64,000 bases of DNA from the NCBI RefSeq assembly GCF_900110255.1, contig NZ_FODD01000015.1, forward strand, positions 1-64,000, in the 5' to 3' direction. Source of the stretch: Actinacidiphila rubida. Its GTDB lineage: Bacteria; Actinomycetota; Actinomycetes; Streptomycetales; Streptomycetaceae. The position numbers were made by a program, and so were the translations under genes. Below are positions 1 through 64,000 of the stretch, in pieces. Under the pieces are notes generated by a model that saw only the letters and a program-made list of their open reading frames with translations, was not told the DNA's origin and did no database searches. Position 1 is the first letter of the stretch; every line of letters begins with the position of its first letter.

Positions 1-316
1 CAGCCAGTCCATCGGTGCGGACCTGACCTACGCCTGGCCGACCAACGAGATCGCCGTCATGGGCGCGGAGGGCGCGGCGAACGTGATCTTCCGCCGTCAG
101 ATCGCCGAGGCCGACGACCCCGAGGCCATGCGCGCCAGCATGGTCAAGGAGTACAAGGCCGAACTGATGCACCCGTACTACGCGGCCGAACGCGGCCTGG
201 TCGACGACGTCATCGACCCCGCCGAGACCCGCGAGGTGCTCATCAGCTCACTGGCGATGCTGCGGACCAAGCACGCCGACCTGCCGTCCCGCAAGCACGG
301 CAACCCGCCCCAGTAA
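1..316 (+). CDS. pccB: Acyl-CoA carboxylase beta (carboxyltransferase) subunit, C-terminal end only
   Basis: This is the 3' end of a gene that begins before the window; the frame is open from base 2 to the TAA at 314-316. The roughly 104 visible residues contain the conserved run YAWPTNEIAVMGAEGAANVIF and the ending RKHGNPPQ, typical of propionyl/acetyl-CoA carboxylase beta chains of actinobacteria. The family transfers a carboxyl group from biotin to acyl-CoA, making methylmalonyl- or malonyl-CoA for fatty acid and polyketide synthesis. A small epsilon subunit gene follows after 18 bp, as in Streptomyces AccB/PccB loci. Whether the preferred substrate is propionyl- or acetyl-CoA cannot be decided from the C-terminus alone. 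Confidence 0.93.
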   Translation, partial: SQSIGADLTYAWPTNEIAVMGAEGAANVIFRRQIAEADDPEAMRASMVKEYKAELMHPYYAAERGLVDDVIDPAETREVLISSLAMLRTKHADLPSRKHGNPPQ

Positions 317-334
317 CTCTCCCTGGAGACCACC

Positions 335-535
335 TTGACCACATCCGCCGAGAGCATCGTGCGCGTCGAGCGGGGTCACGCCGACCCCGAGGAACTCGCC
401 GCACTGACCGCGATCCTGCTCGCCCGCGCCGCCGCGGGGGAGCCCGAGCCGGCCACGCCGGCCCGGTCCACCGCGGGCTGGCGCCGCCTGGAGCGCAGCC
501 GGGGCTTCCGCGCCCCGCACTCCTGGCAGGGCTGA
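335..535 (+). CDS. pccE: Acyl-CoA carboxylase epsilon subunit
   Basis: A 66-residue protein starting at TTG 335, with a GGAG ribosome-binding site about 7 nt upstream. It opens with SIVRVERGHADPEELAALTA, followed by a short Ala-rich helix and a C-terminal W-R-x-L-E-R-S block. This matches the small epsilon subunits that stabilise actinobacterial acyl-CoA carboxylase complexes and stimulate the carboxyltransferase. Its position directly downstream of the beta subunit supports the call and suggests co-transcription. A strong hairpin 14 bp after the stop ends the operon. Family members vary in sequence, so the N-terminal motif and the context carry most of the weight. Confidence 0.85.
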   Translation: MTTSAESIVRVERGHADPEELAALTAILLARAAAGEPEPATPARSTAGWRRLERSRGFRAPHSWQG

Positions 536-548
536 GCCCGAACGCCAC

Positions 549-580
549 GAAGGCCCCGCACCGTCCGGTGCGGGGCCTTC
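549..580 (+). terminator. Hairpin terminator after the epsilon subunit
   Basis: A perfect 14-bp stem (GAAGGCCCCGCACC / GGTGCGGGGCCTTC) with a 4-nt loop begins 14 bp after the epsilon-subunit stop. It lies between convergent genes and could act on both strands. There is no long T-run, as is usual in Streptomyces. Confidence 0.75.
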
Positions 581-601
581 GCGCTGCCGCTGTGTTCCGC
601 T

Positions 602-644
602 GTGTTCCGGGGCGGCCCGCCATCGGCGGGCCGCCCCGGAACAC
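602..644 (-). terminator. Hairpin terminator of the first conservon
   Basis: A perfect 20-bp stem with a 3-nt loop (ATC), whose arms begin GTGTTCCGGGGCGG, lies 3 bp beyond the cvnD stop codon in the direction of conservon transcription. It is separate from the hairpin at 549-580, so each convergent unit has its own terminator. Confidence 0.8.
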
Positions 645-647
645 CGT

Positions 648-1226
648 CTAGCGCAACCGGGCCATCAGCGCGTGCTCGACGAGGGTGATGAGCGCGCTCT
701 TCGCCTCCGCACGGTGCCGGGCGTCGGTGACGATGATCGGCGCCTCGGGGCCGATCTGCAGGGCCTCGCGGACCTCCTCGGGGGCGTACGGCTGGTGGCC
801 GTCGAAGCCGTTGAGGGCGATCACGAACGGCAGGCCGCTGTTCTCGAAGTAGTCCACGGCGGGGAAGCAGTCCGCCAGCCGGCGGGTGTCGACCAGCACG
901 ATCGCGCCGATCGCGCCGCGCACCAGGTCGTCCCACATGAACCAGAACCGGTCCTGGCCGGGTGTGCCGAACAGGTAGAGGATCAGGTCCTCGTCCAGCG
1001 TGATACGGCCGAAGTCCATGGCCACCGTGGTGGTGGTCTTGTCCTTGACGTGGCTGAGGTCGTCGATCCCCGCCGAGGCGGCGGTCATCACGGCTTCCGT
1101 GCGCAGCGGATTGATCTCCGACACGGCACCGACGAACGTGGTCTTGCCCACGCCGAATCCGCCCGCCACCACGATCTTCGCGGAGGTGGTGGCGCGGGTC
1201 GGACCGCTAGAGCTTCCGAAGTCCAC
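648..1226 (-). CDS. cvnD: Conservon Ras-like GTPase CvnD (first conservon)
   Basis: A 192-residue small GTP-binding protein. The P-loop GGFGVGKTT is at about residues 22-30, a G3-like FGTPGQ at 86-91 and a G4 NGFD at 139-142. The canonical DxxGQ is replaced by FGTPGQ, as in the conservon GTPase group. The GTG at 1226 is chosen because GAAAGGG lies about 7 nt upstream; a TTG at 1241 is possible but has no such site. The start overlaps the end of cvnC by 20 bp, which implies translational coupling. In Streptomyces, conservon proteins form a membrane complex that resembles a receptor/G-protein system. By eye the DNA is about 95% identical to the second copy at 5881-6486. Confidence 0.92.
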   Translation of the reverse strand: MDFGSSSGPTRATTSAKIVVAGGFGVGKTTFVGAVSEINPLRTEAVMTAASAGIDDLSHVKDKTTTTVAMDFGRITLDEDLILYLFGTPGQDRFWFMWDDLVRGAIGAIVLVDTRRLADCFPAVDYFENSGLPFVIALNGFDGHQPYAPEEVREALQIGPEAPIIVTDARHRAEAKSALITLVEHALMARLR

Positions 1227-1761
1227 TGAGCACCCTTTCAAGCAATGTCACGTCTGGCTGGCCGCCGGCCGCCGCGTCGCCACCCGGCTGGTGGATGGCG
1301 ACGAGACCCGCCTCGGCGAGGTCGGCCACGAGGATCCGCACCACACCGAGCGGGATGGTCAGCAGCGCGGAGATCTCCGCGATCGACTTGACCTCCCGGC
1401 ACAGCAGGCAGATCCGCTGGTGCTCGGGCAGCTGCCCGCGCAGCCGATCGGGCTCGGCGGTGGTGCTGACCAGCGCTTCGATGGCCAGCTGGTAGCGCGG
1501 CCGGGTCCGGCCGCCGGTCATGGCGTACGGGCGCACCAGGCCCGAGGGGGTACGTGAGCGGCCGCCCGCACCGGAGCCGCCCTGCGCCCCCGCCTGCCCG
1601 CCGCGCGCGGTCTGCGGCGGCGGTGCCTGCGGTGGCGCGAACGGCTGGACGCGCGGCTGGCGGTACCCCGGCTCCGGACTGGGCGCCGAGGGGAAGTTGT
1701 ACGGGTTCAGAGGCGGCTGATGCTGACCGCCGTACGGATCTCCGCCGGGGGACGTGCTCAC
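1207..1761 (-). CDS. cvnC: Conservon DUF742 protein CvnC (first conservon)
   Basis: A 184-residue DUF742 protein. The first ~75 residues are Pro/Gly/Gln-rich and probably disordered. The conserved part begins at LVRPYAMTGGRTRP, continues through LAIEALVSTT and LPEHQRIC, and contains a winged-helix-like segment (IAEISALLTIPLGVVRILV). It ends LLERVLSGLRKL. The GTG at 1761 is preceded by GGAGGAGGA and gives the N-terminus VSTSPGGDPYGG; the frame stays open further upstream but without a ribosome-binding site. The gene lies between cvnB and cvnD, and its end overlaps cvnD by 20 bp. The role is inferred from the family: an adaptor in the CvnABCD complex. Its long disordered N-terminus is missing from the second copy. 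Confidence 0.9.
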   Translation of the reverse strand: MSTSPGGDPYGGQHQPPLNPYNFPSAPSPEPGYRQPRVQPFAPPQAPPPQTARGGQAGAQGGSGAGGRSRTPSGLVRPYAMTGGRTRPRYQLAIEALVSTTAEPDRLRGQLPEHQRICLLCREVKSIAEISALLTIPLGVVRILVADLAEAGLVAIHQPGGDAAAGGQPDVTLLERVLSGLRKL

Positions 1762-1835
1762 GAGTCCTCCTCCTGGTTCGCTGCGGCGCCGGCCGGACCC
1801 GCTGAAGCGTCCGGGCCGGCGCCTTCGCCCGTGCG

Positions 1836-2258
1836 TTAGTTGAGCAGGCTGCCCTGCAGTTCGGCCCGCAGATCGGGCGTGAGTACGGAGCCCGCTCGGT
1901 CGACGAGCAGGGCCATTTCGTAGCCGACGAGGCCGATGTCGCACTCGGGGTGGGCGAGTACGGCCAGGGAGGAGCCGTCGGAGACGGACATGATGAAGAG
2001 GAAGCCGCGTTCCATCTCCACGACGGTCTGGTTGACGGTGCCGCCCTCGAAGATGCGGGATGCTCCGGACGTGAGGGAGGTCAGGCCGGAGGCGACGGCT
2101 GCGAGCTGGTCTGCGCGGTCGCGGGGGAATCCGTCGGACATCGCGAGCAGCAGGCCGTCGGCGGAGACCACCACCGTGTGGGACACCCCGGGGGTGTTGT
2201 CCACGAAGTTGGTGATCAACCAGTTCAGGTTCTGTGCCGCCTGGCTCATCGGACTCAA
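1836..2258 (-). CDS. cvnB: Conservon roadblock/LC7 protein CvnB (first conservon)
   Basis: A 140-residue roadblock/LC7-domain protein, the class of small dimeric scaffolds that regulate Ras-like GTPases. Typical features are the N-terminal helix LNWLITNFVDNTPGVSH, the core strand VVVSADGLLLAMSDG and the C-terminal HPECDIGLVGYEMALLVDRAG. The likely start is TTG 2258, with AGGAG 6 nt upstream; ATG 2249 is the alternative. The TAG of cvnA is immediately followed by this TTG, so coupling to cvnA is probable. Bases 1897-2271 match the second cvnB (7019-7393) with only 3 differences, far closer than the flanking cvnA genes, which suggests recent gene conversion. Confidence 0.92.
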   Translation of the reverse strand: MSPMSQAAQNLNWLITNFVDNTPGVSHTVVVSADGLLLAMSDGFPRDRADQLAAVASGLTSLTSGASRIFEGGTVNQTVVEMERGFLFIMSVSDGSSLAVLAHPECDIGLVGYEMALLVDRAGSVLTPDLRAELQGSLLN

Positions 2259-5200
2259 CTAGCGCTCCTGGTTCTGGGGGCCGCCGAATCGGCTGTCGGT
2301 GGCCTGTCCGTTCGTGTCAGTTCCAGCAGTGCGCCCTTGCTGGACGCCACGTCGCAGATTACTCAACCTGCCGCGGACATCCTCCGGTGCGCGGGAGACC
2401 TGTGGGCCACCCTGCGGGGTCTGCGTCGCGGTGCCCGGGACCAGGTTGGCCTGGGGGACCCGCCGTGGCAGGCCGGAGGGGGTGACTCCGCCTGCCTTGG
2501 GCTCACGGGACTGCTCGGCCCGCTGCCAGTGCTCGTCGTTGGTGGACCGCCAGCCGTCGTCGCCCTGGGAGGGGTCCGCCGGCTGATCGGTGGGCTGGTG
2601 CTGAGGCTCCGGGGTCTCCTGAGCGGCCTGTGACTGTGGTGAGTTGGACGGCCGGCGGTCGCGGCGCGGCAGGCCGGCGTCCGTCAGCGAAGGCGAGACT
2701 ACGCTCTCCTCCGGCTGCTCGGGGAGCGGCGGGGCGGATTCCGTTACCTGGGCTTCGGCTCCGGGCCAGTCGTCGTGGGCGGACCCGTAATCGGAGAACT
2801 CCGCCTGGTGAGGGGCCTGTTCGTAACCCTGCGGGTCGTAGCCGCCGTTCGAACCGTCGTTCCGATAGGACGGGGTCCCCTCGTACGGCTGCTCGAAGAA
2901 ACCGTTCTGCTCCCGGCCGTCGACCGGGTAGCCCGGCGCGGCGTAGCCCTCCTGCGCCGCGTACGCACCCTGCTCGGCGTAGCCGTTCTGCTCCGGGTAG
3001 CCGTTCTGGCCGGCGTACCCGGGCTGCTGGTCGTAGCCCGCCTGCTGGTCGTACGCGGCCGGCTGCTCGTAGCCCTGCTGCTGCGGGAAGGACCCGTCGA
3101 ACCCGGCCCCCCCGACACCGCCGGCACCGTACGCGTCGTCCGTCAGGCCGCCCTCGGCGCCCGGCTGCGGCTCGTCGCGGCGGTCCGCGGCGGCCGCCTC
3201 CAGCTGCGCCCGGCGCTCCTCGCGGAGCAGCGAGCGGCCCACCGGGTCCAGCGAACCGTCCTGGGAGGCGCCGCCCTGCTCGTAACGGGAGTCGTCGAAG
3301 CCCAGCTCGGCGGCGGAGCGGTGGTCGAGGCGGCCGAACTCCTGCTGGGCCGCCTGCTCGTGCTCCGGCACGATCCGCGAGACCGTGAAGTCCTGGTCGT
3401 CGCCCGTGTACTCCTCGCCGCCGCCGCCGTGCGTGATCGGCTCGGGCAGCATCACGAGCGAGGTGGTGCCGGCCTGCTCGCCGGACGGCCGCAACTGCAC
3501 CCGGATGCCGTGCCGCTGGGACAGCCGGCCGACCACGAACAGACCCATCCGCTTGGCGATCTCGACGTCCACCGTCGGCGGGTTGGCGAGCTTGCGGTTG
3601 ATGTCCGCGAAGTCCTCGGCGGTGAGGCCGATGCCGCGGTCGTGGATCTCGACCATGACCCGGCCGTCGGGCAGCCGCGTCGCGGTGACCCGCACCTTGG
3701 TCTGCGGCGAGGAGAACGTCGTGGCGTTCTCCAGCAGCTCGGCGAGCAGGTGCACCAGGTCGGTGACCGCGCTGCCGTGGATGTCGGTCTCCGGGATGCC
3801 GACCAGCTCGATGCGGGCGTACGCCTCCACCTCGGAGGCGGCCGCGCGCAGCACGTCCACCAGCGGCACCGGCTGGTTCCACTGGCGGCCGGGCTCCTCG
3901 CCGGCCAGGACCAGCAGGTTCTCGCCGTTGCGGCGCATACGCGTCGCGAGGTGGTCCATCTTGAAGAGGTTCTCCAGCTGGTCCGGGTCGCCCTCGTTGT
4001 TCTCGAGGTCGGTGATCAGCGTCAACTGCCGCTGGATCAGGCCCTGGTTGCGCTGGGAGAGGTTGGTGAAGATCGCGTTGACGTTGCCCCGCAGCAGGGC
4101 CTGCTCGGCCGCCAGCCGGACCGCCTCGCGGTGCACCTGGTCGAAGGCGCGGGCGACCTCGCCGATCTCGTCCTGCGTGTTGATCGGGATCGGCGCGACC
4201 TGGGTGTCGACCCGGCCCGGGTCGGTCCGCGACAGCTGGTCGACCAGGCTGGGCAGCCGGGTCTCGGCGATGTCGAAGGCCGCCGAGCGCAGCCGCCGCA
4301 TGCTGCGGGTCATCGTGCGGGCCATCATGGCGGCCACGATGAAGGCGAGGATCAGCGCGATCACCACGATCGCGGAGTTGATCAGGGCGTCCTGCTTGGC
4401 GTGCGAGGCGATGCCGGCGGCGTCGGTGGCGGCCTCGTCGGCCAGCGCGACCTCGACCGAGCGGTAGGCGTCGAACGAGAGCGTGGAGGCCGCCATGTAG
4501 GACTCGGGCGTGATGCCCTCGGCCTTCAGCGCCTTGGTGGTCAGCAGCGGGTTGGCGATGTCGGCGACCATCTTGGTGAGGTCCGGCGGGACCACGAACG
4601 GCACGTGGGCGTCGGCGGCCTTCTGCTGCGCGTCGGTGATCCCGGTCTGGCCCTTCTTCTCCGCCAGGTCCTGCGCGGCCTTCAGCCGGGCCTGGTCGGC
4701 CGCCGTGCCGCCGCCCTCGTACTCCTCGACCGCGATGCCCTGCAGGTACTGGTACGAGCCCAGGGCCGTCTTCTGCAGCGCCAGCTCCTGCGGCGAGGCG
4801 GGCTTGCCGACCAGGATGTGCATGCCGATCGACCGGGTCAGCGACTCGGCGGCCTTGGACAGCGACCCGGCGTACAGCGTGCGGCCGTAGGCGGCGCCGT
4901 TGCTGGTGCCGAAGCCCAGCTCGTTGGCCAGCTCCATCAGCGGGTGCTGGATCCTGACGTACCACTCCTCGGTCTGCACGCCCGAGAGCTGCCGTGTGAA
5001 GGCGGCCTTGCGCAGCGAGGCGAGCTGCGGCTCGACCGTGCGGAAGTTGGTCATCCGGCGCTTGAGGTCGGCCTCGTCCGGGATGTGCAGGGCGGCCGCG
5101 TCGAAGGCCCGGGCGGCGGCGTCGGTGGCCGCGTAGGCCGCGCTGACCGACGCGTCGTTGCGCTTGCCGGCGAGCAGCGGAACCACCGAGACGTCCCGCT

Positions 5201-5528
5201 CGTCCTCGATCGCGTTGCTGTAGGTCGCCGCGGCCCGCACCAGGTTGGCGGTCCGCACGGCGTCGTCGGCCTGCTGCCAGGTGTCGACCGAGCTCTTCAC
5301 CCGGAAACCGCCGAAGACGAGGGCGACGAGCACGGGGATGAGGAGGATCGCGTTGAGGCGGGTGGCCACCCGCCAGTTGCGCATGCTGAACCGGCCGCCC
5401 GGATCGGGCAGTGCGGGAGCCTCGGCGGCGGCCGGCGACGAAGGAGAGCTCCCCGGTCGCTCCGGCGGCGTGAAGTTCCCCCGCGGGCCCTGTGGGGTAC
5501 CCGCTTCTACTCGCCTGGTGTTCCTCAC
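2259..5528 (-). CDS. cvnA: Conservon sensor histidine-kinase-like protein CvnA (first conservon)
   Basis: About 1089 residues. A first membrane segment follows MRNWRVATRLN and precedes a ~300-residue extracytoplasmic nitrate/nitrite-sensor-like helical domain. A second membrane segment (SAIVVIALILAFIVAAMM), a HAMP linker, an H-box-like DHLATRMRRNGENLLVLAG, an N-box (HLLAELLENATTFSSP) and G-boxes (HDRGIGL, RMGLFVVGRLSQRHG) follow. About 320 low-complexity residues rich in Y, Q, G and E come next, and the last ~85 residues form a conserved tail (GVTPSGLPRRVPQANL and DVRGRLSNLRRG). The start is uncertain: GTG 5528 (VRNTRRVEAG, GAGAGG upstream) is preferred over TTG 5558. First gene of a cvnABCD operon; no response regulator is adjacent. 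Confidence 0.9.
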   Translation of the reverse strand: MRNTRRVEAGTPQGPRGNFTPPERPGSSPSSPAAAEAPALPDPGGRFSMRNWRVATRLNAILLIPVLVALVFGGFRVKSSVDTWQQADDAVRTANLVRAAATYSNAIEDERDVSVVPLLAGKRNDASVSAAYAATDAAARAFDAAALHIPDEADLKRRMTNFRTVEPQLASLRKAAFTRQLSGVQTEEWYVRIQHPLMELANELGFGTSNGAAYGRTLYAGSLSKAAESLTRSIGMHILVGKPASPQELALQKTALGSYQYLQGIAVEEYEGGGTAADQARLKAAQDLAEKKGQTGITDAQQKAADAHVPFVVPPDLTKMVADIANPLLTTKALKAEGITPESYMAASTLSFDAYRSVEVALADEAATDAAGIASHAKQDALINSAIVVIALILAFIVAAMMARTMTRSMRRLRSAAFDIAETRLPSLVDQLSRTDPGRVDTQVAPIPINTQDEIGEVARAFDQVHREAVRLAAEQALLRGNVNAIFTNLSQRNQGLIQRQLTLITDLENNEGDPDQLENLFKMDHLATRMRRNGENLLVLAGEEPGRQWNQPVPLVDVLRAAASEVEAYARIELVGIPETDIHGSAVTDLVHLLAELLENATTFSSPQTKVRVTATRLPDGRVMVEIHDRGIGLTAEDFADINRKLANPPTVDVEIAKRMGLFVVGRLSQRHGIRVQLRPSGEQAGTTSLVMLPEPITHGGGGEEYTGDDQDFTVSRIVPEHEQAAQQEFGRLDHRSAAELGFDDSRYEQGGASQDGSLDPVGRSLLREERRAQLEAAAADRRDEPQPGAEGGLTDDAYGAGGVGGAGFDGSFPQQQGYEQPAAYDQQAGYDQQPGYAGQNGYPEQNGYAEQGAYAAQEGYAAPGYPVDGREQNGFFEQPYEGTPSYRNDGSNGGYDPQGYEQAPHQAEFSDYGSAHDDWPGAEAQVTESAPPLPEQPEESVVSPSLTDAGLPRRDRRPSNSPQSQAAQETPEPQHQPTDQPADPSQGDDGWRSTNDEHWQRAEQSREPKAGGVTPSGLPRRVPQANLVPGTATQTPQGGPQVSRAPEDVRGRLSNLRRGVQQGRTAGTDTNGQATDSRFGGPQNQER

Positions 5529-5590
5529 TGGACCAACAACCTCTCGGCGACGGCGCAACGACGACGGCCGTTCCTACTCTCGGGTTCTGC

Positions 5591-5602
5591 GAATTCCAGC
5601 AC
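5591..5602 (-). promoter_or_regulatory. Motif shared by both conservon upstream regions
   Basis: GTGCTGGAATTC on the minus strand lies about 65-75 nt upstream of the first cvnA and recurs about 180 nt upstream of the second cvnA (11597-11608), where it is part of a perfect palindrome. CTGGAA could serve as a -35 element here, with TAGGAA 17 nt downstream. The role as promoter or operator is inferred. Confidence 0.35.
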
Positions 5603-5779
5603 GTCATCGGGGTACGCGCCAAACGTCCGGCAGGGAGAATCCGGCGGCGGAACGGCGGGGATAAAACCGGCATAAGCCCATGGCGGGGGCAATCCGCGTG
5701 ACCGACGTCGACGTGGTGACACTGATCGAGTGCGGGCTGTGTTCACCGCGTGCCGAAACTCACCCGAAACGTTATGAAG

Positions 5780-5818
5780 ACGGGGACCCGCGTGTCGCAC
5801 GACACCGCGGGCCCCCGT
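5780..5818 (-). terminator. Hairpin terminator of the second conservon
   Basis: A long imperfect inverted repeat (ACGGGGACCCGCG-TGTCG against CGACACCGCGGGCCCCCGT) lies about 60 bp beyond the second cvnD stop. The stem is about 17 bp with one bulge and one mismatch, and the loop is tiny. Confidence 0.7.
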
Positions 5819-5880
5819 TGTCCTGACGTTGCGCTGAGCCGGTCTCAGTTGTTCATCCGTCAACCAGCTTCTGTCACAGC

Positions 5881-6486
5881 CTACTTCAGCCGGGCCAGCA
5901 GCGCGTGCTCGACGAGGGTGATGAGCGCGCTCTTCGCCTCCGCCCGGTGCCGGGCGTCGGTGACGATGATCGGCGCCTCGGGGCCGATCTGCAGGGCCTC
6001 GCGCACCTCCTCCGGCCGGTACGGCTGGTGGCCGTCGAAGCCGTTGAGGGCGATCACGAACGGCAGGCCGCTGTTCTCGAAGTAGTCCACGGCCGGGAAG
6101 CAGTCCGCCAGCCGGCGGGTGTCCACCAGCACCACGGCGCCGATCGCGCCGCGCACCAGGTCGTCCCACATGAACCAGAACCGGTCCTGGCCGGGCGTGC
6201 CGAACAGGTAGAGGATCAGGTCGTCGTCGAGCGTGATGCGGCCGAAGTCCATGGCCACCGTGGTGGTGGTCTTGTCCTTGACGTGGCTGAGGTCGTCGAT
6301 CCCCGCCGAGGCGGCGGTCATCACGGCCTCGGTCCGCAGCGGGTTGATCTCCGACACGGCACCGACGAACGTGGTCTTGCCCACACCGAAGCCGCCCGCG
6401 ACCACGATCTTCGCCGAGGTCGTGGACCGCATCTGCGGCGCACCGTACGCCTGCTGCGGTTGCGGCCTAGAGCTTCCGAAGTCCAC
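5881..6486 (-). CDS. cvnD: Conservon Ras-like GTPase CvnD (second conservon)
   Basis: A 201-residue paralogue of the GTPase at 648-1226, with the same G1 (GGFGVGKTT), G3-like (FGTPGQ) and G4 (NGFD) motifs. It is longer by a short N-terminal insert rich in P and Q (RPQPQQAYGAPQ). The GTG at 6486 has GAGAGGG upstream and overlaps cvnC by 20 bp, exactly as in the first conservon. By eye the core is about 95% identical to the first copy in DNA, with differences clustered around 770-800 and its counterpart near 6005-6030. The two GTPases are therefore nearly interchangeable in sequence, and specificity is more likely to lie in the CvnA sensors. A terminator follows at 5780-5818. Confidence 0.92.
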   Translation of the reverse strand: MDFGSSRPQPQQAYGAPQMRSTTSAKIVVAGGFGVGKTTFVGAVSEINPLRTEAVMTAASAGIDDLSHVKDKTTTTVAMDFGRITLDDDLILYLFGTPGQDRFWFMWDDLVRGAIGAVVLVDTRRLADCFPAVDYFENSGLPFVIALNGFDGHQPYRPEEVREALQIGPEAPIIVTDARHRAEAKSALITLVEHALLARLK

Positions 6487-6874
6487 TGAGCACCCTCTCA
6501 AGCAGTGTCACGTCAGGCTGGCCGCCTGCCTCGCCGCTGCCTGGCTGGTGGATCGCCACCATGCCGGCCTCGGCCAGGTCGGCCACGAGGATCCGGGCCA
6601 CGCCGAGCGGAATGGCCAGCAGGGCGGAGATCTCCGCCACCGACTTGATCTCTCGCGTCAGGTGGCAGATCCGCTGGTGTTCCGGGAGGAGTCCCGCGTA
6701 CTGGGCCGGGTCCGCAGTCGTGCTGACCAGGGCCTCGATGGCGAGCTGGTAGCGGGGCCGGGTACGTCCACCGGTCATGGCGTAGGGCCGCACCAGCGGC
6801 TGGTCGCCTTCCACCCCGTACGGCGCGTGGTGGGACGCGCCGTACGGGCCCGGCGAGGCGGGTGGCGGGGTCAT
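6467..6874 (-). CDS. cvnC: Conservon DUF742 protein CvnC (second conservon)
   Basis: A 135-residue DUF742 protein starting at ATG 6874, with GGAGG 7 nt upstream. It shares LVRPYAMTGGRTRP, LAIEALVSTT, LPEHQRIC and the ending LLERVLSGLRKL with the first copy. It has only ~25 residues before the conserved domain, against ~75 in the first copy, so the disordered N-terminus is variable. It lies between cvnB and cvnD and overlaps cvnD by 20 bp. As in other conservons it probably bridges the roadblock and GTPase components; this is family knowledge rather than something visible in the sequence. Confidence 0.9.
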   Translation of the reverse strand: MTPPPASPGPYGASHHAPYGVEGDQPLVRPYAMTGGRTRPRYQLAIEALVSTTADPAQYAGLLPEHQRICHLTREIKSVAEISALLAIPLGVARILVADLAEAGMVAIHQPGSGEAGGQPDVTLLERVLSGLRKL

Positions 6875-6957
6875 GAGGGTCCTCCGTGTCCGGGCAGTGC
6901 TATCGCTGGTGCGGAATTACGGGAACGTGCGGGTGACTCGGGCAGGTGCCGGGTCGG

Positions 6958-7380
6958 TCAGTGCATGAGGCTGCCCTGGAGCTCCGCGCGGAGGTCCGGG
7001 GTGAGTACGGCGCCTGCCCGGTCGACGAGCAGGGCCATTTCGTAGCCGACGAGGCCGATGTCGCACTCGGGGTGGGCGAGTACGGCGAGGCAGGAGCCGT
7101 CGGAGACGGACATGATGAAGAGGAAGCCGCGTTCCATCTCCACGACGGTCTGGTTGACGGTGCCGCCCTCGAAGATGCGGGATGCTCCGGACGTGAGGGA
7201 GGTCAGGCCGGAGGCGACGGCTGCGAGCTGGTCTGCGCGGTCGCGGGGGAATCCGTCGGACATCGCGAGCAGCAGGCCGTCGGCGGAGACCACCACCGTG
7301 TGGGACACCCCGGGGGTGTTGTCCACGAAGTTGGTGATCAACCAGTTCAGGTTCTGTGCCGCCTGGCTCATCGCACTCAA
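6958..7380 (-). CDS. cvnB: Conservon roadblock/LC7 protein CvnB (second conservon)
   Basis: A 140-residue roadblock/LC7 protein, almost the same as that at 1836-2258. Visible protein changes are few (for example SAM for SPM near the N-terminus, SCLAV for SSLAV, and the last residues SLMH for SLLN). The start is TTG 7380, directly after the cvnA TAG, with AGGAG upstream; ATG 7371 is the alternative. DNA identity over 7019-7393 is about 99% (3 differences in 375 bp, including silent sites), while the last ~60 bp of the gene differ clearly. Such patchy identity between paralogues points to gene conversion. The family partners and regulates the Ras-like CvnD. Confidence 0.92.
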   Translation of the reverse strand: MSAMSQAAQNLNWLITNFVDNTPGVSHTVVVSADGLLLAMSDGFPRDRADQLAAVASGLTSLTSGASRIFEGGTVNQTVVEMERGFLFIMSVSDGSCLAVLAHPECDIGLVGYEMALLVDRAGAVLTPDLRAELQGSLMH

Positions 7381-10300
7381 CTAGCGCTCCTGGTGGTTCG
7401 TGCCGAAGCCACGGCCGTCGGTGCCGCCGCCGGCCTGCCGGCCTTGCTGGATACCCCTGCGGAGGTTGGTCAGACGTCCGCGCACGTCGTCGGGGGAACG
7501 CGAGATCTGCGGTCCGTCCGTCGCCGTCTGCTGTTGCTGCGCCCCGCCGGCCACCAGGTTCGCCCTGGGGACGCGGCGCGGCAGTCCGGACGGCGTGACC
7601 CCGCCGGCCGAGGGTTCCCTGATCTGCTCCGCCCGCTGGCGCAGTGCGTCGTTGGGTGAGCTGCGCCAGTTCGGCGTCTCCCGCGGCAGCGGCTGTGCCA
7701 CCGGCGCGTTCGGCGCCTGCACGGACGGCTGCGGGCCCGTCGTACGGCCCGGGGTGCCGGGCGCGGGACGGTCGTTGTGCACCGGGCGCTGCGGAGGCGC
7801 GGTGCGGCCGACCGGGCGCGACGGCGGGGCCTGCTGGCCACGCGCGCCCGGAGCGCCCGGGGTTCCGGGCTCGACGTGGATCTGCTGCATCCGCTCGGCC
7901 TGGCCGGTGCGGAACCAGTCCGACTCGATCGAGGAGAAGATCGGCGTCGGCTCGTCCCCGCGGGTCGGGGCCGGCGGCAGCGCCATCGGCTCGGCGGCCG
8001 GCGGCAGTTGCTGCTCCTGGCGCGACGCGGGCGCGTGGCGCTGCGGCGCCGGCTGCTGCATCGGGGCCTGGGGCTGTACGGGGGCCTGCGGCTGGGGCGG
8101 CGCCGGGTACGCGCCGGTGCCCTGGCCGCCGAGGTCGGGCAGGCGGTGCGAGCCGGTGCCGTACTGGTCCTGGTTCCCGAGGTCGGGAAGCCGCTGGGTG
8201 CCGTTGGCGTACGGGTCCTGGGGGCTCTCCTGGCCGTTCGGGGTCCAGCCCGGGGTGCCCTGCGGGCCGCGGTGGCCGCGGTGCGGCAGACCACCGGGAC
8301 GGCCGCCCTGCTGCGCCGGGAACTGCCCGGTCTCCTCGGCCCTGATCGCCGGGATCTGCGCGGTGTCGCCGGGACCGCCCTGACCGTACGGGCCGGGCTG
8401 GCCGTTGTGGCCGCCCTGCCCCGGGCCCTGCTGTACCGGGAACTGCCCGGTGCCGTACGGGTCCTGGGGGCCGTTGCCGTGCATGCCCTGGCCGCCCTGC
8501 GCCCAGCCGCCGCCCTGCGGGCCCTGCGGGCCCTGCGGTCCACGCGGGCCGCCGCCCTGCGGCGGGTACTGGCCGTGCTGGCCGGTCGGCGCGAAGTCGT
8601 CGTCACGGACCGGCGGGAACTGCGCGGTGTCGCCGGGACCGCCCTGCGGGCCCTGCGGGACCGGGTACTGGCCGGTGTCGCCCGGGCCGCCCTGGCCCTG
8701 GCGCGGCGACGGGCCCGGCCGGCCGCCGAAGACGTCGGAGCGGAAGCCGCCGGGGCCGGTGCTCTGCGGCTGCGGGGGCGGGAAGCCGCCGCCCTGCGGG
8801 CCGCCGGGACGGCCGCCCATGCCGTTCGCCGCGGGCTGTCCGGGGTGGCCGGGCTGTCCGGGCTGTCCAGGGTGGTTCGGCTGCTGGTGGCCGCCCTGCG
8901 GGCCCTGCTGGGCGCCGAACAGGTCGCCGGGGCCGCCGGGACGGCCGTGGGCCGGGAAGTCGGTGCGCTGGCCGTGGCCGGTCTCGTCGAAGGCGTCGAA
9001 CGCCCCCGCGTCGACCTCCTCGTGGCCGCGCGGGGTGTCCTGGCCGCGGTCGTCGGGGAAGCCGCCCTGCGCGTTGTCCTGCGCCGCCCAGCGCGGTCCG
9101 CCGCCCTGCTGTCCGTTGCCGGGACCGGCCGGGGCACCGGGACCGCCGGCGCCCGCGCCGATGGCCGGACGCTGCGCGCCGCGGCCCACCTGCTCGCGCT
9201 GCGGAGCCTGGCCCACCCGCGGGGTGTTGCCGAAGGCACCGGCGAGGCCGGTGGCGGCCTGGCCCGCCGGAGCGGCGGCCGGACGGGCGCCCGGGGCGCC
9301 CTTCTGGTTGGCGCCGCCCTGCGTGACGTCGACCGGGAGCATGACCAGCGCGGTGGTGCCGCCGGAGTCCGACGGGCGGAGCTGGATGCGGATGCCGTGT
9401 CGCAGGGACAGGCGGCCGACCACGAACAGGCCCATGCGGCGGGAGACGGAGACGTCCACCGTCGGCGGGGCCGCCAGGCGCTCGTTGATGTCGGCCAGGT
9501 CCTCGGGGGACAGGCCGATGCCGGTGTCGTGGATCTCGATCAGCACGCGGCCGTCGGGCAGCGAGTGACCGGTGACCCGCACCTTCGTCTGCGGCGAGGA
9601 GAACGAGGTGGCGTTCTCCAGCAGCTCGGCGAGGAGGTGGACGAGGTCGTTGACGATGCGGCCGGTGACCTCGGCCGTGGGCACGGAGGTCAGCTCGATC
9701 CGCTCGTACTGCTCCACCTCGGACGCGGCGGCGCGGAGCACGTCGACCAGCGGGACCGGGCGGGTCCACCGGCGGCCCGGCTCCTCACCGGCGAGGACCA
9801 GCAGGTTCTCGCCGTTGCGGCGCATGCGGGTCGCGAGGTGGTCGAGCTTGAACAGCGAGGACAGCTGGTCCGGGTCGGCCTCGCGGGACTCCAGTTCGGA
9901 GATCAGCGACAGCTGGCGCTGGATGAGGCCCTGGCTGCGGCGCGAGAGGTTGGTGAACATCGCGTTGACGTTGCCTCGCAGCAGCGCCTGCTCGGAGGCC
10001 AGCCGGACCGCCTCGCTGTGGACCTCGTCGAACGCGCGGGCCACCTGGCCGATCTCGTCGCGGCTGTTGATGCCGATCGACTCGACCGAGGTGTCGACGT
10101 CCTGCGGGTCGGACTCGGACAGCTGCTTGACCAGCTCGGGCAGCCGCTTCTGGGCGACGTCCTGGGCGGTCTGCTGCAGCCGGCGCAGCGAGCGCACCAT
10201 CGAGCGGGCGACGACGAAGGCGCCGACGACGGCCACGCCGAGGACGAGCAGGATGATCGCGCCGGAGATCAGCGCGGACTGCTTGGCCTCGTTCTGCAGC

Positions 10301-11421
10301 TGGAGCGCCTTCTGCTGCATCTCGTTCAGCAGCGAGCGCTCGATCTGGTTCATGGCCTGGATCTTGGTCTTGGCCGCGTCGTCCCAGTCCGGGTACGACA
10401 TCCGGACCTTCTCGATACCGGCCTGCGAGCGGAAGATCCGGTCCAGCACCGCGTTGTGCTCGGTGATGGTGTCGTTGCCGCCGTAGATCGGGGCGAGCAG
10501 CTCCTGGCTCTGCTGGTCGCCGTAGATCCCCTGGAAGCGGTCGAGCTCGGTGTTCTCGTCCGAGTGCGACCAGTAGACGGTCTGGTAGTCGTTCGAGCTG
10601 AGCGTGCCGCCCGTGGCGAACGCGGCGCTGATGACCGCGCGCTGGATCGACTCGTACTCCTTGGCCGACGAGAACGCGGCCAGGGCGCGGGTCGCCTGGA
10701 TCATCTCGTGGTTGTTGGTCGCCTGCGCCATGTCCTGCGACAGCGACAGCAGCGAGGTGATCAGGCCGTCGTACTGGGAGACGGTCTGGGCGATGCCCGA
10801 CTTCTCGGTGTACGCCTGGGTGCGGATCTGCTTGAGGTCGCTGAGCTGCGTGCCGATCGACACCAGGTTGGCCCGGACACCGCGGTAGACGGAGTCGGTG
10901 GCCTGGACGTCGTCGGTCGCGTTCTTGTAGAGCGACAGCTCCCGGTCGGTCGTCTCACGGGAGGCGGCGATCGCGTCGTTGTTGGTCTGGCCCGACGCCA
11001 GCGGGCCGGCCGAGCTGTCCCGCTCCTCCTGGAGCGCGGCGGCCAGGTCGGTCGCGTGCTCGGTGATGTCGGTCAGCGTCTTCATGCGCTCGAGCTGGTT
11101 GATGTTGTCCAGCGAGCTCTTGATGCTCAGACCGCCGAGCGCGCCGGCGGTGACCACCGGCAGGGCGAGCAGGGAGACGAGTCTGGTGCTGATGCGCCAG
11201 TTGCGCATGGCTATTCGGGGGCCGGGCTTCCCGTCCAGGCCGGTGATCCGGCCCGCCGCCTCCATGCCGCTGGGCGTGCTCGTACGTCCGGGGGCCGCAG
11301 CGGTCCCCGGCGTGGCGGTTCCGGAGTCGGCCGCAGCTTGCGTGGAACCGCTCGCGGTCCCACCGGGCTGCTGCTCCGGGTCACCCGCAGCGCCGCTGTC
11401 CCTCTTGAAACGTCCCTGCAC
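7381..11421 (-). CDS. cvnA: Conservon sensor histidine-kinase-like protein CvnA (second conservon)
   Basis: A 1346-residue sensor from GTG 11421 (GAGG about 11 nt upstream). Order: disordered N-terminus of ~70 residues; MRNWRISTRLVSLLALPVV leading into the first membrane segment; an extracytoplasmic nitrate-sensor-like helical domain; a second membrane segment (LISGAIILLVLGVAVVGAFV); HAMP; DHLATRMRRNGENLLVLAG; N-box HLLAELLENATSFSSP; and G-boxes HDTGIGL and RMGLFVVGRLSLRHG. A linker of roughly 500 residues, extremely rich in G, P and Q, leads to a conserved tail (GVTPSGLPRRVPRANLV, DVRGRLTNLRRGIQQGR). The kinase core resembles the first CvnA, but sensor domain and linker are clearly different, so a different signal is likely. 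Any ligand is unknown. Confidence 0.9.
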   Translation of the reverse strand: MQGRFKRDSGAAGDPEQQPGGTASGSTQAAADSGTATPGTAAAPGRTSTPSGMEAAGRITGLDGKPGPRIAMRNWRISTRLVSLLALPVVTAGALGGLSIKSSLDNINQLERMKTLTDITEHATDLAAALQEERDSSAGPLASGQTNNDAIAASRETTDRELSLYKNATDDVQATDSVYRGVRANLVSIGTQLSDLKQIRTQAYTEKSGIAQTVSQYDGLITSLLSLSQDMAQATNNHEMIQATRALAAFSSAKEYESIQRAVISAAFATGGTLSSNDYQTVYWSHSDENTELDRFQGIYGDQQSQELLAPIYGGNDTITEHNAVLDRIFRSQAGIEKVRMSYPDWDDAAKTKIQAMNQIERSLLNEMQQKALQLQNEAKQSALISGAIILLVLGVAVVGAFVVARSMVRSLRRLQQTAQDVAQKRLPELVKQLSESDPQDVDTSVESIGINSRDEIGQVARAFDEVHSEAVRLASEQALLRGNVNAMFTNLSRRSQGLIQRQLSLISELESREADPDQLSSLFKLDHLATRMRRNGENLLVLAGEEPGRRWTRPVPLVDVLRAAASEVEQYERIELTSVPTAEVTGRIVNDLVHLLAELLENATSFSSPQTKVRVTGHSLPDGRVLIEIHDTGIGLSPEDLADINERLAAPPTVDVSVSRRMGLFVVGRLSLRHGIRIQLRPSDSGGTTALVMLPVDVTQGGANQKGAPGARPAAAPAGQAATGLAGAFGNTPRVGQAPQREQVGRGAQRPAIGAGAGGPGAPAGPGNGQQGGGPRWAAQDNAQGGFPDDRGQDTPRGHEEVDAGAFDAFDETGHGQRTDFPAHGRPGGPGDLFGAQQGPQGGHQQPNHPGQPGQPGHPGQPAANGMGGRPGGPQGGGFPPPQPQSTGPGGFRSDVFGGRPGPSPRQGQGGPGDTGQYPVPQGPQGGPGDTAQFPPVRDDDFAPTGQHGQYPPQGGGPRGPQGPQGPQGGGWAQGGQGMHGNGPQDPYGTGQFPVQQGPGQGGHNGQPGPYGQGGPGDTAQIPAIRAEETGQFPAQQGGRPGGLPHRGHRGPQGTPGWTPNGQESPQDPYANGTQRLPDLGNQDQYGTGSHRLPDLGGQGTGAYPAPPQPQAPVQPQAPMQQPAPQRHAPASRQEQQLPPAAEPMALPPAPTRGDEPTPIFSSIESDWFRTGQAERMQQIHVEPGTPGAPGARGQQAPPSRPVGRTAPPQRPVHNDRPAPGTPGRTTGPQPSVQAPNAPVAQPLPRETPNWRSSPNDALRQRAEQIREPSAGGVTPSGLPRRVPRANLVAGGAQQQQTATDGPQISRSPDDVRGRLTNLRRGIQQGRQAGGGTDGRGFGTNHQER

Positions 11422-11596
11422 TAGCGTCGCAACCTCTGGACCAGGCGTCCCCCGCAGTCACGCGGAAGGGACGGTGTCGAGTCATGGGGGCCGTCAGGCC
11501 GCCCCGGGTCACGAGATGGCCTGCTCGCCCTTCACCGCCGCTCGTTACCCCTACGCGCCCCCTGCGCGCCGGCTCGTCGTGATGCGGCGGTCCGGG

Positions 11597-11617
11597 GAAT
11601 TCCAGCACAGTGCTGGA
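11597..11617 (-). promoter_or_regulatory. Palindromic operator-like site upstream of the second cvnA
   Basis: TCCAGCAC-A-GTGCTGGA is a perfect inverted repeat with a one-base centre, joined to the shared GAATTCCAGCAC motif. It lies about 180-195 nt upstream of the cvnA start. It could be a regulator binding site; no candidate regulator is evident nearby. Confidence 0.4.
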
Positions 11618-11897
11618 TCTCCCAACAAGGCCCGTAGCCGACCTGTTGGAATGCGTCACTCGACGCATCGGGCCATGCACGCTGTGTCGATCATCGATTC
11701 GGTGATACCGGCTGATTCCGGACACCGCCCCTGGTGCTGGGCTGGGCCTTCCCGGTGCGCGGCTCCTGCCGGACGTGGGGGCAACCTCCCGTGGTGCCCG
11801 GAATCCCCGGTTTGCCCCTGGCGGGAATTTGCCGGAAATGGCCGATCCGTGACTCACTTCGTGAGCAAAATCACAACCCGTCAGGCGACTGGCCCCG

Positions 11898-11926
11898 TTC
11901 GCGCGGGGGAATGCGCGGCCTAGCCT
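11898..11926 (+). promoter_or_regulatory. Promoter-like hexamers for the small peptide gene
   Basis: TTCGCG and TAGCCT are separated by 17 bp. The start site would be near 11933, giving a leader of about 150 nt before the ATG at 12084. The -10 fits TANNNT; the -35 is weak. Confidence 0.4.
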
Positions 11927-12083
11927 GGTGCTTTACAGAAACGGCGGTCTGTCAACCGGTCCGCCGCCCGGTCCGCCCGGTCCTTCCGGTCCGGCGGACC
12001 TGCCGCACCCAGTCTGCCCACCCGCAGCCTGTCCACCGCACGCGCCGCGCACGGCGCCCGACACCCGAGGTCCCGACGGCCAG

Positions 12084-12293
12084 ATGAAGACCACGATGAT
12101 GTTCCGCCAGATCGCCAACCCCCGGCGCACCACCCTCGCGCACCTCAAGGACGTGAGCGAGCTGGGCACGGTCACGGAGCGGGCGGAGATCACGGCCGGC
12201 CTCGGTGACGTTGCGGGCGAGCTGCCGGCCAGCACCGCCAACCCCCGCCGTACCGTACTCACCGAGCTGCCCAAGGCTCCTGTGGCCCCCTGA
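12084..12293 (+). CDS. Small protein with duplicated ANPRRT motif, function unknown
   Basis: A 69-residue open frame with actinobacterial codon bias, starting MKTTMMFRQIANPRRTTL. The motif ANPRRT-x-L-x-x-L occurs twice, near residues 11-21 (ANPRRTTLAHL) and 52-62 (ANPRRTVLTEL), with an acidic stretch between. No signal peptide, membrane segment or cysteine is present. A promoter-like pair lies at 11898-11926, and the fumarylacetoacetase-family gene follows 65 bp later with its own -10. I do not recognise the family. The internal duplication argues for a real gene; possible roles (binding peptide, RiPP-like precursor, nucleic-acid-binding peptide) are speculation. The open frame extends upstream to 11928, but that part is low-complexity P/G and has no start signal. 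Confidence 0.55.
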   Translation: MKTTMMFRQIANPRRTTLAHLKDVSELGTVTERAEITAGLGDVAGELPASTANPRRTVLTELPKAPVAP

Positions 12294-12358
12294 ACCCACC
12301 TGTGACCTGCGGCGATGCGCGGGTCGGCGGTGCTGCGGCAGCCAGCTAGGCTGAACCC

Positions 12359-13159
12359 ATGCGCATCGCCAGGTTCTCCATCGACGGCAACGTCGCCTTC
12401 GGGGCGGTGGAGGGCGAGCCCTCCACGCCCGGCAGTACCGAGGGGCTCGTCGTCGACGTCATCAAGGGCGTGCCCTTCGCGGACTTCGAACTGTCCGGTA
12501 CGAAGGTGCCGCTGGACAAGGTGCGGCTGCTGCCGCCGGTCCTGCCCAGCAAGGTCGTCGCCATCGGCCGCAACTACGCGGCCCACGCGGCGGAACTCGG
12601 CCACGAGGTGCCGACCGCGCCCTGGGCCTTCTTCAAGCCCTCGACCTCGGTGATCGGCCCGGGCGACCCGATCGTCTACCCGCCGTTCTCCCAGGAGGTC
12701 CACCACGAGGCCGAACTGGCCGTGGTCATCGGCCGGTTGTGCCGCGAGGTGCCGCGCGAGCGGGTCAAGGACGTGATCCTGGGCTTCACCTGCGCCAACG
12801 ACGTCACCGCGCGCGACACCCAGCAGACCGAGAAGCAGTGGGCCAGGGCCAAGGGCTTCGACTCCTCCTGCCCGCTGGGCCCCTGGATCGAGACCGGTCT
12901 GGACCTGGCCGCCGCGTCCGACCTCGCCGTCACCGCGACCGTCAACGGCGAGCTGCGGCAGGCCGGCCGCACCAACCAGATGATCAACTCCATCGAGGAC
13001 CTGATCGTCAACATCACCGAGGCCATGACGCTGCTGCCCGGTGACGTGCTGCTCACCGGCACCCCGGCCGGCGTCGGCCCGCTCCACCCCGGTGACGAGG
13101 TCGCCGTCACCATCGAAGGCATCGGCACTCTCACCAACAAGGTGATCTCGCGTGGCTAG
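12359..13159 (+). CDS. Fumarylacetoacetate hydrolase family protein
   Basis: A 266-residue FAH-superfamily enzyme. The family signature is clear: [32 protein letters not shown], the metal-ligand segment [24 protein letters not shown] and [12 protein letters not shown]. Members hydrolyse or decarboxylate beta-diketo acids or isomerise catechol-cleavage products; the substrate is unknown. The DNA just before the ATG reads TAGGCT then 6 nt, which places the probable transcription start on the ATG, so the mRNA is likely leaderless. The end overlaps the GTG of gltX by 8 bp, so both genes are probably co-transcribed. Confidence 0.9.
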
Positions 13160-14648
13160 CGCTCCCCTGAACCCCGGCACCTCCGGCGTCCGCGTCCGGT
13201 TCTGCCCCTCGCCGACCGGCAACCCCCACGTGGGCCTGGTCCGCACCGCCCTCTTCAACTGGGCCTTCGCCCGGCACCACCAGGGCACCCTGGTGTTCCG
13301 CATCGAGGACACCGACGCGGCCCGCGACTCCGAGGAGTCCTACCTCCAGCTGCTGGACTCGCTGCGCTGGCTCGGCCTGGACTGGGACGAGGGCCCCGAG
13401 GTCGGCGGCCCGCACGCGCCCTACCGCCAGTCCGAGCGGATGGACATCTACGCCGACGTGGCCCGCCGCCTGAAGGAGGCCGGCCACGCCTACGACTGCT
13501 ACTGCACCAACGAGGAGCTGGAGGAGCGCCGGGCCGAGGCCCGCGCGGCCGGCCGCCCCTCGGGCTACGACGGCCGGTGCCGCGCGCTGACCGCCGAGCA
13601 GGTGGCCGCCTACCAGGCCGAGGGCCGCCCCTCGATCGTGCGCTTCCGGATGCCCGACCGGACCATCACCTTCACCGACCTGGTCCGCGGCGAGCTGACC
13701 TTCACCCCGGAGAACGTGCCGGACTTCGGCATCGTCCGGGCCAGCGGCGCGCCGCTGTACACGCTCGTCAACCCGGTCGACGACGCGCTGATGGGCATCA
13801 CCCACGTGCTGCGCGGCGAGGACCTGCTGTCCTCCACCCCGCGGCAGATCGCCCTCTACGAGGCGCTGACGGAACTCGGTGTGGCCCAGGCCGTCCCGGA
13901 GTTCGGGCACCTGCCGTACGTGATGGGCGAGGGCAACAAGAAGCTGTCCAAGCGCGACCCGGAGTCCTCGCTCAACCTGTACCGCGAGCGCGGCTTCCTG
14001 CCCGAGGGCCTGCTCAACTACCTCTCGCTGCTGGGCTGGTCGTACTCGGCCGACCAGGACGTGTTCACCGTCGCGGAGATGGTCGAGCGGTTCGACATCG
14101 ACGGCGTCAACGCCAACCCGGCCCGCTTCGACCTGAAGAAGGCCGAGGCGATCAACGCCGACCACATCCGGCGGCTGGACCCCAAGGCGTTCGCCGACGC
14201 CTGCGAGCCGTGGCTGCGCGCGCCCTACGCGCCGTGGGCGCCCGAGGCGTTCGACGAGGCCGCCTGGCAGGCCATCGCCCCGTACGCGCAGACCCGGCTC
14301 ACCGTCCTCTCCGACATCACCGACAACGTCGACTTCCTGTTCCTGGCCGAGCCGGTGCACGACGAGGCCTCGTGGGCCAAGGCGATGAAGGAGGGCTCCG
14401 CGGACCTGCTGCGCACCGCGCGCGCCCGCCTGGAGGCGGCCGACTGGACGGCGCCCGAGGCGCTCAAGGACGCGGTGCTGGCCGCCGGCGAGGCCCACGG
14501 CCTCAAGCTCGGCAAGGCGCAGGCGCCGGTCCGCGTCGCCGTCACCGGACGCACCGTCGGCCTGCCGCTGTTCGAGTCCCTCCAGGTCCTCGGCCGCGAC
14601 CGCGTCCTGGCCCGGATCGACGCGGCCCTGGCCCGCCTGGCGGATTAG
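13152..14648 (+). CDS. gltX: Glutamyl-tRNA synthetase
   Basis: A 498-residue class I synthetase. It has the HIGH-type motif in [21 protein letters not shown] (split around residues 17-37), [15 protein letters not shown], and the KMSKS-type [12 protein letters not shown]. It starts at GTG 13152 inside the end of the upstream gene. It charges tRNA-Glu with glutamate. In bacteria without GlnRS, including actinobacteria, the enzyme is normally non-discriminating and also loads Glu on tRNA-Gln for later transamidation. A tRNA-Gln and two tRNA-Glu genes follow less than 1.2 kb downstream, so enzyme and substrates are grouped. Non-discrimination is inferred from the lineage. Confidence 0.97.
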
Positions 14649-14689
14649 AGCCTGCCCGAACGTGTCCCGCAGGGCCTAGCCTGGGCCGC

Positions 14690-15409
14690 ATGGCGATCCG
14701 GGCGGTGCTCTGGGACATCGACGACACGCTGTTCGACTACGGAACTGCCGACCGCATCGGCATGCGGAACCATCTGGACCACGAGGGCCTGCCCGACGGC
14801 TGCACCAGCGTCGAGCAGGCTCTCGGGCTGTGGGAGGAGCTGACCGAGCGGCACTGGGCCCGCTTCGCGGCGGGCGCGTGCGACTTCCAGGGCCAGCGCA
14901 GGGACCGCGTCAGGGACTTCCTGCGCGCCGCGCTGAGCGACGAGGAGGCCGACGCCTGGTTCGGGCGCCACGTGGTCCACTACGAGGCCGCCTGGTCCCT
15001 GTTCCCGGACGCCGTGCCGGCGCTGGACGCGCTGGCGGGGGAGTACCGGCACGCGGTGCTCTCCAACTCCGCGTTCGTCCACCAGGACCGCAAGCTGCGG
15101 ACGCTGGGCGTGCGCGACCGGTTCGAGGTGCTGCTGTGCGCGGCGGAACTCGGTGTCTCCAAGCCCGAGGCGGCCGCCTTCCACGCCGCCTGCGCGTCCC
15201 TGGGACTGCCGCCGGAGGAGGTCGCCTACGTCGGCAACGAGCCGGACATCGACGCCCGCGGGGCCGCGGACGCGGGGCTGTTCGGCATCTGGCTGGACCG
15301 CCGCGGCAGCGGCGGGCGGCCCGACCTGACGCGCATCGCGGAGCTGTCGGAACTGCCCGCGGTCCTGCGTGGGGATACTCGTTTTGGAGCGGTGCCCCGC
15401 GTCGGGTAA
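14690..15409 (+). CDS. HAD-superfamily hydrolase
   Basis: A 239-residue HAD protein. Motif I is VLWDIDDTLFDYG near the N-terminus (nucleophile Asp in DIDDT), motif II is in AVLSNSAF, motif III is the Lys in GVSKPEAAAFHAA and motif IV is VGNEPDIDARGAADAG. The cap is a helical C1 type. Relatives dephosphorylate small phosphometabolites or dehalogenate; the substrate is unknown. ATG 14690 follows a TAGCCT hexamer by 7 nt and has no ribosome-binding site, so a leaderless transcript is likely. Its last bases overlap the -10 of the tRNA promoter at 15384-15412. Confidence 0.85.
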   Translation: MAIRAVLWDIDDTLFDYGTADRIGMRNHLDHEGLPDGCTSVEQALGLWEELTERHWARFAAGACDFQGQRRDRVRDFLRAALSDEEADAWFGRHVVHYEAAWSLFPDAVPALDALAGEYRHAVLSNSAFVHQDRKLRTLGVRDRFEVLLCAAELGVSKPEAAAFHAACASLGLPPEEVAYVGNEPDIDARGAADAGLFGIWLDRRGSGGRPDLTRIAELSELPAVLRGDTRFGAVPRVG

Positions 15410-15412
15410 TGT
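15384..15412 (+). promoter_or_regulatory. Promoter of the tRNA-Gln/tRNA-Glu cluster
   Basis: TTGGAG - 17 bp - TAATGT, a good match to the vegetative sigma consensus. It overlaps the last codons of the HAD gene and would start transcription near 15419, about 75 nt before tRNA-Gln. Confidence 0.6.
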
Positions 15413-15465
15413 TCTTCCTGCGCCGCCGGAGAGGGCAAAGCCCGGGCCGGAGCGCACACCGAACA

Positions 15466-15484
15466 AAGCCCCCCACGGGGGGTT
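15466..15484 (+). terminator. Short G/C hairpin just before tRNA-Gln
   Basis: CCCCCC-AC-GGGGGG flanked by AAG and TTGAGTTTT ends about 10 nt before tRNA-Gln. It may be a weak terminator of the upstream genes or a leader/processing element of the tRNA precursor; the sequence does not decide between these. Confidence 0.35.
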
Positions 15485-15493
15485 GAGTTTTGG

Positions 15494-15565
15494 TGGGGTA
15501 TGGTGTAATTGGCAGCACGACTGATTCTGGTTCAGTTAGTCTAGGTTCGAGTCCTGGTACCCCAG
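15494..15565 (+). tRNA. tRNA-Gln (anticodon CTG)
   Basis: A 72-nt cloverleaf. The acceptor TGGGGTA pairs with TACCCCA, with discriminator G. The anticodon stem ACTGA/TCAGT closes a TTCTGGT loop with anticodon CTG, and the T-arm is AGGTTCGAGTCCT. No CCA is encoded. It decodes CAG. Confidence 0.95.
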
Positions 15566-15583
15566 CAGCACTTCTCAGTGCAC

Positions 15584-15656
15584 GCCCCCGTTGTGTAGCG
15601 GCCTAGCACGCTGCCCTCTCAAGGCAGTAGCGCCGGTTCGAATCCGGTCGGGGGTA
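15584..15656 (+). tRNA. tRNA-Glu (anticodon CTC), copy 1
   Basis: A 73-nt cloverleaf. The acceptor GCCCCCG faces CGGGGGT, with discriminator A. The anticodon stem CTGCC/GGCAG has loop CTCTCAA (anticodon CTC), and the T-arm is CCGGTTCGAATCCGG. No CCA is encoded. It decodes GAG. Confidence 0.95.
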
Positions 15657-15720
15657 CTGATCCTTTCATTCCGTCCCCGTCGGGTCGCACCCGGCCTGGA
15701 CGACGCGAGGATCGCCAAGG

Positions 15721-15793
15721 GCCCCCGTTGTGTAGCGGCCTAGCACGCCGCCCTCTCAAGGCGGTAGCGCCGGTTCGAATCCGGTCGGGGGTA
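15721..15793 (+). tRNA. tRNA-Glu (anticodon CTC), copy 2
   Basis: Identical to copy 1 except for a compensatory change in the anticodon stem (CCGCC/GGCGG instead of CTGCC/GGCAG). A terminator hairpin follows 10 nt after its 3' end. Confidence 0.95.
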
Positions 15794-15802
15794 CAGAAGC
15801 CG

Positions 15803-15832
15803 AAGCCCGTCGCTCATCGAGCGGCGGGCTTT
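15803..15832. terminator. Bidirectional terminator, tRNA cluster / MerR gene
   Basis: AAGCCCGTCGCTC - ATC - GAGCGGCGGGCTT: a 13-bp stem with one wobble pair and a 3-nt loop. It lies between the tRNA cluster and the convergent MerR gene, 8 bp after the latter's stop. Confidence 0.8.
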
Positions 15833-15839
15833 GCCGTCC

Positions 15840-16484
15840 TCACTCCAGACCGAACCGGCGGGCGGACTCCTCCTCCTGGGCGAGTCGCCGCAGACTCAGC
15901 AGGACCGGTTCGAAGAGCACCGCGCCGGCGACCGCGGCCTCGACCTTCTCGCCCGGTGTCGGCCACTCCTCCAGCCGGTCCAGATCGAGCACGGCGAGGC
16001 GGCCGAGCTCCTGCGCGTAGGGCAGCAGGGTGTCCGCGTCCACCGGATAGCCCAGGTGCTTCAGCCGGACCATGGTGGCCGTCAGGACCCGGTGGTTGGG
16101 GGAGAGGGTGCCCAGCTCGCGGGCGGTGCTCCAGCCGAGGCGCTCCAGCAGCCGGTCCACCTCGGCGCGGACCACGGCCGTCTCCGGGTCGCTCTCGTCG
16201 GGCTCGGGCTCGTGCGGCATCTCCCACAGGGCGGCGCCCAGCCGGATGGTCTGGCCGAGCGACTCGTCGTCGACGTGGGCGAGCACCTGGCGGGCGGTGG
16301 CGACCGGGACCCGGCCGATCTGGATCAGGGCCCTGATCAGCCGCAGGCGGCGCAGGTGCGCGTCGTCGTAGTCGGCCTGCGTGGCGCTCACGCGGTGTCC
16401 CGGCGCGAGCAGGCCCTCGCGCAGGTAGTACTTGATCGTGGCCGTGGAGACCCCGCTGCGCTCGCTCAGTTCTGCCAGCCGCAT
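15840..16484 (-). CDS. MerR-family transcriptional regulator
   Basis: A 214-residue protein with an N-terminal winged helix of the MerR type (MRLAELSERSGVSTATIKYY, then LREGLLAPGHR and YDDAHLRRLRLIRAL). The dimerisation helix and C-terminal effector region are about 100 residues longer than in minimal MerR proteins and contain no cysteine cluster, so a metal ligand is unlikely. It is divergent from a DUF4188 gene across ~80 bp that contain three CTATCCAA-type half-sites (16516-16554). It probably controls that gene and itself. The inducer is unknown. Confidence 0.88.
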   Translation of the reverse strand: MRLAELSERSGVSTATIKYYLREGLLAPGHRVSATQADYDDAHLRRLRLIRALIQIGRVPVATARQVLAHVDDESLGQTIRLGAALWEMPHEPEPDESDPETAVVRAEVDRLLERLGWSTARELGTLSPNHRVLTATMVRLKHLGYPVDADTLLPYAQELGRLAVLDLDRLEEWPTPGEKVEAAVAGAVLFEPVLLSLRRLAQEEESARRFGLE

Positions 16485-16515
16485 ACCGCTTGCACCACCC
16501 TTTGGAGAGTGGCAC

Positions 16516-16554
16516 TATCCAAGCACGACGCAATGGATAGCGACGCTATCCAAG
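16516..16554. promoter_or_regulatory. Operator-like repeats between the MerR and DUF4188 genes
   Basis: Three copies of a half-site: CTATCCAA at 16516, its inverse GGATAG at 16535-16540, and CTATCCAA again at 16546. The last two form CAATGGATAG-N5-CTATCCAAG, an inverted pair. The location between divergent genes fits a MerR-type operator. Confidence 0.55.
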
Positions 16555-16566
16555 ATGGGGGGAACC

Positions 16567-17148
16567 GTGAGGGGTACCAAGCCCGCGCGCGAGCGCACGA
16601 CCGCCGGCGCCGAAGGTGACGTGGTGGTCTTCCTGATCGGGATGCGGGTCAACCGCCTGACGGCACCGCACCGGTGGCTGCCGGTCTTCACCGCGATGCC
16701 GCGGATGCTGCGCGAACTGTCCCGTGACAAGGGCTCGGGACTGCTGGCCCACGTGCTGCTCACCGGCTCGCCGCGCACCTACTACGTCGTGCAGTACTGG
16801 GAGTCCGAGGAGAAGCTCTACGCCTACGCGTCCGACAGCGGCAAGCTGCACCGCCCGGCCTGGGCGGCGTTCAACCGGCATGCGAGGAAGGGCGGTTCGG
16901 CTGTCGGGATCTGGCACGAGACCTATGTCGTGCCCGCCGGGTCCTACGAGTCGATCTACTTCGGCATGCCGCCGTTCGGACTCGCCGAGGCGCACGGCGC
17001 GGTGCCGCTCGGGGCGCACGGGGACACCGGGCGCGAGCGGTTCGCCCGCGGAGTGCCGCGGCCGGCGCGCGACGCGGCGGAAGGGGCCCCGGCGGCGGGG
17101 GAGAAGGAGCAGGCTCCTGCGGAAGGGCCGTCGCGGAGCGCGGAGTAG
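16567..17148 (+). CDS. DUF4188 family protein (putative monooxygenase-like)
   Basis: A 193-residue protein from GTG 16567 (GGGGGGAA just upstream). An ATG at 16555 is in frame but lies in the operator. The core VVFLIGMRVNRLTAPHRWLPV, YYVVQYWESEEKLYAYA and the H-x-x-W-x-x-FNRHAR stretch match DUF4188, which has a dimeric ferredoxin-like fold related to small heme or antibiotic monooxygenases. The last ~40 residues are disordered and rich in E, A and G. It is divergent from a MerR regulator that probably induces it. Catalytic activity is not established for this family. Confidence 0.8.
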   Translation: MRGTKPARERTTAGAEGDVVVFLIGMRVNRLTAPHRWLPVFTAMPRMLRELSRDKGSGLLAHVLLTGSPRTYYVVQYWESEEKLYAYASDSGKLHRPAWAAFNRHARKGGSAVGIWHETYVVPAGSYESIYFGMPPFGLAEAHGAVPLGAHGDTGRERFARGVPRPARDAAEGAPAAGEKEQAPAEGPSRSAE

Positions 17149-17184
17149 CGCCGCACGCGGGCGGCGCCCGCCCGACCGGACAGG

Positions 17185-17212
17185 GGCCGGCCCGGAGCGC
17201 ACCGGGCCGGCC
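17185..17212. terminator. Bidirectional terminator between DUF4188 and ndgR
   Basis: GGCCGGCCCGG - AGCGCA - CCGGGCCGGCC: a perfect 11-bp stem with a 6-nt loop between convergent genes, 7 bp past the ndgR stop. Confidence 0.75.
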
Positions 17213-17218
17213 GCGGCC

Positions 17219-17935
17219 TCAGCCGTTGCGGCGCAGCGCCTCGCTCAGCCGGCCGGCCGCGTCGATCACGGCCTGCGCGTGCATCCGGCCCGGGTGCCGG
17301 GTCAGCCGCTCGATCGGTCCGGATACCGAGACGGCCGCCACCACGCGGTTGGACGGGCCGCGGACCGGCGCCGACACCGAGGCCACGCCCGGCTCGCGCT
17401 CGCCGATCGACTGGGACCAGCCGCGGCGCCGCACGCCGGACAGCGCGGTCGCGGTGAACCGCGCCCCCTGCAGCCCGCGGTGCAGCCGCTCCGGCTCCTC
17501 CCAGGCCATCAGCACCTGGGCGGCCGAGCCGGCCTTCATCGGCAGCGTGGACCCCACCGGCACGGTGTCCCGCAGTCCGGACAGCCGCTCCGCGGCGGCC
17601 ACGCAGATGCGCATGTCGCCCTGGCGCCGGTAGAGCTGCGCGCTCTCCCCGGTGATGTCCCGCAGGTGGGTCAGCACCGGTCCCGCGGTGGCCAGCAGCC
17701 GGTCCTCGCCGGCCGCCGCGGCCAGCTCCGCCAGGCGCGGGCCCAGGATGAAGCGCCCCTGCATGTCGCGGGCGACCATGCGATGGTGTTCGAGGGCCAC
17801 CGCCAGGCGGTGTGCAGTGGGGCGGGCGAGACCCGTGGCGCCCACGAGCCCGGCCAGGGTGGCCGGGCCGGACTCCAGCGCGCTGAGCACCAGAGCCGCC
17901 TTGTCGAGAACGCCGACGCCGCTAGTGTTGTCCAT
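17219..17935 (-). CDS. ndgR: IclR-family regulator NdgR
   Basis: A 238-residue IclR protein. The N-terminal HTH region is [43 protein letters not shown] (residues ~7-49, quoted here in two overlapping motifs: [12 protein letters not shown] and [15 protein letters not shown]). The effector domain includes [18 protein letters not shown] and [19 protein letters not shown]. NdgR is the Streptomyces regulator of amino-acid metabolism that acts on leuCD, beside which it lies divergently here. A promoter can be read upstream (TTGCGT - 17 bp - GAGTAT, then 6 nt to the ATG), so its mRNA is probably leaderless. The -10 forms one arm of a palindrome, which suggests autoregulation. Confidence 0.92.
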
Positions 17936-17941
17936 GCAACG

Positions 17942-17970
17942 ATACTCGCGTCTCAGAGTATGAAACGCAA
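17942..17970 (-). promoter_or_regulatory. ndgR promoter and ndgR/leuC palindrome
   Basis: ATACTC - 8 bp - GAGTAT (17942-17961) is a perfect inverted repeat. The left arm read on the minus strand is the ndgR -10 (GAGTAT), with TTGCGT 17 bp upstream at 17965-17970. The right arm gives the same hexamer on the plus strand, about 110 nt before leuC. It is a good candidate for the NdgR operator. Confidence 0.55.
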
Positions 17971-18072
17971 GTTCAATTTTCCCGAGAACGCGTCAGGCTG
18001 GGTCTTCAGCGCAGCACCATGCGCCGCACACACACCGAGCAGCCCGCGAGGGCGCGGGCCGGAGGGACAGCG

Positions 18073-19497
<1,425 letters not shown>

Positions 19498-19502
19498 GCA
19501 CC

Positions 19503-20096
19503 ATGGAAGCCTTCACCACGCACACCGGCCGGGCCGTCCCGCTGCGCCGCGGCAACGTCGACACCGACCAGATCATCCCCGCGCACTGGCTGAAGAAGGT
19601 CACCCGCAACGGGTTCGAGGACGGGCTGTTCGAGGCCTGGCGCAAGGACCCGTCGTTCGTCCTCAACGCCCCGGAGTACAAGGGCGCCACGGTCCTGGTC
19701 GCCGGGCCCGACTTCGGCACCGGCTCGTCCCGCGAGCACGCCGTGTGGGCGCTGCAGAACTACGGCTTCAAGGCCGTGATCTCGTCCCGGTACGCCGACA
19801 TCTTCCGCGGCAACTCGCTGAAGAACGGGCTCCTGACGGTGGTCCTGCCGCAGGAGACCGTCGAGGCGCTGTGGAAGCTCGTCGAGGCCGATCCCACGAC
19901 CGAGGTCACCGTCGACCTGGTGGCCCGCGAGGTCCGCGCCGAAGGCGTCACGGCGCCCTTCGAACTCGACGACAACGCCCGCTGGCGGCTGCTGGAAGGG
20001 CTGGACGACATCAGCCTGACCCTCGGCAACGAGGCGGACATCGCCGCCTACGAGGCCCGCCGGCCGTCCTACAAGCCCAGCACCGTGCAGGTCTGA
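19503..20096 (+). CDS. leuD: 3-isopropylmalate dehydratase small subunit
   Basis: A 197-residue swivel-domain subunit starting [26 protein letters not shown]. It includes [14 protein letters not shown] and [17 protein letters not shown], which are characteristic of LeuD. It completes the isopropylmalate isomerase active site with LeuC. The ATG lies 5 bp after the leuC stop, with GGAGG inside the end of leuC, so the genes form a coupled operon. A strong hairpin (20117-20174) ends the unit. Confidence 0.97.
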
Positions 20097-20116
20097 CCGC
20101 CCTCCGCGGTCACTCT

Positions 20117-20174
20117 CCGAAGCGCCCCTCGCCGTCCGTGCCTCCGTGCACGGTCCCGGCGGGGGGCGCTTCGG
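20117..20174 (+). terminator. Terminator after leuCD
   Basis: A 12-bp outer stem CCGAAGCGCCCC / GGGGCGCTTCGG encloses a smaller inner hairpin (CCGTGC / GCACGG). It starts 20 bp after the leuD stop. Confidence 0.75.
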
Positions 20175-20288
20175 CGTTCCGCGGACGCCCCAACCAGAGG
20201 ACCGGCCAACCGGCAACCAGAGGAGCAAGGGAGCACCCGGTTGGCCCTGTCGCTCCCGACAACTCGCCGCGGATGGCACAATCGACGC

Positions 20289-20513
20289 ATGGGACGTGAC
20301 GGCCAACTCCACCTCTACGGGGTGGTGGCCGCGCGTCTGAAGCAGGCGCACACACGCGTTGCGAATCCCGAAGTCCCTGATGAGACCAGGCGGGAGTTGA
20401 GTCGGCGGTTGCTCGCGGTGACCGCCGTGGCGAAGCACGATCTCGCCGACGCGGCACGGCGTCTGGACGCGTTGACGGCTGAGTTGGACGAGCTCGGAAT
20501 CCCTGATCGCTGA
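20289..20513 (+). CDS. Small conserved-looking helical protein, function unknown
   Basis: A 74-residue protein, MGRDGQLHLYGVVAARLKQ onward, charged and mostly helical, ending in a heptad-like stretch (ADAARRLDALTAELDELGI). It has no membrane segment or cysteine. The ATG is preceded by CACAAT then exactly 6 nt, and there is no ribosome-binding site, so the transcript is probably leaderless; the in-frame upstream ATG at 20241 lacks support. Codon use is normal for the genome although less G/C-biased than its neighbours. It lies between leuD and hupS on the same strand, but hupS has its own promoter. I do not recognise the family. Confidence 0.65.
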   Translation: MGRDGQLHLYGVVAARLKQAHTRVANPEVPDETRRELSRRLLAVTAVAKHDLADAARRLDALTAELDELGIPDR

Positions 20514-20567
20514 TCGTCGAGAGCCCCGAGTTCGTTGCGGCACAAGGGTGATTCGCCCGTTTCGTAT

Positions 20568-20596
20568 TTGATTTGCGGTATATATCCGCCTAGCGT
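20568..20596 (+). promoter_or_regulatory. hupS promoter
   Basis: TTGATT - 17 bp - TAGCGT in an unusually A/T-rich stretch. The start site would be near 20603, giving a ~44-nt leader with AAGGGGAAG before the hupS GTG. Confidence 0.6.
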
Positions 20597-20646
20597 GCGA
20601 AATCAGCCCGCACTCATTCGCCGGGCAAGTTTCCGAAGGGGAAGAC

Positions 20647-21246
20647 GTGAACAAGGCGCAGCTCGTAGAAGCGATTGCGGACAAGGTCGGCGGCCGCCAG
20701 GCCGCCGGCGACGCGGTTGACGCGGTTCTCGACGCGATCGTCCGCGCGGTGGTCGGCGGCGACCGGGTCTCGGTCACCGGGTTCGGCTCGTTCGAGAAGG
20801 TCGATCGTCCCGCCCGCTACGCCCGCAACCCCCAGACCGGGGAGCGGGTCAGGGTCAAGAAGACCTCCGTGCCGCGGTTCCGCGCGGGCCAGGGCTTCAA
20901 GGACCTGGTCAGCGGCGCGAAGAAGCTTCCGCGCGGCGGCGAGGTCTCCGTCAAGAAGGCCCCCAAGGGCAGCCTGAGCGGCGGCCCCTCGACCACCGCC
21001 CGGACCACCACCAAGAAGGCCGCGGCGAAGAAGGCCACCGCCAAGACCGCCGCCGCGAAGAAGACCACCGCCAAGAAGACCACGGCGAAGAAGACCACCG
21101 CCGCGAAGAAGACCACGGCGAAGAAGACCACGGCGAAGAAGGCGACGGCGAAGAAGGCCGCCGCCAAGAAGGCCCCGGCCAAGAAGGCCACCGCCAAGAA
21201 GGCCCCGGCCAAGCGCGCCACCCGCAAGCGCGCCGCCGCCAGGTGA
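20647..21246 (+). CDS. hupS: HU-family nucleoid protein with lysine-rich tail (HupS)
   Basis: A 199-residue protein. Residues 1-~92 form a normal HU domain ([42 protein letters not shown] and a DNA-binding arm around [12 protein letters not shown]). The rest is a tail of about 100 residues made of repeated K-K-x-x-A-K / TAKKTTAKK units, like the histone H1-type tails of HupS/DdbA in Streptomyces. It compacts the nucleoid, notably in spores. GTG 20647 has a good ribosome-binding site, and the promoter is at 20568-20596. The tail is coded by a near-repetitive AAG-rich stretch (21010-21240), so its length may vary between strains. Confidence 0.95.
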
Positions 21247-21278
21247 TAGCCGGACACCGAACCACCGGCACCCCGTGC

Positions 21279-21314
21279 ACGGGCCGGGCCCCCAGATCTG
21301 GGAGCCCGGCCCGT
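21279..21314 (+). terminator. Terminator after hupS
   Basis: An 11-bp outer stem ACGGGCCGGGC / GCCCGGCCCGT encloses an inner palindrome CCCAGATCTGGG. It starts 33 bp past the hupS stop. Confidence 0.75.
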
Positions 21315-21418
21315 TGTTCTGCCGCCGCACCTCGCGCCGCCGCGCGGTCCGCCGCCGCTCCTCCCGCCGTCCTGCCGCCCGGGGAGGGCGCGTCCCGGAC
21401 AGGCCCTAGGCTTGGGGC

Positions 21419-21649
21419 ATGCAGGCGACCGCGTACACCTTCGATCCCGCGACCAGGGCCGGCAGCGTGCTGCTGGACGACGGGACGCCGCTGCCGTTCG
21501 ACGCCGAGGCGTTCGACGCGGGCGGGTTGCTGCTGCTGCGCGTCGGACAGCGGGTGCGCATCCGCACCGAAGGCGCCGGCGAGACCCGCCGGGTCGTCTT
21601 CGTGACGTTGCAGACCTACCCCGACACCTACTCGGGCCCCGGCGCCTGA
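21419..21649 (+). CDS. Small beta-rich protein resembling a cold-shock-like domain
   Basis: A 76-residue protein (MQATAYTFDPATRAGSVLLD...) predicted to be all-beta. The pattern G-S-V-L-L-D-D-G-T-x-L-P-F, a central L-L-L-L-R-V-G-Q-R-V and terminal strands resembles a degenerate cold-shock/OB barrel, but the aromatic RNP motifs are missing, so nucleic-acid binding is uncertain. ATG 21419 follows TAGGCT by 6 nt without a ribosome-binding site: a probable leaderless start. Its 3' end overlaps the convergent cofC gene by 22 bp. Confidence 0.6.
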   Translation: MQATAYTFDPATRAGSVLLDDGTPLPFDAEAFDAGGLLLLRVGQRVRIRTEGAGETRRVVFVTLQTYPDTYSGPGA

Positions 21650-22356
21650 CCGGCCGCCGCGTACGCGGCGCAGGTCGCCGCCGTCCGCGGCCCGACGCCC
21701 AGCGCGAGCGCCGCCCGCAGGTCGTCAGGGGTGTCCACGTCCCGCCGCACCGACGGCACGCCGGACAGCGTGATCTCACAGGCCCCCGACGCCAGATGAC
21801 GGGCCCGCGAGGCACCGCCGAAACCCGGCGCCAGCTCGGTGCCCGGCCCGGCCGCCAGCAACGTCGTGCCGACACCCGCGGCGTCGGCCAGGAACGCCCG
21901 CTCCGGCGCCTCCGCGGCCGCCGCCAGCACCAGGGACAGCTCGGCGGGCCGCAACGCCGGCAGATCGCCGTTCAGCGCCGCGACGCCCGCCGCACCGCGC
22001 TCCCGCACCCGCTGCGCCCCGTACCGCAGCGCCGCGTTCAGACCGGCCGCCGGGACGTCCGCGACCACGAACGCCCCGAGCTCCGCGAGCCGCGCGCCGG
22101 CCGTCGTGTCGTCGGTGACCACCGTGACGTCCGCCACCAGCGGGCAGGCCAGCGCCGCCGCCACCGTGTCCAGGGCGAACGCCAGGGCCAGCGCGGGCCG
22201 GGCCGCGCCCGCCGCGTCGGCGAGCCTGCTCTTGGCCAGGGCCAGCGGCTTCAACGGCACCACCAGCGACCAGCCGCCGCCCCGCGCCGCCGCCGCGTCC
22301 ACCCGCTGATCACGTGGTTCACGCTGTTCCGCTCGAATCCGCTGCACGCCCTGCAC
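21628..22356 (-). CDS. cofC: 2-phospho-L-lactate guanylyltransferase (coenzyme F420 biosynthesis)
   Basis: About 242 residues with a nucleotidyltransferase fold. The N-terminal [20 protein letters not shown] is the CofC signature, followed by [30 protein letters not shown] and [16 protein letters not shown]. The enzyme activates 2-phospholactate (or phosphoenolpyruvate) with GTP for F420 assembly. The start is uncertain because the frame is open far upstream. GTG 22356 is chosen since GACAAT lies exactly 6 nt before it (leaderless pattern); GTG 22347 and GTG 22302 are alternatives. Other F420 genes are not in the window. It converges with and overlaps the small gene ending at 21649. Confidence 0.85.
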
Positions 22357-22506
22357 GCGACTATTGTCACCGTGCTGTGCCCGAACGGTGCCAGAGGTGC
22401 CCCCCACCCCGCCGACTCCTGGCGTTAGTCTCTGGTAGCCGCGATGCTGAGCGGCAGACCGGGCGCCGCACGCAGGGAGCGCCGGCGCAGACGAAGAGGA
22501 GTCCGG

Positions 22507-23400
22507 GTGTCCCGCCGCAGAATCGGTTTCTGGTACCGCCTGGCGGCCATGGTCGCGAAGCCGCCGCTCATCGTCCTGTTCAAGCGGGACTGGCGGGGAA
22601 TCGAGAACATTCCGGCCGAGGGCGGATTCCTCACCGCGGTGAACCACAACTCGTACCTCGACCCGCTGGTGTACGCGCATTTCCAGTACAACACCGGCCG
22701 GGTCCCGCGCTTCCTCGCCAAGGCGTCGCTGTTCAGCCCGGCCGTCGTCGGCGCCTTCATGCGCGGCACCGGGCAGATCCCGGTGTTCCGCGCCACCGCG
22801 GACGCCGCCGCCGCGTACCGCGCGGCCGTCGAGGCGGTCAACAAGGGCGAGTGCGTGGCCTTCTACCCGGAGGGCACCCTCACCCGCGACCCCGAACTGT
22901 GGCCGATGGTCTCCAAGACCGGCATCGCGCGCGTGGCCCTGCTCACCAAGGCGCCCGTCATCCCGATCGCGCAGTGGGGCGCCAACGACGTGCTGCCGCC
23001 GTACGCGAAGAAGCCGGACCTGCTGCCGCGCAAGACCCACCGGGTGCTGGCCGGACCGGCGGTCGACCTCAGCGCGTACTACGGCAAGGAGCCGACCTCC
23101 GAGGTGCTGCGCGAGGTCACCGAGAAGATCATGGAAGCCGTCAAGGACCTGCTCGCCGAACTGCGCGGCGAACCCGCCCCGGCCGGTTTGTACGACACGC
23201 GCCTGGGCAGGCACGCCACGGCGTCGGAAACCGGAGCGGGCAGGCGGCCCGCCGCCGGCGCCAAGAGCGACGCGGACCCGGTCGCCGAAACCGGCGTGGA
23301 GACGGGCGCGGAGAGCGGCGCCGGTGCCGAGACCGGCGCGGACCTGCCCGGTCAGGCCGGCACCGAGACCCCGGCGGGCGAGACGCGGGAGGGCGCATGA
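22507..23400 (+). CDS. plsC: 1-acyl-sn-glycerol-3-phosphate acyltransferase
   Basis: A 297-residue PlsC-family protein from GTG 22507, with AGGAG 6 nt upstream. Motif I is [11 protein letters not shown] (NHx4D), motif II is around GQIPVFR, motif III is [10 protein letters not shown] and motif IV is [11 protein letters not shown]. It transfers an acyl chain to lysophosphatidate at the membrane during phospholipid synthesis. The last ~70 residues are a non-catalytic extension with ETG-type repeats ([16 protein letters not shown]). The stop overlaps the gpsA ATG as ATGA, so the two glycerolipid genes are translationally coupled, which fits since GpsA supplies glycerol-3-phosphate. Confidence 0.93.
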
Positions 23401-24398
23401 CGGCACGCTGCGCGGTCTACGGCACCGGCTCCTGGGGCACCGCCTTCGCGATGGTGCTCGCCGACGCCGGGTGCGAGGTGGCGCTGTGGGGCCGGCGCCA
23501 GGAGGTCGTCGACGCCGTCAACACCACGCGCACCAACCCCGACTACTTCCCCGGCCTCGAACTGCCCCCGGCCGTCACGGCGACGACCGACCCCGCGCAG
23601 GCCGCGGCCGGCGCGGAGTTCGTGATCCTCGCCGTCCCCTCGCAGTCGCTGCGCGCCAACCTCGCCGACTGGGCGCCGCTGCTGCGCTCCGACGCGGTGC
23701 TCGTCAGCCTCATGAAGGGCGTCGAACTCGGCACGGCCAAGCGCATGAGCGAGGTCATCGAGGACGTCACCAAGGCGGGCCCGGATCGCATCGCGGTGCT
23801 GTCCGGCCCCAACCTCGCCCCGGAGATCGCCGGCCGCCAGCCGGCCGCCGCCGTCGTCGCCTGCCAGGACGAGGACGTCGCCCGCCGCCTCCAGGCCGCC
23901 TGCCACACCGCCTACTTCCGCCCCTACACCAACACCGACGTGGTCGGGACGGAACTCGGCGGCGCGGTGAAGAACGTCATCGCGCTCGCCGTCGGCATCG
24001 CCGGCGGCATGGGACTCGGCGACAACACCAAGGCGTCGCTGATCACCCGCGGCCTGGCCGAGACCACCCGGCTCGGGATGGCGATGGGCGCCGACGCGCA
24101 CACCTTCGCGGGCCTGGCCGGCATGGGCGACCTGGTCGCCACCTGCTCCTCGCCGCTGTCCCGCAACAACACCTTCGGGCACAACCTCGGCCGCGGCATG
24201 AGCCTGGCCGAGACGATCGCCGTCACCAGCCAGACCGCCGAGGGCGTCAAGTCCTGCGAGTCGGTGGCCGATCTGGCGCGCAGGCACGGCGTCGACATGC
24301 CGATCACCGAGACCGTGGTCGACATCGTCCACAACGGGAAACCCCCCGTCGTGGCCGTCAAGGAGTTGATGTCACGTTCCGCGAAGGCGGAACGGTAA
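23397..24398 (+). CDS. gpsA: Glycerol-3-phosphate dehydrogenase [NAD(P)+]
   Basis: A 333-residue enzyme. The N-terminal Rossmann motif is [19 protein letters not shown]; others are [29 protein letters not shown], the catalytic-lysine segment [19 protein letters not shown] and [16 protein letters not shown]. It reduces dihydroxyacetone phosphate to sn-glycerol-3-phosphate, the backbone for phospholipids used by PlsC immediately upstream. The start overlaps the plsC stop (ATGA). ddl begins 12 bp after the stop, probably in the same operon. Confidence 0.97.
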
Positions 24399-24410
24399 GG
24401 TCACCGTGAC

Positions 24411-25631
<1,221 letters not shown>

Positions 25632-25643
25632 CCCCCGGCGGGC

Positions 25644-26123
25644 TCAGACCCCTTCGGGAATGGTCCGCTTGACGGCGCCGGCGAGATCGGTCAGCGGACC
25701 GAGATCGCCGGCGTACCGCTTCGGCAGCGTCACCTCGACGTACGCCTTGCGCAGCGTCGTGGTGAGCCGGAAGGTGCCGCCGTTCTGCGGCTCGATCAGC
25801 CAGCCGACGCCGTCCACCTCGACGGCGTCGGCACTCGCGTCGTTGTCGGCCGCCGGCCGCGGCACCCCGCAGCGCAGCACGATCGACGGATCGCCCCACC
25901 CGGCGGTCAGGTCGGAGTCCGGCTTGAGATCATGCCGGGGGAGCCCGTTGACCTTCTGCGGCAGCCGCGCGTGCAGCGCGGCGCAGTAGCCGGCCACCTG
26001 GGCGCCAGGAACCGGCACGGCGACCGTCTCGTCCGTATCGGAGGTGGCCGCGTATACCGCCGCCGCTGACAGGCACGCGACGGCGGACACGGCGATCAGC
26101 GCAGCCCGGCGACGAATCCTCAC
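25644..26123 (-). CDS. DUF3515 membrane-anchored/secreted protein
   Basis: A 159-residue protein beginning with a positively charged stretch and one hydrophobic segment (AALIAVSAVACLSAAAVYAA), a signal anchor or signal peptide; VACLSA could even be a lipobox-like site. The remainder has the DUF3515 pattern: GYCAALHARLPQKVNGL, AWGDPxxVLRCGVP-like (here GWGDPSIVLRCGVPRP) and VDGVGWLIEP. The function is unknown, and it is exposed outside the membrane. GTG 26123 follows TATGCT by 6 nt, a leaderless pattern. It converges with ddl and leaves only 12 bp. Confidence 0.85.
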   Translation of the reverse strand: MRIRRRAALIAVSAVACLSAAAVYAATSDTDETVAVPVPGAQVAGYCAALHARLPQKVNGLPRHDLKPDSDLTAGWGDPSIVLRCGVPRPAADNDASADAVEVDGVGWLIEPQNGGTFRLTTTLRKAYVEVTLPKRYAGDLGPLTDLAGAVKRTIPEGV

Positions 26124-26143
26124 CGGGCGAGCATAGTGGGGGA

Positions 26144-26377
26144 CTAGATATGCACGACCGGGCAGGTCAGGGTTCGGGTGATGCCGTCCACCTGCTGCAC
26201 TCTGGCCACCACCATGCGGCCGAGGTCGTCGACCGTGTCGGCCTGGGCGCGCACGATGACGTCATAGGGACCGGTGACGTCCTCGGCCTGAATGACTCCG
26301 TCGATCTTGGAGATCACCTCCGCTACTGCCGAGGCCTTGCCGACCTCGGTCTGGATCAGGATGTACGCCTGTACCAC
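26144..26377 (-). CDS. Stand-alone Lrp/AsnC ligand-binding (RAM) domain protein
   Basis: A 77-residue protein, VVQAYILIQTEVGKASAVAE onward, ending RTLTCPVVHI. GTG 26377 has GGAGG 5 nt upstream. It is the ligand-sensing RAM domain of Lrp/AsnC regulators without the DNA-binding HTH, a class found across actinobacteria. It presumably forms dimers or octamers that bind amino acids and may modulate full-length Lrp proteins; no target is known. It is divergent from thiL and 20 bp upstream of the DUF3515 gene on the same strand, so the two may be co-transcribed. Confidence 0.88.
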   Translation of the reverse strand: MVQAYILIQTEVGKASAVAEVISKIDGVIQAEDVTGPYDVIVRAQADTVDDLGRMVVARVQQVDGITRTLTCPVVHI

Positions 26378-26541
26378 GGAACCTCCAGGGCGGCTTCGAG
26401 GATCATGTGGGAAGGGGGACGCCACGGTATCGCGTTGCCGCGCGCAGCGGGGAGACCCGCGCGGTACCTGCCCCCTGGTATTGACGGGAAACACCGACGG
26501 CGAAAGCCGCGGCCGGAGCAGACACCGAAGGGGACGACGCT

Positions 26542-27507
26542 ATGAAGGGGACTGTGGGCGAGCTGGGGGAGTTCGGGCTCATCAGGGAACTGACCTCCCG
26601 CCTCACCTCGACCCCGGCCGTGAAGATCGGCCCCGGTGACGACGCCGCCGTGGTCGCCGCGCCGGACCGGCGCGTCGTGGCCACCACCGACATCCTGCTG
26701 GAGAACCGGCACTTCAGGCGCGACTGGTCCACCGCCTACGACGTCGGCCGCAAGTCGGCCGCCCAGAACCTCGCCGACGTCGCGGCGATGGGCGCGGTGC
26801 CCACCGCGGTCCTGGTCGCGCTCGTGGTGCCCGCCGACCTGCCCGCCACATGGCCGCTCGAGCTGATGGACGGCATCCGCGACGAGTGCCAGGTGGCCGG
26901 TGCCGCGGTCGTCGGCGGCGACGTGGTGCGCGGTGACACCATCACCGTCGCCATCACCGCGCTGGGTGACCTGCGCAGCCGGGCCGCCGTCACCCGTTCG
27001 GGAGCGCGCCCCGGCAACCTCGTCGCCGTCACCGGCTGGCTGGGCTGGTCGGCCGCCGGGTTCGCGGTGCTCTCCCGCGGCTTCCGCTCGCCGCGGGCCT
27101 TCGTCGAGGCGCACCGCAGGCCGGAGCCGCCGTACCACGCGGGCCCCGCGGCAGCCGAGCTCGGCGCCACCGCGATGACCGACGTCAGCGACGGGCTGGT
27201 CGCCGACCTCGGCCACATCGCCGCGGCCAGCGGCGCCGACATCGACCTGCGGTCCGCCGACATCGACGTGCCCGCCCAGATGTCCGACATCGGCCAGGCC
27301 GTCGGCGTCGACCCGCTGCACTGGGTGCTCACCGGCGGCGAGGACCACGCGATAGTCGCCACCTTCCCCCGCGACGTGAAGCTCCCCGCCCGCTGGCGGA
27401 TCATCGGCGAGGTCCGCACCCCCGCGGGCCGCATCCCTCAGGTCACCGTGGACGGCGCGCCATGGGACAAGGCCGGCGGCTGGGACCACTTCGGCGACGA
27501 CGCGTGA
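26542..27507 (+). CDS. thiL: Thiamine-monophosphate kinase
   Basis: A 321-residue PurM/ThiL-type kinase. Signatures are [30 protein letters not shown] (the metal-binding Asp pair), [57 protein letters not shown] and [14 protein letters not shown]. It phosphorylates thiamine monophosphate to the active diphosphate. The GTG of thiD lies within the end of this gene (GTGA), so both thiamine genes are coupled. Confidence 0.96.
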
Positions 27508-28340
27508 ACCCGTGCGTGGGCCCGGCCCCGGTCGTGGCCCCGGCCCGCGTCCTGACCGTGGCCGGCTCCGACTCCGGGGGCGGCGCCGGCATCCAGGCCG
27601 ACCTCAAGACGATGCTCGCGCTGGGCGTGCACGGGATGAGCGTCCTCACCGCCGTCACCGCGCAGAACTCGCTGGGCGTCAGCGGCGCCTGGGAAATCCC
27701 GGAGGAGGCGGTGCGCGCCCAGTTCCGGGCCGTCGTGGACGACATCGGGGTGCAGGCGGTGAAGACCGGCATGCTCTCCTCGGCGCGGCTGGCCGCCGTC
27801 GTCGCCGACCTGCTGGCAGGTACGGCCGCACCCGTCGTCGTCGACCCGGTCGGCGTCTCCAAGCACGGCGACCCGCTGCTCGCCGCCGAGGCCGTCGCCG
27901 TGGTCCGCGAGCGCCTGCTGCCCGTGGCGACCGTGGCGACGCCCAACCTCGACGAGGTGGAACTGCTCACCGGCGTGACCGTCGTGGACGAGGACGGCAT
28001 GCGGGCCGCCGCCGCGGCGGTGCTCGCGCACGGGCCCGCGTGGGCGCTGATCAAGGGCGGCCATCTCGGCGCCGGCTCCGACGCCGTCGACCTGCTGACC
28101 GACGGCTCGCGGGAGCACTGGTACCGGGCGCCGCGGCACCCCAACGGGCACACCCACGGCACCGGCTGCACCCTGGCCAGCGCGGTCGCGTCCTATCTGG
28201 CGCTCGGCCACGACGTGCCGGACGCGGTGGGACGCGCCAAGGCCTACGTCACCGGGGCGATCGCCGCCGGCTTCCCGCTGGGCGCGGGCATCGGCCCGGT
28301 CGACCACGGGTGGCGCCTCCGCGGCGGGGCCTCCGCCTGA
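27504..28340 (+). CDS. thiD: Hydroxymethylpyrimidine (phosphate) kinase
   Basis: A 278-residue ribokinase-fold enzyme from GTG 27504, which overlaps the thiL stop. Motifs are [20 protein letters not shown] (substrate and anion site), [50 protein letters not shown] and [13 protein letters not shown] (catalytic Cys/anion hole region). It phosphorylates HMP and HMP-phosphate for thiamine synthesis. The row thiL-thiD is a two-gene operon closed by the hairpin at 28376-28409. Confidence 0.96.
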
Positions 28341-28375
28341 GCGGCGTGCCGCGCCGGCCCCGCCGCGGCACGCTG

Positions 28376-28409
28376 AAAAGCCGGCCCACCCAGAGGTGGA
28401 CCGGCTTTC
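28376..28409. terminator. Bidirectional terminator thiD / rpmB
   Basis: GAAAAGCCGGCCCACC facing GGTGGACCGGCTTTC with a ~4-nt loop and one mismatch, flanked by A and T runs. It lies between convergent thiD and rpmB. Confidence 0.8.
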
Positions 28410-28459
28410 GGTAGCCGCAAGGCTGCGCCGCTACGACGTACGCGTGCGTACGCGCTCGA

Positions 28460-28645
28460 CTAGCGCGAGACCTTGCCGGCCTTGATGCACGAGGTGCAGA
28501 CATTGAGCCGCTTCGGCGTCTTCCCGACGACCGCACGCACGCGCTGGATGTTGGGGTTCCAACGACGCGGGGTACGGCGGTGCGAGTGGGAGATGCTGTT
28601 GCCGAAGCCCGGCCCCTTGCCGCAGACGTCGCAGTTGGCAGCCAC
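28460..28645 (-). CDS. rpmB: 50S ribosomal protein L28
   Basis: A 61-residue L28 from GTG 28645 with GGAG 7 nt upstream. The sequence has [20 protein letters not shown] at the N-terminus and [13 protein letters not shown] at the end, giving two CxxC pairs. It is therefore the zinc-binding (C+) form; many Streptomyces carry a second, Zn-free L28 elsewhere that substitutes under zinc limitation. No Zur-like site is obvious here. The gene is monocistronic, divergent from the DAK2 gene. Confidence 0.97.
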
Positions 28646-28852
28646 GGGTCACTCCAAAGACTTCAGATGCATTTACGATGAAATGCCCGAGAGAGCCCCG
28701 GGCAACCGGAGCAGCATACAACCTCTGCTCCCGTACAACGAAACTACCATGGTCCGGGACCTGCCCCGGACCGCCCGCCCTGCGCGAGTGACCGGGCTCA
28801 CGACTACCCTCACGGGCAGCCGCCCCCGTTCGCCGTGTCCCAGGAGGACCTG

Positions 28853-30622
28853 TTGCCGCCCTCGCTCGACGCTTCCGCGGTGCGCGCATGGTGCCGGCTC
28901 TCCCTGCGGGCGCTCGGCCGGGCCCGCGAGGAGATCGACGCGATCAACGTCTACCCGGTGGCCGACGGCGACACCGGGACCAACCTCTACCTCACCGTGG
29001 AGTCCGCCGCGCAGGCCGTGGACGCGGCCTTCGACGGCCACGCGGCCACCACCGACGCGGACGGCACCCGCCCCACCCTCGGCGAGGCGTTCCTCGCGAT
29101 GTCCCACGGCGCGCTCATCGGCGCCCGCGGCAACTCCGGCACGATCCTCGCGCAGCTGCTGCGCGGCATGAACGCGGCGATCGCACCGCCCGGCAGCGAG
29201 GCGCTCGCCGCCGTCCACGACGACCACGCGGCGGCCGCCATGGTGCGGCTGGCGCTGCGCGCGGCCGCGGACTCCGGCTACGAGGCGGTGTCCCGCCCGG
29301 TCGAGGGCACCATGCTGACGGTCGCCACGCGCGCGGCGGACGCGGCGCGCGACGCCGCGGGCGGCCTCGCCGAGGTCGTCCGCGCCGCCCACGGCGGGGC
29401 GCTGGCCGCGCTCGCCGACACCCCCGGGCAGCTCGGCGTGCTGGAGCGGGCGGGCGTGGTCGACGCGGGCGGCCTCGGCCTGGTCGCCGTCCTCGGGGCG
29501 CTGTGCGAGGCGGTCACCGGCGAGGCGCCCCTCACCCCGCCGCCGGGCGCCGCCGCCGGAGCCGGCACGTCCTTCCGCCACGGCGGCCCACCCGTGTCCG
29601 GACCCGGCGCCGCGGCCGTCGCGGAGGCGGCCACGGCCGCCGCCGAGGACGCCTGCGCGCACGCCGGACCCGGGCACGGCCCGGACGGCGCCGGTCCCGG
29701 TCCCGGTCCCGGCGGTCCCGGTTTCGAGGTGATCTTCCTGCTGGAGGCCGCGGGCGACGAACCCGTGGGCCGGCTCCGCACCCGGCTCGACGCGCTCGGC
29801 GACTCGCTCGTGGTCGTCGGCGGCGACGGGCTGTGGCACGTCCACGTGCACGTCGACGACGTCGGCGCCGCCATCGAGGCCGCGATCGAGGCGGGCCGCC
29901 CCTACCGCATCCGCGTCACGCACTTCGGCGGGCCGCTGCGCGAACCGGGCCGCGAACGGCTGGCCCGGGCGGTCGTCGCGGTCGTCCAGGGCGACGGCCT
30001 GGCCGGCCTCTACGCCGAGGCCGGCGCCACCGTCGTGGCCGTGCGGCCCGGTGAGCAGCCCGCCAGCGGCGAGATCGCGGCGGCCGTCCGCCGGGCGCAC
30101 GCCCGCGAGGTCGTGCTGCTGCCCAACGACACCGAGCTGCGCCATGCCGCGGCGGCCGCGGCGGAGCAGGCCAGGACCGACGGGGTGCGGGTGGCGCTGA
30201 TCCCCACCCGCTCGGCGGTCCAGGGCCTGGCCGCGCTCGCGGTCCACGAGCCGACCCGCCGCTTCGACGAGGACGTGGTGGCGATGACGGCCGCGGCCGG
30301 CGCCACGCGCTACGCCGAGCTGGCGGTCGCCGAGCACCGCTCGTGGACCATGGCCGGCGTCTGCCAGGCCGGCGACGTGCTCGGCCTGATCGACGGGGAC
30401 GTCGCCGTGATCGGCGCGGACCTCGCGGCCACGGCGGAGGTCGTCCTCGACCGCATGCTCGCGGCCGGCGGGGAGCTCGTCACGCTCGTCCTCGGCACCC
30501 ACGCGCCGGCCGGGCTGGCCGAACGCATAGAGGCGCATGTCCGCGACGGGCACCTGGCGGTGGACACCGTGACGTATGCCGGTGGGCACCACGGGGTGCC
30601 GCTCCTCATCGGCGTCGAGTAG
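28853..30622 (+). CDS. DAK2-domain protein, fatty-acid kinase FakA-like
   Basis: 589 residues. The N-terminal DhaL/DAK2 domain shows INVYPVADGDTGTNLYLT (Mg/ATP-binding Asp cluster) and GALIGARGNSGTILAQLLRG. The C-terminal half carries a DegV-like/FakA domain (EVVLLPNDTELRHAA, VHVDDVGAAIEAAI). A low-complexity loop rich in G and P lies near residues 275-290. Homologues phosphorylate fatty acids bound by a FakB (DegV) partner. TTG 28853 is chosen for the perfect AGGAGG 5 nt upstream; GTG 28835 in the same frame lacks one. It lies upstream of recG on the same strand, separated by a repeat-rich gap. Confidence 0.85.
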   Translation: MPPSLDASAVRAWCRLSLRALGRAREEIDAINVYPVADGDTGTNLYLTVESAAQAVDAAFDGHAATTDADGTRPTLGEAFLAMSHGALIGARGNSGTILAQLLRGMNAAIAPPGSEALAAVHDDHAAAAMVRLALRAAADSGYEAVSRPVEGTMLTVATRAADAARDAAGGLAEVVRAAHGGALAALADTPGQLGVLERAGVVDAGGLGLVAVLGALCEAVTGEAPLTPPPGAAAGAGTSFRHGGPPVSGPGAAAVAEAATAAAEDACAHAGPGHGPDGAGPGPGPGGPGFEVIFLLEAAGDEPVGRLRTRLDALGDSLVVVGGDGLWHVHVHVDDVGAAIEAAIEAGRPYRIRVTHFGGPLREPGRERLARAVVAVVQGDGLAGLYAEAGATVVAVRPGEQPASGEIAAAVRRAHAREVVLLPNDTELRHAAAAAAEQARTDGVRVALIPTRSAVQGLAALAVHEPTRRFDEDVVAMTAAAGATRYAELAVAEHRSWTMAGVCQAGDVLGLIDGDVAVIGADLAATAEVVLDRMLAAGGELVTLVLGTHAPAGLAERIEAHVRDGHLAVDTVTYAGGHHGVPLLIGVE

Positions 30623-30628
30623 GCGTTC

Positions 30629-30675
30629 TGCCCTGCCGGGCGGGGTGCGGGTTGCCCTGCCGGGCGGGGTGCGGG
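30629..30675 (+). repeat. Two-copy 24-bp direct repeat downstream of the DAK2 gene
   Basis: The 23-bp unit beginning TGCCCTGCCGGGCGGGG is present twice in a row (30629-30651 and 30653-30675). Each unit contains the small palindrome CCCTGCCGGGCGGGG. Intergenic; function unknown. Confidence 0.6.
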
Positions 30676-30719
30676 CTGCCCCTGGGGGTGCGCCGCCGTC
30701 GGACGGTTCGCTGTGGTGG

Positions 30720-30780
30720 CTCGCGCAGTTCCCCGCGCCCCTGCGGGGCTTGCGCGGTTCCTCGCGCCCCGGCGGGGCGT
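30720..30780. repeat. Streptomyces-type intergenic GC repeat
   Basis: GCGCAGTTCCCCGCGCCCCT followed by GCGGGGCTTGCGCGGTTCC and GCGCCCCGGCGGGGCG. Sequences of this style recur in intergenic regions of many Streptomyces genomes and form stem-loops. It lies between the DAK2 gene and recG and may act as a terminator or mRNA-end structure. Confidence 0.45.
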
Positions 30781-30831
30781 GGTGTCGTGCCTCTGGGGGG
30801 AATGTCGGTGGGGTGGGGGAAGATGAGGGGG

Positions 30832-33066
30832 ATGAGCGCGAACCCACTTGACGACCGGCTCCGCGATCTCGTCGGGGATCGCACGGCGAAGGTGCTCGGC
30901 GAGCACCTCGACCTGCACACCACGGGCGACCTGCTGCACCACTACCCGCGGCGGTACGCCGAGCGGGGCGAGCTGACGCGCCTGGCCGACCTGCCCGTCG
31001 ACGAGTACGTCACCGTCGTCGCGCAGATCGCCAAGGCGGACAAGCGCACGTACGGCGGCGGCAAGGGCGTCCGGCTGGAAGTGGTCGTGACCGACGGCAG
31101 CGGCTCGCTGACCCTCGTCTTCTTCAGCAAGGCCGCCCACGCCCACGCGCACCGGCTGATCCCGGGCCGCCGCGGGATGTTCTCCGGCAAGGTGTCCGTC
31201 TTCAACCGGGTCCGCCAACTCGCGCACCCCGACTACCAGTTGCTGGACGCCGACGACGGCGATGCCGAGGAGGCGGCGGACGCGTTCGCCAACCGGCTGA
31301 TCCCGCTCTACCCGGCGTGCAAGCAGATCACGTCCTGGCGCATCGCCCAGGCCGTCGACACCGCGCTGAACTCCCTTGCCGCCACGGGCTGGACGGGCGT
31401 CGGGGAGCCGCTGCCGGACCAGTTGCGCGCCGACCGCGGCCTGGCCCCGCTCCCCGAGGCGCTGGAGAAGATCCACCGGCCGCGGTCCAAGCAGGACATC
31501 GCCGAGGCGCGGCACCGGCTCAAGTGGGACGAGGCGTTCGTGCTCCAGGTCGCCCTGGCCCGCCGCCGCGCCGCCGACGCCGCCCTGCCCGCGGTGCCCC
31601 GCTGCCCGGCCGCGGACGGCCTGCTGACCGCGTTCGACGCCAAGCTGCCGTTCACCCTCACCGACGGCCAGCAGGCCGTCTCCGCCGAGATCTTCGCCGA
31701 CCTGGCCGCCGAGCACCCCATGCACCGCCTGCTGCAGGGCGAGGTCGGCTCCGGCAAGACGATGGTGGCGCTCCGGGCGATGCTCGGCGTCGTCGACGCG
31801 GGCGGCCAGGCCGCCATGCTCGCGCCCACCGAGGTGCTCGCCCAGCAGCACCACCGCTCCATCACGGAGATGATGGGCGAGCTCGCCGAGGGCGGCATGC
31901 TCGGCGGCTCCGACGTCGGCACCAAGGTGGTGCTGCTCACCGGCTCGATGGGCGCCGCCGCCCGCCGCGCGGCCCTGCTCGACCTGGTGACGGGCGAGGC
32001 CGGCATCGTCGTCGGCACCCACGCGCTGATCGAGGACAAGGTGCAGTTCGACGACCTGGGACTGGTCGTCGTCGACGAGCAGCACCGCTTCGGCGTCGAG
32101 CAGCGCGACGCCCTGCGCGGCAAGGGCAAGCAGCCCCCGCACCTGCTGGTGATGACCGCGACGCCGATCCCGCGCACGGTCGCCATGACCGTCTTCGGCG
32201 ACCTCGACACGTCCGTGCTCGACCAGCTGCCCGCCGGACGCTCGCCGATCGCCAGCCACGTGGTGCCCGCCGCCGAGAAGCCGCACTTCCTGGAGCGCGC
32301 CTGGGAGCGGGTCCGCGAGGAGGTCGAGGGCGGGCACCAGGCGTACGTGGTGTGCCCGCGGATCGGCGACGCCGAGGACACGGCGGAGGCCGCCGGCGGC
32401 AGCCGCAAGAAGAGCGCCGCGGCCGAGCAGGCTCCGCCGGACGACGAGCGGCGGCCGCCGCTGGCGGTCCTCGACGTCGCCGCGCAGCTCGCCTCCGGCC
32501 CGCTGCGCGGCCTGCGCGTCGAGGTCCTGCACGGCAGGATGGCGCCGGACGCCAAGGACGAGGTGATGCGCGCCTTCGCGGCCGGTGAGGTGCACGTGCT
32601 CGTGGCCACCACCGTCATCGAGGTCGGCGTCAACGTGCCCAACGCCACCGCGATGGTGATCATGGACGCCGACCGGTTCGGCGTGTCCCAGCTGCACCAG
32701 CTGCGCGGCCGGGTCGGCCGCGGCTCCGCGCCGGGCCTGTGCCTGCTGGTCTCCGAGGCACCCGAGGCGAGCCCGGCGCGCTCCCGGCTGGACGCCGTCG
32801 CCGGCACCCTCGACGGCTTCGCGCTCTCCGAGATCGACCTCCAGCAGCGCCGCGAGGGCGACGTGCTCGGCCAGGCCCAGTCCGGCGCCCGCTCGTCGTT
32901 GCGCGTGCTGGCCGTCATGGACGACCGGGACGTCATCGAGGCCGCCCGGCAGGAGGCCACCGACCTGGTCGCCGCCGACCCGGAGCTGACCGCGCACGCC
33001 GACCTGCGCAGCGCCCTGCAGAGCCTGCTGGACGCCGACCGCGAGGAGTTCCTGGACAAGGGCTGA
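30832..33066 (+). CDS. recG: ATP-dependent DNA helicase RecG
   Basis: 744 residues. An N-terminal OB-type wedge domain is followed by helicase motifs: LLQGEVGSGKTMVALRA (Walker A), APTEVLAQQH, the DEQH box in VVVDEQHRFGVEQR, MTATPIPRT, the RecG-specific LHGRM segment, VATTVIEVGVNVPNA and LRGRVGRG. It ends in the TRG-type region LSEIDLQQRREGDVLGQAQ. It remodels stalled replication forks and Holliday junctions. An insertion rich in K, A and E is present near residue 525. ATG 30832 is preferred (MSANPLDDRL); ATG 30823 lies just upstream in a G-rich run that may act as the ribosome-binding site. Confidence 0.95.
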   Translation: MSANPLDDRLRDLVGDRTAKVLGEHLDLHTTGDLLHHYPRRYAERGELTRLADLPVDEYVTVVAQIAKADKRTYGGGKGVRLEVVVTDGSGSLTLVFFSKAAHAHAHRLIPGRRGMFSGKVSVFNRVRQLAHPDYQLLDADDGDAEEAADAFANRLIPLYPACKQITSWRIAQAVDTALNSLAATGWTGVGEPLPDQLRADRGLAPLPEALEKIHRPRSKQDIAEARHRLKWDEAFVLQVALARRRAADAALPAVPRCPAADGLLTAFDAKLPFTLTDGQQAVSAEIFADLAAEHPMHRLLQGEVGSGKTMVALRAMLGVVDAGGQAAMLAPTEVLAQQHHRSITEMMGELAEGGMLGGSDVGTKVVLLTGSMGAAARRAALLDLVTGEAGIVVGTHALIEDKVQFDDLGLVVVDEQHRFGVEQRDALRGKGKQPPHLLVMTATPIPRTVAMTVFGDLDTSVLDQLPAGRSPIASHVVPAAEKPHFLERAWERVREEVEGGHQAYVVCPRIGDAEDTAEAAGGSRKKSAAAEQAPPDDERRPPLAVLDVAAQLASGPLRGLRVEVLHGRMAPDAKDEVMRAFAAGEVHVLVATTVIEVGVNVPNATAMVIMDADRFGVSQLHQLRGRVGRGSAPGLCLLVSEAPEASPARSRLDAVAGTLDGFALSEIDLQQRREGDVLGQAQSGARSSLRVLAVMDDRDVIEAARQEATDLVAADPELTAHADLRSALQSLLDADREEFLDKG

Positions 33067-33132
33067 CGGGCCACAGGGAGCCGGTCGGAGCCCGGCGGTG
33101 GCAGGCGGTAGTGTCGGAGCCGTGAGCAGTTC

Positions 33133-34264
<1,132 letters not shown>

Positions 34265-34274
34265 GCTCTTTGTC

Positions 34275-35471
34275 GTGGACGTCCAGAAGAAGCTCGATGA
34301 GATCACGGCGACCGTGGCCAACGCCCGGTCCATGCCGATGTCGGCCTCCTGCGTGGTGAACCGGGCCGAGCTGCTGGCCATGCTCGACGAGGTGGCCGCC
34401 GCGCTGCCCGCCTCCCTCGCCCAGGCCCAGGAACTGCTCGGCGGCCGTGAGCAGATGGTCGAGGAGGCCCGCGTCGAGGCGCAGCGGATCATCGAGACCG
34501 CACACGCCGAACGCGGCTCGATGGTCTCCGACACCCAGATCGCCCGGCAGTCCCAGGACGAGGCCGACCGGATCCTCGCCGAGGCCCGCCGCGAGGCCGA
34601 CGAGATCCGCGCCGAGGCCGACGACTACGTCGACAGCAAGCTCGCCAACTTCGAGGTCGTGCTGACCAAGACCATCGGGTCGGTCGACCGCGGCCGCGAG
34701 AAGCTGCTCGGCCGCCCCGCGTACGACCCGGGGTACGACGCCGAGGGCGGCTACATCGAGGACGACCCGGACGCCCCCGAGCGCAGCAGCGACCCGGAGA
34801 CCCTGCGCCGGCTCGCCGACGAGTACGTCGACACCAAGCTCGGCGCCTTCGAGGCGGTGCTCTCCAAGACCCTGGACGCGGTCGGCCGCGGCCGGCTCAA
34901 GCTCACCGGCCACAACCCGATCGACGACCTCGCCGCGCAGCTGGCGGCCGCCGACGCGAGCGAGGGCGGCCCCGAGGTCCACCGGCAGTCCGACGCGGAG
35001 TACCTGGCCGGCCTGGCCGCCCCCGCGGCCCCCGAGCAGGCCGACCTGTCGCGGTACGGCTACGACCCGCAGGCCCAGCCGGCGGCGGCCCAGCAGGGCG
35101 AGCCCGACTACGGCTACCAGCAGCAGGGCCAGCAGGACCAGCAAGGCCATCAGGAATACGCGTACCAGCAGCAGGAGTACGCCCCGCAGGCCGGCACCGG
35201 ATACGACCCGTACGCCGGAGCCCAGCAGGGCTACCCGCAGGAGCAGGGCTACGACTACGGGCAGGGCGGCTACGAGCAGCACCAGGACCCGCAGCAGTAC
35301 CCGCAGCAGATCCCGTACCAGCAGCAGGGGCAGCACCAGCCCCAGCACCCCGGGCAGCAGCACCAGGGCCACCCCTACGGGCAGCAGCCCGCGGCGCTGG
35401 ACGAGACGAGCTTCTTCGACACCGGGATGATCGACCTGAACCGGCTCAGGGAGCTGGAACAGGGCAGGTGA
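34275..35471 (+). CDS. Coiled-coil, Gln/Tyr-rich cell-division-type protein (unknown function)
   Basis: 398 residues from GTG 34275. Residues ~30-115 form a long Ala/Glu-rich helix with a DivIVA/ATP-synthase-b-like pattern (EARVEAQRIIETAHAERG, ADRILAEARREADEIRAEA). Then comes a duplicated unit: DDYVDSKLANFEVVLTKT (about 116-133) and DEYVDTKLGAFEAVLSKT (about 182-199), each followed by VxRGRxKL. Residues ~240-375 are disordered, very rich in Q, Y, G and P. The last 25 residues (SFFDTGMIDLNRLRELEQGR) look conserved and non-repetitive. Similar proteins are annotated as cell-division initiation or septum-site proteins in actinobacteria; that role is not proven. It lies between coaD and DUF177. 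Confidence 0.75.
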   Translation: MDVQKKLDEITATVANARSMPMSASCVVNRAELLAMLDEVAAALPASLAQAQELLGGREQMVEEARVEAQRIIETAHAERGSMVSDTQIARQSQDEADRILAEARREADEIRAEADDYVDSKLANFEVVLTKTIGSVDRGREKLLGRPAYDPGYDAEGGYIEDDPDAPERSSDPETLRRLADEYVDTKLGAFEAVLSKTLDAVGRGRLKLTGHNPIDDLAAQLAAADASEGGPEVHRQSDAEYLAGLAAPAAPEQADLSRYGYDPQAQPAAAQQGEPDYGYQQQGQQDQQGHQEYAYQQQEYAPQAGTGYDPYAGAQQGYPQEQGYDYGQGGYEQHQDPQQYPQQIPYQQQGQHQPQHPGQQHQGHPYGQQPAALDETSFFDTGMIDLNRLRELEQGR

Positions 35472-35608
35472 GACGGCCGGGTTTGGGCGGGAGCGGGCTG
35501 TCCAGTATCCTGTCGATTCCAGCCGTGTGAATCACCGGCGTTTCGGCCTGCCCGCTCACAAGCGGCGCGGGAAGGCCGTCCCCGCACCACCGACGCGCTG
35601 ACATCGTG

Positions 35609-36241
35609 ATGAGCGCCCGTTCGAAAGAGGAAGCCCTGAACACCCGCCTCGACCACCGCAACCCCCTCGTGTTCGACACGCACGAGCTGGGCCGGCGTCC
35701 TGGTGCGATGAAGAAGGTCTCCCGCACCGTGCCGGCACCCGCCGACCTCGGTCTCGACGGCGTCATCGGTGTGCCCCAGGGCGCCGACGTGGAGCTGGAC
35801 CTCCGCCTGGAGTCGGTGATGGAGGGCGTGCTGGTCACCGGCACCGTCCACGCACCGGTGGCGGGGGAGTGCGTAAGGTGTCTGGAGCCGGTCGAGCGCG
35901 AGCTCGACGCCGAGTTCCAGGAGATGTTCTCCTACCCCGACGCCGACACCCGGACCGCCCGCAGGGACGAAGCCGGTGACGACGCCGAGGACGAGGACAC
36001 GCTTCAACTCGAGGACGACCAGTTCGACCTCGAGCCCGTGCTGCGGGACGCGGTAGTGCTCGCACTGCCGATGCAGCCGGTGTGCCAGGACGACTGCCAG
36101 GGCCTGTGCTCCGAATGCGGAGCCCGGCTCACGGACGACCCGGACCACCACCATGAGGTCACCGACATCCGTTGGGCGGCCCTGCAGGAATTCCAGCAGA
36201 ACGGTGCCGGCGACGGCACCGACGAGAACCAGGAGAAGTAG
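35609..36241 (+). CDS. DUF177 (YceD-like) metal-binding protein
   Basis: About 210 residues. Conserved parts are NPLVFDTHELGRRPG, VTGTVHAPVAGECVRCLEPV, EMFSYPDAD, LALPMQPVCQDDCQGLC and the final CSECGARLTDD, so four or more Cys probably bind zinc. Members of this family are almost always encoded directly before rpmF (L32), as here (2-bp gap), and have been linked to 23S rRNA or ribosome assembly. The start is uncertain: ATG 35609 is listed, but CTG 35636 with AAAGAGG upstream would give the usual NTRLDHRNPLVF start. Confidence 0.85.
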   Translation: MSARSKEEALNTRLDHRNPLVFDTHELGRRPGAMKKVSRTVPAPADLGLDGVIGVPQGADVELDLRLESVMEGVLVTGTVHAPVAGECVRCLEPVERELDAEFQEMFSYPDADTRTARRDEAGDDAEDEDTLQLEDDQFDLEPVLRDAVVLALPMQPVCQDDCQGLCSECGARLTDDPDHHHEVTDIRWAALQEFQQNGAGDGTDENQEK

Positions 36242-36243
36242 CC

Positions 36244-36417
36244 GTGGCTGTTCCCAAGCGGAAGATGTCGCGCAGCAACACGCGCCACCGCCGTTCGCAG
36301 TGGAAGGCTGCGCCCGTGAGCCTGGTGGCGTGCGAGCGCTGCCACGAGCCGAAGCTCCAGCACATCGCGTGCCCGAGCTGCGGCACCTACAACCGCCGTC
36401 AGGTCCTCGAGGTCTGA
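36244..36417 (+). CDS. rpmF: 50S ribosomal protein L32
   Basis: A 57-residue protein, [20 protein letters not shown] at the N-terminus and [20 protein letters not shown] toward the end, giving a zinc ribbon of the C+ type. GTG 36244 lies 2 bp after the DUF177 stop, with AGGAG 8 nt upstream. It is part of the 50S subunit near the peptide exit region. rnc follows within 20 bp, forming the common yceD-rpmF-rnc arrangement of actinobacteria. Confidence 0.98.
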
Positions 36418-36436
36418 TCGGCAGGTGACAGGCTCC

Positions 36437-37189
36437 ATGTCCTCCACGTCATCGCAGCGCGACGCCTCGGCATCGCAGAAGACCGCGACGGACAAGGCCT
36501 CGTCCCACACGCTTCTGGAAGGGCGGCTCGGGTACCACCTCGAGCCCGCCCTTCTGGTGCGTGCGCTGACCCACCGCTCGTACGCGTACGAGAACGGCGG
36601 GCTGCCCACCAACGAGCGGCTGGAGTTCCTCGGAGACTCCGTGCTCGGCCTGGTGGTCACCGACACCCTTTACCGCACCCACCCCGACCTGCCCGAAGGC
36701 CAGCTGGCCAAGCTGCGGGCCGCGGTGGTCAACTCGCGGGCCCTTGCAGGGGTCAGCCGCGGGCTCGACCTGGGCGCGTTCATCCGGCTCGGCCGGGGTG
36801 AAGAGGGCACCGGTGGCAGGGACAAGGCATCGATCCTCGCGGACACCCTGGAGGCGGTGATCGGGGCGGTCTATCTGGACCAGGGCCTCGACGCGGCCTC
36901 CGAACTCGTCCACCGCCTCTTCGATCCGCTGATCGAGGAGTCGTCCAACCTGGGCGCGGGACTGGACTGGAAGACCTCCCTCCAGGAACTGACCGCCACG
37001 GAAGGCCTCGGCGTGCCCGAGTACGCCGTGAGCGAGTCCGGCCCCGACCACGAGAAGACCTTCACGGCTGCCGCCCGCGTCGGTGGTGTCGAGTACGGCA
37101 CCGGCACCGGCCGCAGCAAGAAGGAAGCCGAGCAGCAGGCGGCGGAGGCCGCCTGGCGCTCCATCCGCAAGACCTCGGCCTCGGCCTGA
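36437..37189 (+). CDS. rnc: Ribonuclease III
   Basis: About 250 residues. The RNase III signature [18 protein letters not shown] (catalytic Glu/Asp) is followed by the second acidic site in [18 protein letters not shown] and a C-terminal dsRNA-binding domain ([16 protein letters not shown] ... [20 protein letters not shown]). It processes rRNA and other double-stranded RNA. In Streptomyces this gene is absB, a global regulator of antibiotic production. ATG 36437 is preferred; GTG 36425 is also possible. The N-terminal 30 residues are low complexity. Confidence 0.96.
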
Positions 37190-37311
37190 CGGCCGCGCGG
37201 GTCCCCCGGGCAACGTCCTGGAGGACCCGCGCCTTCTGGGGGCGCCGTGCGCCCGCGCTCGGGTGCGTCCCCCGTCGTCGCTGAGTCGCCGAGTCGCTGA
37301 AGGAGATGGCC

Positions 37312-38175
37312 GTGCCGGAGTTGCCCGAGGTGGAGGTCGTACGCCGCGGGCTGGCCCGCTGGGTCTCCGGGCGGACCGTCGCCGGGACGCAGGTGCTGCA
37401 CCCGCGCGCGGTGCGCCGCCACCTGGCCGGCCCCGAGGACTTCACCGGCCGCCTCAAGGGCGCGGTGCTGGGCGAGGCCCACCGCAGGGGCAAGTACCTG
37501 TGGGTGCCGCTGGAGGAGGGCACCGCGCTCGTCGCGCACCTCGGGATGAGCGGCCAGTTCCTGGTCCGCCCGCAGGACGAGCCGTACGAGAAGCACCTGC
37601 GGATCCGGCTCACCTTCGCCGACGACCAGGGCACCGACCTGCGCTTCGTCGACCAGCGCACCTTCGGCGGCCTGTCGCTGCACGACACCGTCCCGGACGA
37701 CCAGGACGACCTGCCCGTCCCGCTGGCGCACATCGCCCGCGACCCGATCGACCCGGCCTTCGACGACGACGCGTTCCACGCGGCGCTGCGCCGCAAGCGC
37801 ACCACCATCAAGCGCGCCCTGCTCGACCAGTCACTGATCAGCGGCGTCGGCAACATCTACGCCGACGAGGCGCTGTGGCGCACCAAGCTGCACTACGAGC
37901 GGCCCACCGCGACGCTGACGCGGCCGCGCACCGCCGAACTCCTCACCCACGTACGCGAGGTGATGGGGGACGCGCTGGCGGCCGGCGGCACGAGCTTCGA
38001 CAGCCTCTACGTCAACGTCAACGGCGAGTCCGGCTACTTCGACCGGTCCCTGGACGCCTACGGCCGCGAGGGCAAGCCCTGCCGCCGCTGCGGCACCCCC
38101 ATCCGGCGCCGCGCCTGGATGAACCGCTCCAGCTACTTCTGCCCCCACTGCCAGCGCCCCCCGCGCCCCTCCTAG
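37312..38175 (+). CDS. mutM: Formamidopyrimidine-DNA glycosylase
   Basis: 287 residues. The start is GTG 37312, not the ATG at 37306. The catalytic residue of Fpg is Pro exposed after Met removal, and only GTG gives [19 protein letters not shown] lies 6 nt upstream. Other motifs are [13 protein letters not shown], the helix-two-turn-helix [16 protein letters not shown] and the C-terminal zinc finger [11 protein letters not shown] ... YFCPHC. It removes oxidised purines (8-oxoG, FapyG) and nicks DNA. It follows rnc, separated by ~120 bp, as in many actinobacteria. Confidence 0.97.
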
Positions 38176-38277
38176 CGCGGGTCCTCCCCGCGGTTCCGGG
38201 ACCCGGTCGGTGCCGGTCGCGGAGCAGGGGAGCACCTGCGCGCGCTGCTCACCGCCGAGGGGTGGCGGAGCCCGGGT

Positions 38278-39048
38278 TCACGGGACGTCGAGGCCCGCGG
38301 CGTGCAGCTTCTGCTCGATCAGTGCGGTGAGGCGGGTCCAGCCGGGCCGCTCGTCCTCGCCGTGGTGGGTGAGGAGGTCGTGGCGCGTGGCGCCGTCCTG
38401 GCGGGTCCGGAGTCCGCCCAGGGTGGGCAGCAGGGAGGGGTCGGCGATGAAGTGGGCGGCGACCTCCTCCGCGAGTTCCTCGATCCTGGGGTCGTCCGGG
38501 GCCCACTTCCCGGCGCTCCAGGTGAGCTTGATGACGGCGACGTGGCCGGGGTCCTCCAGGCCGTGCTCGATCTGGGCGAGGTACTCCTCGAAGCCCTCCG
38601 GCATCAGGGCCCGGACCAGGACGAGGGCCTCGTGGGCGGTCCTCACGTCGTCCGCGTCGAAGCCGAGCCCGGGCATCCGGTCGAGCAGGGCGCAGGCCCG
38701 CGGCGGCAGCAGGACCCGGTCGCCGGTGGCGAGTTGGCGCAGGGTCTCGCGCCGGGCGACCAGTTCGTCGATCTTCGCGGTGAGGTTGTCCTCGACGTCG
38801 ACGAGGGCGGTGGCGAAGTCCTCGGGGCCGGCGTCGAGGATGGTGCCGATCCCGGCGAGCGGCACGCCCGCCCCGGCCAGGGTCCGCACCTGGACCAGCC
38901 GCAGCAGTTCGGTGCTGCCGTAGCGGCGGTAGCCGGAATGGTCGCGTGCGGGCTCATCGACCAGGCCGTTCTTGTGGTAGTGCCGGATGGTCTTCACCGT
39001 GACACCGGCGAAGACCGCGGCCTGGCTGATCGTCACTCCGTCTGTCAT
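38278..39048 (-). CDS. MerR-family (TipA-like) regulator
   Basis: 256 residues from ATG 39048. The N-terminal MerR domain is VTISQAAVFAGVTVKTIRHY, then HKNGLVDEPARDHSGYRRYG and LLRLVQVRTLAGAGVPLAGI. The coiled-coil dimerisation helix is followed by a ~120-residue C-terminal domain (ALMPEGFEEYLAQIEHGLE...) that resembles TipAS-like effector domains. It is downstream of and 4 bp from an alpha/beta-hydrolase gene on the same strand. A perfect 27-bp palindrome lies in front of that gene, so this protein probably regulates its own operon. The inducer is unknown; the hydrolase may process it. Confidence 0.85.
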   Translation of the reverse strand: MTDGVTISQAAVFAGVTVKTIRHYHKNGLVDEPARDHSGYRRYGSTELLRLVQVRTLAGAGVPLAGIGTILDAGPEDFATALVDVEDNLTAKIDELVARRETLRQLATGDRVLLPPRACALLDRMPGLGFDADDVRTAHEALVLVRALMPEGFEEYLAQIEHGLEDPGHVAVIKLTWSAGKWAPDDPRIEELAEEVAAHFIADPSLLPTLGGLRTRQDGATRHDLLTHHGEDERPGWTRLTALIEQKLHAAGLDVP

Positions 39049-39052
39049 GGCG

Positions 39053-39892
39053 TCAGTCGACCAGAGGCTGCCCGAGGGCGGCAACCTCGCGGACGGCGGC
39101 GGCGATGGCCCGGAAGTCCTTGCGGACGATGGTGGTGTGCTTGCTCGGGACGGTGGCGCTGACCTGGACCTGGGGATTGCGGGCGAGGATCGGGTCCAGG
39201 GTGGCGCGCATCGCGGTGAGGCCTTCGGCGGTGCCGCCGAGACTGGCACCGGTGGCGACGAGGAAGCGCATCGGGAAGGTGACGAGGTCGAAGGCGGGGG
39301 CGCTGTCGGCGACGATCTCGTTGAGTTCGATGTTGATCTCGGCGTGCTCGGCGGCGGACATCCGGGCGGCCATGCCGAGCGGGCGGACCAGCGGCATCAG
39401 CGGGCCGAACCGCTTGAACAGCGTGCGGATCTGCTCCTTGCCGGCCTCGGGCCCGCCTTCCACGGTGGCGAGGTAGTCCCAGGGGTAGCCGCCGTCGACC
39501 ATGACAGCGCCGGCCAGGCGGTCGGGGTTGCGGGTGGACCAGTGCAGGGCGAGGGCCGCGCCGTAGGACCAGCCGACGATGATCGGGTCGCGGGCGCCGG
39601 TGGCGGCGAGGACGGCGTCGATGTCGCGCAGGCAGGCCTCGAAGGTGTAGTCGGCGGACTTCCGGGACTTGCCGCGGGCGCGTTCGTCGAAGGTGATGTG
39701 CCGGTAGCCGTCGCCGAGTTCGGCGATCACGTTCCGCCAGTCCTTCTGGGTGCAGTACGAGCCGTTGAGGTAGAGCACGGGGCGGCCGTTCCCCCCGGTG
39801 TCGGTGACCGCCAGGGCGGTGTCCTCCACCGGCACCATGCTGGTCCGGGCGGCGTGGCTACTGGTCCGTCGGGCGTTCGCGTTCGTCTTCAT
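39053..39892 (-). CDS. Alpha/beta-fold hydrolase
   Basis: 279 residues from ATG 39892. The oxyanion-hole segment is RPVLYLNGSYCTQKDW, the nucleophile elbow is GWSYGA (Ser), the acidic residue region follows ILARNPQVQV and the catalytic His is in PSKHTTIV. No signal peptide is present, so it is cytoplasmic. It is the first gene of a two-gene operon with a MerR regulator, and its promoter region carries a strong palindrome (39906-39932). The substrate is unknown; an esterase or dienelactone-type detoxification enzyme is plausible. Confidence 0.85.
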   Translation of the reverse strand: MKTNANARRTSSHAARTSMVPVEDTALAVTDTGGNGRPVLYLNGSYCTQKDWRNVIAELGDGYRHITFDERARGKSRKSADYTFEACLRDIDAVLAATGARDPIIVGWSYGAALALHWSTRNPDRLAGAVMVDGGYPWDYLATVEGGPEAGKEQIRTLFKRFGPLMPLVRPLGMAARMSAAEHAEINIELNEIVADSAPAFDLVTFPMRFLVATGASLGGTAEGLTAMRATLDPILARNPQVQVSATVPSKHTTIVRKDFRAIAAAVREVAALGQPLVD

Positions 39893-39905
39893 GCCTTGAG
39901 CGTGA

Positions 39906-39932
39906 GGGTTGACCTTGGGTCAAGGTCAACCC
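39906..39932 (-). promoter_or_regulatory. Perfect palindrome, MerR-type operator
   Basis: GGGTTGACCTT - 5 bp - AAGGTCAACCC, 14 bp upstream of the hydrolase ATG. TTGACC (a perfect -35-like core) occurs on both arms. Dyad symmetry overlapping the promoter is typical of MerR-family operators, and the regulator is the next gene in the operon. Confidence 0.6.
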
Positions 39933-40165
39933 CCTTCTCGTCGTGCTGTTCTCCCATGAGGGAACGCCATGGAGGGACCGGCCACGGCGCACGAAGGCGG
40001 CCGCGGTGCCGGGTGGCGCACTCACCCGGGAGGACGCCAGGACGCTGCCGCCCGCAGCCGGGAGTTCTTCGGCTGCGGGCGGCCACCAGGCCCTGGAGCA
40101 CGGCGGCGAACCCGGAAGGTGCCCGCCCGTCCCGCTTCACGACGGCGTCGCGGGGCACGGCTGTC

Positions 40166-41035
40166 TCAGAAGCCGAAGTCCTGGGTCCACCAGGGGCCGC
40201 CGGGGCCGAAGTGGATGCCGACGCCGAGCGTGGTGTAGTCGCAGTCGAGGATGTTGGCGCGGTGGCCGGGGCTGTTCATCCAGGCGGTCATGACGGCTTC
40301 CGCGTCGGACTGGCCGCGGGCGATGTTCTCGCCGCCCAGGTTGGTGATGCCGAGCGCCTTGGCGCGGTCCCAGGGGGTGTGGCCGTCGGGGTCGGTGTGG
40401 TCGAAGAAGCCGCGGGCGGCCATGTCGTCGCTGAAGTTCTGCGCCAGCTTGTCCAGCGAGGAGCTGGCGGTCAGCGCCTTGCAGCCGGCGGTGGCGCGCT
40501 GCTGGTTCACCAGGGTGAGGATCTGGGCGCGGGCGCCGGCGACCGCGTCGAGCGTCGCGGGGGAGTTCGCCGACGGCGTGGCGTGCACGTCGGGCTTCGT
40601 GGTGACCGCGCGGGTGGGCGCGGCGGTGGTCCGGGTGGGAGAGGGCGCCGCCGAACGGGTGGCGGTGCGGCCGGGGCTCGCCGAGGGGCTCGCGGTCGGC
40701 GTGTGCGCCGTGCCCGCCGAGGGGGAGCCGGCCGTCGTGGTCGTCGCGCCGGACGTGGGCGTGCCGCTGCCGCCGAGTGGGGAGGGCACGTCGCTGCCGG
40801 ACCCGGTCGGCGACGCCCCGTCGGCCTGGGTGCCGCTCGCGCCGCTGTCGCCGTAGGGCAGGTGGCCGGTCACTCCGGACAGCAGCCCGGAGGAGACGGC
40901 GACCGCACCGGCCGCCATTGCCGCGGACGAGGCCAGCAGCCCCGTGCGCACCGGGTGGTGCTTGCGGCGCCCGCGGTGGCTGCGCGGCGCCTGCTGCGGT
41001 GCCGCGCTCTGCGCATGACGGCTGTGACGCCCCAT
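40166..41035 (-). CDS. Secreted CAP-domain (SCP/PR1) protein
   Basis: 289 residues from ATG 41035 with GAGGAG 8 nt upstream. A basic N-terminus and a hydrophobic segment (TGLLASSAAMAAGAVAVSSG) form a signal anchor or signal peptide. Residues ~60-155 are a Ser/Thr/Pro-rich linker, as in wall-spanning proteins. The C-terminal CAP domain has LTLVNQQRATAGCKALTAS, DDMAARGFFDHTDPDG, GGENIARGQSDAEAVMTAW, NSPGHRANILDCDY and GVGIHFGPGGPWWTQDFG. The conserved His and Glu of the CAP cavity are present. The role is unknown; it is exported. It is divergent from acyP. Confidence 0.92.
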   Translation of the reverse strand: MGRHSRHAQSAAPQQAPRSHRGRRKHHPVRTGLLASSAAMAAGAVAVSSGLLSGVTGHLPYGDSGASGTQADGASPTGSGSDVPSPLGGSGTPTSGATTTTAGSPSAGTAHTPTASPSASPGRTATRSAAPSPTRTTAAPTRAVTTKPDVHATPSANSPATLDAVAGARAQILTLVNQQRATAGCKALTASSSLDKLAQNFSDDMAARGFFDHTDPDGHTPWDRAKALGITNLGGENIARGQSDAEAVMTAWMNSPGHRANILDCDYTTLGVGIHFGPGGPWWTQDFGF

Positions 41036-41174
41036 CTGCCGCGCTCCTCACTGCCTGAGTTCGCCTGCGTTCACCGTTCACCCGAACGAGTGAAGTCCTG
41101 CTGCGGGGCGACTGTAGCGAATGCGGCGGGGGCGCGCGTCCGTGCGTCCGTTTCCGGGGGGATAGCGTGCGTAC

Positions 41175-41456
41175 ATGAACGAGAATGTCCGGCTCACCGC
41201 CTGGGTCCGCGGCCGCGTGCAGGGCGTCGGCTTCCGCTGGTGGACCCGGGCCACCGCGCTGGAGACCGGTGGGGTGGCCGGTTATGTGAGCAACCTGGCC
41301 GACGGGAGGGTGCAGGTCGTGGCCGAGGGCGACCGGCCCAGCTACGATCGGCTGCTCGACTGGCTGCGGCACGGCGACACGCCCGGCCGCGTCGACGGTG
41401 TGACCGAAATATGGGGCGACCCGCGAGGCGGTTACGAAGGTTTCCAGATCCGCTGA
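41175..41456 (+). CDS. acyP: Acylphosphatase
   Basis: A 93-residue enzyme. The phosphate-binding loop is [17 protein letters not shown], with catalytic Arg21, and the catalytic Asn40 is in [17 protein letters not shown]. It hydrolyses carboxyl-phosphate anhydrides such as acetyl phosphate and 1,3-bisphosphoglycerate. ATG 41175 follows TAGCGT by 6 nt without a ribosome-binding site, so the mRNA is probably leaderless. It is divergent from the CAP-domain gene. Confidence 0.95.
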
Positions 41457-41490
41457 GCACAGACTGTTGCCATATGGCGGACGCCGTGTC

Positions 41491-41536
41491 AGGCTGCCCC
41501 CATCGAGAATGATCTCGATGCTGTTCCGGGCAGCCC
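41491..41536 (+). terminator. Nested hairpin downstream of acyP
   Basis: An inner perfect 8-bp stem CATCGAGA/TCTCGATG (loop ATGA, 41501-41520) lies inside an outer 8-bp stem GGCTGCCC/GGGCAGCC (41492-41499 and 41528-41535). It begins 35 nt after acyP. It may be the acyP terminator or a structured RNA. Confidence 0.5.
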
Positions 41537-41593
41537 ACGGTGCGTCGGCACCGTGTTTTCTGAGGCGGACCCGACGGCTGGGCTGTGATCGTG

Positions 41594-41622
41594 TTGACCG
41601 GTCCCTTATTTGGTGAGACGCT
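41594..41622 (+). promoter_or_regulatory. Weak promoter-like pair before the 67-aa gene
   Basis: TTGACC - 17 bp - GACGCT. The -35 is good and the -10 poor. A start near 41628 would give a ~130-nt leader for the gene at 41759. Otherwise the 300-bp gap 41457-41758 holds only the nested hairpin. Confidence 0.3.
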
Positions 41623-41758
41623 GGAAGCCCCGCGCAGCGTGGCTCCACAGATCCTGTGCAGCGGGTCACGGTAGGCAACACCGTGCGCGGGAGCGTATAC
41701 CCCTCACCCACGACCCACACCGCTTCGGTCGGTCACTCAGCGTGGAGGACCATCCATC

Positions 41759-41962
41759 ATGGCAAAGGCGCTTCTCGGTTACGTCGGCGGCCCCGACCCG
41801 CGACTCCTCGCCGAGATGCGAAGGCTTCAGCAGCGCGTTCAGGACCTGGAATCCGAGCTTGTCCGGATGCAGGCCGAGAATGACGCGCTGACTGTCGCGT
41901 CGCGCGAAGAGTCGCTGCTCAGCAGCATCGACGTGACTCACGCGGAGCCCGCGCTGGCCTGA
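41759..41962 (+). CDS. Small coiled-coil protein, function unknown
   Basis: A 67-residue protein: MAKALLGYVGGPDPRLLAEM, then a single amphipathic helix with heptads (RRLQQRVQDLESELVRMQAEN), ending in an acidic tail. GGAGG lies 12 nt upstream of ATG 41759. It has no cysteine or membrane segment. I believe short proteins of this type are conserved near smc in streptomycetes, but I cannot name a function. It has its own terminator (42054-42075). Confidence 0.7.
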   Translation: MAKALLGYVGGPDPRLLAEMRRLQQRVQDLESELVRMQAENDALTVASREESLLSSIDVTHAEPALA

Positions 41963-42053
41963 CCCGACGCGATCCGCCGGGCAGGAACCCACTCCGCCGT
42001 GTGAGAACTGCACCATCAGCACTCGCGGTGCACGATGTGCAGTCCATGTCTGC

Positions 42054-42075
42054 AAGGGACGCTCCGGCGTCCCTT
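42054..42075 (+). terminator. Terminator before smc
   Basis: AAGGGACGC - TCCG - GCGTCCCTT: a perfect 9-bp stem with a 4-nt loop, about 90 bp after the 67-aa gene. The rest of the 250-bp gap (41963-42214) shows only the -10 of smc. Confidence 0.75.
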
Positions 42076-42214
42076 CGTCATTCCCCACCCTCGTCCGAAG
42101 TGCCTCCCCGTGCTTCCCCGTACCGCGTTCCGGCTCACATCCGGCGCGCTCTTCACGTCTGATGTGCCCTGCACATTCATGGGTGAAACCGCGGACGGCG
42201 AGTAGAGTCGACCG

Positions 42215-45200
42215 GTGCATCTCAAAAGCCTCACCCTGCGCGGTTTCAAGTCGTTCGCCTCGTCGACGACACTGCGCTTCGAGCCGGGAATCACGTGCGT
42301 GGTCGGCCCCAACGGGTCGGGCAAGTCGAACGTGGTCGACGCGCTGTCCTGGGTGATGGGCGAGCAGGGTGCCAAGTCGCTGCGCGGCGGAAAGATGGAG
42401 GACGTCATCTTCGCCGGCACCACCGGCCGTCCGCCGCTGGGCCGCGCCGAGGTGTCGCTGACCATCGACAACTCCGACGGCGTCCTGCCGATCGAGTACG
42501 CCGAGGTCACCATCACGCGGATCATGTTCCGCAACGGCGGCAGCGAGTACCAGATCAACGGCGACACCTGCCGTCTGCTGGACATCCAGGAGCTGCTGTC
42601 CGACTCCGGTATCGGCCGCGAGATGCACGTCATCGTCGGCCAGGGCCAGCTCGACTCGGTGCTGCACGCCGACCCGATGGGCCGCCGCGCGTTCATCGAG
42701 GAGGCCGCGGGCGTCCTCAAGCACCGCAAGCGCAAGGAGAAGGCGCTGCGGAAGCTGGACGCGATGCAGGCCAACCTCGCCCGCGTCAACGACCTCACCG
42801 GCGAACTGCGCCGCCAGCTCAAGCCGCTGGGCCGCCAGGCACAGGTCGCCCGCCGCGCCGCCGTGATCCAGGCCGACCTGCGTGACGCCCGGCTCCGGCT
42901 GCTCGCCGACGACCTGGTGACGCTGCGTGAGGCACTGCGGGCCGAAGTCGCCGACGAGGCCGCGCTCAAGGAGCGCCGTGACGCCGTCGAGTCCGAACTC
43001 GCCGACGCGCTCCGGCGCGAGGCGCGGCTCGAGGAGCAGGTGCGGGCCCTGACCCCGCGGCTGAACCAGGCGCAGTCCACCTGGTACGAGCTCTCCCAGC
43101 TCGCCGAACGGGTCCGCGGCACCATCGGCCTGGCCGAGCAGCGGCACCGGCACGCCACCGGGCAGCCCGCCGAGGAGCGGCGCGGCCGCGACCCGGAGGA
43201 CATGGAACGCGAGGCCGCGCGCATCCGCGAGCAGGAGGCCGAGCTCAACGAGGCCCTCGACGCGGCCCAGCGCGCGCTCGACGACACCGTCTCCCACCGT
43301 GCCGACCTGGAACGCCGGCTGGCCGAGGAGGAGAACCGGCTGCGGGCCGCGGCCCGCGCCATCGCCGACCGCCGCGAGGGCCTGGCCCGGCTCAACGGCC
43401 AGGTCAACGCCGCCCGTTCCAAGGCCGCCGCGGCCGAGGCGGAGATCGGCCGGCTGGCCGCCGCCCGGGACGAGGCCCGCGACCGCGCGGAGTCCGCGCA
43501 GGCCGAGCACGAGGAACTGCGCGCACAGGTCGAGGACCTGGACGCGGACGATTCCGAGATGGAGGCGCTCTTCGAGGCGGCCCGCGCGGAACAGACCGCC
43601 GCCGAGGAGGAGTTCAGCGCCGCCCGGGACGCGGCCACCGCCGCCGAGCGGCGGCGCGCCGCGGTCGCCGCGCGCCGGGACGCCCTGGCCCCGTCGCTGC
43701 GCCGCAAGGACGGCAGCGGCGCGCTGCTGTCCGGCGGGGGCGGCGACGGCGACGGCGACGGCCGGCTCTCCGGCGTCCTTGGCTCCGCCGCCACCCTGCT
43801 GCGGGTGACCGCCGGCTACGAGATCCCCATAGCGGCCGCGCTCGGCGCGGCCGCCGACGCCGTCGCGGTCAGCGGGCCGGCGGCCGCCGCCGAGGCGCTG
43901 CGGCTGCTGCGCAAGGAGGACGCGGGCCGGGCCGCGCTGCTGCTGGCGAACGCGCCCGCTCCCGTCGGCGACCCGGGCCCGGAGCAGCGCGGCGCGCTGC
44001 CCGCCGGTGCGCGGTGGGCCGCCGAACTCGTCGCGGCGGACGGCGATCTGCGGCCCGCGGTGCGGCGGCTGCTGGCGGATGTGGTCGTCGTCGGCGCGCT
44101 GGAGGAGGCCGAGGCGCTGGTCTCCGCCCGCCCGGAGCTGACCGCCGTCACCGCCGAGGGCGACCTGCTGGCCGCGCACACCGCGCAGGGCGGGTCCGCC
44201 AAGGCGCCCAGCCTGCTGGAGGTGCAGGCCCAGGTCGACGAGGCCGAGGCCGAGCTGCGGAGCCTCGCGGAGCAGTGCGAGGAACTCGCGGACCGGCAGC
44301 AGGAGGCGAAGGACCGCCGGTCGGCCGCCGCCCGGACCGTCGACGAACTGGCGCAGCGCCGCCGTGCCGCCGACAAGGAGAAGTCCTCCGTCGCCCAGCA
44401 GCTCGGCCGCTACGCGGGCCAGGCGCGGGCCGCCGCCGGTGAGGCCGAGCGGGCCGCCGCGGCCGTGGTGCGGTCGCAGGAGGCGCTGGCCGCGGCGCGC
44501 GAGGAGCTGGAGGAGCTGTCGTACCGGCTGAGCGAGGCCCAGGAGGAGCCGGGCGAGGAGGAACCGGACACCTTCGCCCGCGACCGGCTCGCCGCCGACG
44601 GCGCGAACGCCCGGCAGACCGAGATGGAGGCCCGGCTGCAGGTCCGCACCCACGAGGAGCGGGTCAAGGGCCTGGCCGGGCGGGCCGACGGCCTGGACCG
44701 GGCGGCGCGCGCGGAACGCGAGACGCGTGCCAGGGCCGAGCGGCGCAGGGCCCGCCTGGCGTACGAGGCATCGGTGGCCGCGGCGGTGCTGACCGGCGCC
44801 CGCGGCCTGCTGGACTTCGTCCAGGTGTCGGTCGCCCGGGCCGAGGCCGAGCGGGCCGAGGCGGAGGCCGCGCGGGCCGAGCGCGAGGCCGAACTCGGCC
44901 GCGAGCGGCGGCGCGGACGCGAGTTGAAGGGAGAGCTGGACCAGCTGACCGGCGACGTCCACAAGGGCGAGGTGCTGGGCGCGGAGAAGCGGCTGCGGAT
45001 CGAGCAGCTGGAGGCCAAGGCGCTGGAGGAGCACGGCATGGAGCCCGCGGGGCTCGTCGCCGAGTACGGCCCCGACCAGCTCGTGCCCCCGTCCCTTCCC
45101 GCCGAGGGCGAGACGCTGCCGGAGGATCCCGAGGACCCGCGCAACCAGCCGCGGCCGTTCGTCCGCGGCGAGCAGGAGAAGCGGCTGAAGGCGGCCGAGA

Positions 45201-45829
45201 AGGCGTACGCGCAGCTGGGCAAGGTCAACCCGCTCGCCCTGGAGGAGTTCGCCGCCCTCGAGGAGCGGCACAAGTTCCTCACCGAGCAGCTGGAGGACCT
45301 GCGCAAGACCCGGGCCGACCTGCTGCAGGTCGTCAAGGACGTCGACGAGCGGGTGGAGCAGGTGTTCACCGCCGCCTTCCACGACACCGCCCGGGAGTTC
45401 GAGGGCGTCTTCTCCCGGCTGTTCCCCGGCGGGGAGGGCCGGCTGCTGCTCACCGACCCGGACAACATGCTCACCACGGGCGTGGAGGTTGAGGCGCGGC
45501 CGCCCGGGAAGAAGGTCAAGCGGCTGTCGCTGCTGTCCGGTGGCGAGCGTTCGCTGACGGCGGTCGCGATGCTGGTGTCGATCTTCAAGGCCCGGCCGAG
45601 TCCGTTCTACGTGATGGACGAGGTCGAGGCGGCGCTGGACGACACCAACCTGCAGCGCCTGATCCGGATCATGGAGGAACTCCAGGAGAGCTCGCAGCTG
45701 ATCGTCATCACGCACCAGAAGCGCACGATGGAGGTCGCCGATGCTCTGTACGGCGTATCCATGCAGGGCGACGGGGTGTCGAAGGTGATCAGCCAGCGGC
45801 TGCGCAACGGCAAGCAGCGGAGCGCCTGA
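42215..45829 (+). CDS. smc: Chromosome segregation ATPase SMC
   Basis: 1204 residues. The N-terminal head has Walker A GPNGSGKSNV (31-40) and a Q-loop region; long coiled coils rich in A, E and R flank a hinge at ~500-680. The C-terminal head has the signature LLSGGERSLTAVAM and Walker B PFYVMDEVEAALDD. It organises and segregates chromosomes with ScpA/ScpB, important in sporulating hyphae. GTG 42215 follows TAGAGT by exactly 6 nt and has no ribosome-binding site: probably leaderless. A Gly/Asp-rich loop (SGGGGDGDGDG) sits just before the hinge. Confidence 0.97.
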   Translation: MHLKSLTLRGFKSFASSTTLRFEPGITCVVGPNGSGKSNVVDALSWVMGEQGAKSLRGGKMEDVIFAGTTGRPPLGRAEVSLTIDNSDGVLPIEYAEVTITRIMFRNGGSEYQINGDTCRLLDIQELLSDSGIGREMHVIVGQGQLDSVLHADPMGRRAFIEEAAGVLKHRKRKEKALRKLDAMQANLARVNDLTGELRRQLKPLGRQAQVARRAAVIQADLRDARLRLLADDLVTLREALRAEVADEAALKERRDAVESELADALRREARLEEQVRALTPRLNQAQSTWYELSQLAERVRGTIGLAEQRHRHATGQPAEERRGRDPEDMEREAARIREQEAELNEALDAAQRALDDTVSHRADLERRLAEEENRLRAAARAIADRREGLARLNGQVNAARSKAAAAEAEIGRLAAARDEARDRAESAQAEHEELRAQVEDLDADDSEMEALFEAARAEQTAAEEEFSAARDAATAAERRRAAVAARRDALAPSLRRKDGSGALLSGGGGDGDGDGRLSGVLGSAATLLRVTAGYEIPIAAALGAAADAVAVSGPAAAAEALRLLRKEDAGRAALLLANAPAPVGDPGPEQRGALPAGARWAAELVAADGDLRPAVRRLLADVVVVGALEEAEALVSARPELTAVTAEGDLLAAHTAQGGSAKAPSLLEVQAQVDEAEAELRSLAEQCEELADRQQEAKDRRSAAARTVDELAQRRRAADKEKSSVAQQLGRYAGQARAAAGEAERAAAAVVRSQEALAAAREELEELSYRLSEAQEEPGEEEPDTFARDRLAADGANARQTEMEARLQVRTHEERVKGLAGRADGLDRAARAERETRARAERRRARLAYEASVAAAVLTGARGLLDFVQVSVARAEAERAEAEAARAEREAELGRERRRGRELKGELDQLTGDVHKGEVLGAEKRLRIEQLEAKALEEHGMEPAGLVAEYGPDQLVPPSLPAEGETLPEDPEDPRNQPRPFVRGEQEKRLKAAEKAYAQLGKVNPLALEEFAALEERHKFLTEQLEDLRKTRADLLQVVKDVDERVEQVFTAAFHDTAREFEGVFSRLFPGGEGRLLLTDPDNMLTTGVEVEARPPGKKVKRLSLLSGGERSLTAVAMLVSIFKARPSPFYVMDEVEAALDDTNLQRLIRIMEELQESSQLIVITHQKRTMEVADALYGVSMQGDGVSKVISQRLRNGKQRSA

Positions 45830-45859
45830 CGCCCCGCTCGGCCCTGCGTCGCAGGGTCC

Positions 45860-45880
45860 TGTCTTCAAACAGTGAAGACA
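45860..45880. promoter_or_regulatory. Inverted repeat between smc and glcP
   Basis: TGTCTTC - 7 bp - GAAGACA, a perfect 7-bp inverted repeat about 30 bp after smc and 200 bp before glcP. It is not G/C-rich enough for a typical terminator here, so it may be an operator. A TTTCGAAA palindrome follows near 45950. Nothing else is seen in this 250-bp gap. Confidence 0.35.
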
Positions 45881-46078
45881 ATCACCATGGAACTCTCCGA
45901 TCTGCCCGGTTCCTGCCTGCGTATGCCAGGCTTCAGCGGATTTTAGTTTCGAAAGTTGAAGGCATAGTCTTCCGGCTGTTGGCAAAACGTTCGAGTGGTG
46001 GCTGCCTGAGAGCGGCCGAACGCTTGGACCCCCAGACCCTCATGTGAGGGCTCAACGCCGAGCCTGAGGAGACGAACC

Positions 46079-47494
46079 TTGACGAGCACCGCACGCGAGA
46101 CCGGATCGGCCGGCCGTACCGCCGCGACCGAGCACCTCGGCCATGTCATCTTCATCACCGCCGCCGCGGCGATGGGCGGTTTCCTGTTCGGCTACGACAG
46201 CTCCGTCATCAACGGCGCCGTCGAGGCCATCCGGGACCGCTACAGCATCGGCTCCGCCGCGCTCGCGCAGGTCGTGGCCATCGCGCTGATCGGCTGTGCC
46301 GTCGGTGCCGCCACCGCCGGCCGGATCGCCGACCGCATCGGCCGCATCCGCTGCATGCAGATCGCCGCGGTGCTCTTCACCATCAGCGCCATCGGCTCGG
46401 CCCTGCCGTTCGCCCTGTGGGAGCTGGCCCTCTGGCGGATCGTCGGCGGCTTCGCCATCGGCATGGCCTCCGTCATCGGCCCCGCCTACATCGCCGAGGT
46501 CGCGCCGCCCGCCTACCGCGGCCGGCTCGCCTCGTTCCAGCAGGCGGCGATCGTGCTCGGCATCGCCATCTCGCAGCTCGTCAACTGGGGCATCCTCAAC
46601 GCCGCGCACGGCGACCAGCGCGGCCGGCTCCTCGGCGTCGAGGCCTGGCAGGTCATGCTCGGCGTCATGGTCGTCCCGGCCGTCATCTACGGCCTGCTGT
46701 CGTTCGCCATCCCCGAGTCCCCGCGGTTCCTGCTGACCGTCGGCCGCAGGGACGACGCCAAGGCCGTGCTGGCCGACGTCGAGGGCAGGAGCGCCGACCT
46801 GGACGCCCGCGTCGCCGAGATCGAGCACGCGATGCGCCGCGAGCACAAGGCCAGCTTCAGCGACCTGCTCGGCGGACGCTTCTACTTCCTGCCGATCGTC
46901 TGGATCGGCATCGGCCTGAGCGCCTTCCAGCAGCTCGTCGGCATCAACGTGGCCTTCTACTACTCGTCCACGCTGTGGCAGTCCGTCGGCATCAACCCGA
47001 GCAGCTCATTCTTCTACTCCTTCACCACGTCGATCGTGAACATCGTCGGCACGGTCATCGCGATGATCTTCGTCGACCGGATCGGCCGCAAGCCGCTCGC
47101 CCTGATCGGCTCGGTCGGCATGGCGGTCGCCCTGGCCCTGGAGGCGTGGGCGTTCTCCTCCCGCCACGGCGACACCCTGCCCAACACCCAGGGCACCGTC
47201 GCGCTGATCGCCGCCCACCTCTTCGTGCTGTTCTTCGCCCTGTCGTGGGGCGTCGTGGTGTGGGTGTTCCTCGGCGAGATGTTCCCCAACAAGATCCGCG
47301 CCGCGGCCCTGGGCGTCGCCGCCTCCGCGCAGTGGATCGCGAACTGGGCGATCACCGCCAGCTTCCCGAGCCTCGCGGACTGGAACCTGTCGGCCACGTA
47401 CGTCATCTACTGCTGCTTCGCGCTGCTCTCCATCCCCTTCGTCGTGAAGTTCGTGAAGGAGACGAAGGGCAAGTCCCTGGAGGAGATGGGCTAG
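46079..47494 (+). CDS. glcP: MFS sugar transporter (glucose permease GlcP type)
   Basis: 471 residues, 12 predicted membrane helices. Sugar-porter signatures are GGFLFGYDSSVINGA, the loop motif GRIADRIGRIR, PESPRFLLTVGR, the QQLVGINVAFYYS substrate-site motif, FVDRIGRKPL and the C-terminal PETKG-like VKETKGKSLEEMG. It is the proton-coupled glucose uptake type; Streptomyces GlcP is the main glucose transporter and links to carbon repression. TTG 46079 is supported by GAGGAG 8 nt upstream. It is alone between smc and ftsY. Confidence 0.9.
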   Translation: MTSTARETGSAGRTAATEHLGHVIFITAAAAMGGFLFGYDSSVINGAVEAIRDRYSIGSAALAQVVAIALIGCAVGAATAGRIADRIGRIRCMQIAAVLFTISAIGSALPFALWELALWRIVGGFAIGMASVIGPAYIAEVAPPAYRGRLASFQQAAIVLGIAISQLVNWGILNAAHGDQRGRLLGVEAWQVMLGVMVVPAVIYGLLSFAIPESPRFLLTVGRRDDAKAVLADVEGRSADLDARVAEIEHAMRREHKASFSDLLGGRFYFLPIVWIGIGLSAFQQLVGINVAFYYSSTLWQSVGINPSSSFFYSFTTSIVNIVGTVIAMIFVDRIGRKPLALIGSVGMAVALALEAWAFSSRHGDTLPNTQGTVALIAAHLFVLFFALSWGVVVWVFLGEMFPNKIRAAALGVAASAQWIANWAITASFPSLADWNLSATYVIYCCFALLSIPFVVKFVKETKGKSLEEMG

Positions 47495-47590
47495 GACGGG
47501 CCCTGGCCCGGAGCCGGTTGCCGGCCGGCGCACCGCCCGGGCCGCCGCCTGGGCCGTGCCGGACGGAAAACCAGCGATACTGGTCGCGTT

Positions 47591-48808
47591 ATGGAAATCG
47601 TCATCCTTGCCGTCGTCATCGCCCTGGTCGTGATCCTCGGGGCCGGCGGGCTGGTGGTCGGCAGCCGCCGCAAGAAGAAGCAGCAGCTGCCGACCGCGCC
47701 GCCGAGCACCCCGACGATCACCACGCCTCCCGCCGAACCCCATGTCGGGGACGAGGCCGAGGCCCCGCGGGAGGAAACCCGCCGGACCATCGAAGAGGTC
47801 CCGCTGCCCGGGTCCGGCGCGACCGCCGCCCCCGAGGCGCTGGAAGAGCTGGACGTCCTCCCGCCGCCGCCGATCGAGCAGCCCGAGCCGACCGCCGGCC
47901 GCCTCATCCGGCTGCGCTCCCGGCTCTCCCGCTCGCAGAGCTCGCTCGGCAAGGGACTGCTCACGCTGCTGTCCCGGGAGCGGCTCGACGAGGACACGTG
48001 GGAGGAGATCGAGGACACCCTCATCACCGCCGACGTCGGCGTCGCGCCCACCCAGGAGCTCGTCGAGCGGCTGCGCACCCGGGTCCGGGTGCTCGGCACC
48101 CGCACGCCCGAGGAGCTGCGCACGCTGCTGCGCGAGGAACTGGTCGCACTCATCGACCCGTCGCTCGACCGCACGCTGCGCACCGAGAGCCACGAGGAGA
48201 CCCCGGCCGTCGTGCTCGTCGTGGGCGTCAACGGCACCGGCAAGACCACCACGACCGGCAAGCTCGCCCGGGTCCTGGTCGCCGACGGCCGCAGCGTCGT
48301 GCTCGGCGCCGCCGACACCTTCCGTGCCGCGGCCGCCGACCAGCTGCAGACCTGGGGCGAGCGCGTCGGCGCCCGCACCGTGCGCGGACCCGAGGGCGGC
48401 GACCCCGCCTCCGTCGCGTTCGACGCGGTCAAGGAGGGCATCGCCGAGGGCGCGGACACCGTGCTCGTCGACACCGCCGGCCGGCTGCACACCAAGACCG
48501 GCCTCATGGACGAGCTGGGCAAGGTCAAGCGGGTCGTGGAGAAGCACGGCCCGGTCGACGAGGTGCTGCTCGTCCTCGACGCGACCACCGGCCAGAACGG
48601 CCTGGTGCAGGCCCGCGTCTTCGCCGAGGTGGTCGACATCACCGGCATCGTGCTGACCAAGCTCGACGGCACCGCCAAGGGCGGCATCGTCGTCGCGGTC
48701 CAGCGCGAACTGGGCGTCCCCGTCAAGCTCATCGGTCTCGGCGAGGGCGCGGACGACCTCGCGCCGTTCGAGCCGGAGGCGTTCGTCGACGCCCTGATCG
48801 GCGACTGA
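47591..48808 (+). CDS. ftsY: Signal recognition particle receptor FtsY
   Basis: 405 residues. A single N-terminal membrane segment (VILAVVIALVVILGAGGLVV) followed by RRKKK is typical for actinobacterial FtsY. A ~60-residue acidic/proline-rich linker leads to the NG domain: GVNGTGKTTTTGKL (G1), GAADTFRAAAADQL, VDTAGRLHTKTGLMDELGKV (G3), TKLDGTAKGG and GLGEGADDLAPF. It docks the SRP-ribosome complex to the membrane; the partner Ffh is encoded at 56048-57592. GATACT lies about 9 nt upstream of ATG 47591, so the leader is very short. Confidence 0.97.
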   Translation: MEIVILAVVIALVVILGAGGLVVGSRRKKKQQLPTAPPSTPTITTPPAEPHVGDEAEAPREETRRTIEEVPLPGSGATAAPEALEELDVLPPPPIEQPEPTAGRLIRLRSRLSRSQSSLGKGLLTLLSRERLDEDTWEEIEDTLITADVGVAPTQELVERLRTRVRVLGTRTPEELRTLLREELVALIDPSLDRTLRTESHEETPAVVLVVGVNGTGKTTTTGKLARVLVADGRSVVLGAADTFRAAAADQLQTWGERVGARTVRGPEGGDPASVAFDAVKEGIAEGADTVLVDTAGRLHTKTGLMDELGKVKRVVEKHGPVDEVLLVLDATTGQNGLVQARVFAEVVDITGIVLTKLDGTAKGGIVVAVQRELGVPVKLIGLGEGADDLAPFEPEAFVDALIGD

Positions 48809-48837
48809 CCCGAGCACGCCGCGCACCGCACGGCAGA

Positions 48838-48882
48838 CATGCGTAAGGGGCGCCCACCCCGAGTGGGCGCCCCTTACGCATG
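48838..48882. terminator. Strong bidirectional terminator after ftsY
   Basis: A perfect 20-bp stem (arms CATGCGTAAGGGGCGCCCAC and its complement) with a 5-nt loop CCCGA. It lies between convergent ftsY and the prim-pol gene. Confidence 0.88.
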
Positions 48883-48899
48883 GGCCGGCGGATGACGGA

Positions 48900-49637
48900 T
48901 CAGACCGAGGCGCGGACCCTGGCGCGGTGACTCACGTAGGCCAGCGTGCCCAGCAGCAGCCGCGCCTCGGGAGGCTGCGGCTGCCCGCCGCGGCCGCCGG
49001 CCCCCGGCTCACGCAGCCAGCGGACCGGCCCCAGACCGCCGTGGTCCGACGGGGGAGCGGTGACATGCTCGCCGGCGCCCAGGCAGCGCAGGTCCAGGCG
49101 CGCGTCGTCCCACCCCATCCGGTAGAGCAGTGCCGGCAGCTCGGCCGCGGCGCCCGGCGCGACGAAGAACTGCGCGCGGCCGGTCGGCGTCAGCAGCACC
49201 GGCCCCACCCGCAGCCCCATCCGCTCCAGCCGGGCCAGCGCCCGCCGCCCCGGGTCCTCGGCCACGTCGATCACGTCGAACGAGCGCCCCGCCGGCAGCA
49301 GCACCGCCGCGCCCGGGACCTGCGCCCACGCGTCGGCCGCCTCCCGTTCCGAGGCCCCCGCCGGCACCTCCGGGGCGAACGTCAGCGGGTGCGCGCCCGG
49401 CCGCGAGCAGTCCGCGTCCCCGCAGGAGCAGGTGATCCCCCCGCGGGTCGCCCGGGCCCCGGGCACCACCGCCCAGCCGAACAGGGCGGCGTACTGGGCG
49501 ACGGTGGTGCACGCCGAGGCGTGCGTACGGCGACGCGCGCCGGCCCGTGCTCCGGACAGGACCGCGAGCCGGACCGCGTCGCGCATCCCGGTCCGGTGGG
49601 CGCGCATCTCCCGCGCGCTGCCGATCGTGAACACCAT
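48900..49637 (-). CDS. Prim-pol-like (bifunctional DNA primase/polymerase domain) protein
   Basis: 245 residues from ATG 49637 (MVFTIGSAREMRAHRTG), with GGAGGAG close upstream. The pattern YAALFGWAVVPGA, a small Cys cluster (CSCGDADCSRPGAHPL), AWAQVPGAAVLLPAGRSFDVIDV and LTPTGRAQFFVAPG matches the bifunctional primase/polymerase N-terminal (AEP) domain family, which is widespread in Streptomyces chromosomes without attached helicases. The expected second catalytic acidic residues are not obvious, so it may be regulatory rather than enzymatic. It is divergent from nsdA across ~335 bp. Confidence 0.75.
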   Translation of the reverse strand: MVFTIGSAREMRAHRTGMRDAVRLAVLSGARAGARRRTHASACTTVAQYAALFGWAVVPGARATRGGITCSCGDADCSRPGAHPLTFAPEVPAGASEREAADAWAQVPGAAVLLPAGRSFDVIDVAEDPGRRALARLERMGLRVGPVLLTPTGRAQFFVAPGAAAELPALLYRMGWDDARLDLRCLGAGEHVTAPPSDHGGLGPVRWLREPGAGGRGGQPQPPEARLLLGTLAYVSHRARVRASV

Positions 49638-49972
49638 GACTCCTCCAACGCATCGCCGCCGCCGATGGTTACGCTCCCGCACGGCCCTTCCGACCTCGTG
49701 CGACCGTCATGTGTCAAGTGAATCGCCTGTGACTGGAGGTGAGTTCATTCGATGGGGTGGCGAATGGTGGCGTTTCCTCCGGCGTTCTCGCGAGGCGGGT
49801 GATCGTGGGGTTACTTTCGGTTCGTGAGTCCACGGCGGTCGTCCGCGCGCCCCCCGGGGTATGCCGCAGGCACCCGCGCACTGCACAGCCGGGCCGCACA
49901 ATCCCGCGGCACGGATCCGGAGATACGGGCGACAGGACTCAACCAACCCTGGTATCCAAGGGGTTGAGAAAA
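49638..49972. other. Divergent intergenic region, prim-pol gene / nsdA
   Basis: About 335 bp with no gene. It must carry both promoters. A small inverted repeat CATTCG - 9 bp - CGAATG lies near 49747, and the DNA is A/T-richer than its surroundings. No clear -35/-10 pair could be assigned. Confidence 0.4.
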
Positions 49973-51445
49973 GTGGATGGGGGCTTGACCGTGGGCGCCA
50001 CAACGGAGAAGCAGCCCAACGCGCAGCTGAACTCGTGGTTCGTGCGCAGCGGCTGGTCCAAGGGCGAACTGGCACGCCAGGTCAACCGGCGGGCGCGCCA
50101 GCTCGGTGCGCACCATGTCAGCACCGACACCTCGCGGGTCCGCCGCTGGCTCGACGGCGAGCAGCCGCGCGAGCCGATCCCGCGCATCCTGTCCGAGCTG
50201 TTCTCCGAGCGCTTCGGCTGCGTGGTGCCCGTCGAGGACCTCGGCCTGCGCTCCGCGCACACCCCGCCCGCCGGCGGGGACATCGACCTGCCGTGGGCCG
50301 GCCCGCAGACCGTCCAGCTGATCAACGAGTTCTCCCGCAGCGACCTGATGCTCGGCCGCCGCGGCTTCCTCGGCACCTCGCTCGCGCTGTCCGCGGGCCC
50401 CGCCCTGCTCGAACCGCTCCAGCGCTGGCTGGTGCCCACCACGCCCGGGGCGCACCCCGCAACGGTGCCGCCCCCGCGCGACGGCGGACGTCCCTCGCGG
50501 CTGTCCGAGCAGGAGCTGGAGCTGCTGGAGGCCACCACGGTGATGTTCCGCGAGTGGGACAGCCAGTGCGGCGGCGGGCTGCGCCGCAAGGCCGTGGTCG
50601 GCCAGCTGCACGAGGTCACCGACCTGCTCCAGGAACCGCATTCCGAGGCCGTCGCCCAGCGCCTCTACCGGATCACCGCCGACCTGGCGTCGCTCGCCGG
50701 GTGGATGAGCTACGACGTCGGACTCCAGCCCACCGCGCAGAAGTACCTGGTCCTGGCCCTGCACGCGGCCAAGGAGGCCGGTGACCGGCCGCTGGGCGCG
50801 TTCATCCTGTCCTCGATGAGCCGGCAGATGATCCACCTCGACCGCCCGGACGACGCGCTGGAACTGATCCACCTCGCCCAGTACGGCGCCCGCGACTCGG
50901 CGTCGGCGACCACCCAGGCCATGCTGCACGCCCTGGAGGCCCGCGCCTACGCCAACATGGGCCAGGTCAACAAGTGCCACCGCGCGGTGCGGATGGCCGA
51001 GGACACCTACGCCGACTCCTGCGCCGCGGACGACCCGGCGTGGATCACGTTCTTCAACGAGGCCGAACTGCACGCCGAGAACGCGCACTCCTACCGCGAC
51101 CTCGCGTACGTCGCCGGCCGCAGCCCCACGTATGCCTCGCTGGCGCACCCCGAGATGGTCAGGGCCGTGGACGGCTTCGCCGGTGACTCCGTGCACCAGC
51201 GCGCCTACGCGCTGAACCTGGTCGGCATGGGTACCGTGCACCTGCTGATGAAGGAACCGGAGCAGGCGGCGCACTTCACCGACCACGCGATCACCGTCGC
51301 CAAGCGGGTGCGCTCCGAGCGGGTCAACACCCGGATCCGCAAGACCACCCACACCGCGCTGCGCGACTTCGGTGACGTCCCCGAGGTCGTCCGGCTCGCC
51401 GACCGGCTCTCGGTGGAACTCCCCGAGGTCGCCGAGTCCGCCTGA
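49973..51445 (+). CDS. nsdA: NsdA, regulator of sporulation and antibiotic production
   Basis: About 490 residues. The N-terminal part (LNSWFVRSGWSKGELARQVNRR ... STDTSRVRRWLDGEQPREPIP, shown here as motifs) is HTH-like. RRGFLGTSLALSAGPALLEP in the middle looks like a twin-arginine or buried hydrophobic segment. The rest is helical TPR-type repeats (ALHAAKEAGDRPLGAFILSS, DDALELIHLAQYGARD, ALEARAYANMGQVNKCHRAV). This matches NsdA of Streptomyces, a negative regulator of differentiation and of antibiotic biosynthesis. The start is uncertain: GTG 49973 (AGGGG upstream) or GTG 49991 (GGGGGC upstream). Confidence 0.88.
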   Translation: MDGGLTVGATTEKQPNAQLNSWFVRSGWSKGELARQVNRRARQLGAHHVSTDTSRVRRWLDGEQPREPIPRILSELFSERFGCVVPVEDLGLRSAHTPPAGGDIDLPWAGPQTVQLINEFSRSDLMLGRRGFLGTSLALSAGPALLEPLQRWLVPTTPGAHPATVPPPRDGGRPSRLSEQELELLEATTVMFREWDSQCGGGLRRKAVVGQLHEVTDLLQEPHSEAVAQRLYRITADLASLAGWMSYDVGLQPTAQKYLVLALHAAKEAGDRPLGAFILSSMSRQMIHLDRPDDALELIHLAQYGARDSASATTQAMLHALEARAYANMGQVNKCHRAVRMAEDTYADSCAADDPAWITFFNEAELHAENAHSYRDLAYVAGRSPTYASLAHPEMVRAVDGFAGDSVHQRAYALNLVGMGTVHLLMKEPEQAAHFTDHAITVAKRVRSERVNTRIRKTTHTALRDFGDVPEVVRLADRLSVELPEVAESA

Positions 51446-51616
51446 GCGGTCCCTTCGCAGGTCACCGGCGGGCCACCGCACGGATTCCGGTACGGACCCC
51501 CGTACGGGCTCCGCGCGGGGATCGCCGCACGGCCCCGGCGGGTCCTCCGGCCGGTTCCCCGAACGGATTGCCACGCATTCCCCACCCGTATACATCCTTC
51601 CCGTCTCCACGGGACG

Positions 51617-51664
51617 GTTCACCCTGCCGTAACACGCGCGACTTCTTCGTCACGGCGGTGAAAC
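51617..51664 (+). promoter_or_regulatory. GlnR-like box with overlapping PhoP-like heptamer upstream of amtB
   Basis: GTAAC-N6-GACTT-N4-GTCAC-N6-GAAAC (51629-51664) matches the GlnR pattern gTnAC-n6-GAAAC in two halves. A perfect PHO-box heptamer GTTCACC (51617-51623) ends 5 bp before it. In S. coelicolor GlnR activates amtB-glnK-glnD and PhoP represses it. The site lies about 105 nt before amtB. A TTGCCA/TATACA pair with a 15-bp gap is at 51568-51594. Confidence 0.6.
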
Positions 51665-51768
51665 ACCGTTCGGCATCGGAGGAAACCCGGCTCGGCCACT
51701 CTCGTGGCGAAAACCGGCCCACACCCTGCACCGCCCGCACGGGCCGTCCGGATGACGAGGAGACGCCG

Positions 51769-53447
<1,679 letters not shown>

Positions 53448-53508
53448 CCGCCGGCCGACCCGACGTACCGTCGGTTCCGGACACCCACCCCACAGTGCTG
53501 GAGACCCC

Positions 53509-55938
53509 GTGACCGACAGCGTCGACGCGCAGGACGGCAACTACGCGGCGGCCCGGCTCCGCCTCCTGACCCAGGAGGCGGAGTCCGGGCCGCCGCGCCG
53601 TGCCGCGCTGGCCGCCCTCACCGACCGGTGGCTGGGCGCGCTGGCCGACGACGCCGCCGCGGCCACCGGGGCGACCGGCTGGGCGCTGATGGCCGTCGGC
53701 GGCTACGGGCGCGGCGAGCTGTCCCCGCGCAGCGACCTGGACCTGGTGCTGCTGCACGAGGGCGGCTCCGAGGTGGCCGCCCTCGCGGACCGCATCTGGT
53801 ACCCGGTGTGGGACCAGGGCCTCGCCCTCGACCACTCGGTGCGCACCGCCGCCGAGGCCGTCAAGACCGCCGGCGACGACCTCAAGGTCCAGCTCGGCCT
53901 GCTCGACGCCCGGCACATCGCCGGCGACGCCGCCCTGACCTCCGCGCTGCGCAGCAGCGTCCTGGCCGACTGGCGCAACCAGGCCCCGGCCCGGCTGCCG
54001 GCCCTGCACGAGATGTGCCAGGAGCGCGCGGAACGCCAGGGCGAGCTGTCCTACCTCCTCGAACCCGACCTCAAGGAGGCCCGCGGCGGCCTGCGGGACG
54101 CCACCGCCCTGCGCGCGGTCGCCGCCTCCTGGCTCGCCGACGCCCCCCGCGAGGGCCTGGAGCAGGCCCGCACCCGGCTGCTCGACACCCGCGATGCCCT
54201 GCACCTGGTGACCGGCCGCGCCACCGACCGGCTGGCCCTCCAGGAGCAGGACCAGGTCGCCGCCGCCCTCGGCGTGCTCGACGCCGACGCGCTGCTGCGG
54301 CAGGTCTACGAGGCGGCCCGCCGCATCGCCTACGCCTCCGACGTCACCTGGCGCGAGGTCGCCCGCGTACTGCGCGCCCGCCAGTCCCGGCCCCGCCGCC
54401 GGCTGCTGGGCCGCGGCCGCACACCCGCGCCCCAGGCGTCGCCCGAGCGGGTGCCGCTCGCCGAGGGCGTGGTGGAGCAGGAGGGCGAGGCCGTGCTCGC
54501 GCTGACCGCCAAACCCGACCGCGACCCGGTGCTGCCGCTGCGGGCCGCCGCCGCGGCCGCCCAGGCCGGGCTGCCGCTGTCGCTGCACGCCGTGCGGCGG
54601 CTGGCCGCGGCCGCCGGGCCGCTGCCCGTGCCGTGGCCCGCGGAGGCCCGCGAGCGGCTGCTGTCCCTGCTGGGCTCCGGAGAGGCCACCGTGCCGGTGT
54701 GGGAGGCGCTGGAGGCCGAGGGACTGGTCACCCGGCTGCTGCCGGACTGGGAGCGGGTGCGCTGCCGCCCGCAGCGCAACGCCGTGCACCGCTTCACCGT
54801 CGACCGGCACCTGGTGGAGACGGCGGTGCAGGCCGCCGGGCTCACCCGCCGGGTCGGCCGCCCCGACCTGCTGCTGGTCGCCGCGCTGCTGCACGACATC
54901 GGCAAGGGCTGGCCCGGCGACCACAGCGAGGCCGGCGAGGTCATCGTCCGCGACCTGGCCGCCCGGATCGGCTTCCGCCGCGCCGACGTCGACACCCTGG
55001 CCCTGCTCGTCCGCCACCACCTGCTGCTCATCGACACCGCCACCCGACGCGACCTGGACGACCCGGAGACCATCCGCACCGTCGCCGACGCCGTGCGCGA
55101 CACCTCCACCCTGGAACTGCTGGCCGCCCTGACCGAGGCCGACGCGCTGGCCACCGGGCCCGCCGCCTGGAGCACCTGGCGGGCCTCGCTGCTGGCCGAC
55201 CTCGTCGAGCGGGTGGCGGGCGCCCTGGACACCGGCGAGCTGCCCGAGCCCGGCGACCGCGACCCCACGGCCGAGGAGGAGCGGCTCGCCGTCGAGGCCG
55301 GCCGCACCGGCGGCCCGGTGCTCGCCCTGCACGCCCGTGCCGAGCCCGACGCCGAGGGCGCGGAGGACGCCGAGGCGCTGGGCGTGGAACTGCTGCTCGC
55401 GGTGCCCGACCGGCCCGGCCTGCTCGCTCACGCGGCCGGGGTGCTGGCCCTGCACCGGCTCACCGTCCGCACCGCCGACCTGCGCTCCTTCGACCCGATC
55501 GGCGCGGGCCCGGTGGCCCTGCTGGGCTGGCAGGTGTCCGCGGAGTACGGCGCCCTGCCCGAGACCGCGCGGCTGCGCACCGACCTGGCCAGGGCCTTCG
55601 ACGGCGCCCTGGACATCGAGGCCCGGCTGGCCGAGCGCGAGGCCGCCTACCCGCGGCGCCGCGGCATCACCGCGCCGCCGCCGCGGGTGACGGTCGCCCC
55701 CGGCCACACCTCGCAGACCGCGACGGTGCTGGAGGTCAGGGCGCACGACGCCCCCGGCCTGCTGCACCGCATCGGCCTGGCGCTGTCCGCGGCCGGCGTG
55801 ACGGTGCGCTCGGCCCGCGTCTCCACGCTCGGCGCCGACGCGGTGGACGCCTTCTACGTCGTCGGCAAGGACGGCCAGGCGCTGCCCGCGGGGCGGGCCG
55901 CGGAGGTGGCGCGACAGGTCGAGGCGGCGCTCAGGTGA
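53509..55938 (+). CDS. glnD: PII nucleotidyltransferase/removing enzyme GlnD
   Basis: 809 residues. The nucleotidyltransferase motif is VGGYGRGELSPRSDLDLVLL (about residues 63-82), the central HD domain is LLVAALLHDIGKGWPGDHS, and two C-terminal ACT domains sense glutamine (LLLAVPDRPGLLAHAAGVLA and VRAHDAPGLLHRIGLALSAAG). It adds and removes the nucleotide on GlnK in response to nitrogen; in Streptomyces the enzyme acts as an adenylyltransferase. GTG 53509 has GGAG 6 nt upstream. Last gene of the nitrogen operon; no terminator is evident before ffh. Confidence 0.96.
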   Translation: MTDSVDAQDGNYAAARLRLLTQEAESGPPRRAALAALTDRWLGALADDAAAATGATGWALMAVGGYGRGELSPRSDLDLVLLHEGGSEVAALADRIWYPVWDQGLALDHSVRTAAEAVKTAGDDLKVQLGLLDARHIAGDAALTSALRSSVLADWRNQAPARLPALHEMCQERAERQGELSYLLEPDLKEARGGLRDATALRAVAASWLADAPREGLEQARTRLLDTRDALHLVTGRATDRLALQEQDQVAAALGVLDADALLRQVYEAARRIAYASDVTWREVARVLRARQSRPRRRLLGRGRTPAPQASPERVPLAEGVVEQEGEAVLALTAKPDRDPVLPLRAAAAAAQAGLPLSLHAVRRLAAAAGPLPVPWPAEARERLLSLLGSGEATVPVWEALEAEGLVTRLLPDWERVRCRPQRNAVHRFTVDRHLVETAVQAAGLTRRVGRPDLLLVAALLHDIGKGWPGDHSEAGEVIVRDLAARIGFRRADVDTLALLVRHHLLLIDTATRRDLDDPETIRTVADAVRDTSTLELLAALTEADALATGPAAWSTWRASLLADLVERVAGALDTGELPEPGDRDPTAEEERLAVEAGRTGGPVLALHARAEPDAEGAEDAEALGVELLLAVPDRPGLLAHAAGVLALHRLTVRTADLRSFDPIGAGPVALLGWQVSAEYGALPETARLRTDLARAFDGALDIEARLAEREAAYPRRRGITAPPPRVTVAPGHTSQTATVLEVRAHDAPGLLHRIGLALSAAGVTVRSARVSTLGADAVDAFYVVGKDGQALPAGRAAEVARQVEAALR

Positions 55939-55941
55939 ACC

Positions 55942-55978
55942 CCGGGTGCCGACCGGGGTGCCGACCGGGGTGCAGACC
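55942..55978 (+). repeat. 12-bp tandem repeat between glnD and ffh
   Basis: Three copies of CGGGGTGCCGAC (last copy CGGGGTGCAGAC) in a row, immediately after the glnD stop. It may influence mRNA structure or expand by slippage. Function unknown. Confidence 0.55.
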
Positions 55979-56047
55979 GCACCTGGACCGGCCCAGTACC
56001 CTGGGAGCCGATACTTCCCACTCCCGACGCGAGGATCCGCGACCGAC

Positions 56048-57592
56048 GTGTTCGACACCCTCTCCGACCGCCTTGCAGCCACCTTCAAGAACCTCCGGGG
56101 CAAGGGCCGTCTCTCCGAGGCGGACATCGACGCCACCGCGCGCGACATCCGTATCGCGCTGCTCGAAGCCGACGTCGCGCTGCCCGCGGTCCGCGCGTTC
56201 ATCAAGCAGGTCAAGGAACGCGCGCTCGGCGCCGAGGTGTCGCAGGCGCTGAACCCGGCGCAGCAGGTCATCAAGATCGTCAACGAGGAGCTGATCACCA
56301 TCCTCGGCGGGGAGACCCGCCGGCTGCGGTTCGCCAAGCAGCCGCCCACCGTGATCATGCTCGCCGGCCTCCAGGGCGCCGGTAAGACCACCCTCGCGGG
56401 CAAGCTGGGCCTGTGGCTGCAGAAGCAGGGCCACACCCCGCTGCTCGTCGCCTGCGACCTCCAGCGCCCCAACGCCGTGAACCAGCTGAGCGTCGTCGCC
56501 GAGCGCGCCGGCGTCGCGGTCTTCGCGCCGGAGCCGGGCAACGGCGTGGGCGACCCGGTGAAGGTCGCCCAGGACTCCCTCGCGTACGCGAAGCAGCAGC
56601 AGTACGACATCGTCGTGGTCGACACCGCGGGCCGCCTGGGCATCGACCAGGAGATGATGCAGCAGGCCGCGGACATCCGTGACGCGGTCCACCCCGACGA
56701 GATCCTCTTCGTCGTCGACGCGATGATCGGCCAGGACGCGGTGAACACCGCGGAGGCCTTCCGCGACGGCGTCGGCTTCGACGGCGTGGTGCTCTCCAAG
56801 CTCGACGGCGACGCCCGTGGCGGTGCCGCGCTGTCCATCGCGCACGTCACCGGCAAGCAGATCATGTTCGCGTCGAACGGCGAGAAGCTCGACGAGTTCG
56901 ACGCGTTCCACCCGGACCGGATGGCGTCCCGGATCCTCGGCATGGGCGACATGCTGTCGCTCATCGAGAAGGCCGAGCAGACCTTCAGCCAGGCCGAGGC
57001 CGAGAAGATGGCCGCCAAGCTGGCCAAGGGCCCCAAGGAGTTCACCCTCGACGACTTCCTCCAGCAGATGGAGCAGGTCAGGAAGATGGGCTCGATCTCC
57101 AAGCTGCTCGGCATGCTCCCGGGCATGGGCCAGATCAAGGACCAGATCAACAACCTCGACGAGCGCGACGTCGACCGCACCGCGGCGATCATCAAGTCGA
57201 TGACGCCCGCCGAGCGGGCCGACCCGCACATCATCAACGGCTCCCGCCGGGCCCGTATCGCCAAGGGCTCGGGCGTGGAGGTCAGCGCGGTCAAGGGCCT
57301 CGTCGAGCGGTTCTTCGACGCCCGCAAGATGATGTCGCGGATGGCCCAGGGCGGCGGCATGCCCGGGATGCCGGGCATCCCCGGCATGGGCGGCGGCCCC
57401 GGCCGGCAGAAGAAGCAGCAGAAGCAGGCCAAGGGCAAGCGCCAGTCGGGCAACCCGATGAAGCGCAAGGCGGACGCCGCCGCGGCCGCGGCCCGCCGCG
57501 AGCAGGGGCCGGGCGGAGAGAACGGCGACGCGTTCGGCGCAGCCGGCCAGGACTTCGAACTCCCTGACGAGTTCAAGAAGTTCATGGGCTGA
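56048..57592 (+). CDS. ffh: Signal recognition particle protein Ffh
   Basis: 514 residues from GTG 56048 (VFDTLSDRLAATFKNLRG). The N domain is followed by the G domain (LAGLQGAGKTTLAGKL, CDLQRPNAVNQL, VDTAGRLGIDQEMM, SKLDGDARGGAAL, FASNGEKLDEF). The M domain, starting near FTLDDFLQQMEQVRKMG, contains the Met-rich GMLPGMGQIKDQI and an actinobacterial Gly/Met/Pro-rich tail (GGGMPGMPGIPGMGGG) with a Lys/Gln-rich end. It binds 4.5S RNA and signal peptides and docks with FtsY. Its stop overlaps the next gene (TGATG). Confidence 0.97.
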   Translation: MFDTLSDRLAATFKNLRGKGRLSEADIDATARDIRIALLEADVALPAVRAFIKQVKERALGAEVSQALNPAQQVIKIVNEELITILGGETRRLRFAKQPPTVIMLAGLQGAGKTTLAGKLGLWLQKQGHTPLLVACDLQRPNAVNQLSVVAERAGVAVFAPEPGNGVGDPVKVAQDSLAYAKQQQYDIVVVDTAGRLGIDQEMMQQAADIRDAVHPDEILFVVDAMIGQDAVNTAEAFRDGVGFDGVVLSKLDGDARGGAALSIAHVTGKQIMFASNGEKLDEFDAFHPDRMASRILGMGDMLSLIEKAEQTFSQAEAEKMAAKLAKGPKEFTLDDFLQQMEQVRKMGSISKLLGMLPGMGQIKDQINNLDERDVDRTAAIIKSMTPAERADPHIINGSRRARIAKGSGVEVSAVKGLVERFFDARKMMSRMAQGGGMPGMPGIPGMGGGPGRQKKQQKQAKGKRQSGNPMKRKADAAAAAARREQGPGGENGDAFGAAGQDFELPDEFKKFMG

Positions 57593-58107
57593 TGCGGGTC
57601 TCGATCCGGCCGCCCCGGCCCGAGGACGCGGCCGCCCACCGCGCCGCGGTCCTGCGCTCCGTCGAGCACCTCAGCCCGTGGAACCCCGTCGACCCCGACG
57701 GGTTCCACGAGCTGCTGCGCCGCCAGGGCGCGGACCTGCAGACGTTCCTCATCGTCAACGAGGAGGACGGCGGCATCGTCGGCAAGTGCAACGTGGCCAA
57801 CATCGTGCGCGCCCGCTTCCGCAACGCGGCGCTGGGCTACGACAGTTACCTGCCGTACAACGGCACCGGCCGGATGAGCGAGGGCATGCGGCTGGTGGTG
57901 GACCGCTGCTTCACCAGCTGGCCGGAGGGGCTCGGGCTGCACCGGCTGGAGATCAACGTCCAGCCGGACAACAGCCGTTCCGTGGCGATGGCCAAACGGC
58001 TCGGCTTCCGCCACGAGGGCTTCTCGCCGCGGATGCTCTACATCAACGACGCCTGGCGCGACCACGAGCGCTTCGCCCTGACCGCCGAGGAGTGGCGGGG
58101 CCTGTAG
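57592..58107 (+). CDS. GNAT-family N-acetyltransferase (RimJ-like)
   Basis: 171 residues: MRVSIRPPRPEDAAAHRAAV, VNEEDGGIVGKCNVANIVR, LGYDSYLPYNGTGRMSEGMR, GLHRLEINVQPDNSRSVAMA (the RimJ/RimL signature) and KRLGFRHEGFSPRMLYINDA. It probably acetylates the N-terminal alanine of a ribosomal protein or a small molecule; the substrate is not visible. The ATG overlaps the ffh stop (TGATG), so it is coupled to ffh, an uncommon but known arrangement in streptomycetes. Confidence 0.88.
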   Translation: MRVSIRPPRPEDAAAHRAAVLRSVEHLSPWNPVDPDGFHELLRRQGADLQTFLIVNEEDGGIVGKCNVANIVRARFRNAALGYDSYLPYNGTGRMSEGMRLVVDRCFTSWPEGLGLHRLEINVQPDNSRSVAMAKRLGFRHEGFSPRMLYINDAWRDHERFALTAEEWRGL

Positions 58108-58164
58108 GCCGCGGCATGGTACGGGAGGACGGCCCCCGCCGGCCGCCCGCCCCGGCCCGCGGGT

Positions 58165-58743
58165 TCAGCCCGGAAGCCCCGCCAGCAGCGCGCGGAAACC
58201 GCCGCCGCGGGCCAGCGCCTCCAGCTCGTCGAGCGCGCCGGACGCCCGCGCGGCGGCCGCCGGGTCCCGCCCGGCCAGGCCGCTGGCCGCGAACTCGTCC
58301 TCGTCCAGCCGCCGCACGTCCGTGCCGTCGGCGGAGAGCCACAGGTCCAGGTCCAGGTCCTCGGAGACCAGGGCGCCGTCCCCGGTGACCCGCACCGGCC
58401 TGGTGATGTCGCAGTACCAGCCCTTCAGGACGCCGCGGGCGTCCCGCACCTCCTTCACGGCGTACCAGCGGTCGCGCCAGTAGTGCTCGGTGAAGACGTC
58501 GCCGGGCTCGAAGCGCACGAACCCGAAGTCCCGGGTGCCGGGCAGCGACCACGGCGCCTCCACCACCACCCGCACCCCGTCGTCGTGGAGCACCTGCGCG
58601 TCGTAACGGACCTTCTCGCGGCCCGCCTTGACCAGGCGCACGCACGTCGCGGAACCGGGCGGCAGGGGACCGGGAGAGGGCGCCGGCTGGGGCGCGGGCT
58701 CGGACATCGGTACGGGCGCCGGTTCGGGCATGGGCTCGGACAT
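58165..58743 (-). CDS. DUF402 domain protein
   Basis: 192 residues. The first ~30 residues are a Pro/Glu repeat (MSEPMPEPAPVPMSEPAPQP). The DUF402 core follows: VRLVKAGREKVRYDAQVL, DFGFVRFEPGDVFTEHYW, WYAVKEVRDARGVLKGWYCD, ITRPVRV, EDLDLDLWLSADG and VRRLDEDEFAASGL. DUF402 enzymes are small nucleoside di/triphosphate phosphatases or RNA-binding proteins (FAU-1/Ntdp type). The acidic D-L-D-L-D-L motif fits metal binding. It lies downstream of the methyltransferase gene on the same strand, separated by a repeat-rich gap. Confidence 0.85.
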   Translation of the reverse strand: MSEPMPEPAPVPMSEPAPQPAPSPGPLPPGSATCVRLVKAGREKVRYDAQVLHDDGVRVVVEAPWSLPGTRDFGFVRFEPGDVFTEHYWRDRWYAVKEVRDARGVLKGWYCDITRPVRVTGDGALVSEDLDLDLWLSADGTDVRRLDEDEFAASGLAGRDPAAAARASGALDELEALARGGGFRALLAGLPG

Positions 58744-58799
58744 GCGGCCAGCCTCGCGCACCCGGTGGACCGCGGCCACCGGGTTTCCCGCGAACCGGC

Positions 58800-58865
58800 A
58801 CACGCAGCGCACGCAAAGTACGCAGCGAAGGCAGCGCACGCTGCGAACGCGACGAACGCAGCGAC
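58800..58865 (-). repeat. Degenerate GCTGCGT repeats between two minus-strand genes
   Basis: Read on the minus strand, variants of GCTGCGTNCG occur about six times (TCGCTGCGTTCGTC, TTCGCAGCGTGCGCTGCC, TCGCTGCGTAC, GTGCGCTGCGTGTG). It directly precedes the DUF402 gene. Confidence 0.45.
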
Positions 58866-59690
58866 TCAGACTCTGGCGACGACGTAGCGGAACACGTTCT
58901 CCATGCGGACCGAGCCGTCCGCGCGGCGGAAGGGGTGCAGTGCCTCGCTGATCTCCTTGTCGACCTGCTGCTGGTCGGTGGCGTCCACCGCCGCGTCGAA
59001 CAGCCCCGTGGACAGCAGGCCGCGGACCGCGCTGTCCAGGTCCGGGTAGCCGAACGGGCACGACACCCGTCCCGAGCCGTCCGGCCGCAGTCCCGCGTCA
59101 CGGGCCAGGTCCACCAGGTCGTCGCGCCCGCTGAGCCGCATCCCGTACCCGAACGAGGCCGGCCCGCGCGGTTCGGCGAGCCGCTCCGCGACCCGCAGCA
59201 CCCGCGACGCCGAGCAGCGCTCCGGCGGGCCCCAGCCGGCCAGCACCACGGCGGTGCCGCGCGGCGCGCCCACGGCCACCGCGGCCAGCGCGGGCCGCAG
59301 CTCCGCGACCGGCTCGCCCGGGTCGAAGGCGGTGACCACGTCGTAGGCGTCGTACTCCGCGACCCCCGGCAGGCCCGGCACCAGGTGCGTCCCGGCGGCC
59401 GGCCGGACCCGGCGCCCCCACTGGGGCTGCGGCTGGAACCGGCGGCGGGCCAGTGCCAGCCGCTGCCCGTCCGCCTCGCAGCCCGTGACGGCCGCGCCGC
59501 GCGCCGCCGCCAGCAGCAGCGCCAGACCGGAGCCGCAGCCCAGTCCCAGCAGCCGGGTGCCCGTGCCGACCTCGAGGCGGTCGTACACGGTCTCGTAGAG
59601 AGGAACGAGCATCCGTTCCTGGATCTCCGCCCAGTCCCGCGCCCTGCCCTCCGCACCGGGCCTGGATCCGCGATAGAGCGTAGGTGCCAT
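58866..59690 (-). CDS. SAM-dependent methyltransferase
   Basis: 274 residues from ATG 59690 (MAPTLYRGSRPGAEGRARDW), GGGG 6 nt upstream. The glycine-rich SAM site is GTRLLGLGCGSGLALLLAAARGA, followed by an acidic residue in VTGCEADGQRLALARRR and DAYDVVTAFDPGEP. The C-terminal half is variable. Small-molecule methyltransferases of class I look like this; the substrate is unknown. It is divergent from proS. Confidence 0.8.
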   Translation of the reverse strand: MAPTLYRGSRPGAEGRARDWAEIQERMLVPLYETVYDRLEVGTGTRLLGLGCGSGLALLLAAARGAAVTGCEADGQRLALARRRFQPQPQWGRRVRPAAGTHLVPGLPGVAEYDAYDVVTAFDPGEPVAELRPALAAVAVGAPRGTAVVLAGWGPPERCSASRVLRVAERLAEPRGPASFGYGMRLSGRDDLVDLARDAGLRPDGSGRVSCPFGYPDLDSAVRGLLSTGLFDAAVDATDQQQVDKEISEALHPFRRADGSVRMENVFRYVVARV

Positions 59691-59925
59691 GGAAGCCCCA
59701 ATCAGCTGTGATCGGACGTCACGCCGTGCGCCGTGCGCTTGTGCTCCGTGATCCTCTTCCGGGACGATCCCGGCGAAGTACCGCAGGAGTCCCCGAAAGC
59801 CAGACAACTGCTGAATCGCCGCGCCGTCCAGGGTCCGGATGGGGCGTTCTTGTTAACTTCCGGGTACCGGCAGGTACCACCGGCCGATTCACGCTCGGGC
59901 CGCGGCGGGCCGTACCATCGCCTCC

Positions 59926-61338
59926 ATGGCTAAGGCTCCCGTTCTCACTCCCCAGGCGGACGACTTCCCGCGCTGGTACCAGGACCTGATCAACAAGGCC
60001 GAACTGGCCGACAACGGCCCGGTGCGCGGCACCATGGTCATCCGGCCGTACGGCTACGGGCTGTGGGAGCGGATGCAGTCGGACATGGACGCGCGGATCA
60101 AGGCGGTCGGCGTGCAGAACGCCTACTTCCCGCTCTTCATCCCGCAGTCCTACCTGACCCGGGAGGCCGAGCACGTCGAGGGCTTCGCCCCCGAGCTGGC
60201 GGTCGTCACGCACGCCGGCGGCAAGGACCTCGAGGAGCCGATCGTCGTCCGGCCGACGTCCGAGACGATCATCAACGAGTACTTCTCCAAGTGGGTGCAG
60301 AGCTACCGCGACCTGCCCCTGCTGATCAACCAGTGGGCGAACGTGGTGCGTTGGGAGCTGCGCCCGCGCCTGTTCCTGCGCACCACCGAGTTCCTGTGGC
60401 AGGAGGGGCACACCGCCCACGCCACCCAGGCCGACGCGCAGGCCTTCGCCGCCCGTATTCAGCGCGACGTCTACGCCGACTTCATGGAGAACGTCCTGGC
60501 GATGGACGTGGTCCTCGGCCGCAAGACGGTCAAGGAGCGCTTCGCCGGCGCCATCAACACCCTCACCCTGGAAGGGATGATGGGCGACGGCAAGGCGCTG
60601 CAGCTGGGCACCAGCCACGAGCTGGGCCAGAACTTCGCCAAGGCCTTCCAGACCCAGTACCTGTCGAAGGACGGCGCCCAGGAGTTCGTCTGGCAGACGT
60701 CCTGGGGCAGCACCACGCGCATGATCGGCGCCCTGGTGATGATGCACGGCGACGACAACGGGCTGCGGGTCCCGCCGCGGCTGGCCCACGTCCAGGTCGT
60801 CGTGCTGGCGATCAAGGACGACGAGGCGGTGGTGGCCAAGGTGCGCGAGATCGGCGAGAAGCTGACCGCGGCCGGGCTGCGGGTCGTCGTCGACGACCGC
60901 ACCGACACCCCCTTCGGCCGCCGCGCGGTGGACTGGGAGCTCAAGGGCGTGCCGCTGCGCGTCGAGGTCGGCCCGCGCGACCTGGAGAACGGCACCGCGA
61001 TGCTGGCCCGCCGCATCGCCGGCGGCAAGGAGCCGGTCGCCCTCGAGAGCCTCGAGACGCTGCTGCCCAAGGTGCTGGAGGAGGACCAGGCCCGGCTGCT
61101 CCAGGAGTCCCGCGATCGCAGGATCGCCAGGACCGTGGACGTCGCCACCCTGGACGAGGCCGCCGAGGCCGCCGCCACCGGCTGGGCCCGCATCCCGTGG
61201 GCCGACCTCGGTCCCGAGGGCGAGGCCAAGCTCGCCGAGCAGGGCGTCTCGGTGCGCTGCCTGGTCGCCGAGGACGGCTCCGTGCCGACCGCCGACGACC
61301 AGCCGGGCACCCTGGCGATCGTCGCCCGCGCGTACTGA
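59926..61338 (+). CDS. proS: Prolyl-tRNA synthetase, archaeal/eukaryal-like (type 3) form
   Basis: 470 residues, too short for the bacterial type with the editing insertion (~570). Motif 1 is around VRGTMVIRPYGYGLWERMQ, motif 2 is LRTTEFLWQEGHTAHATQ and motif 3 is near VWQTSWGSTTRMIGALVMMHGDD. The anticodon-binding domain follows and the protein ends in Tyr (VARAY), a hallmark of this class. It lacks the bacterial editing domain. Only one Cys is visible in the C-terminal zinc-binding region, so that module is probably degenerate. No ribosome-binding site precedes ATG 59926; TACCAT lies 7 nt upstream (leaderless pattern). Confidence 0.93.
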   Translation: MAKAPVLTPQADDFPRWYQDLINKAELADNGPVRGTMVIRPYGYGLWERMQSDMDARIKAVGVQNAYFPLFIPQSYLTREAEHVEGFAPELAVVTHAGGKDLEEPIVVRPTSETIINEYFSKWVQSYRDLPLLINQWANVVRWELRPRLFLRTTEFLWQEGHTAHATQADAQAFAARIQRDVYADFMENVLAMDVVLGRKTVKERFAGAINTLTLEGMMGDGKALQLGTSHELGQNFAKAFQTQYLSKDGAQEFVWQTSWGSTTRMIGALVMMHGDDNGLRVPPRLAHVQVVVLAIKDDEAVVAKVREIGEKLTAAGLRVVVDDRTDTPFGRRAVDWELKGVPLRVEVGPRDLENGTAMLARRIAGGKEPVALESLETLLPKVLEEDQARLLQESRDRRIARTVDVATLDEAAEAAATGWARIPWADLGPEGEAKLAEQGVSVRCLVAEDGSVPTADDQPGTLAIVARAY

Positions 61339-61420
61339 CAGGCCCGATCGCCCGGGCCGCACAGGACGATCTCGCGTCATCCGGCCCGATAGCGGGAAAA
61401 AACACCGAACATCCCGCCGG

Positions 61421-61501
61421 GGGCGGGTGCGGGACGCTTCTCCGGGTCTGGCAGGTCTTCACCGGCTTCGCCAGCTTCTCCGGGTCTCTCCGCACCCGCC
61501 C
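61421..61501. repeat. Inverted and direct repeats upstream of the SprT-like gene
   Basis: GGGCGGGTGCGG (61421-61432) and its exact inverse (61490-61501) enclose two copies of GCTTCTCCGGGTCT (61436-61449, 61474-61487). It is part of the otherwise featureless 260-bp gap 61339-61598. It could form a large stem or alternative structures. Confidence 0.6.
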
Positions 61502-61598
61502 TTCGTCATGCCCATCATCCGGAACTGACCGATCAGTGCAAATTAATTGGACTGGCCCGGAATCGGAACACCAGGGCCGCCCGGCTCGTTGATACGGC

Positions 61599-62189
61599 GT
61601 GAGCACGACACCACCTGTTCTCGCCGCCGAGCTGGCAGTCGCGTGGGCCGACATTCAACGGCACCACCCCGAGCTGCCCGATCTGGCCGCCCCCGAGTCC
61701 CTGATCGGAGAGTCCTCGTCCGCCTGCGGCACCGAGCTCTCCTTCGAAAGGCTGCTGCACGAGGCCGTGCACGGCATCGCCGCCTCCCGCGGCATCCGTG
61801 ACACCTCGCGCGCAGGCCGCTACCACAACCGCAGGTTCCTCGCGATCGCCGACGAGATGGGCCTCGACCACGCCGAGGAGCCGCATCCCAGCAGCGGCTT
61901 CTCGCTCGTCGTCATGCGGCCCGACACCCGCAAGCGATATCGCGCGACCATCGACCGGCTGCAGCGGGCCCTCAAGGCCCACACCGTCGCCACCACCGCG
62001 GACACCGCCCGCTCCTTCCGGGGCCCGGCCGCCCGCCACGGCTCCTCGGGTGGCGGCGTACGCGTCAAGGCGGTCTGCGACTGCGGGCGCAACGTCCGCG
62101 TCGTCCCGTCCGTGCTCGCCCAGGCGCCGATCATGTGCGGCGCGTGCGGGCAGCCGTTCCGCATCCCGGAGGTCGTGGGGGCCGCGTGA
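61599..62189 (+). CDS. SprT-like zinc metalloprotease-domain protein
   Basis: 196 residues. The SprT-like domain carries the zinc motif LLHEAVHGIAASRG (HExxH), and RYHNRRFLAIADEMGL supplies the probable third ligand region. Near the C-terminus a zinc ribbon is visible (VCDCGRNVRVVPSV ... MCGACGQPFRI). Eukaryotic SPRTN relatives cut DNA-protein crosslinks; bacterial ones are uncharacterised. The GTG at 61599 follows GATACG by only 2 nt, so its promoter is unclear. It is upstream of rpsP on the same strand. Confidence 0.82.
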   Translation: MSTTPPVLAAELAVAWADIQRHHPELPDLAAPESLIGESSSACGTELSFERLLHEAVHGIAASRGIRDTSRAGRYHNRRFLAIADEMGLDHAEEPHPSSGFSLVVMRPDTRKRYRATIDRLQRALKAHTVATTADTARSFRGPAARHGSSGGGVRVKAVCDCGRNVRVVPSVLAQAPIMCGACGQPFRIPEVVGAA

Positions 62190-62401
62190 CGGACCCCGGG
62201 ACCCGGGGGAGGTCCGTACAGATCCCCGGCCGGCGTGCGTGGGACCCGGCCGGGTATGGCAGAATGTTCAGCTGAGAACTCGACAGCCGTGCAGGAACCC
62301 TCTCTCCTTCGGCTGACGCGTCCATCGGGCGCCCGATTCCCACAACCCCACGTGGATTTTCGTCGCGCCCAAACACGTCAACACCAGGAGAACCCACTCC
62401 C

Positions 62402-62851
62402 GTGGCAGTCAAGATCAAGCTGAAGCGTCTGGGCAAGATCCGTTCGCCTCACTACCGCATCGTCGTCGCCGACTCCCGTACCCGCCGTGACGGCCGGGCC
62501 ATCGAGGAGATCGGCCTGTACCACCCGGTGCAGAACCCGTCGCGCATCGAGGTCGACTCGGAGCGCGCGCAGTACTGGCTCTCCGTCGGCGCGCAGCCGA
62601 CCGAGCCCGTGCTCGCCATCCTCAAGCTCACCGGTGACTGGCAGAAGTACAAGGGCGAGCCCGCCCCGGCGCCGCTGCTCGTGGCCGAGCCCAAGGCCGA
62701 CAAGCGCGTCCTGTTCGAGGCCGCCGCCAAGGACACCGCCGACGAGCCCAAGGGCGAGGCGATCACCCCGAAGGCGAAGAAGGCCGACAAGGCCGAGAAG
62801 AAGGCCGACGACGCCGAGGCTGCCGCCCCGGCCGAGTCCACCGAGGCCTGA
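62402..62851 (+). CDS. rpsP: 30S ribosomal protein S16
   Basis: 149 residues. [41 protein letters not shown] and [16 protein letters not shown] are classic S16. About 60 residues longer than E. coli S16, ending in a Lys/Ala/Asp/Glu-rich tail, as in actinobacteria. GTG 62402 with AGGAGA upstream. The ~210-bp leader (62190-62401) has a possible -10 (CAGAAT, 62260-62265), giving a leader of about 130 nt. First gene of the rpsP-khpA-rimM-trmD row. Confidence 0.97.
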
Positions 62852-62853
62852 GC

Positions 62854-63093
62854 ATGCTTGAGGAAGCCCTTGAGCACCTTGTGAAGGGCATCGTCGACAA
62901 CCCCGACGATGTGCAGGTCGGCATGCGCAACCTGCGCCGCGGCAGTGTGCTGGAGGTCCGGGTGCACCCCGACGACCTCGGCAAGGTGATCGGCCGCAAC
63001 GGCCGGACCGCCCGCGCGCTGCGCACTGTCGTGGGTGCTCTGGGCGGCCGTGGCGTGCGCGTCGACCTCGTCGACGTGGACCAGGTCCGCTGA
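62854..63093 (+). CDS. khpA: KH-domain RNA-binding protein KhpA
   Basis: 79 residues: LEEALEHLVKGIVDNPDDVQ, VLEVRVHPDDLGKVIGRNGR (the GxxG loop GRNG) and TARALRTVVGALGGRGVRVD. It is a small single-KH RNA-binding protein that in other bacteria works with KhpB and affects cell division and sRNA. ATG 62854 is 2 bp after the rpsP stop; the position between rpsP and rimM is conserved. A terminator-like hairpin and a 10-bp tandem repeat lie between it and rimM. Confidence 0.96.
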   Translation: MLEEALEHLVKGIVDNPDDVQVGMRNLRRGSVLEVRVHPDDLGKVIGRNGRTARALRTVVGALGGRGVRVDLVDVDQVR

Positions 63094-63131
63094 GGATCCG
63101 GGCCGGCGCTCGGCACATCTGAACACCGGCA

Positions 63132-63170
63132 CGGGCCGGGGGTGGCGAAGGCCACTCCCGGCCCGCGCTT
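63132..63170 (+). terminator. Hairpin after khpA
   Basis: CGGGCCGGGGGTGGC - GAAG - GCCACTCCCGGCCCG: a 15-bp stem with one wobble pair, then CGCTTTT. It looks like a genuine intrinsic terminator or attenuator between khpA and rimM. Confidence 0.8.
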
Positions 63171-63210
63171 TTCACCGGCCTTCACCGGCCTTCACCGGCC
63201 TTCACCGGCT
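63171..63210 (+). repeat. Four tandem 10-bp repeats before rimM
   Basis: TTCACCGGCC three times, then TTCACCGGCT, at an exact 10-bp period, directly after the hairpin. The period is one helical turn. It is followed by 80 bp up to the rimM GTG. Confidence 0.85.
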
Positions 63211-63289
63211 TGAGGCAGCAGCCTCCACCAGCTTCCACTAGCGTCAACCCGCCGCTCTCCCGCGGCGTCAATGTGAGCAGGAGTCTCCC

Positions 63290-63934
63290 GTGCAGCTCGT
63301 AGTCGGCCGCATCGGCCGCGCCCACGGCATCAAGGGCGAGGTCAGCGTCGAGGTGCGCACCGACGAGCCGGAGTTGCGGCTCGGCCCCGGCGCGGTGCTC
63401 GCCACCGACCCGGCCTCCACCGGCCCGCTGACCATCGCCACCGGGCGGGTCCACAGCGGCCGCCTGATGCTCCGCTTCGAGGGCGTCACCGACCGCACCG
63501 GCGCCGAGGCGCTGCGCAACACCCTGCTGATCGCGGAGGTCGACCCGGAGGAGCGGCCGGAGGACCCCGAGGAGTACTACGACCACCAGCTGGTCGACCT
63601 GGACGTGGTGACCCGCGACGGCCGCGCCGTCGGGCGGATCCTGGAGATCACGCACCTGCCCTACCAGGACCTGCTGGTCGTGGAGCGGCCCGAGGGCGGC
63701 GAGGTGCTCATCCCGTTCGTCAGCGCGATCGTGCCGGAGATCGACCTCGAGGAGCAGCGCGCGGTGATCGACCCGCCCCCCGGGCTGCTCGACGACGCCG
63801 AGGCCGAGGTGGCGAGCAGCCGCGGGACGGACGCCGAGGAGGCGGACGCCGCGGAGGACGCGAACGCCGCCGCGGAGACGGACGGCGCCGATCGGACCGG
63901 CGGCGCCGGCGACACCGGGTCCAGGGACGCCTGA
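63290..63934 (+). CDS. rimM: Ribosome maturation factor RimM
   Basis: 214 residues: [40 protein letters not shown] and the PRC-type beta barrel [40 protein letters not shown]. It assists 30S head assembly, particularly of S19. The last ~50 residues form an acidic tail ([19 protein letters not shown]). GTG 63290 has AGGAG 6 nt upstream. trmD starts 1 bp after the stop, so these two are coupled. Confidence 0.97.
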
Positions 63935-63935
63935 C

Positions 63936-64000
63936 ATGCGGATCGACGTCGTCACCATCTTTCCCGAGTACCTCGAACCGCTGAACGTCTCGCTGGTCGG
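63936..64000 (+). CDS. trmD: tRNA (guanine-N1)-methyltransferase, N-terminal end only
   Basis: Begins at ATG 63936 and runs off the window. The visible residues MRIDVVTIFPEYLEPLNVSL match the TrmD N-terminus (family: m1G37 methylation of tRNA). The position directly after rimM confirms the call. Confidence 0.93.
   Translation, partial: MRIDVVTIFPEYLEPLNVSLV

Follow-up and report, generated by a model that had tools for sequence, protein, structure and literature searches.

Tandem conservons in Actinacidiphila rubida

The window analysed here, a stretch of 64,000 nucleotides from Actinacidiphila rubida, carries two adjacent conservons, U (5881-11421) and D (648-5558), which are an old duplication. 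In each unit, genes for a sensor kinase, a roadblock/LC7 protein, a DUF742 protein and a small GTPase follow one another in that order on one strand (Table 1), and profile matches were obtained to HATPase_c, Robl_LC7 (PF03259), DUF742 (PF05331) and, for cvnD, ATP_bind_1 (PF03029). ATP_bind_1 is an unspecific nucleotide-binding model. The two cvnB genes have the same orientation and are separated by about 5.1 kb, and the TTG at 2258-2256 is probably the true start of cvnB2, judging from its spacing to a GGAG 6 nt before it. From gene order beside the acc genes, the pair would correspond to cvn1/cvn2 of Streptomyces coelicolor. The S. coelicolor pair likewise consists of two tandem units in cvnA-B-C-D order. 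CvnA1 and CvnA2 of S. coelicolor are given as SCO5544 and SCO5540 in PMC9739842, and adjacent duplicated conservons are noted in PMC4316618. No report of conservon homogenisation or gene conversion was found in the literature searched.

Table 1. Features of the two conservons, in window coordinates.
Feature	Position	Strand	Remarks
cvnD2	648..1241	-	D conservon; small GTPase; probable partial homogenisation with cvnD1 at silent sites
cvnC2	1207..1758	-	D conservon; DUF742; not homogenised
cvnB2	1836..2258	-	D conservon, cvn2 type; roadblock/LC7 (Robl_LC7 PF03259)
cvnB2 3' end	1836..1896	-	paralogue-specific, not homogenised; 4/13 fourfold sites alike
Homogenised tract in cvnB2	1897..2251	-	355 bp, 2 differences vs 7019-7373
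cvnA2 stop / cvnB2 leader	2253..2271	-	identical to 7375-7393; near-identity also without cvnB homogenisation, hence not indicative of conversion
cvnA2	2259..5558	-	D conservon; NIT-HAMP-HATPase sensor kinase
cvnD1	5881..6501	-	U conservon; small GTPase
cvnC1	6467..6874	-	U conservon; DUF742
cvnB1	6958..7380	-	U conservon, cvn1 type; roadblock/LC7
cvnB1 3' end	6958..7018	-	not homogenised
Homogenised tract in cvnB1	7019..7373	-
cvnA1	7381..11421	-	U conservon; NIT-HAMP-HATPase sensor kinase; long Gly/Pro/Gln-rich linker

The adjacent, co-oriented pair was contiguous in 28 genomes of the genus (in G031, the start of cvnA1 is missing) and in 51 genomes of the family. The latter comprise 38 with both copies among the matches listed and 13 from another search; a further 20 were chosen among the matches listed, partly for equal copy matches or unusual strand, and neither set is random. 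G451 and G264 were dropped (one cvnB match in the stretch). G003, G009, G011 and G032, whose contigs are split or mis-joined, were left out of the within-genome tables and kept in the cvnB tree; also left out were cvnD of G015 and G022 (best match on the wrong side) and cvnA1 of G031. A CvnB search at 1e-30 gave no match in G006 and G014; a cvnD query recovered a fragment of the pair where a contig begins in G014, but no close match in G006. Among 15 genomes with a single cvnB match, four were read at length: G109 and G119 represent deletions, and G049 and G037 carry one conservon of the cvn1/cvn2 class.

Homogenisation of cvnB by gene conversion

In an earlier, sequence-only reading of this locus, 1897-2271 and 7019-7393 had been described as near-identical segments, with an abrupt end on the cvnB 3' side and poorly aligning cvnA 3' ends. 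These observations were reproduced. The segments differ at 3 of 375 positions (1965, 1969 and 2252); in codons 118-137, 1836-1896 and 6958-7018 match at only 4 of 13 fourfold sites; and over some 60 bp of cvnA the ungapped match drops from 23/30 to 9/30. The 3' edge of the tract is sharp; the 5' edge had been set too far. Positions 2253-2271 hold the cvnA stop and the ribosome-binding leader, which are nearly identical also in seven genus genomes with unhomogenised cvnB, and most genomes retain the G/C difference at 2252, which marks the paralogues. This 19-bp leader was accordingly rejected as part of the tract, which was trimmed to the 355 bp and two differences given in Table 1. In the window, the longest stretch of variable fourfold sites identical in both copies comprised 53 sites, 51 in cvnB (P<=0.0005, the lowest value attainable with 2000 permutations), and silent identity of cvnB, 0.88 over the whole gene, was set apart from that of cvnA plus cvnC (Fisher p 1.9e-7). 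Chance is excluded as the cause of the cvnB identity.

Over codons 1-117, the two cvnB genes of the window agree at 72 of 73 fourfold sites, compared with 62/70 and 66/74 between each of them and its orthologue in the nearest species. The paralogues are thus closer than the orthologues at silent sites, the reverse of what had been named beforehand as speaking against conversion. This excess of within-genome silent identity, in a bounded tract, supports gene conversion of cvnB in the window. Gene trees were in conflict, and the conflict was confined to the converted gene: trees of cvnA and cvnC fell into two paralogue clades, whereas that of cvnB did not. A U/D split was rejected for cvnB by the AU test (p 0.00066, 15 label changes); with IQ-TREE, cvnC and cvnD split into U and D at about 99 support, with 1 label change each. 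For cvnD, the split was absent from the FastTree tree and present at 99.6 in the IQ-TREE tree, and the latter result was used. A genome's own two cvnB genes were sisters in 13 of 32 genomes, a relationship never seen for cvnA or cvnC.

The run test gave P<=0.0005 in 23 of the 28 genus genomes, with the run in cvnB for 21 and in cvnD for 2. Recurrent homogenisation was also seen in single-contig genomes, the cvnB copies of G023, G026 and G029 differing at 3, 5 and 4 positions per 411. In other lineages of the family, cvnD is homogenised too, or both cvnB and cvnD. Between these two genes, cvnC was spared in all but one of 97 genomes; cvnA, and cvnC outside that single exception, are diverged and left alone by conversion. 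The earlier proposal of an old duplication with later local homogenisation of cvnB is therefore supported, cvnA and cvnC following orthology, while the homogenisation proved to be recurrent, not a one-off recent event. An import of foreign cvnB into the G012/G025/G033 clade, which fourfold identities as low as 0.31 had suggested at first, was unsupported; the nearest cvnB outside the clade reached only 0.59-0.66.

The cvnD pair of the window had been estimated by eye at about 95% identity and was measured at 93.0% (92/109 fourfold sites). Since this identity is above all between-species cvn1-cvn2 cvnD values in the 28 genus genomes (maximum 0.780), and since cvnD is more alike than cvnA plus cvnC (Fisher p 1.3e-6), cvnD is probably partly homogenised in the window. 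The longest identical run in cvnD was, by itself, not significant there (P 0.17).

Silent-site composition and replication direction

The silent-site composition shift was confined to homogenised genes. When genes were called shifted at fourfold G+T more than 0.12 off baseline and homogenised at identity >=0.9 (both thresholds set after the data had been seen), 29/33 homogenised cvnB and 25/25 homogenised cvnD were shifted, compared with 2/53 cvnB and 1/53 cvnD of identity <0.8 and 2/93 cvnC. Genes with identity 0.8-0.9 (11 cvnB, 17 cvnD) belong to neither class; with these intermediates included, 6/61 cvnB and 7/67 cvnD of identity <0.9 were shifted (93 and 91 rows). The four homogenised yet unshifted cvnB were those of G054, G079, G405 and G443. 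A double dissociation was seen within one operon, G134 and G129 being shifted in cvnD alone and window-type genomes in cvnB alone. On the cvnA1 tree, independent pairs all pointed one way, 7:0 in cvnB (median p 0.016) and 5:0 in cvnD (median p 0.06); G031, G100, G139 and G118 were left out because their cvnA1 is not in the locus. Within cvnB, G/T was found at 184/876 sites of the tract vs 60/173 of the non-converted 3' end and, in two co-directional genomes, at 198/280 vs 15/55; these pooled counts include both copies and related genomes and so overstate the independent sites. The 3' end of the G033 gene, although homogenised (13/13), is shifted less, with 12/27 G/T vs 104/136 in the remainder.

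A link between the sign of the shift and fork direction is supported, though by few independent events. Where the fork was known from the dnaA and nucS markers, shifted genes were A/C-rich in 29/29 head-on cases and G/T-rich in 5/6 co-directional cases; with dnaA alone, 23 head-on cases were A/C-rich and 0 G/T-rich, and 4 co-directional cases were G/T-rich and 1 A/C-rich. Orientation changed at least 4 times on the tree, and the independent pairs numbered only 3 (2 agreeing, 0 opposing, 1 without difference). The strand of nucS agreed with dnaA in 25 of 27 genomes with both on the locus contig, G056 and G073 being the exceptions. For G079, G085 and G315 (dnaA <=2.1 kb from contig base 1) and G405 (dnaA at 136 kb), a circularised record was assumed. 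Shifted genomes of unplaced direction, such as G442, G118, G039, G129 and G443, are outside the sign test, as is the window genome, in which dnaA and nucS lie on contigs other than the cvn contig and cvnB (0.88) falls just below the 0.9 class. The co-directional but A/C-rich case is G056, where nucS and the locus are jointly flipped relative to oriC, possibly through a recent inversion. The head-on cvnD of G068 (identity 0.88) leans G/T (0.59).

With G134 as reference, sites that differed between the copies as A/C vs G/T had moved to A/C in 112/120 cases, 54/60 from U and 58/60 from D; with G030 or G031 as reference, 348/384 and 345/384 mixed sites had done so. The outcome was uneven among references: with G028, A/C was found at only 73/113 mixed sites in the head-on-type targets G007, G017 and G020, vs 49/80 in unhomogenised targets. 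Sites at which both reference copies had G/T were still moved to A/C in 98/172 cases vs a baseline of 33/101, which indicates a contribution from new mutations or from a mutation bias tied to recombination. All of these counts take both copies per target and pool related genomes, and thus overstate the independent sites.

Fourfold A+T was 0.02-0.16 in A/C-rich cvnB, 0.03-0.30 in cvnB of identity <0.8 and 0.10-0.32 in G/T-rich copies. A slight G+C rise is possible in A/C-rich cvnB. GC-biased gene conversion is likewise a bias of allele transfer that acts on silent sites, but it raises G+C irrespective of strand, whereas the main change here is C/A against G/T, is strand-polarised, and brings no gain of G+C in co-directional copies.

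Biased conversion and its alternatives

We consider it probable that the recurrent homogenisation of cvnB and cvnD proceeds by biased conversion in which the winning class goes with fork direction. The Actinacidiphila cvnB pair, and elsewhere cvnD or both, would be repeatedly converted; where the copies differ as A/C (amino) vs G/T (keto) at a silent site, one class would tend to win regardless of the copy that carries it, namely, on the coding strand, A/C if the gene is head-on and G/T if it is co-directional. The bias may arise in heteroduplex DNA that forms preferentially on one strand during recombination tied to replication, with EndoMS/NucS as a candidate enzyme. NucS is described as preferring G-T, G-G and T-T mismatches and as holding back recombination of dissimilar sequences, and M. 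smegmatis without it as recombining 10-fold more at 90% identity (PMC8228993). Those mismatches are keto-keto, and rejection of such heteroduplexes would leave a strand able to donate A/C but not G/T. The nucS gene was present in 22/22 and 53/53 genomes searched (two in both sets). That NucS surveillance, active on G-T, G-G and T-T and weak on A-C and others, turns conversion of tandem paralogues into a one-strand drive, by which homogenised genes run to A/C- or G/T-rich according to the fork and the strand composition of repeats would record the amount of recombination and the direction of replication, is put forward tentatively, at less than even chances.

Selection may also maintain the homogenisation, if two sensors feed one roadblock/GTPase pool and need the same CvnB; we judge this possible, not far short of an even chance, and it is compatible with biased conversion, for which it would explain why conversions are tolerated. 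Across 28 genomes, none of 137 aligned CvnB columns was fixed differently between the copies (column 136 alone differs in at least 80%), compared with 4 in CvnD, 12 in CvnC and 179 in CvnA. In the seven least homogenised genomes, median CvnB protein identity was 96.4%, the orthologue level, with silent sites diverged. Both observations lend indirect support to an interchangeable CvnB, which is plausible from the protein comparisons; the earlier argument that interchangeability is implied by conversion does not follow from conversion itself. Purifying selection alone would, however, keep the proteins alike without conversion, so that selection for conversion is unneeded, and silent-site homogenisation is uninformative on function.

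It is unlikely, though worth weighing, that conversion is unbiased and that the skew comes from strand-biased mutation at recombining DNA (cytosine damage tied to replication, or error-prone synthesis during recombination), with no part for NucS. The movement to A/C of sites that had G/T in each reference copy is in its favour, as is the sign, which is that of ordinary replication skew, the leading strand being G+T-rich according to PMC3174206. The move of mixed sites to A/C from either copy with G134 as reference argues against it; moreover, cvnB fourfold G+C is about 0.89-0.95 in the A/C-rich genomes listed, a level not expected from cytosine deamination alone. In M. tuberculosis, paralogues are also homogenised, and the preprint PMC13061034 describes a recombination-linked T>C substitution bias in paralogous regions, for which reduced NucS repair is suggested; the conservon bias differs from the one described there in being an amino/keto strand asymmetry over the whole gene, with a sign that goes with the fork.

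Translational selection on cvnB and cvnD, with preferred codons spread by conversion, is improbable and largely contradicted. C-ending codons are indeed common in these GC-rich genomes (C 0.55 and G 0.40 in cvnA1 of the window), but the unconverted 3' end of a shifted gene shows less of the shift or none, neither cvnC nor an unhomogenised cvnB or cvnD within that operon shows it, and its sign is reversed in 5/6 co-directional genomes. A merging of two diverged cvnB copies by short-read assembly is very improbable: the window genome is in 111 contigs, and in drafts the contigs break off at cvnB or within it (G003, G009, G032) or are wrongly joined at that gene (G011), but only 0-5 differences were found in single-contig G023, G026, G029 and G090 and in G116 (locus on a 5.9-Mb contig), which refutes collapse as a general cause, and two internal differences are retained between the window copies. 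Least credible of all is a functional constraint on cvnB silent sites (overlapping frame or RNA) without conversion, which long antisense frames such as 1936-2262 on the + strand might suggest and which is contradicted by how freely orthologues diverge across species, with median fourfold identities of 0.65 and 0.71 and minima of 0.31 and 0.40.

If biased conversion is the correct reading, bacteria with NucS instead of MutS/MutL would carry a legible trace of how intensely they recombine and which heteroduplex strand is chosen. The codon bias of duplicated genes may then stem from conversion, not translation. A non-adaptive account would also be available for strong strand skew where gene conversion acts elsewhere, as at Borrelia vls, whose cassette skew is read in PMC11499132 as selected, possibly through G-quadruplexes. 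Compared with the vls skew as presented there, that of the conservons has both signs and goes with replication direction, and it therefore looks like an outcome of conversion. For the conservons themselves, CvnB, and in some lineages CvnD, would be the components that the two units keep in common, in contrast to the diverging sensor CvnA and CvnC.

Tandem conservons and the cvnB tract

The window carries two complete conservons (cvnA-cvnB-cvnC-cvnD) in tandem. The upstream unit (U) presumably corresponds to cvn1 and the downstream unit (D) to cvn2 of S. coelicolor, on a gene order that we assume. This assignment is probable because SCO5544 is named CvnA1 and SCO5540 CvnA2 (PMC9739842). Comparison with named relatives puts the genus in Actinacidiphila sensu lato; among them, the closest sensor is that of Streptomyces acidipaludis PLK6-54 (93%). 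Past the 3′ end of cvnD2, positions 1-534 hold a small ORF and the end of another gene; by analogy with accB/accE of S. coelicolor, the ORF may encode an acyl-CoA carboxylase epsilon subunit and the other gene is probably carboxyltransferase-like. Self-matches of >80 bp at E 1e-10 comprised only the conservons, the CvnA1 linker repeat (8201-8702) and a tandem repeat at 21003-21213 (period ~90 bp, copies 79% identical).

Genes of the two conservons in the window
Unit	Gene	Position	Strand	Domain (Pfam)
U	cvnA	7381-11421	-	NIT-HAMP-HATPase sensor
U	cvnB	6958-7380	-	roadblock/LC7
U	cvnC	6467-6874	-	DUF742
U	cvnD	5881-6501	-	nucleotide-binding domain
D	cvnA	2259-5558	-	NIT-HAMP-HATPase sensor
D	cvnB	1836-2258	-	roadblock/LC7
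D	cvnC	1207-1758	-	DUF742
D	cvnD	648-1241	-	nucleotide-binding domain

The sequence-only reading had claimed a near-perfect cvnB match, and its 3 differences in 375 positions were confirmed. The match is real, but its stated extent was too long: the leader at 2253-2271 is nearly alike between units in unhomogenised genomes as well, and the G/C difference at position 2252 has long set the paralogues apart. The tract itself therefore spans 1897-2251 in one copy and 7019-7373 in the other. A GGAG motif six bases ahead of a TTG, itself three codons 5′ of the ATG, suggests that cvnB translation starts at TTG (window 2249-2258 and 7371-7380). With this candidate start, 22 of the 28 genus genomes have Ala at residue 3 of CvnB in U but Pro in D, a paralogue mark surviving just beyond the converted tract. 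Fourfold identity between the window's units was 154/255 in cvnA, 76/86 in cvnB, 40/70 in cvnC and 92/109 in cvnD. Within cvnB, codons 1-117 matched at 72/73 such sites and the codons beyond at 4/13; in the silent-site comparison proposed earlier, the former exceeded the matches of the two copies with the nearest species (62/70 and 66/74, codons 1-117).

Gene conversion in the genus and the family

Both units were read in 28 genus genomes (the window and 27 others); in four further ones, the assembly breaks or is wrongly joined at cvnB. In FastTree trees, the units separated for cvnA (0.998) and cvnC (0.916), and no genome paired its own two copies of either gene; in the cvnB tree, 13/32 genomes did so. 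A tree constrained to hold the U copies of cvnB together was worse by 359 log units (AU p 0.00066); the label changes needed numbered 15 for cvnB, 1 for cvnC and 1 for cvnD. A run test on fourfold sites, which measures clustering and gives no calibrated probability because its shuffles mix genes of unlike mean identity, was at its floor (P≤0.0005) in 23/28 genomes, 21 in cvnB and two (G024, G031) in cvnD; G008, G010, G013, G028 and G030 gave no signal. Assembly collapse was excluded as a general cause because the single-contig genomes G023, G026 and G029 have near-identical copies (3, 5 and 4 cvnB differences/411). Draft contigs of loci L028-L035 (G003, G009, G032, G011) break off within cvnB or at its edge, or are wrongly joined at this gene; in G011, cvnA1-cvnB-cvnC2-cvnD2 lie on one contig and a separate contig of 5145 bp holds the rest of the middle. 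The tandem conservon locus will be misreported in draft genomes.

At the protein level, none of 137 CvnB columns (from the ATG) was fixed differently between units in the 28 genomes, and column 136 (Met/Leu) alone differed in at least 80% of them; fixed columns numbered 4 in CvnD, 12 in CvnC and 179 in CvnA. In the seven least homogenised genomes, the CvnB copies (median 96.4% identical) were as alike as orthologues (96.4 and 97.8%); thus, purifying selection keeps CvnB the same without conversion. Conversion of cvnB is nearly silent at the protein level, and a CvnB interchangeable between units, as the sequence-only reading implied, is plausible.

Across 51 further family genomes, the cvnB copies differed at 0 to 72 positions. 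Homogenisation (fourfold identity ≥0.9) was found in 2 cvnB and 5 cvnD of the Streptomyces-like group g9 (30 of the 51), and in 4 cvnB and 5 cvnD of group g13 (5 genomes). The intervening cvnC was diverged, reaching ≥0.9 only in G043 among 97 genomes; there (L039, cvnC 0.93), the two units resemble each other in cvnB, cvnC and cvnD alike. Two g13 genomes, G109 (L106) and G119 (L107), have a single conservon with U-type cvnA and cvnC followed by a D-type flank, the switch lying at the cvnC/cvnD boundary or within cvnD, as expected for deletion of one conservon via crossover between direct repeats.

Silent-site composition and the replication fork

Diverged copies (identity <0.8) had a median fourfold G+T of 0.46 in cvnB and 0.51 in cvnD (SD 0.045); homogenised copies (≥0.9) were mostly extreme. 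Shifts of >0.12 from baseline occurred in 29/33 homogenised versus 2/53 diverged cvnB, in 25/25 versus 1/53 cvnD, and in 2/93 diverged cvnC, these cut-offs having been set after the data were seen. The shift was confined to cvnB in window-type genomes and to cvnD in G134 and G129; the signal goes with the homogenised gene, not the operon, and largely with the converted tract. Six genomes whose cvnB 3′ end is diverged (window, G001, G002, G021, G022, G027) had G/T counts of 184/876 in codons 1-117 and 60/173 after; the counts were 198/280 and 15/55 in two co-directional genomes, 238/1024 and 35/192 in seven homogenised throughout, and 430/1028 and 92/203 in seven unhomogenised ones. G033, homogenised throughout, fits more poorly (104/136 versus 12/27 in the 3′ part). 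For cvnB, independent pairs on the cvnA1 tree, four misplaced rows left out, went 7:0 (median p 0.016); cvnD gave 5:0 on the same tree (median p 0.06). In the A/C-rich shifted type T is near zero (window cvnB: A 0.10, C 0.67, G 0.23, T 0.00), and in the G/T-rich type A is near 0.01-0.03.

The origin was placed by dnaA, with nucS added as a local strand marker that was wrong in 2/27 genomes where dnaA can be read too. Among the first 49 genomes, 41 had dnaA and the locus on one contig (36 head-on, 5 co-directional). Once later genomes were included, the genomes with a shifted homogenised gene were, by dnaA alone, 23 A/C-rich and 0 G/T-rich when head-on, and 4 G/T-rich and 1 A/C-rich when co-directional; with nucS, the counts were 29 and 0, and 5 and 1 (Fisher 1.8e-5, genomes counted regardless of ancestry). 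Orientation flipped at least four times on the tree, giving only three independent pairs (two agree, one shows no difference). The G012/G025/G033 clade, nested among head-on relatives, has an inverted locus and G+T of 0.61-0.71; its sister G027 has 0.20. In the exception, G056, the locus and nucS are inverted jointly relative to oriC, compatible with a recent inversion. Among genomes whose oriC was located only once the idea had formed, homogenised cvnD of G388, G154, G432, G421 and G405 were all head-on and A/C-rich, and G221 was co-directional (cvnB identity 0.80, G+T 0.59). G249 is G/T-rich, with its nucS-locus relation flipped. The window pair is predicted by its composition to be head-on.

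Winning alleles and a possible mechanism

With G134, whose cvnB is less homogenised, standing in for both ancestral copies, homogenised head-on G090, G123 and G127 carried A/C at 112/120 mixed sites, where one copy had A/C and the other G/T (A/C from U 54/60, from D 58/60), and less homogenised G063 and G073 at 42/79; allele counts here take both target copies, independent sites being about half as many. Eight Actinacidiphila genomes carried A/C at 348/384 (reference G030) and 345/384 (G031). Reference G028 gave only 73/113 in three other genomes, unhomogenised ones reaching 49/80. In the co-directional clade, A/C was taken at 41/130, 47/136 and 33/118 (G030, G031, G028). A shift was also seen where both reference copies carry G/T (98/172 versus 33/101); therefore, new mutations are drawn in too. 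The main rival of the NucS step proposed below is a mutation process with strand bias at recombining DNA.

We favour gene conversion with an amino/keto bias polarised by replication strand. The keto versus amino split of the cvnB/cvnD skew is the classification made by EndoMS/NucS, which is described as favouring G-T, G-G and T-T mismatches and whose loss in M. smegmatis raised recombination tenfold at 90% identity (PMC8228993); nucS was present in 22/22 and 53/53 genomes searched (two in both sets). We infer a NucS-based rejection step: heteroduplex would form mainly on one strand, chosen by the fork; a donated keto base facing a keto partner would be rejected and an amino base accepted, and the donated strand would grow A/C-rich, leaving the coding strand A/C- or G/T-rich depending on fork direction. 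An M. tuberculosis preprint offers, as a proposal, that NucS repair is lowered during recombination (PMC13061034). In Borrelia vls, a converting locus, strong GC skew is taken as selected in the text consulted (PMC11499132). Our literature search returned no paper joining 'conservon' and 'gene conversion', and the portions consulted on NucS and biased gene conversion mention no strand polarity of the bias. Gene conversion itself is known; the proposed amino/keto bias in it, polarised by the replication strand, would be new.
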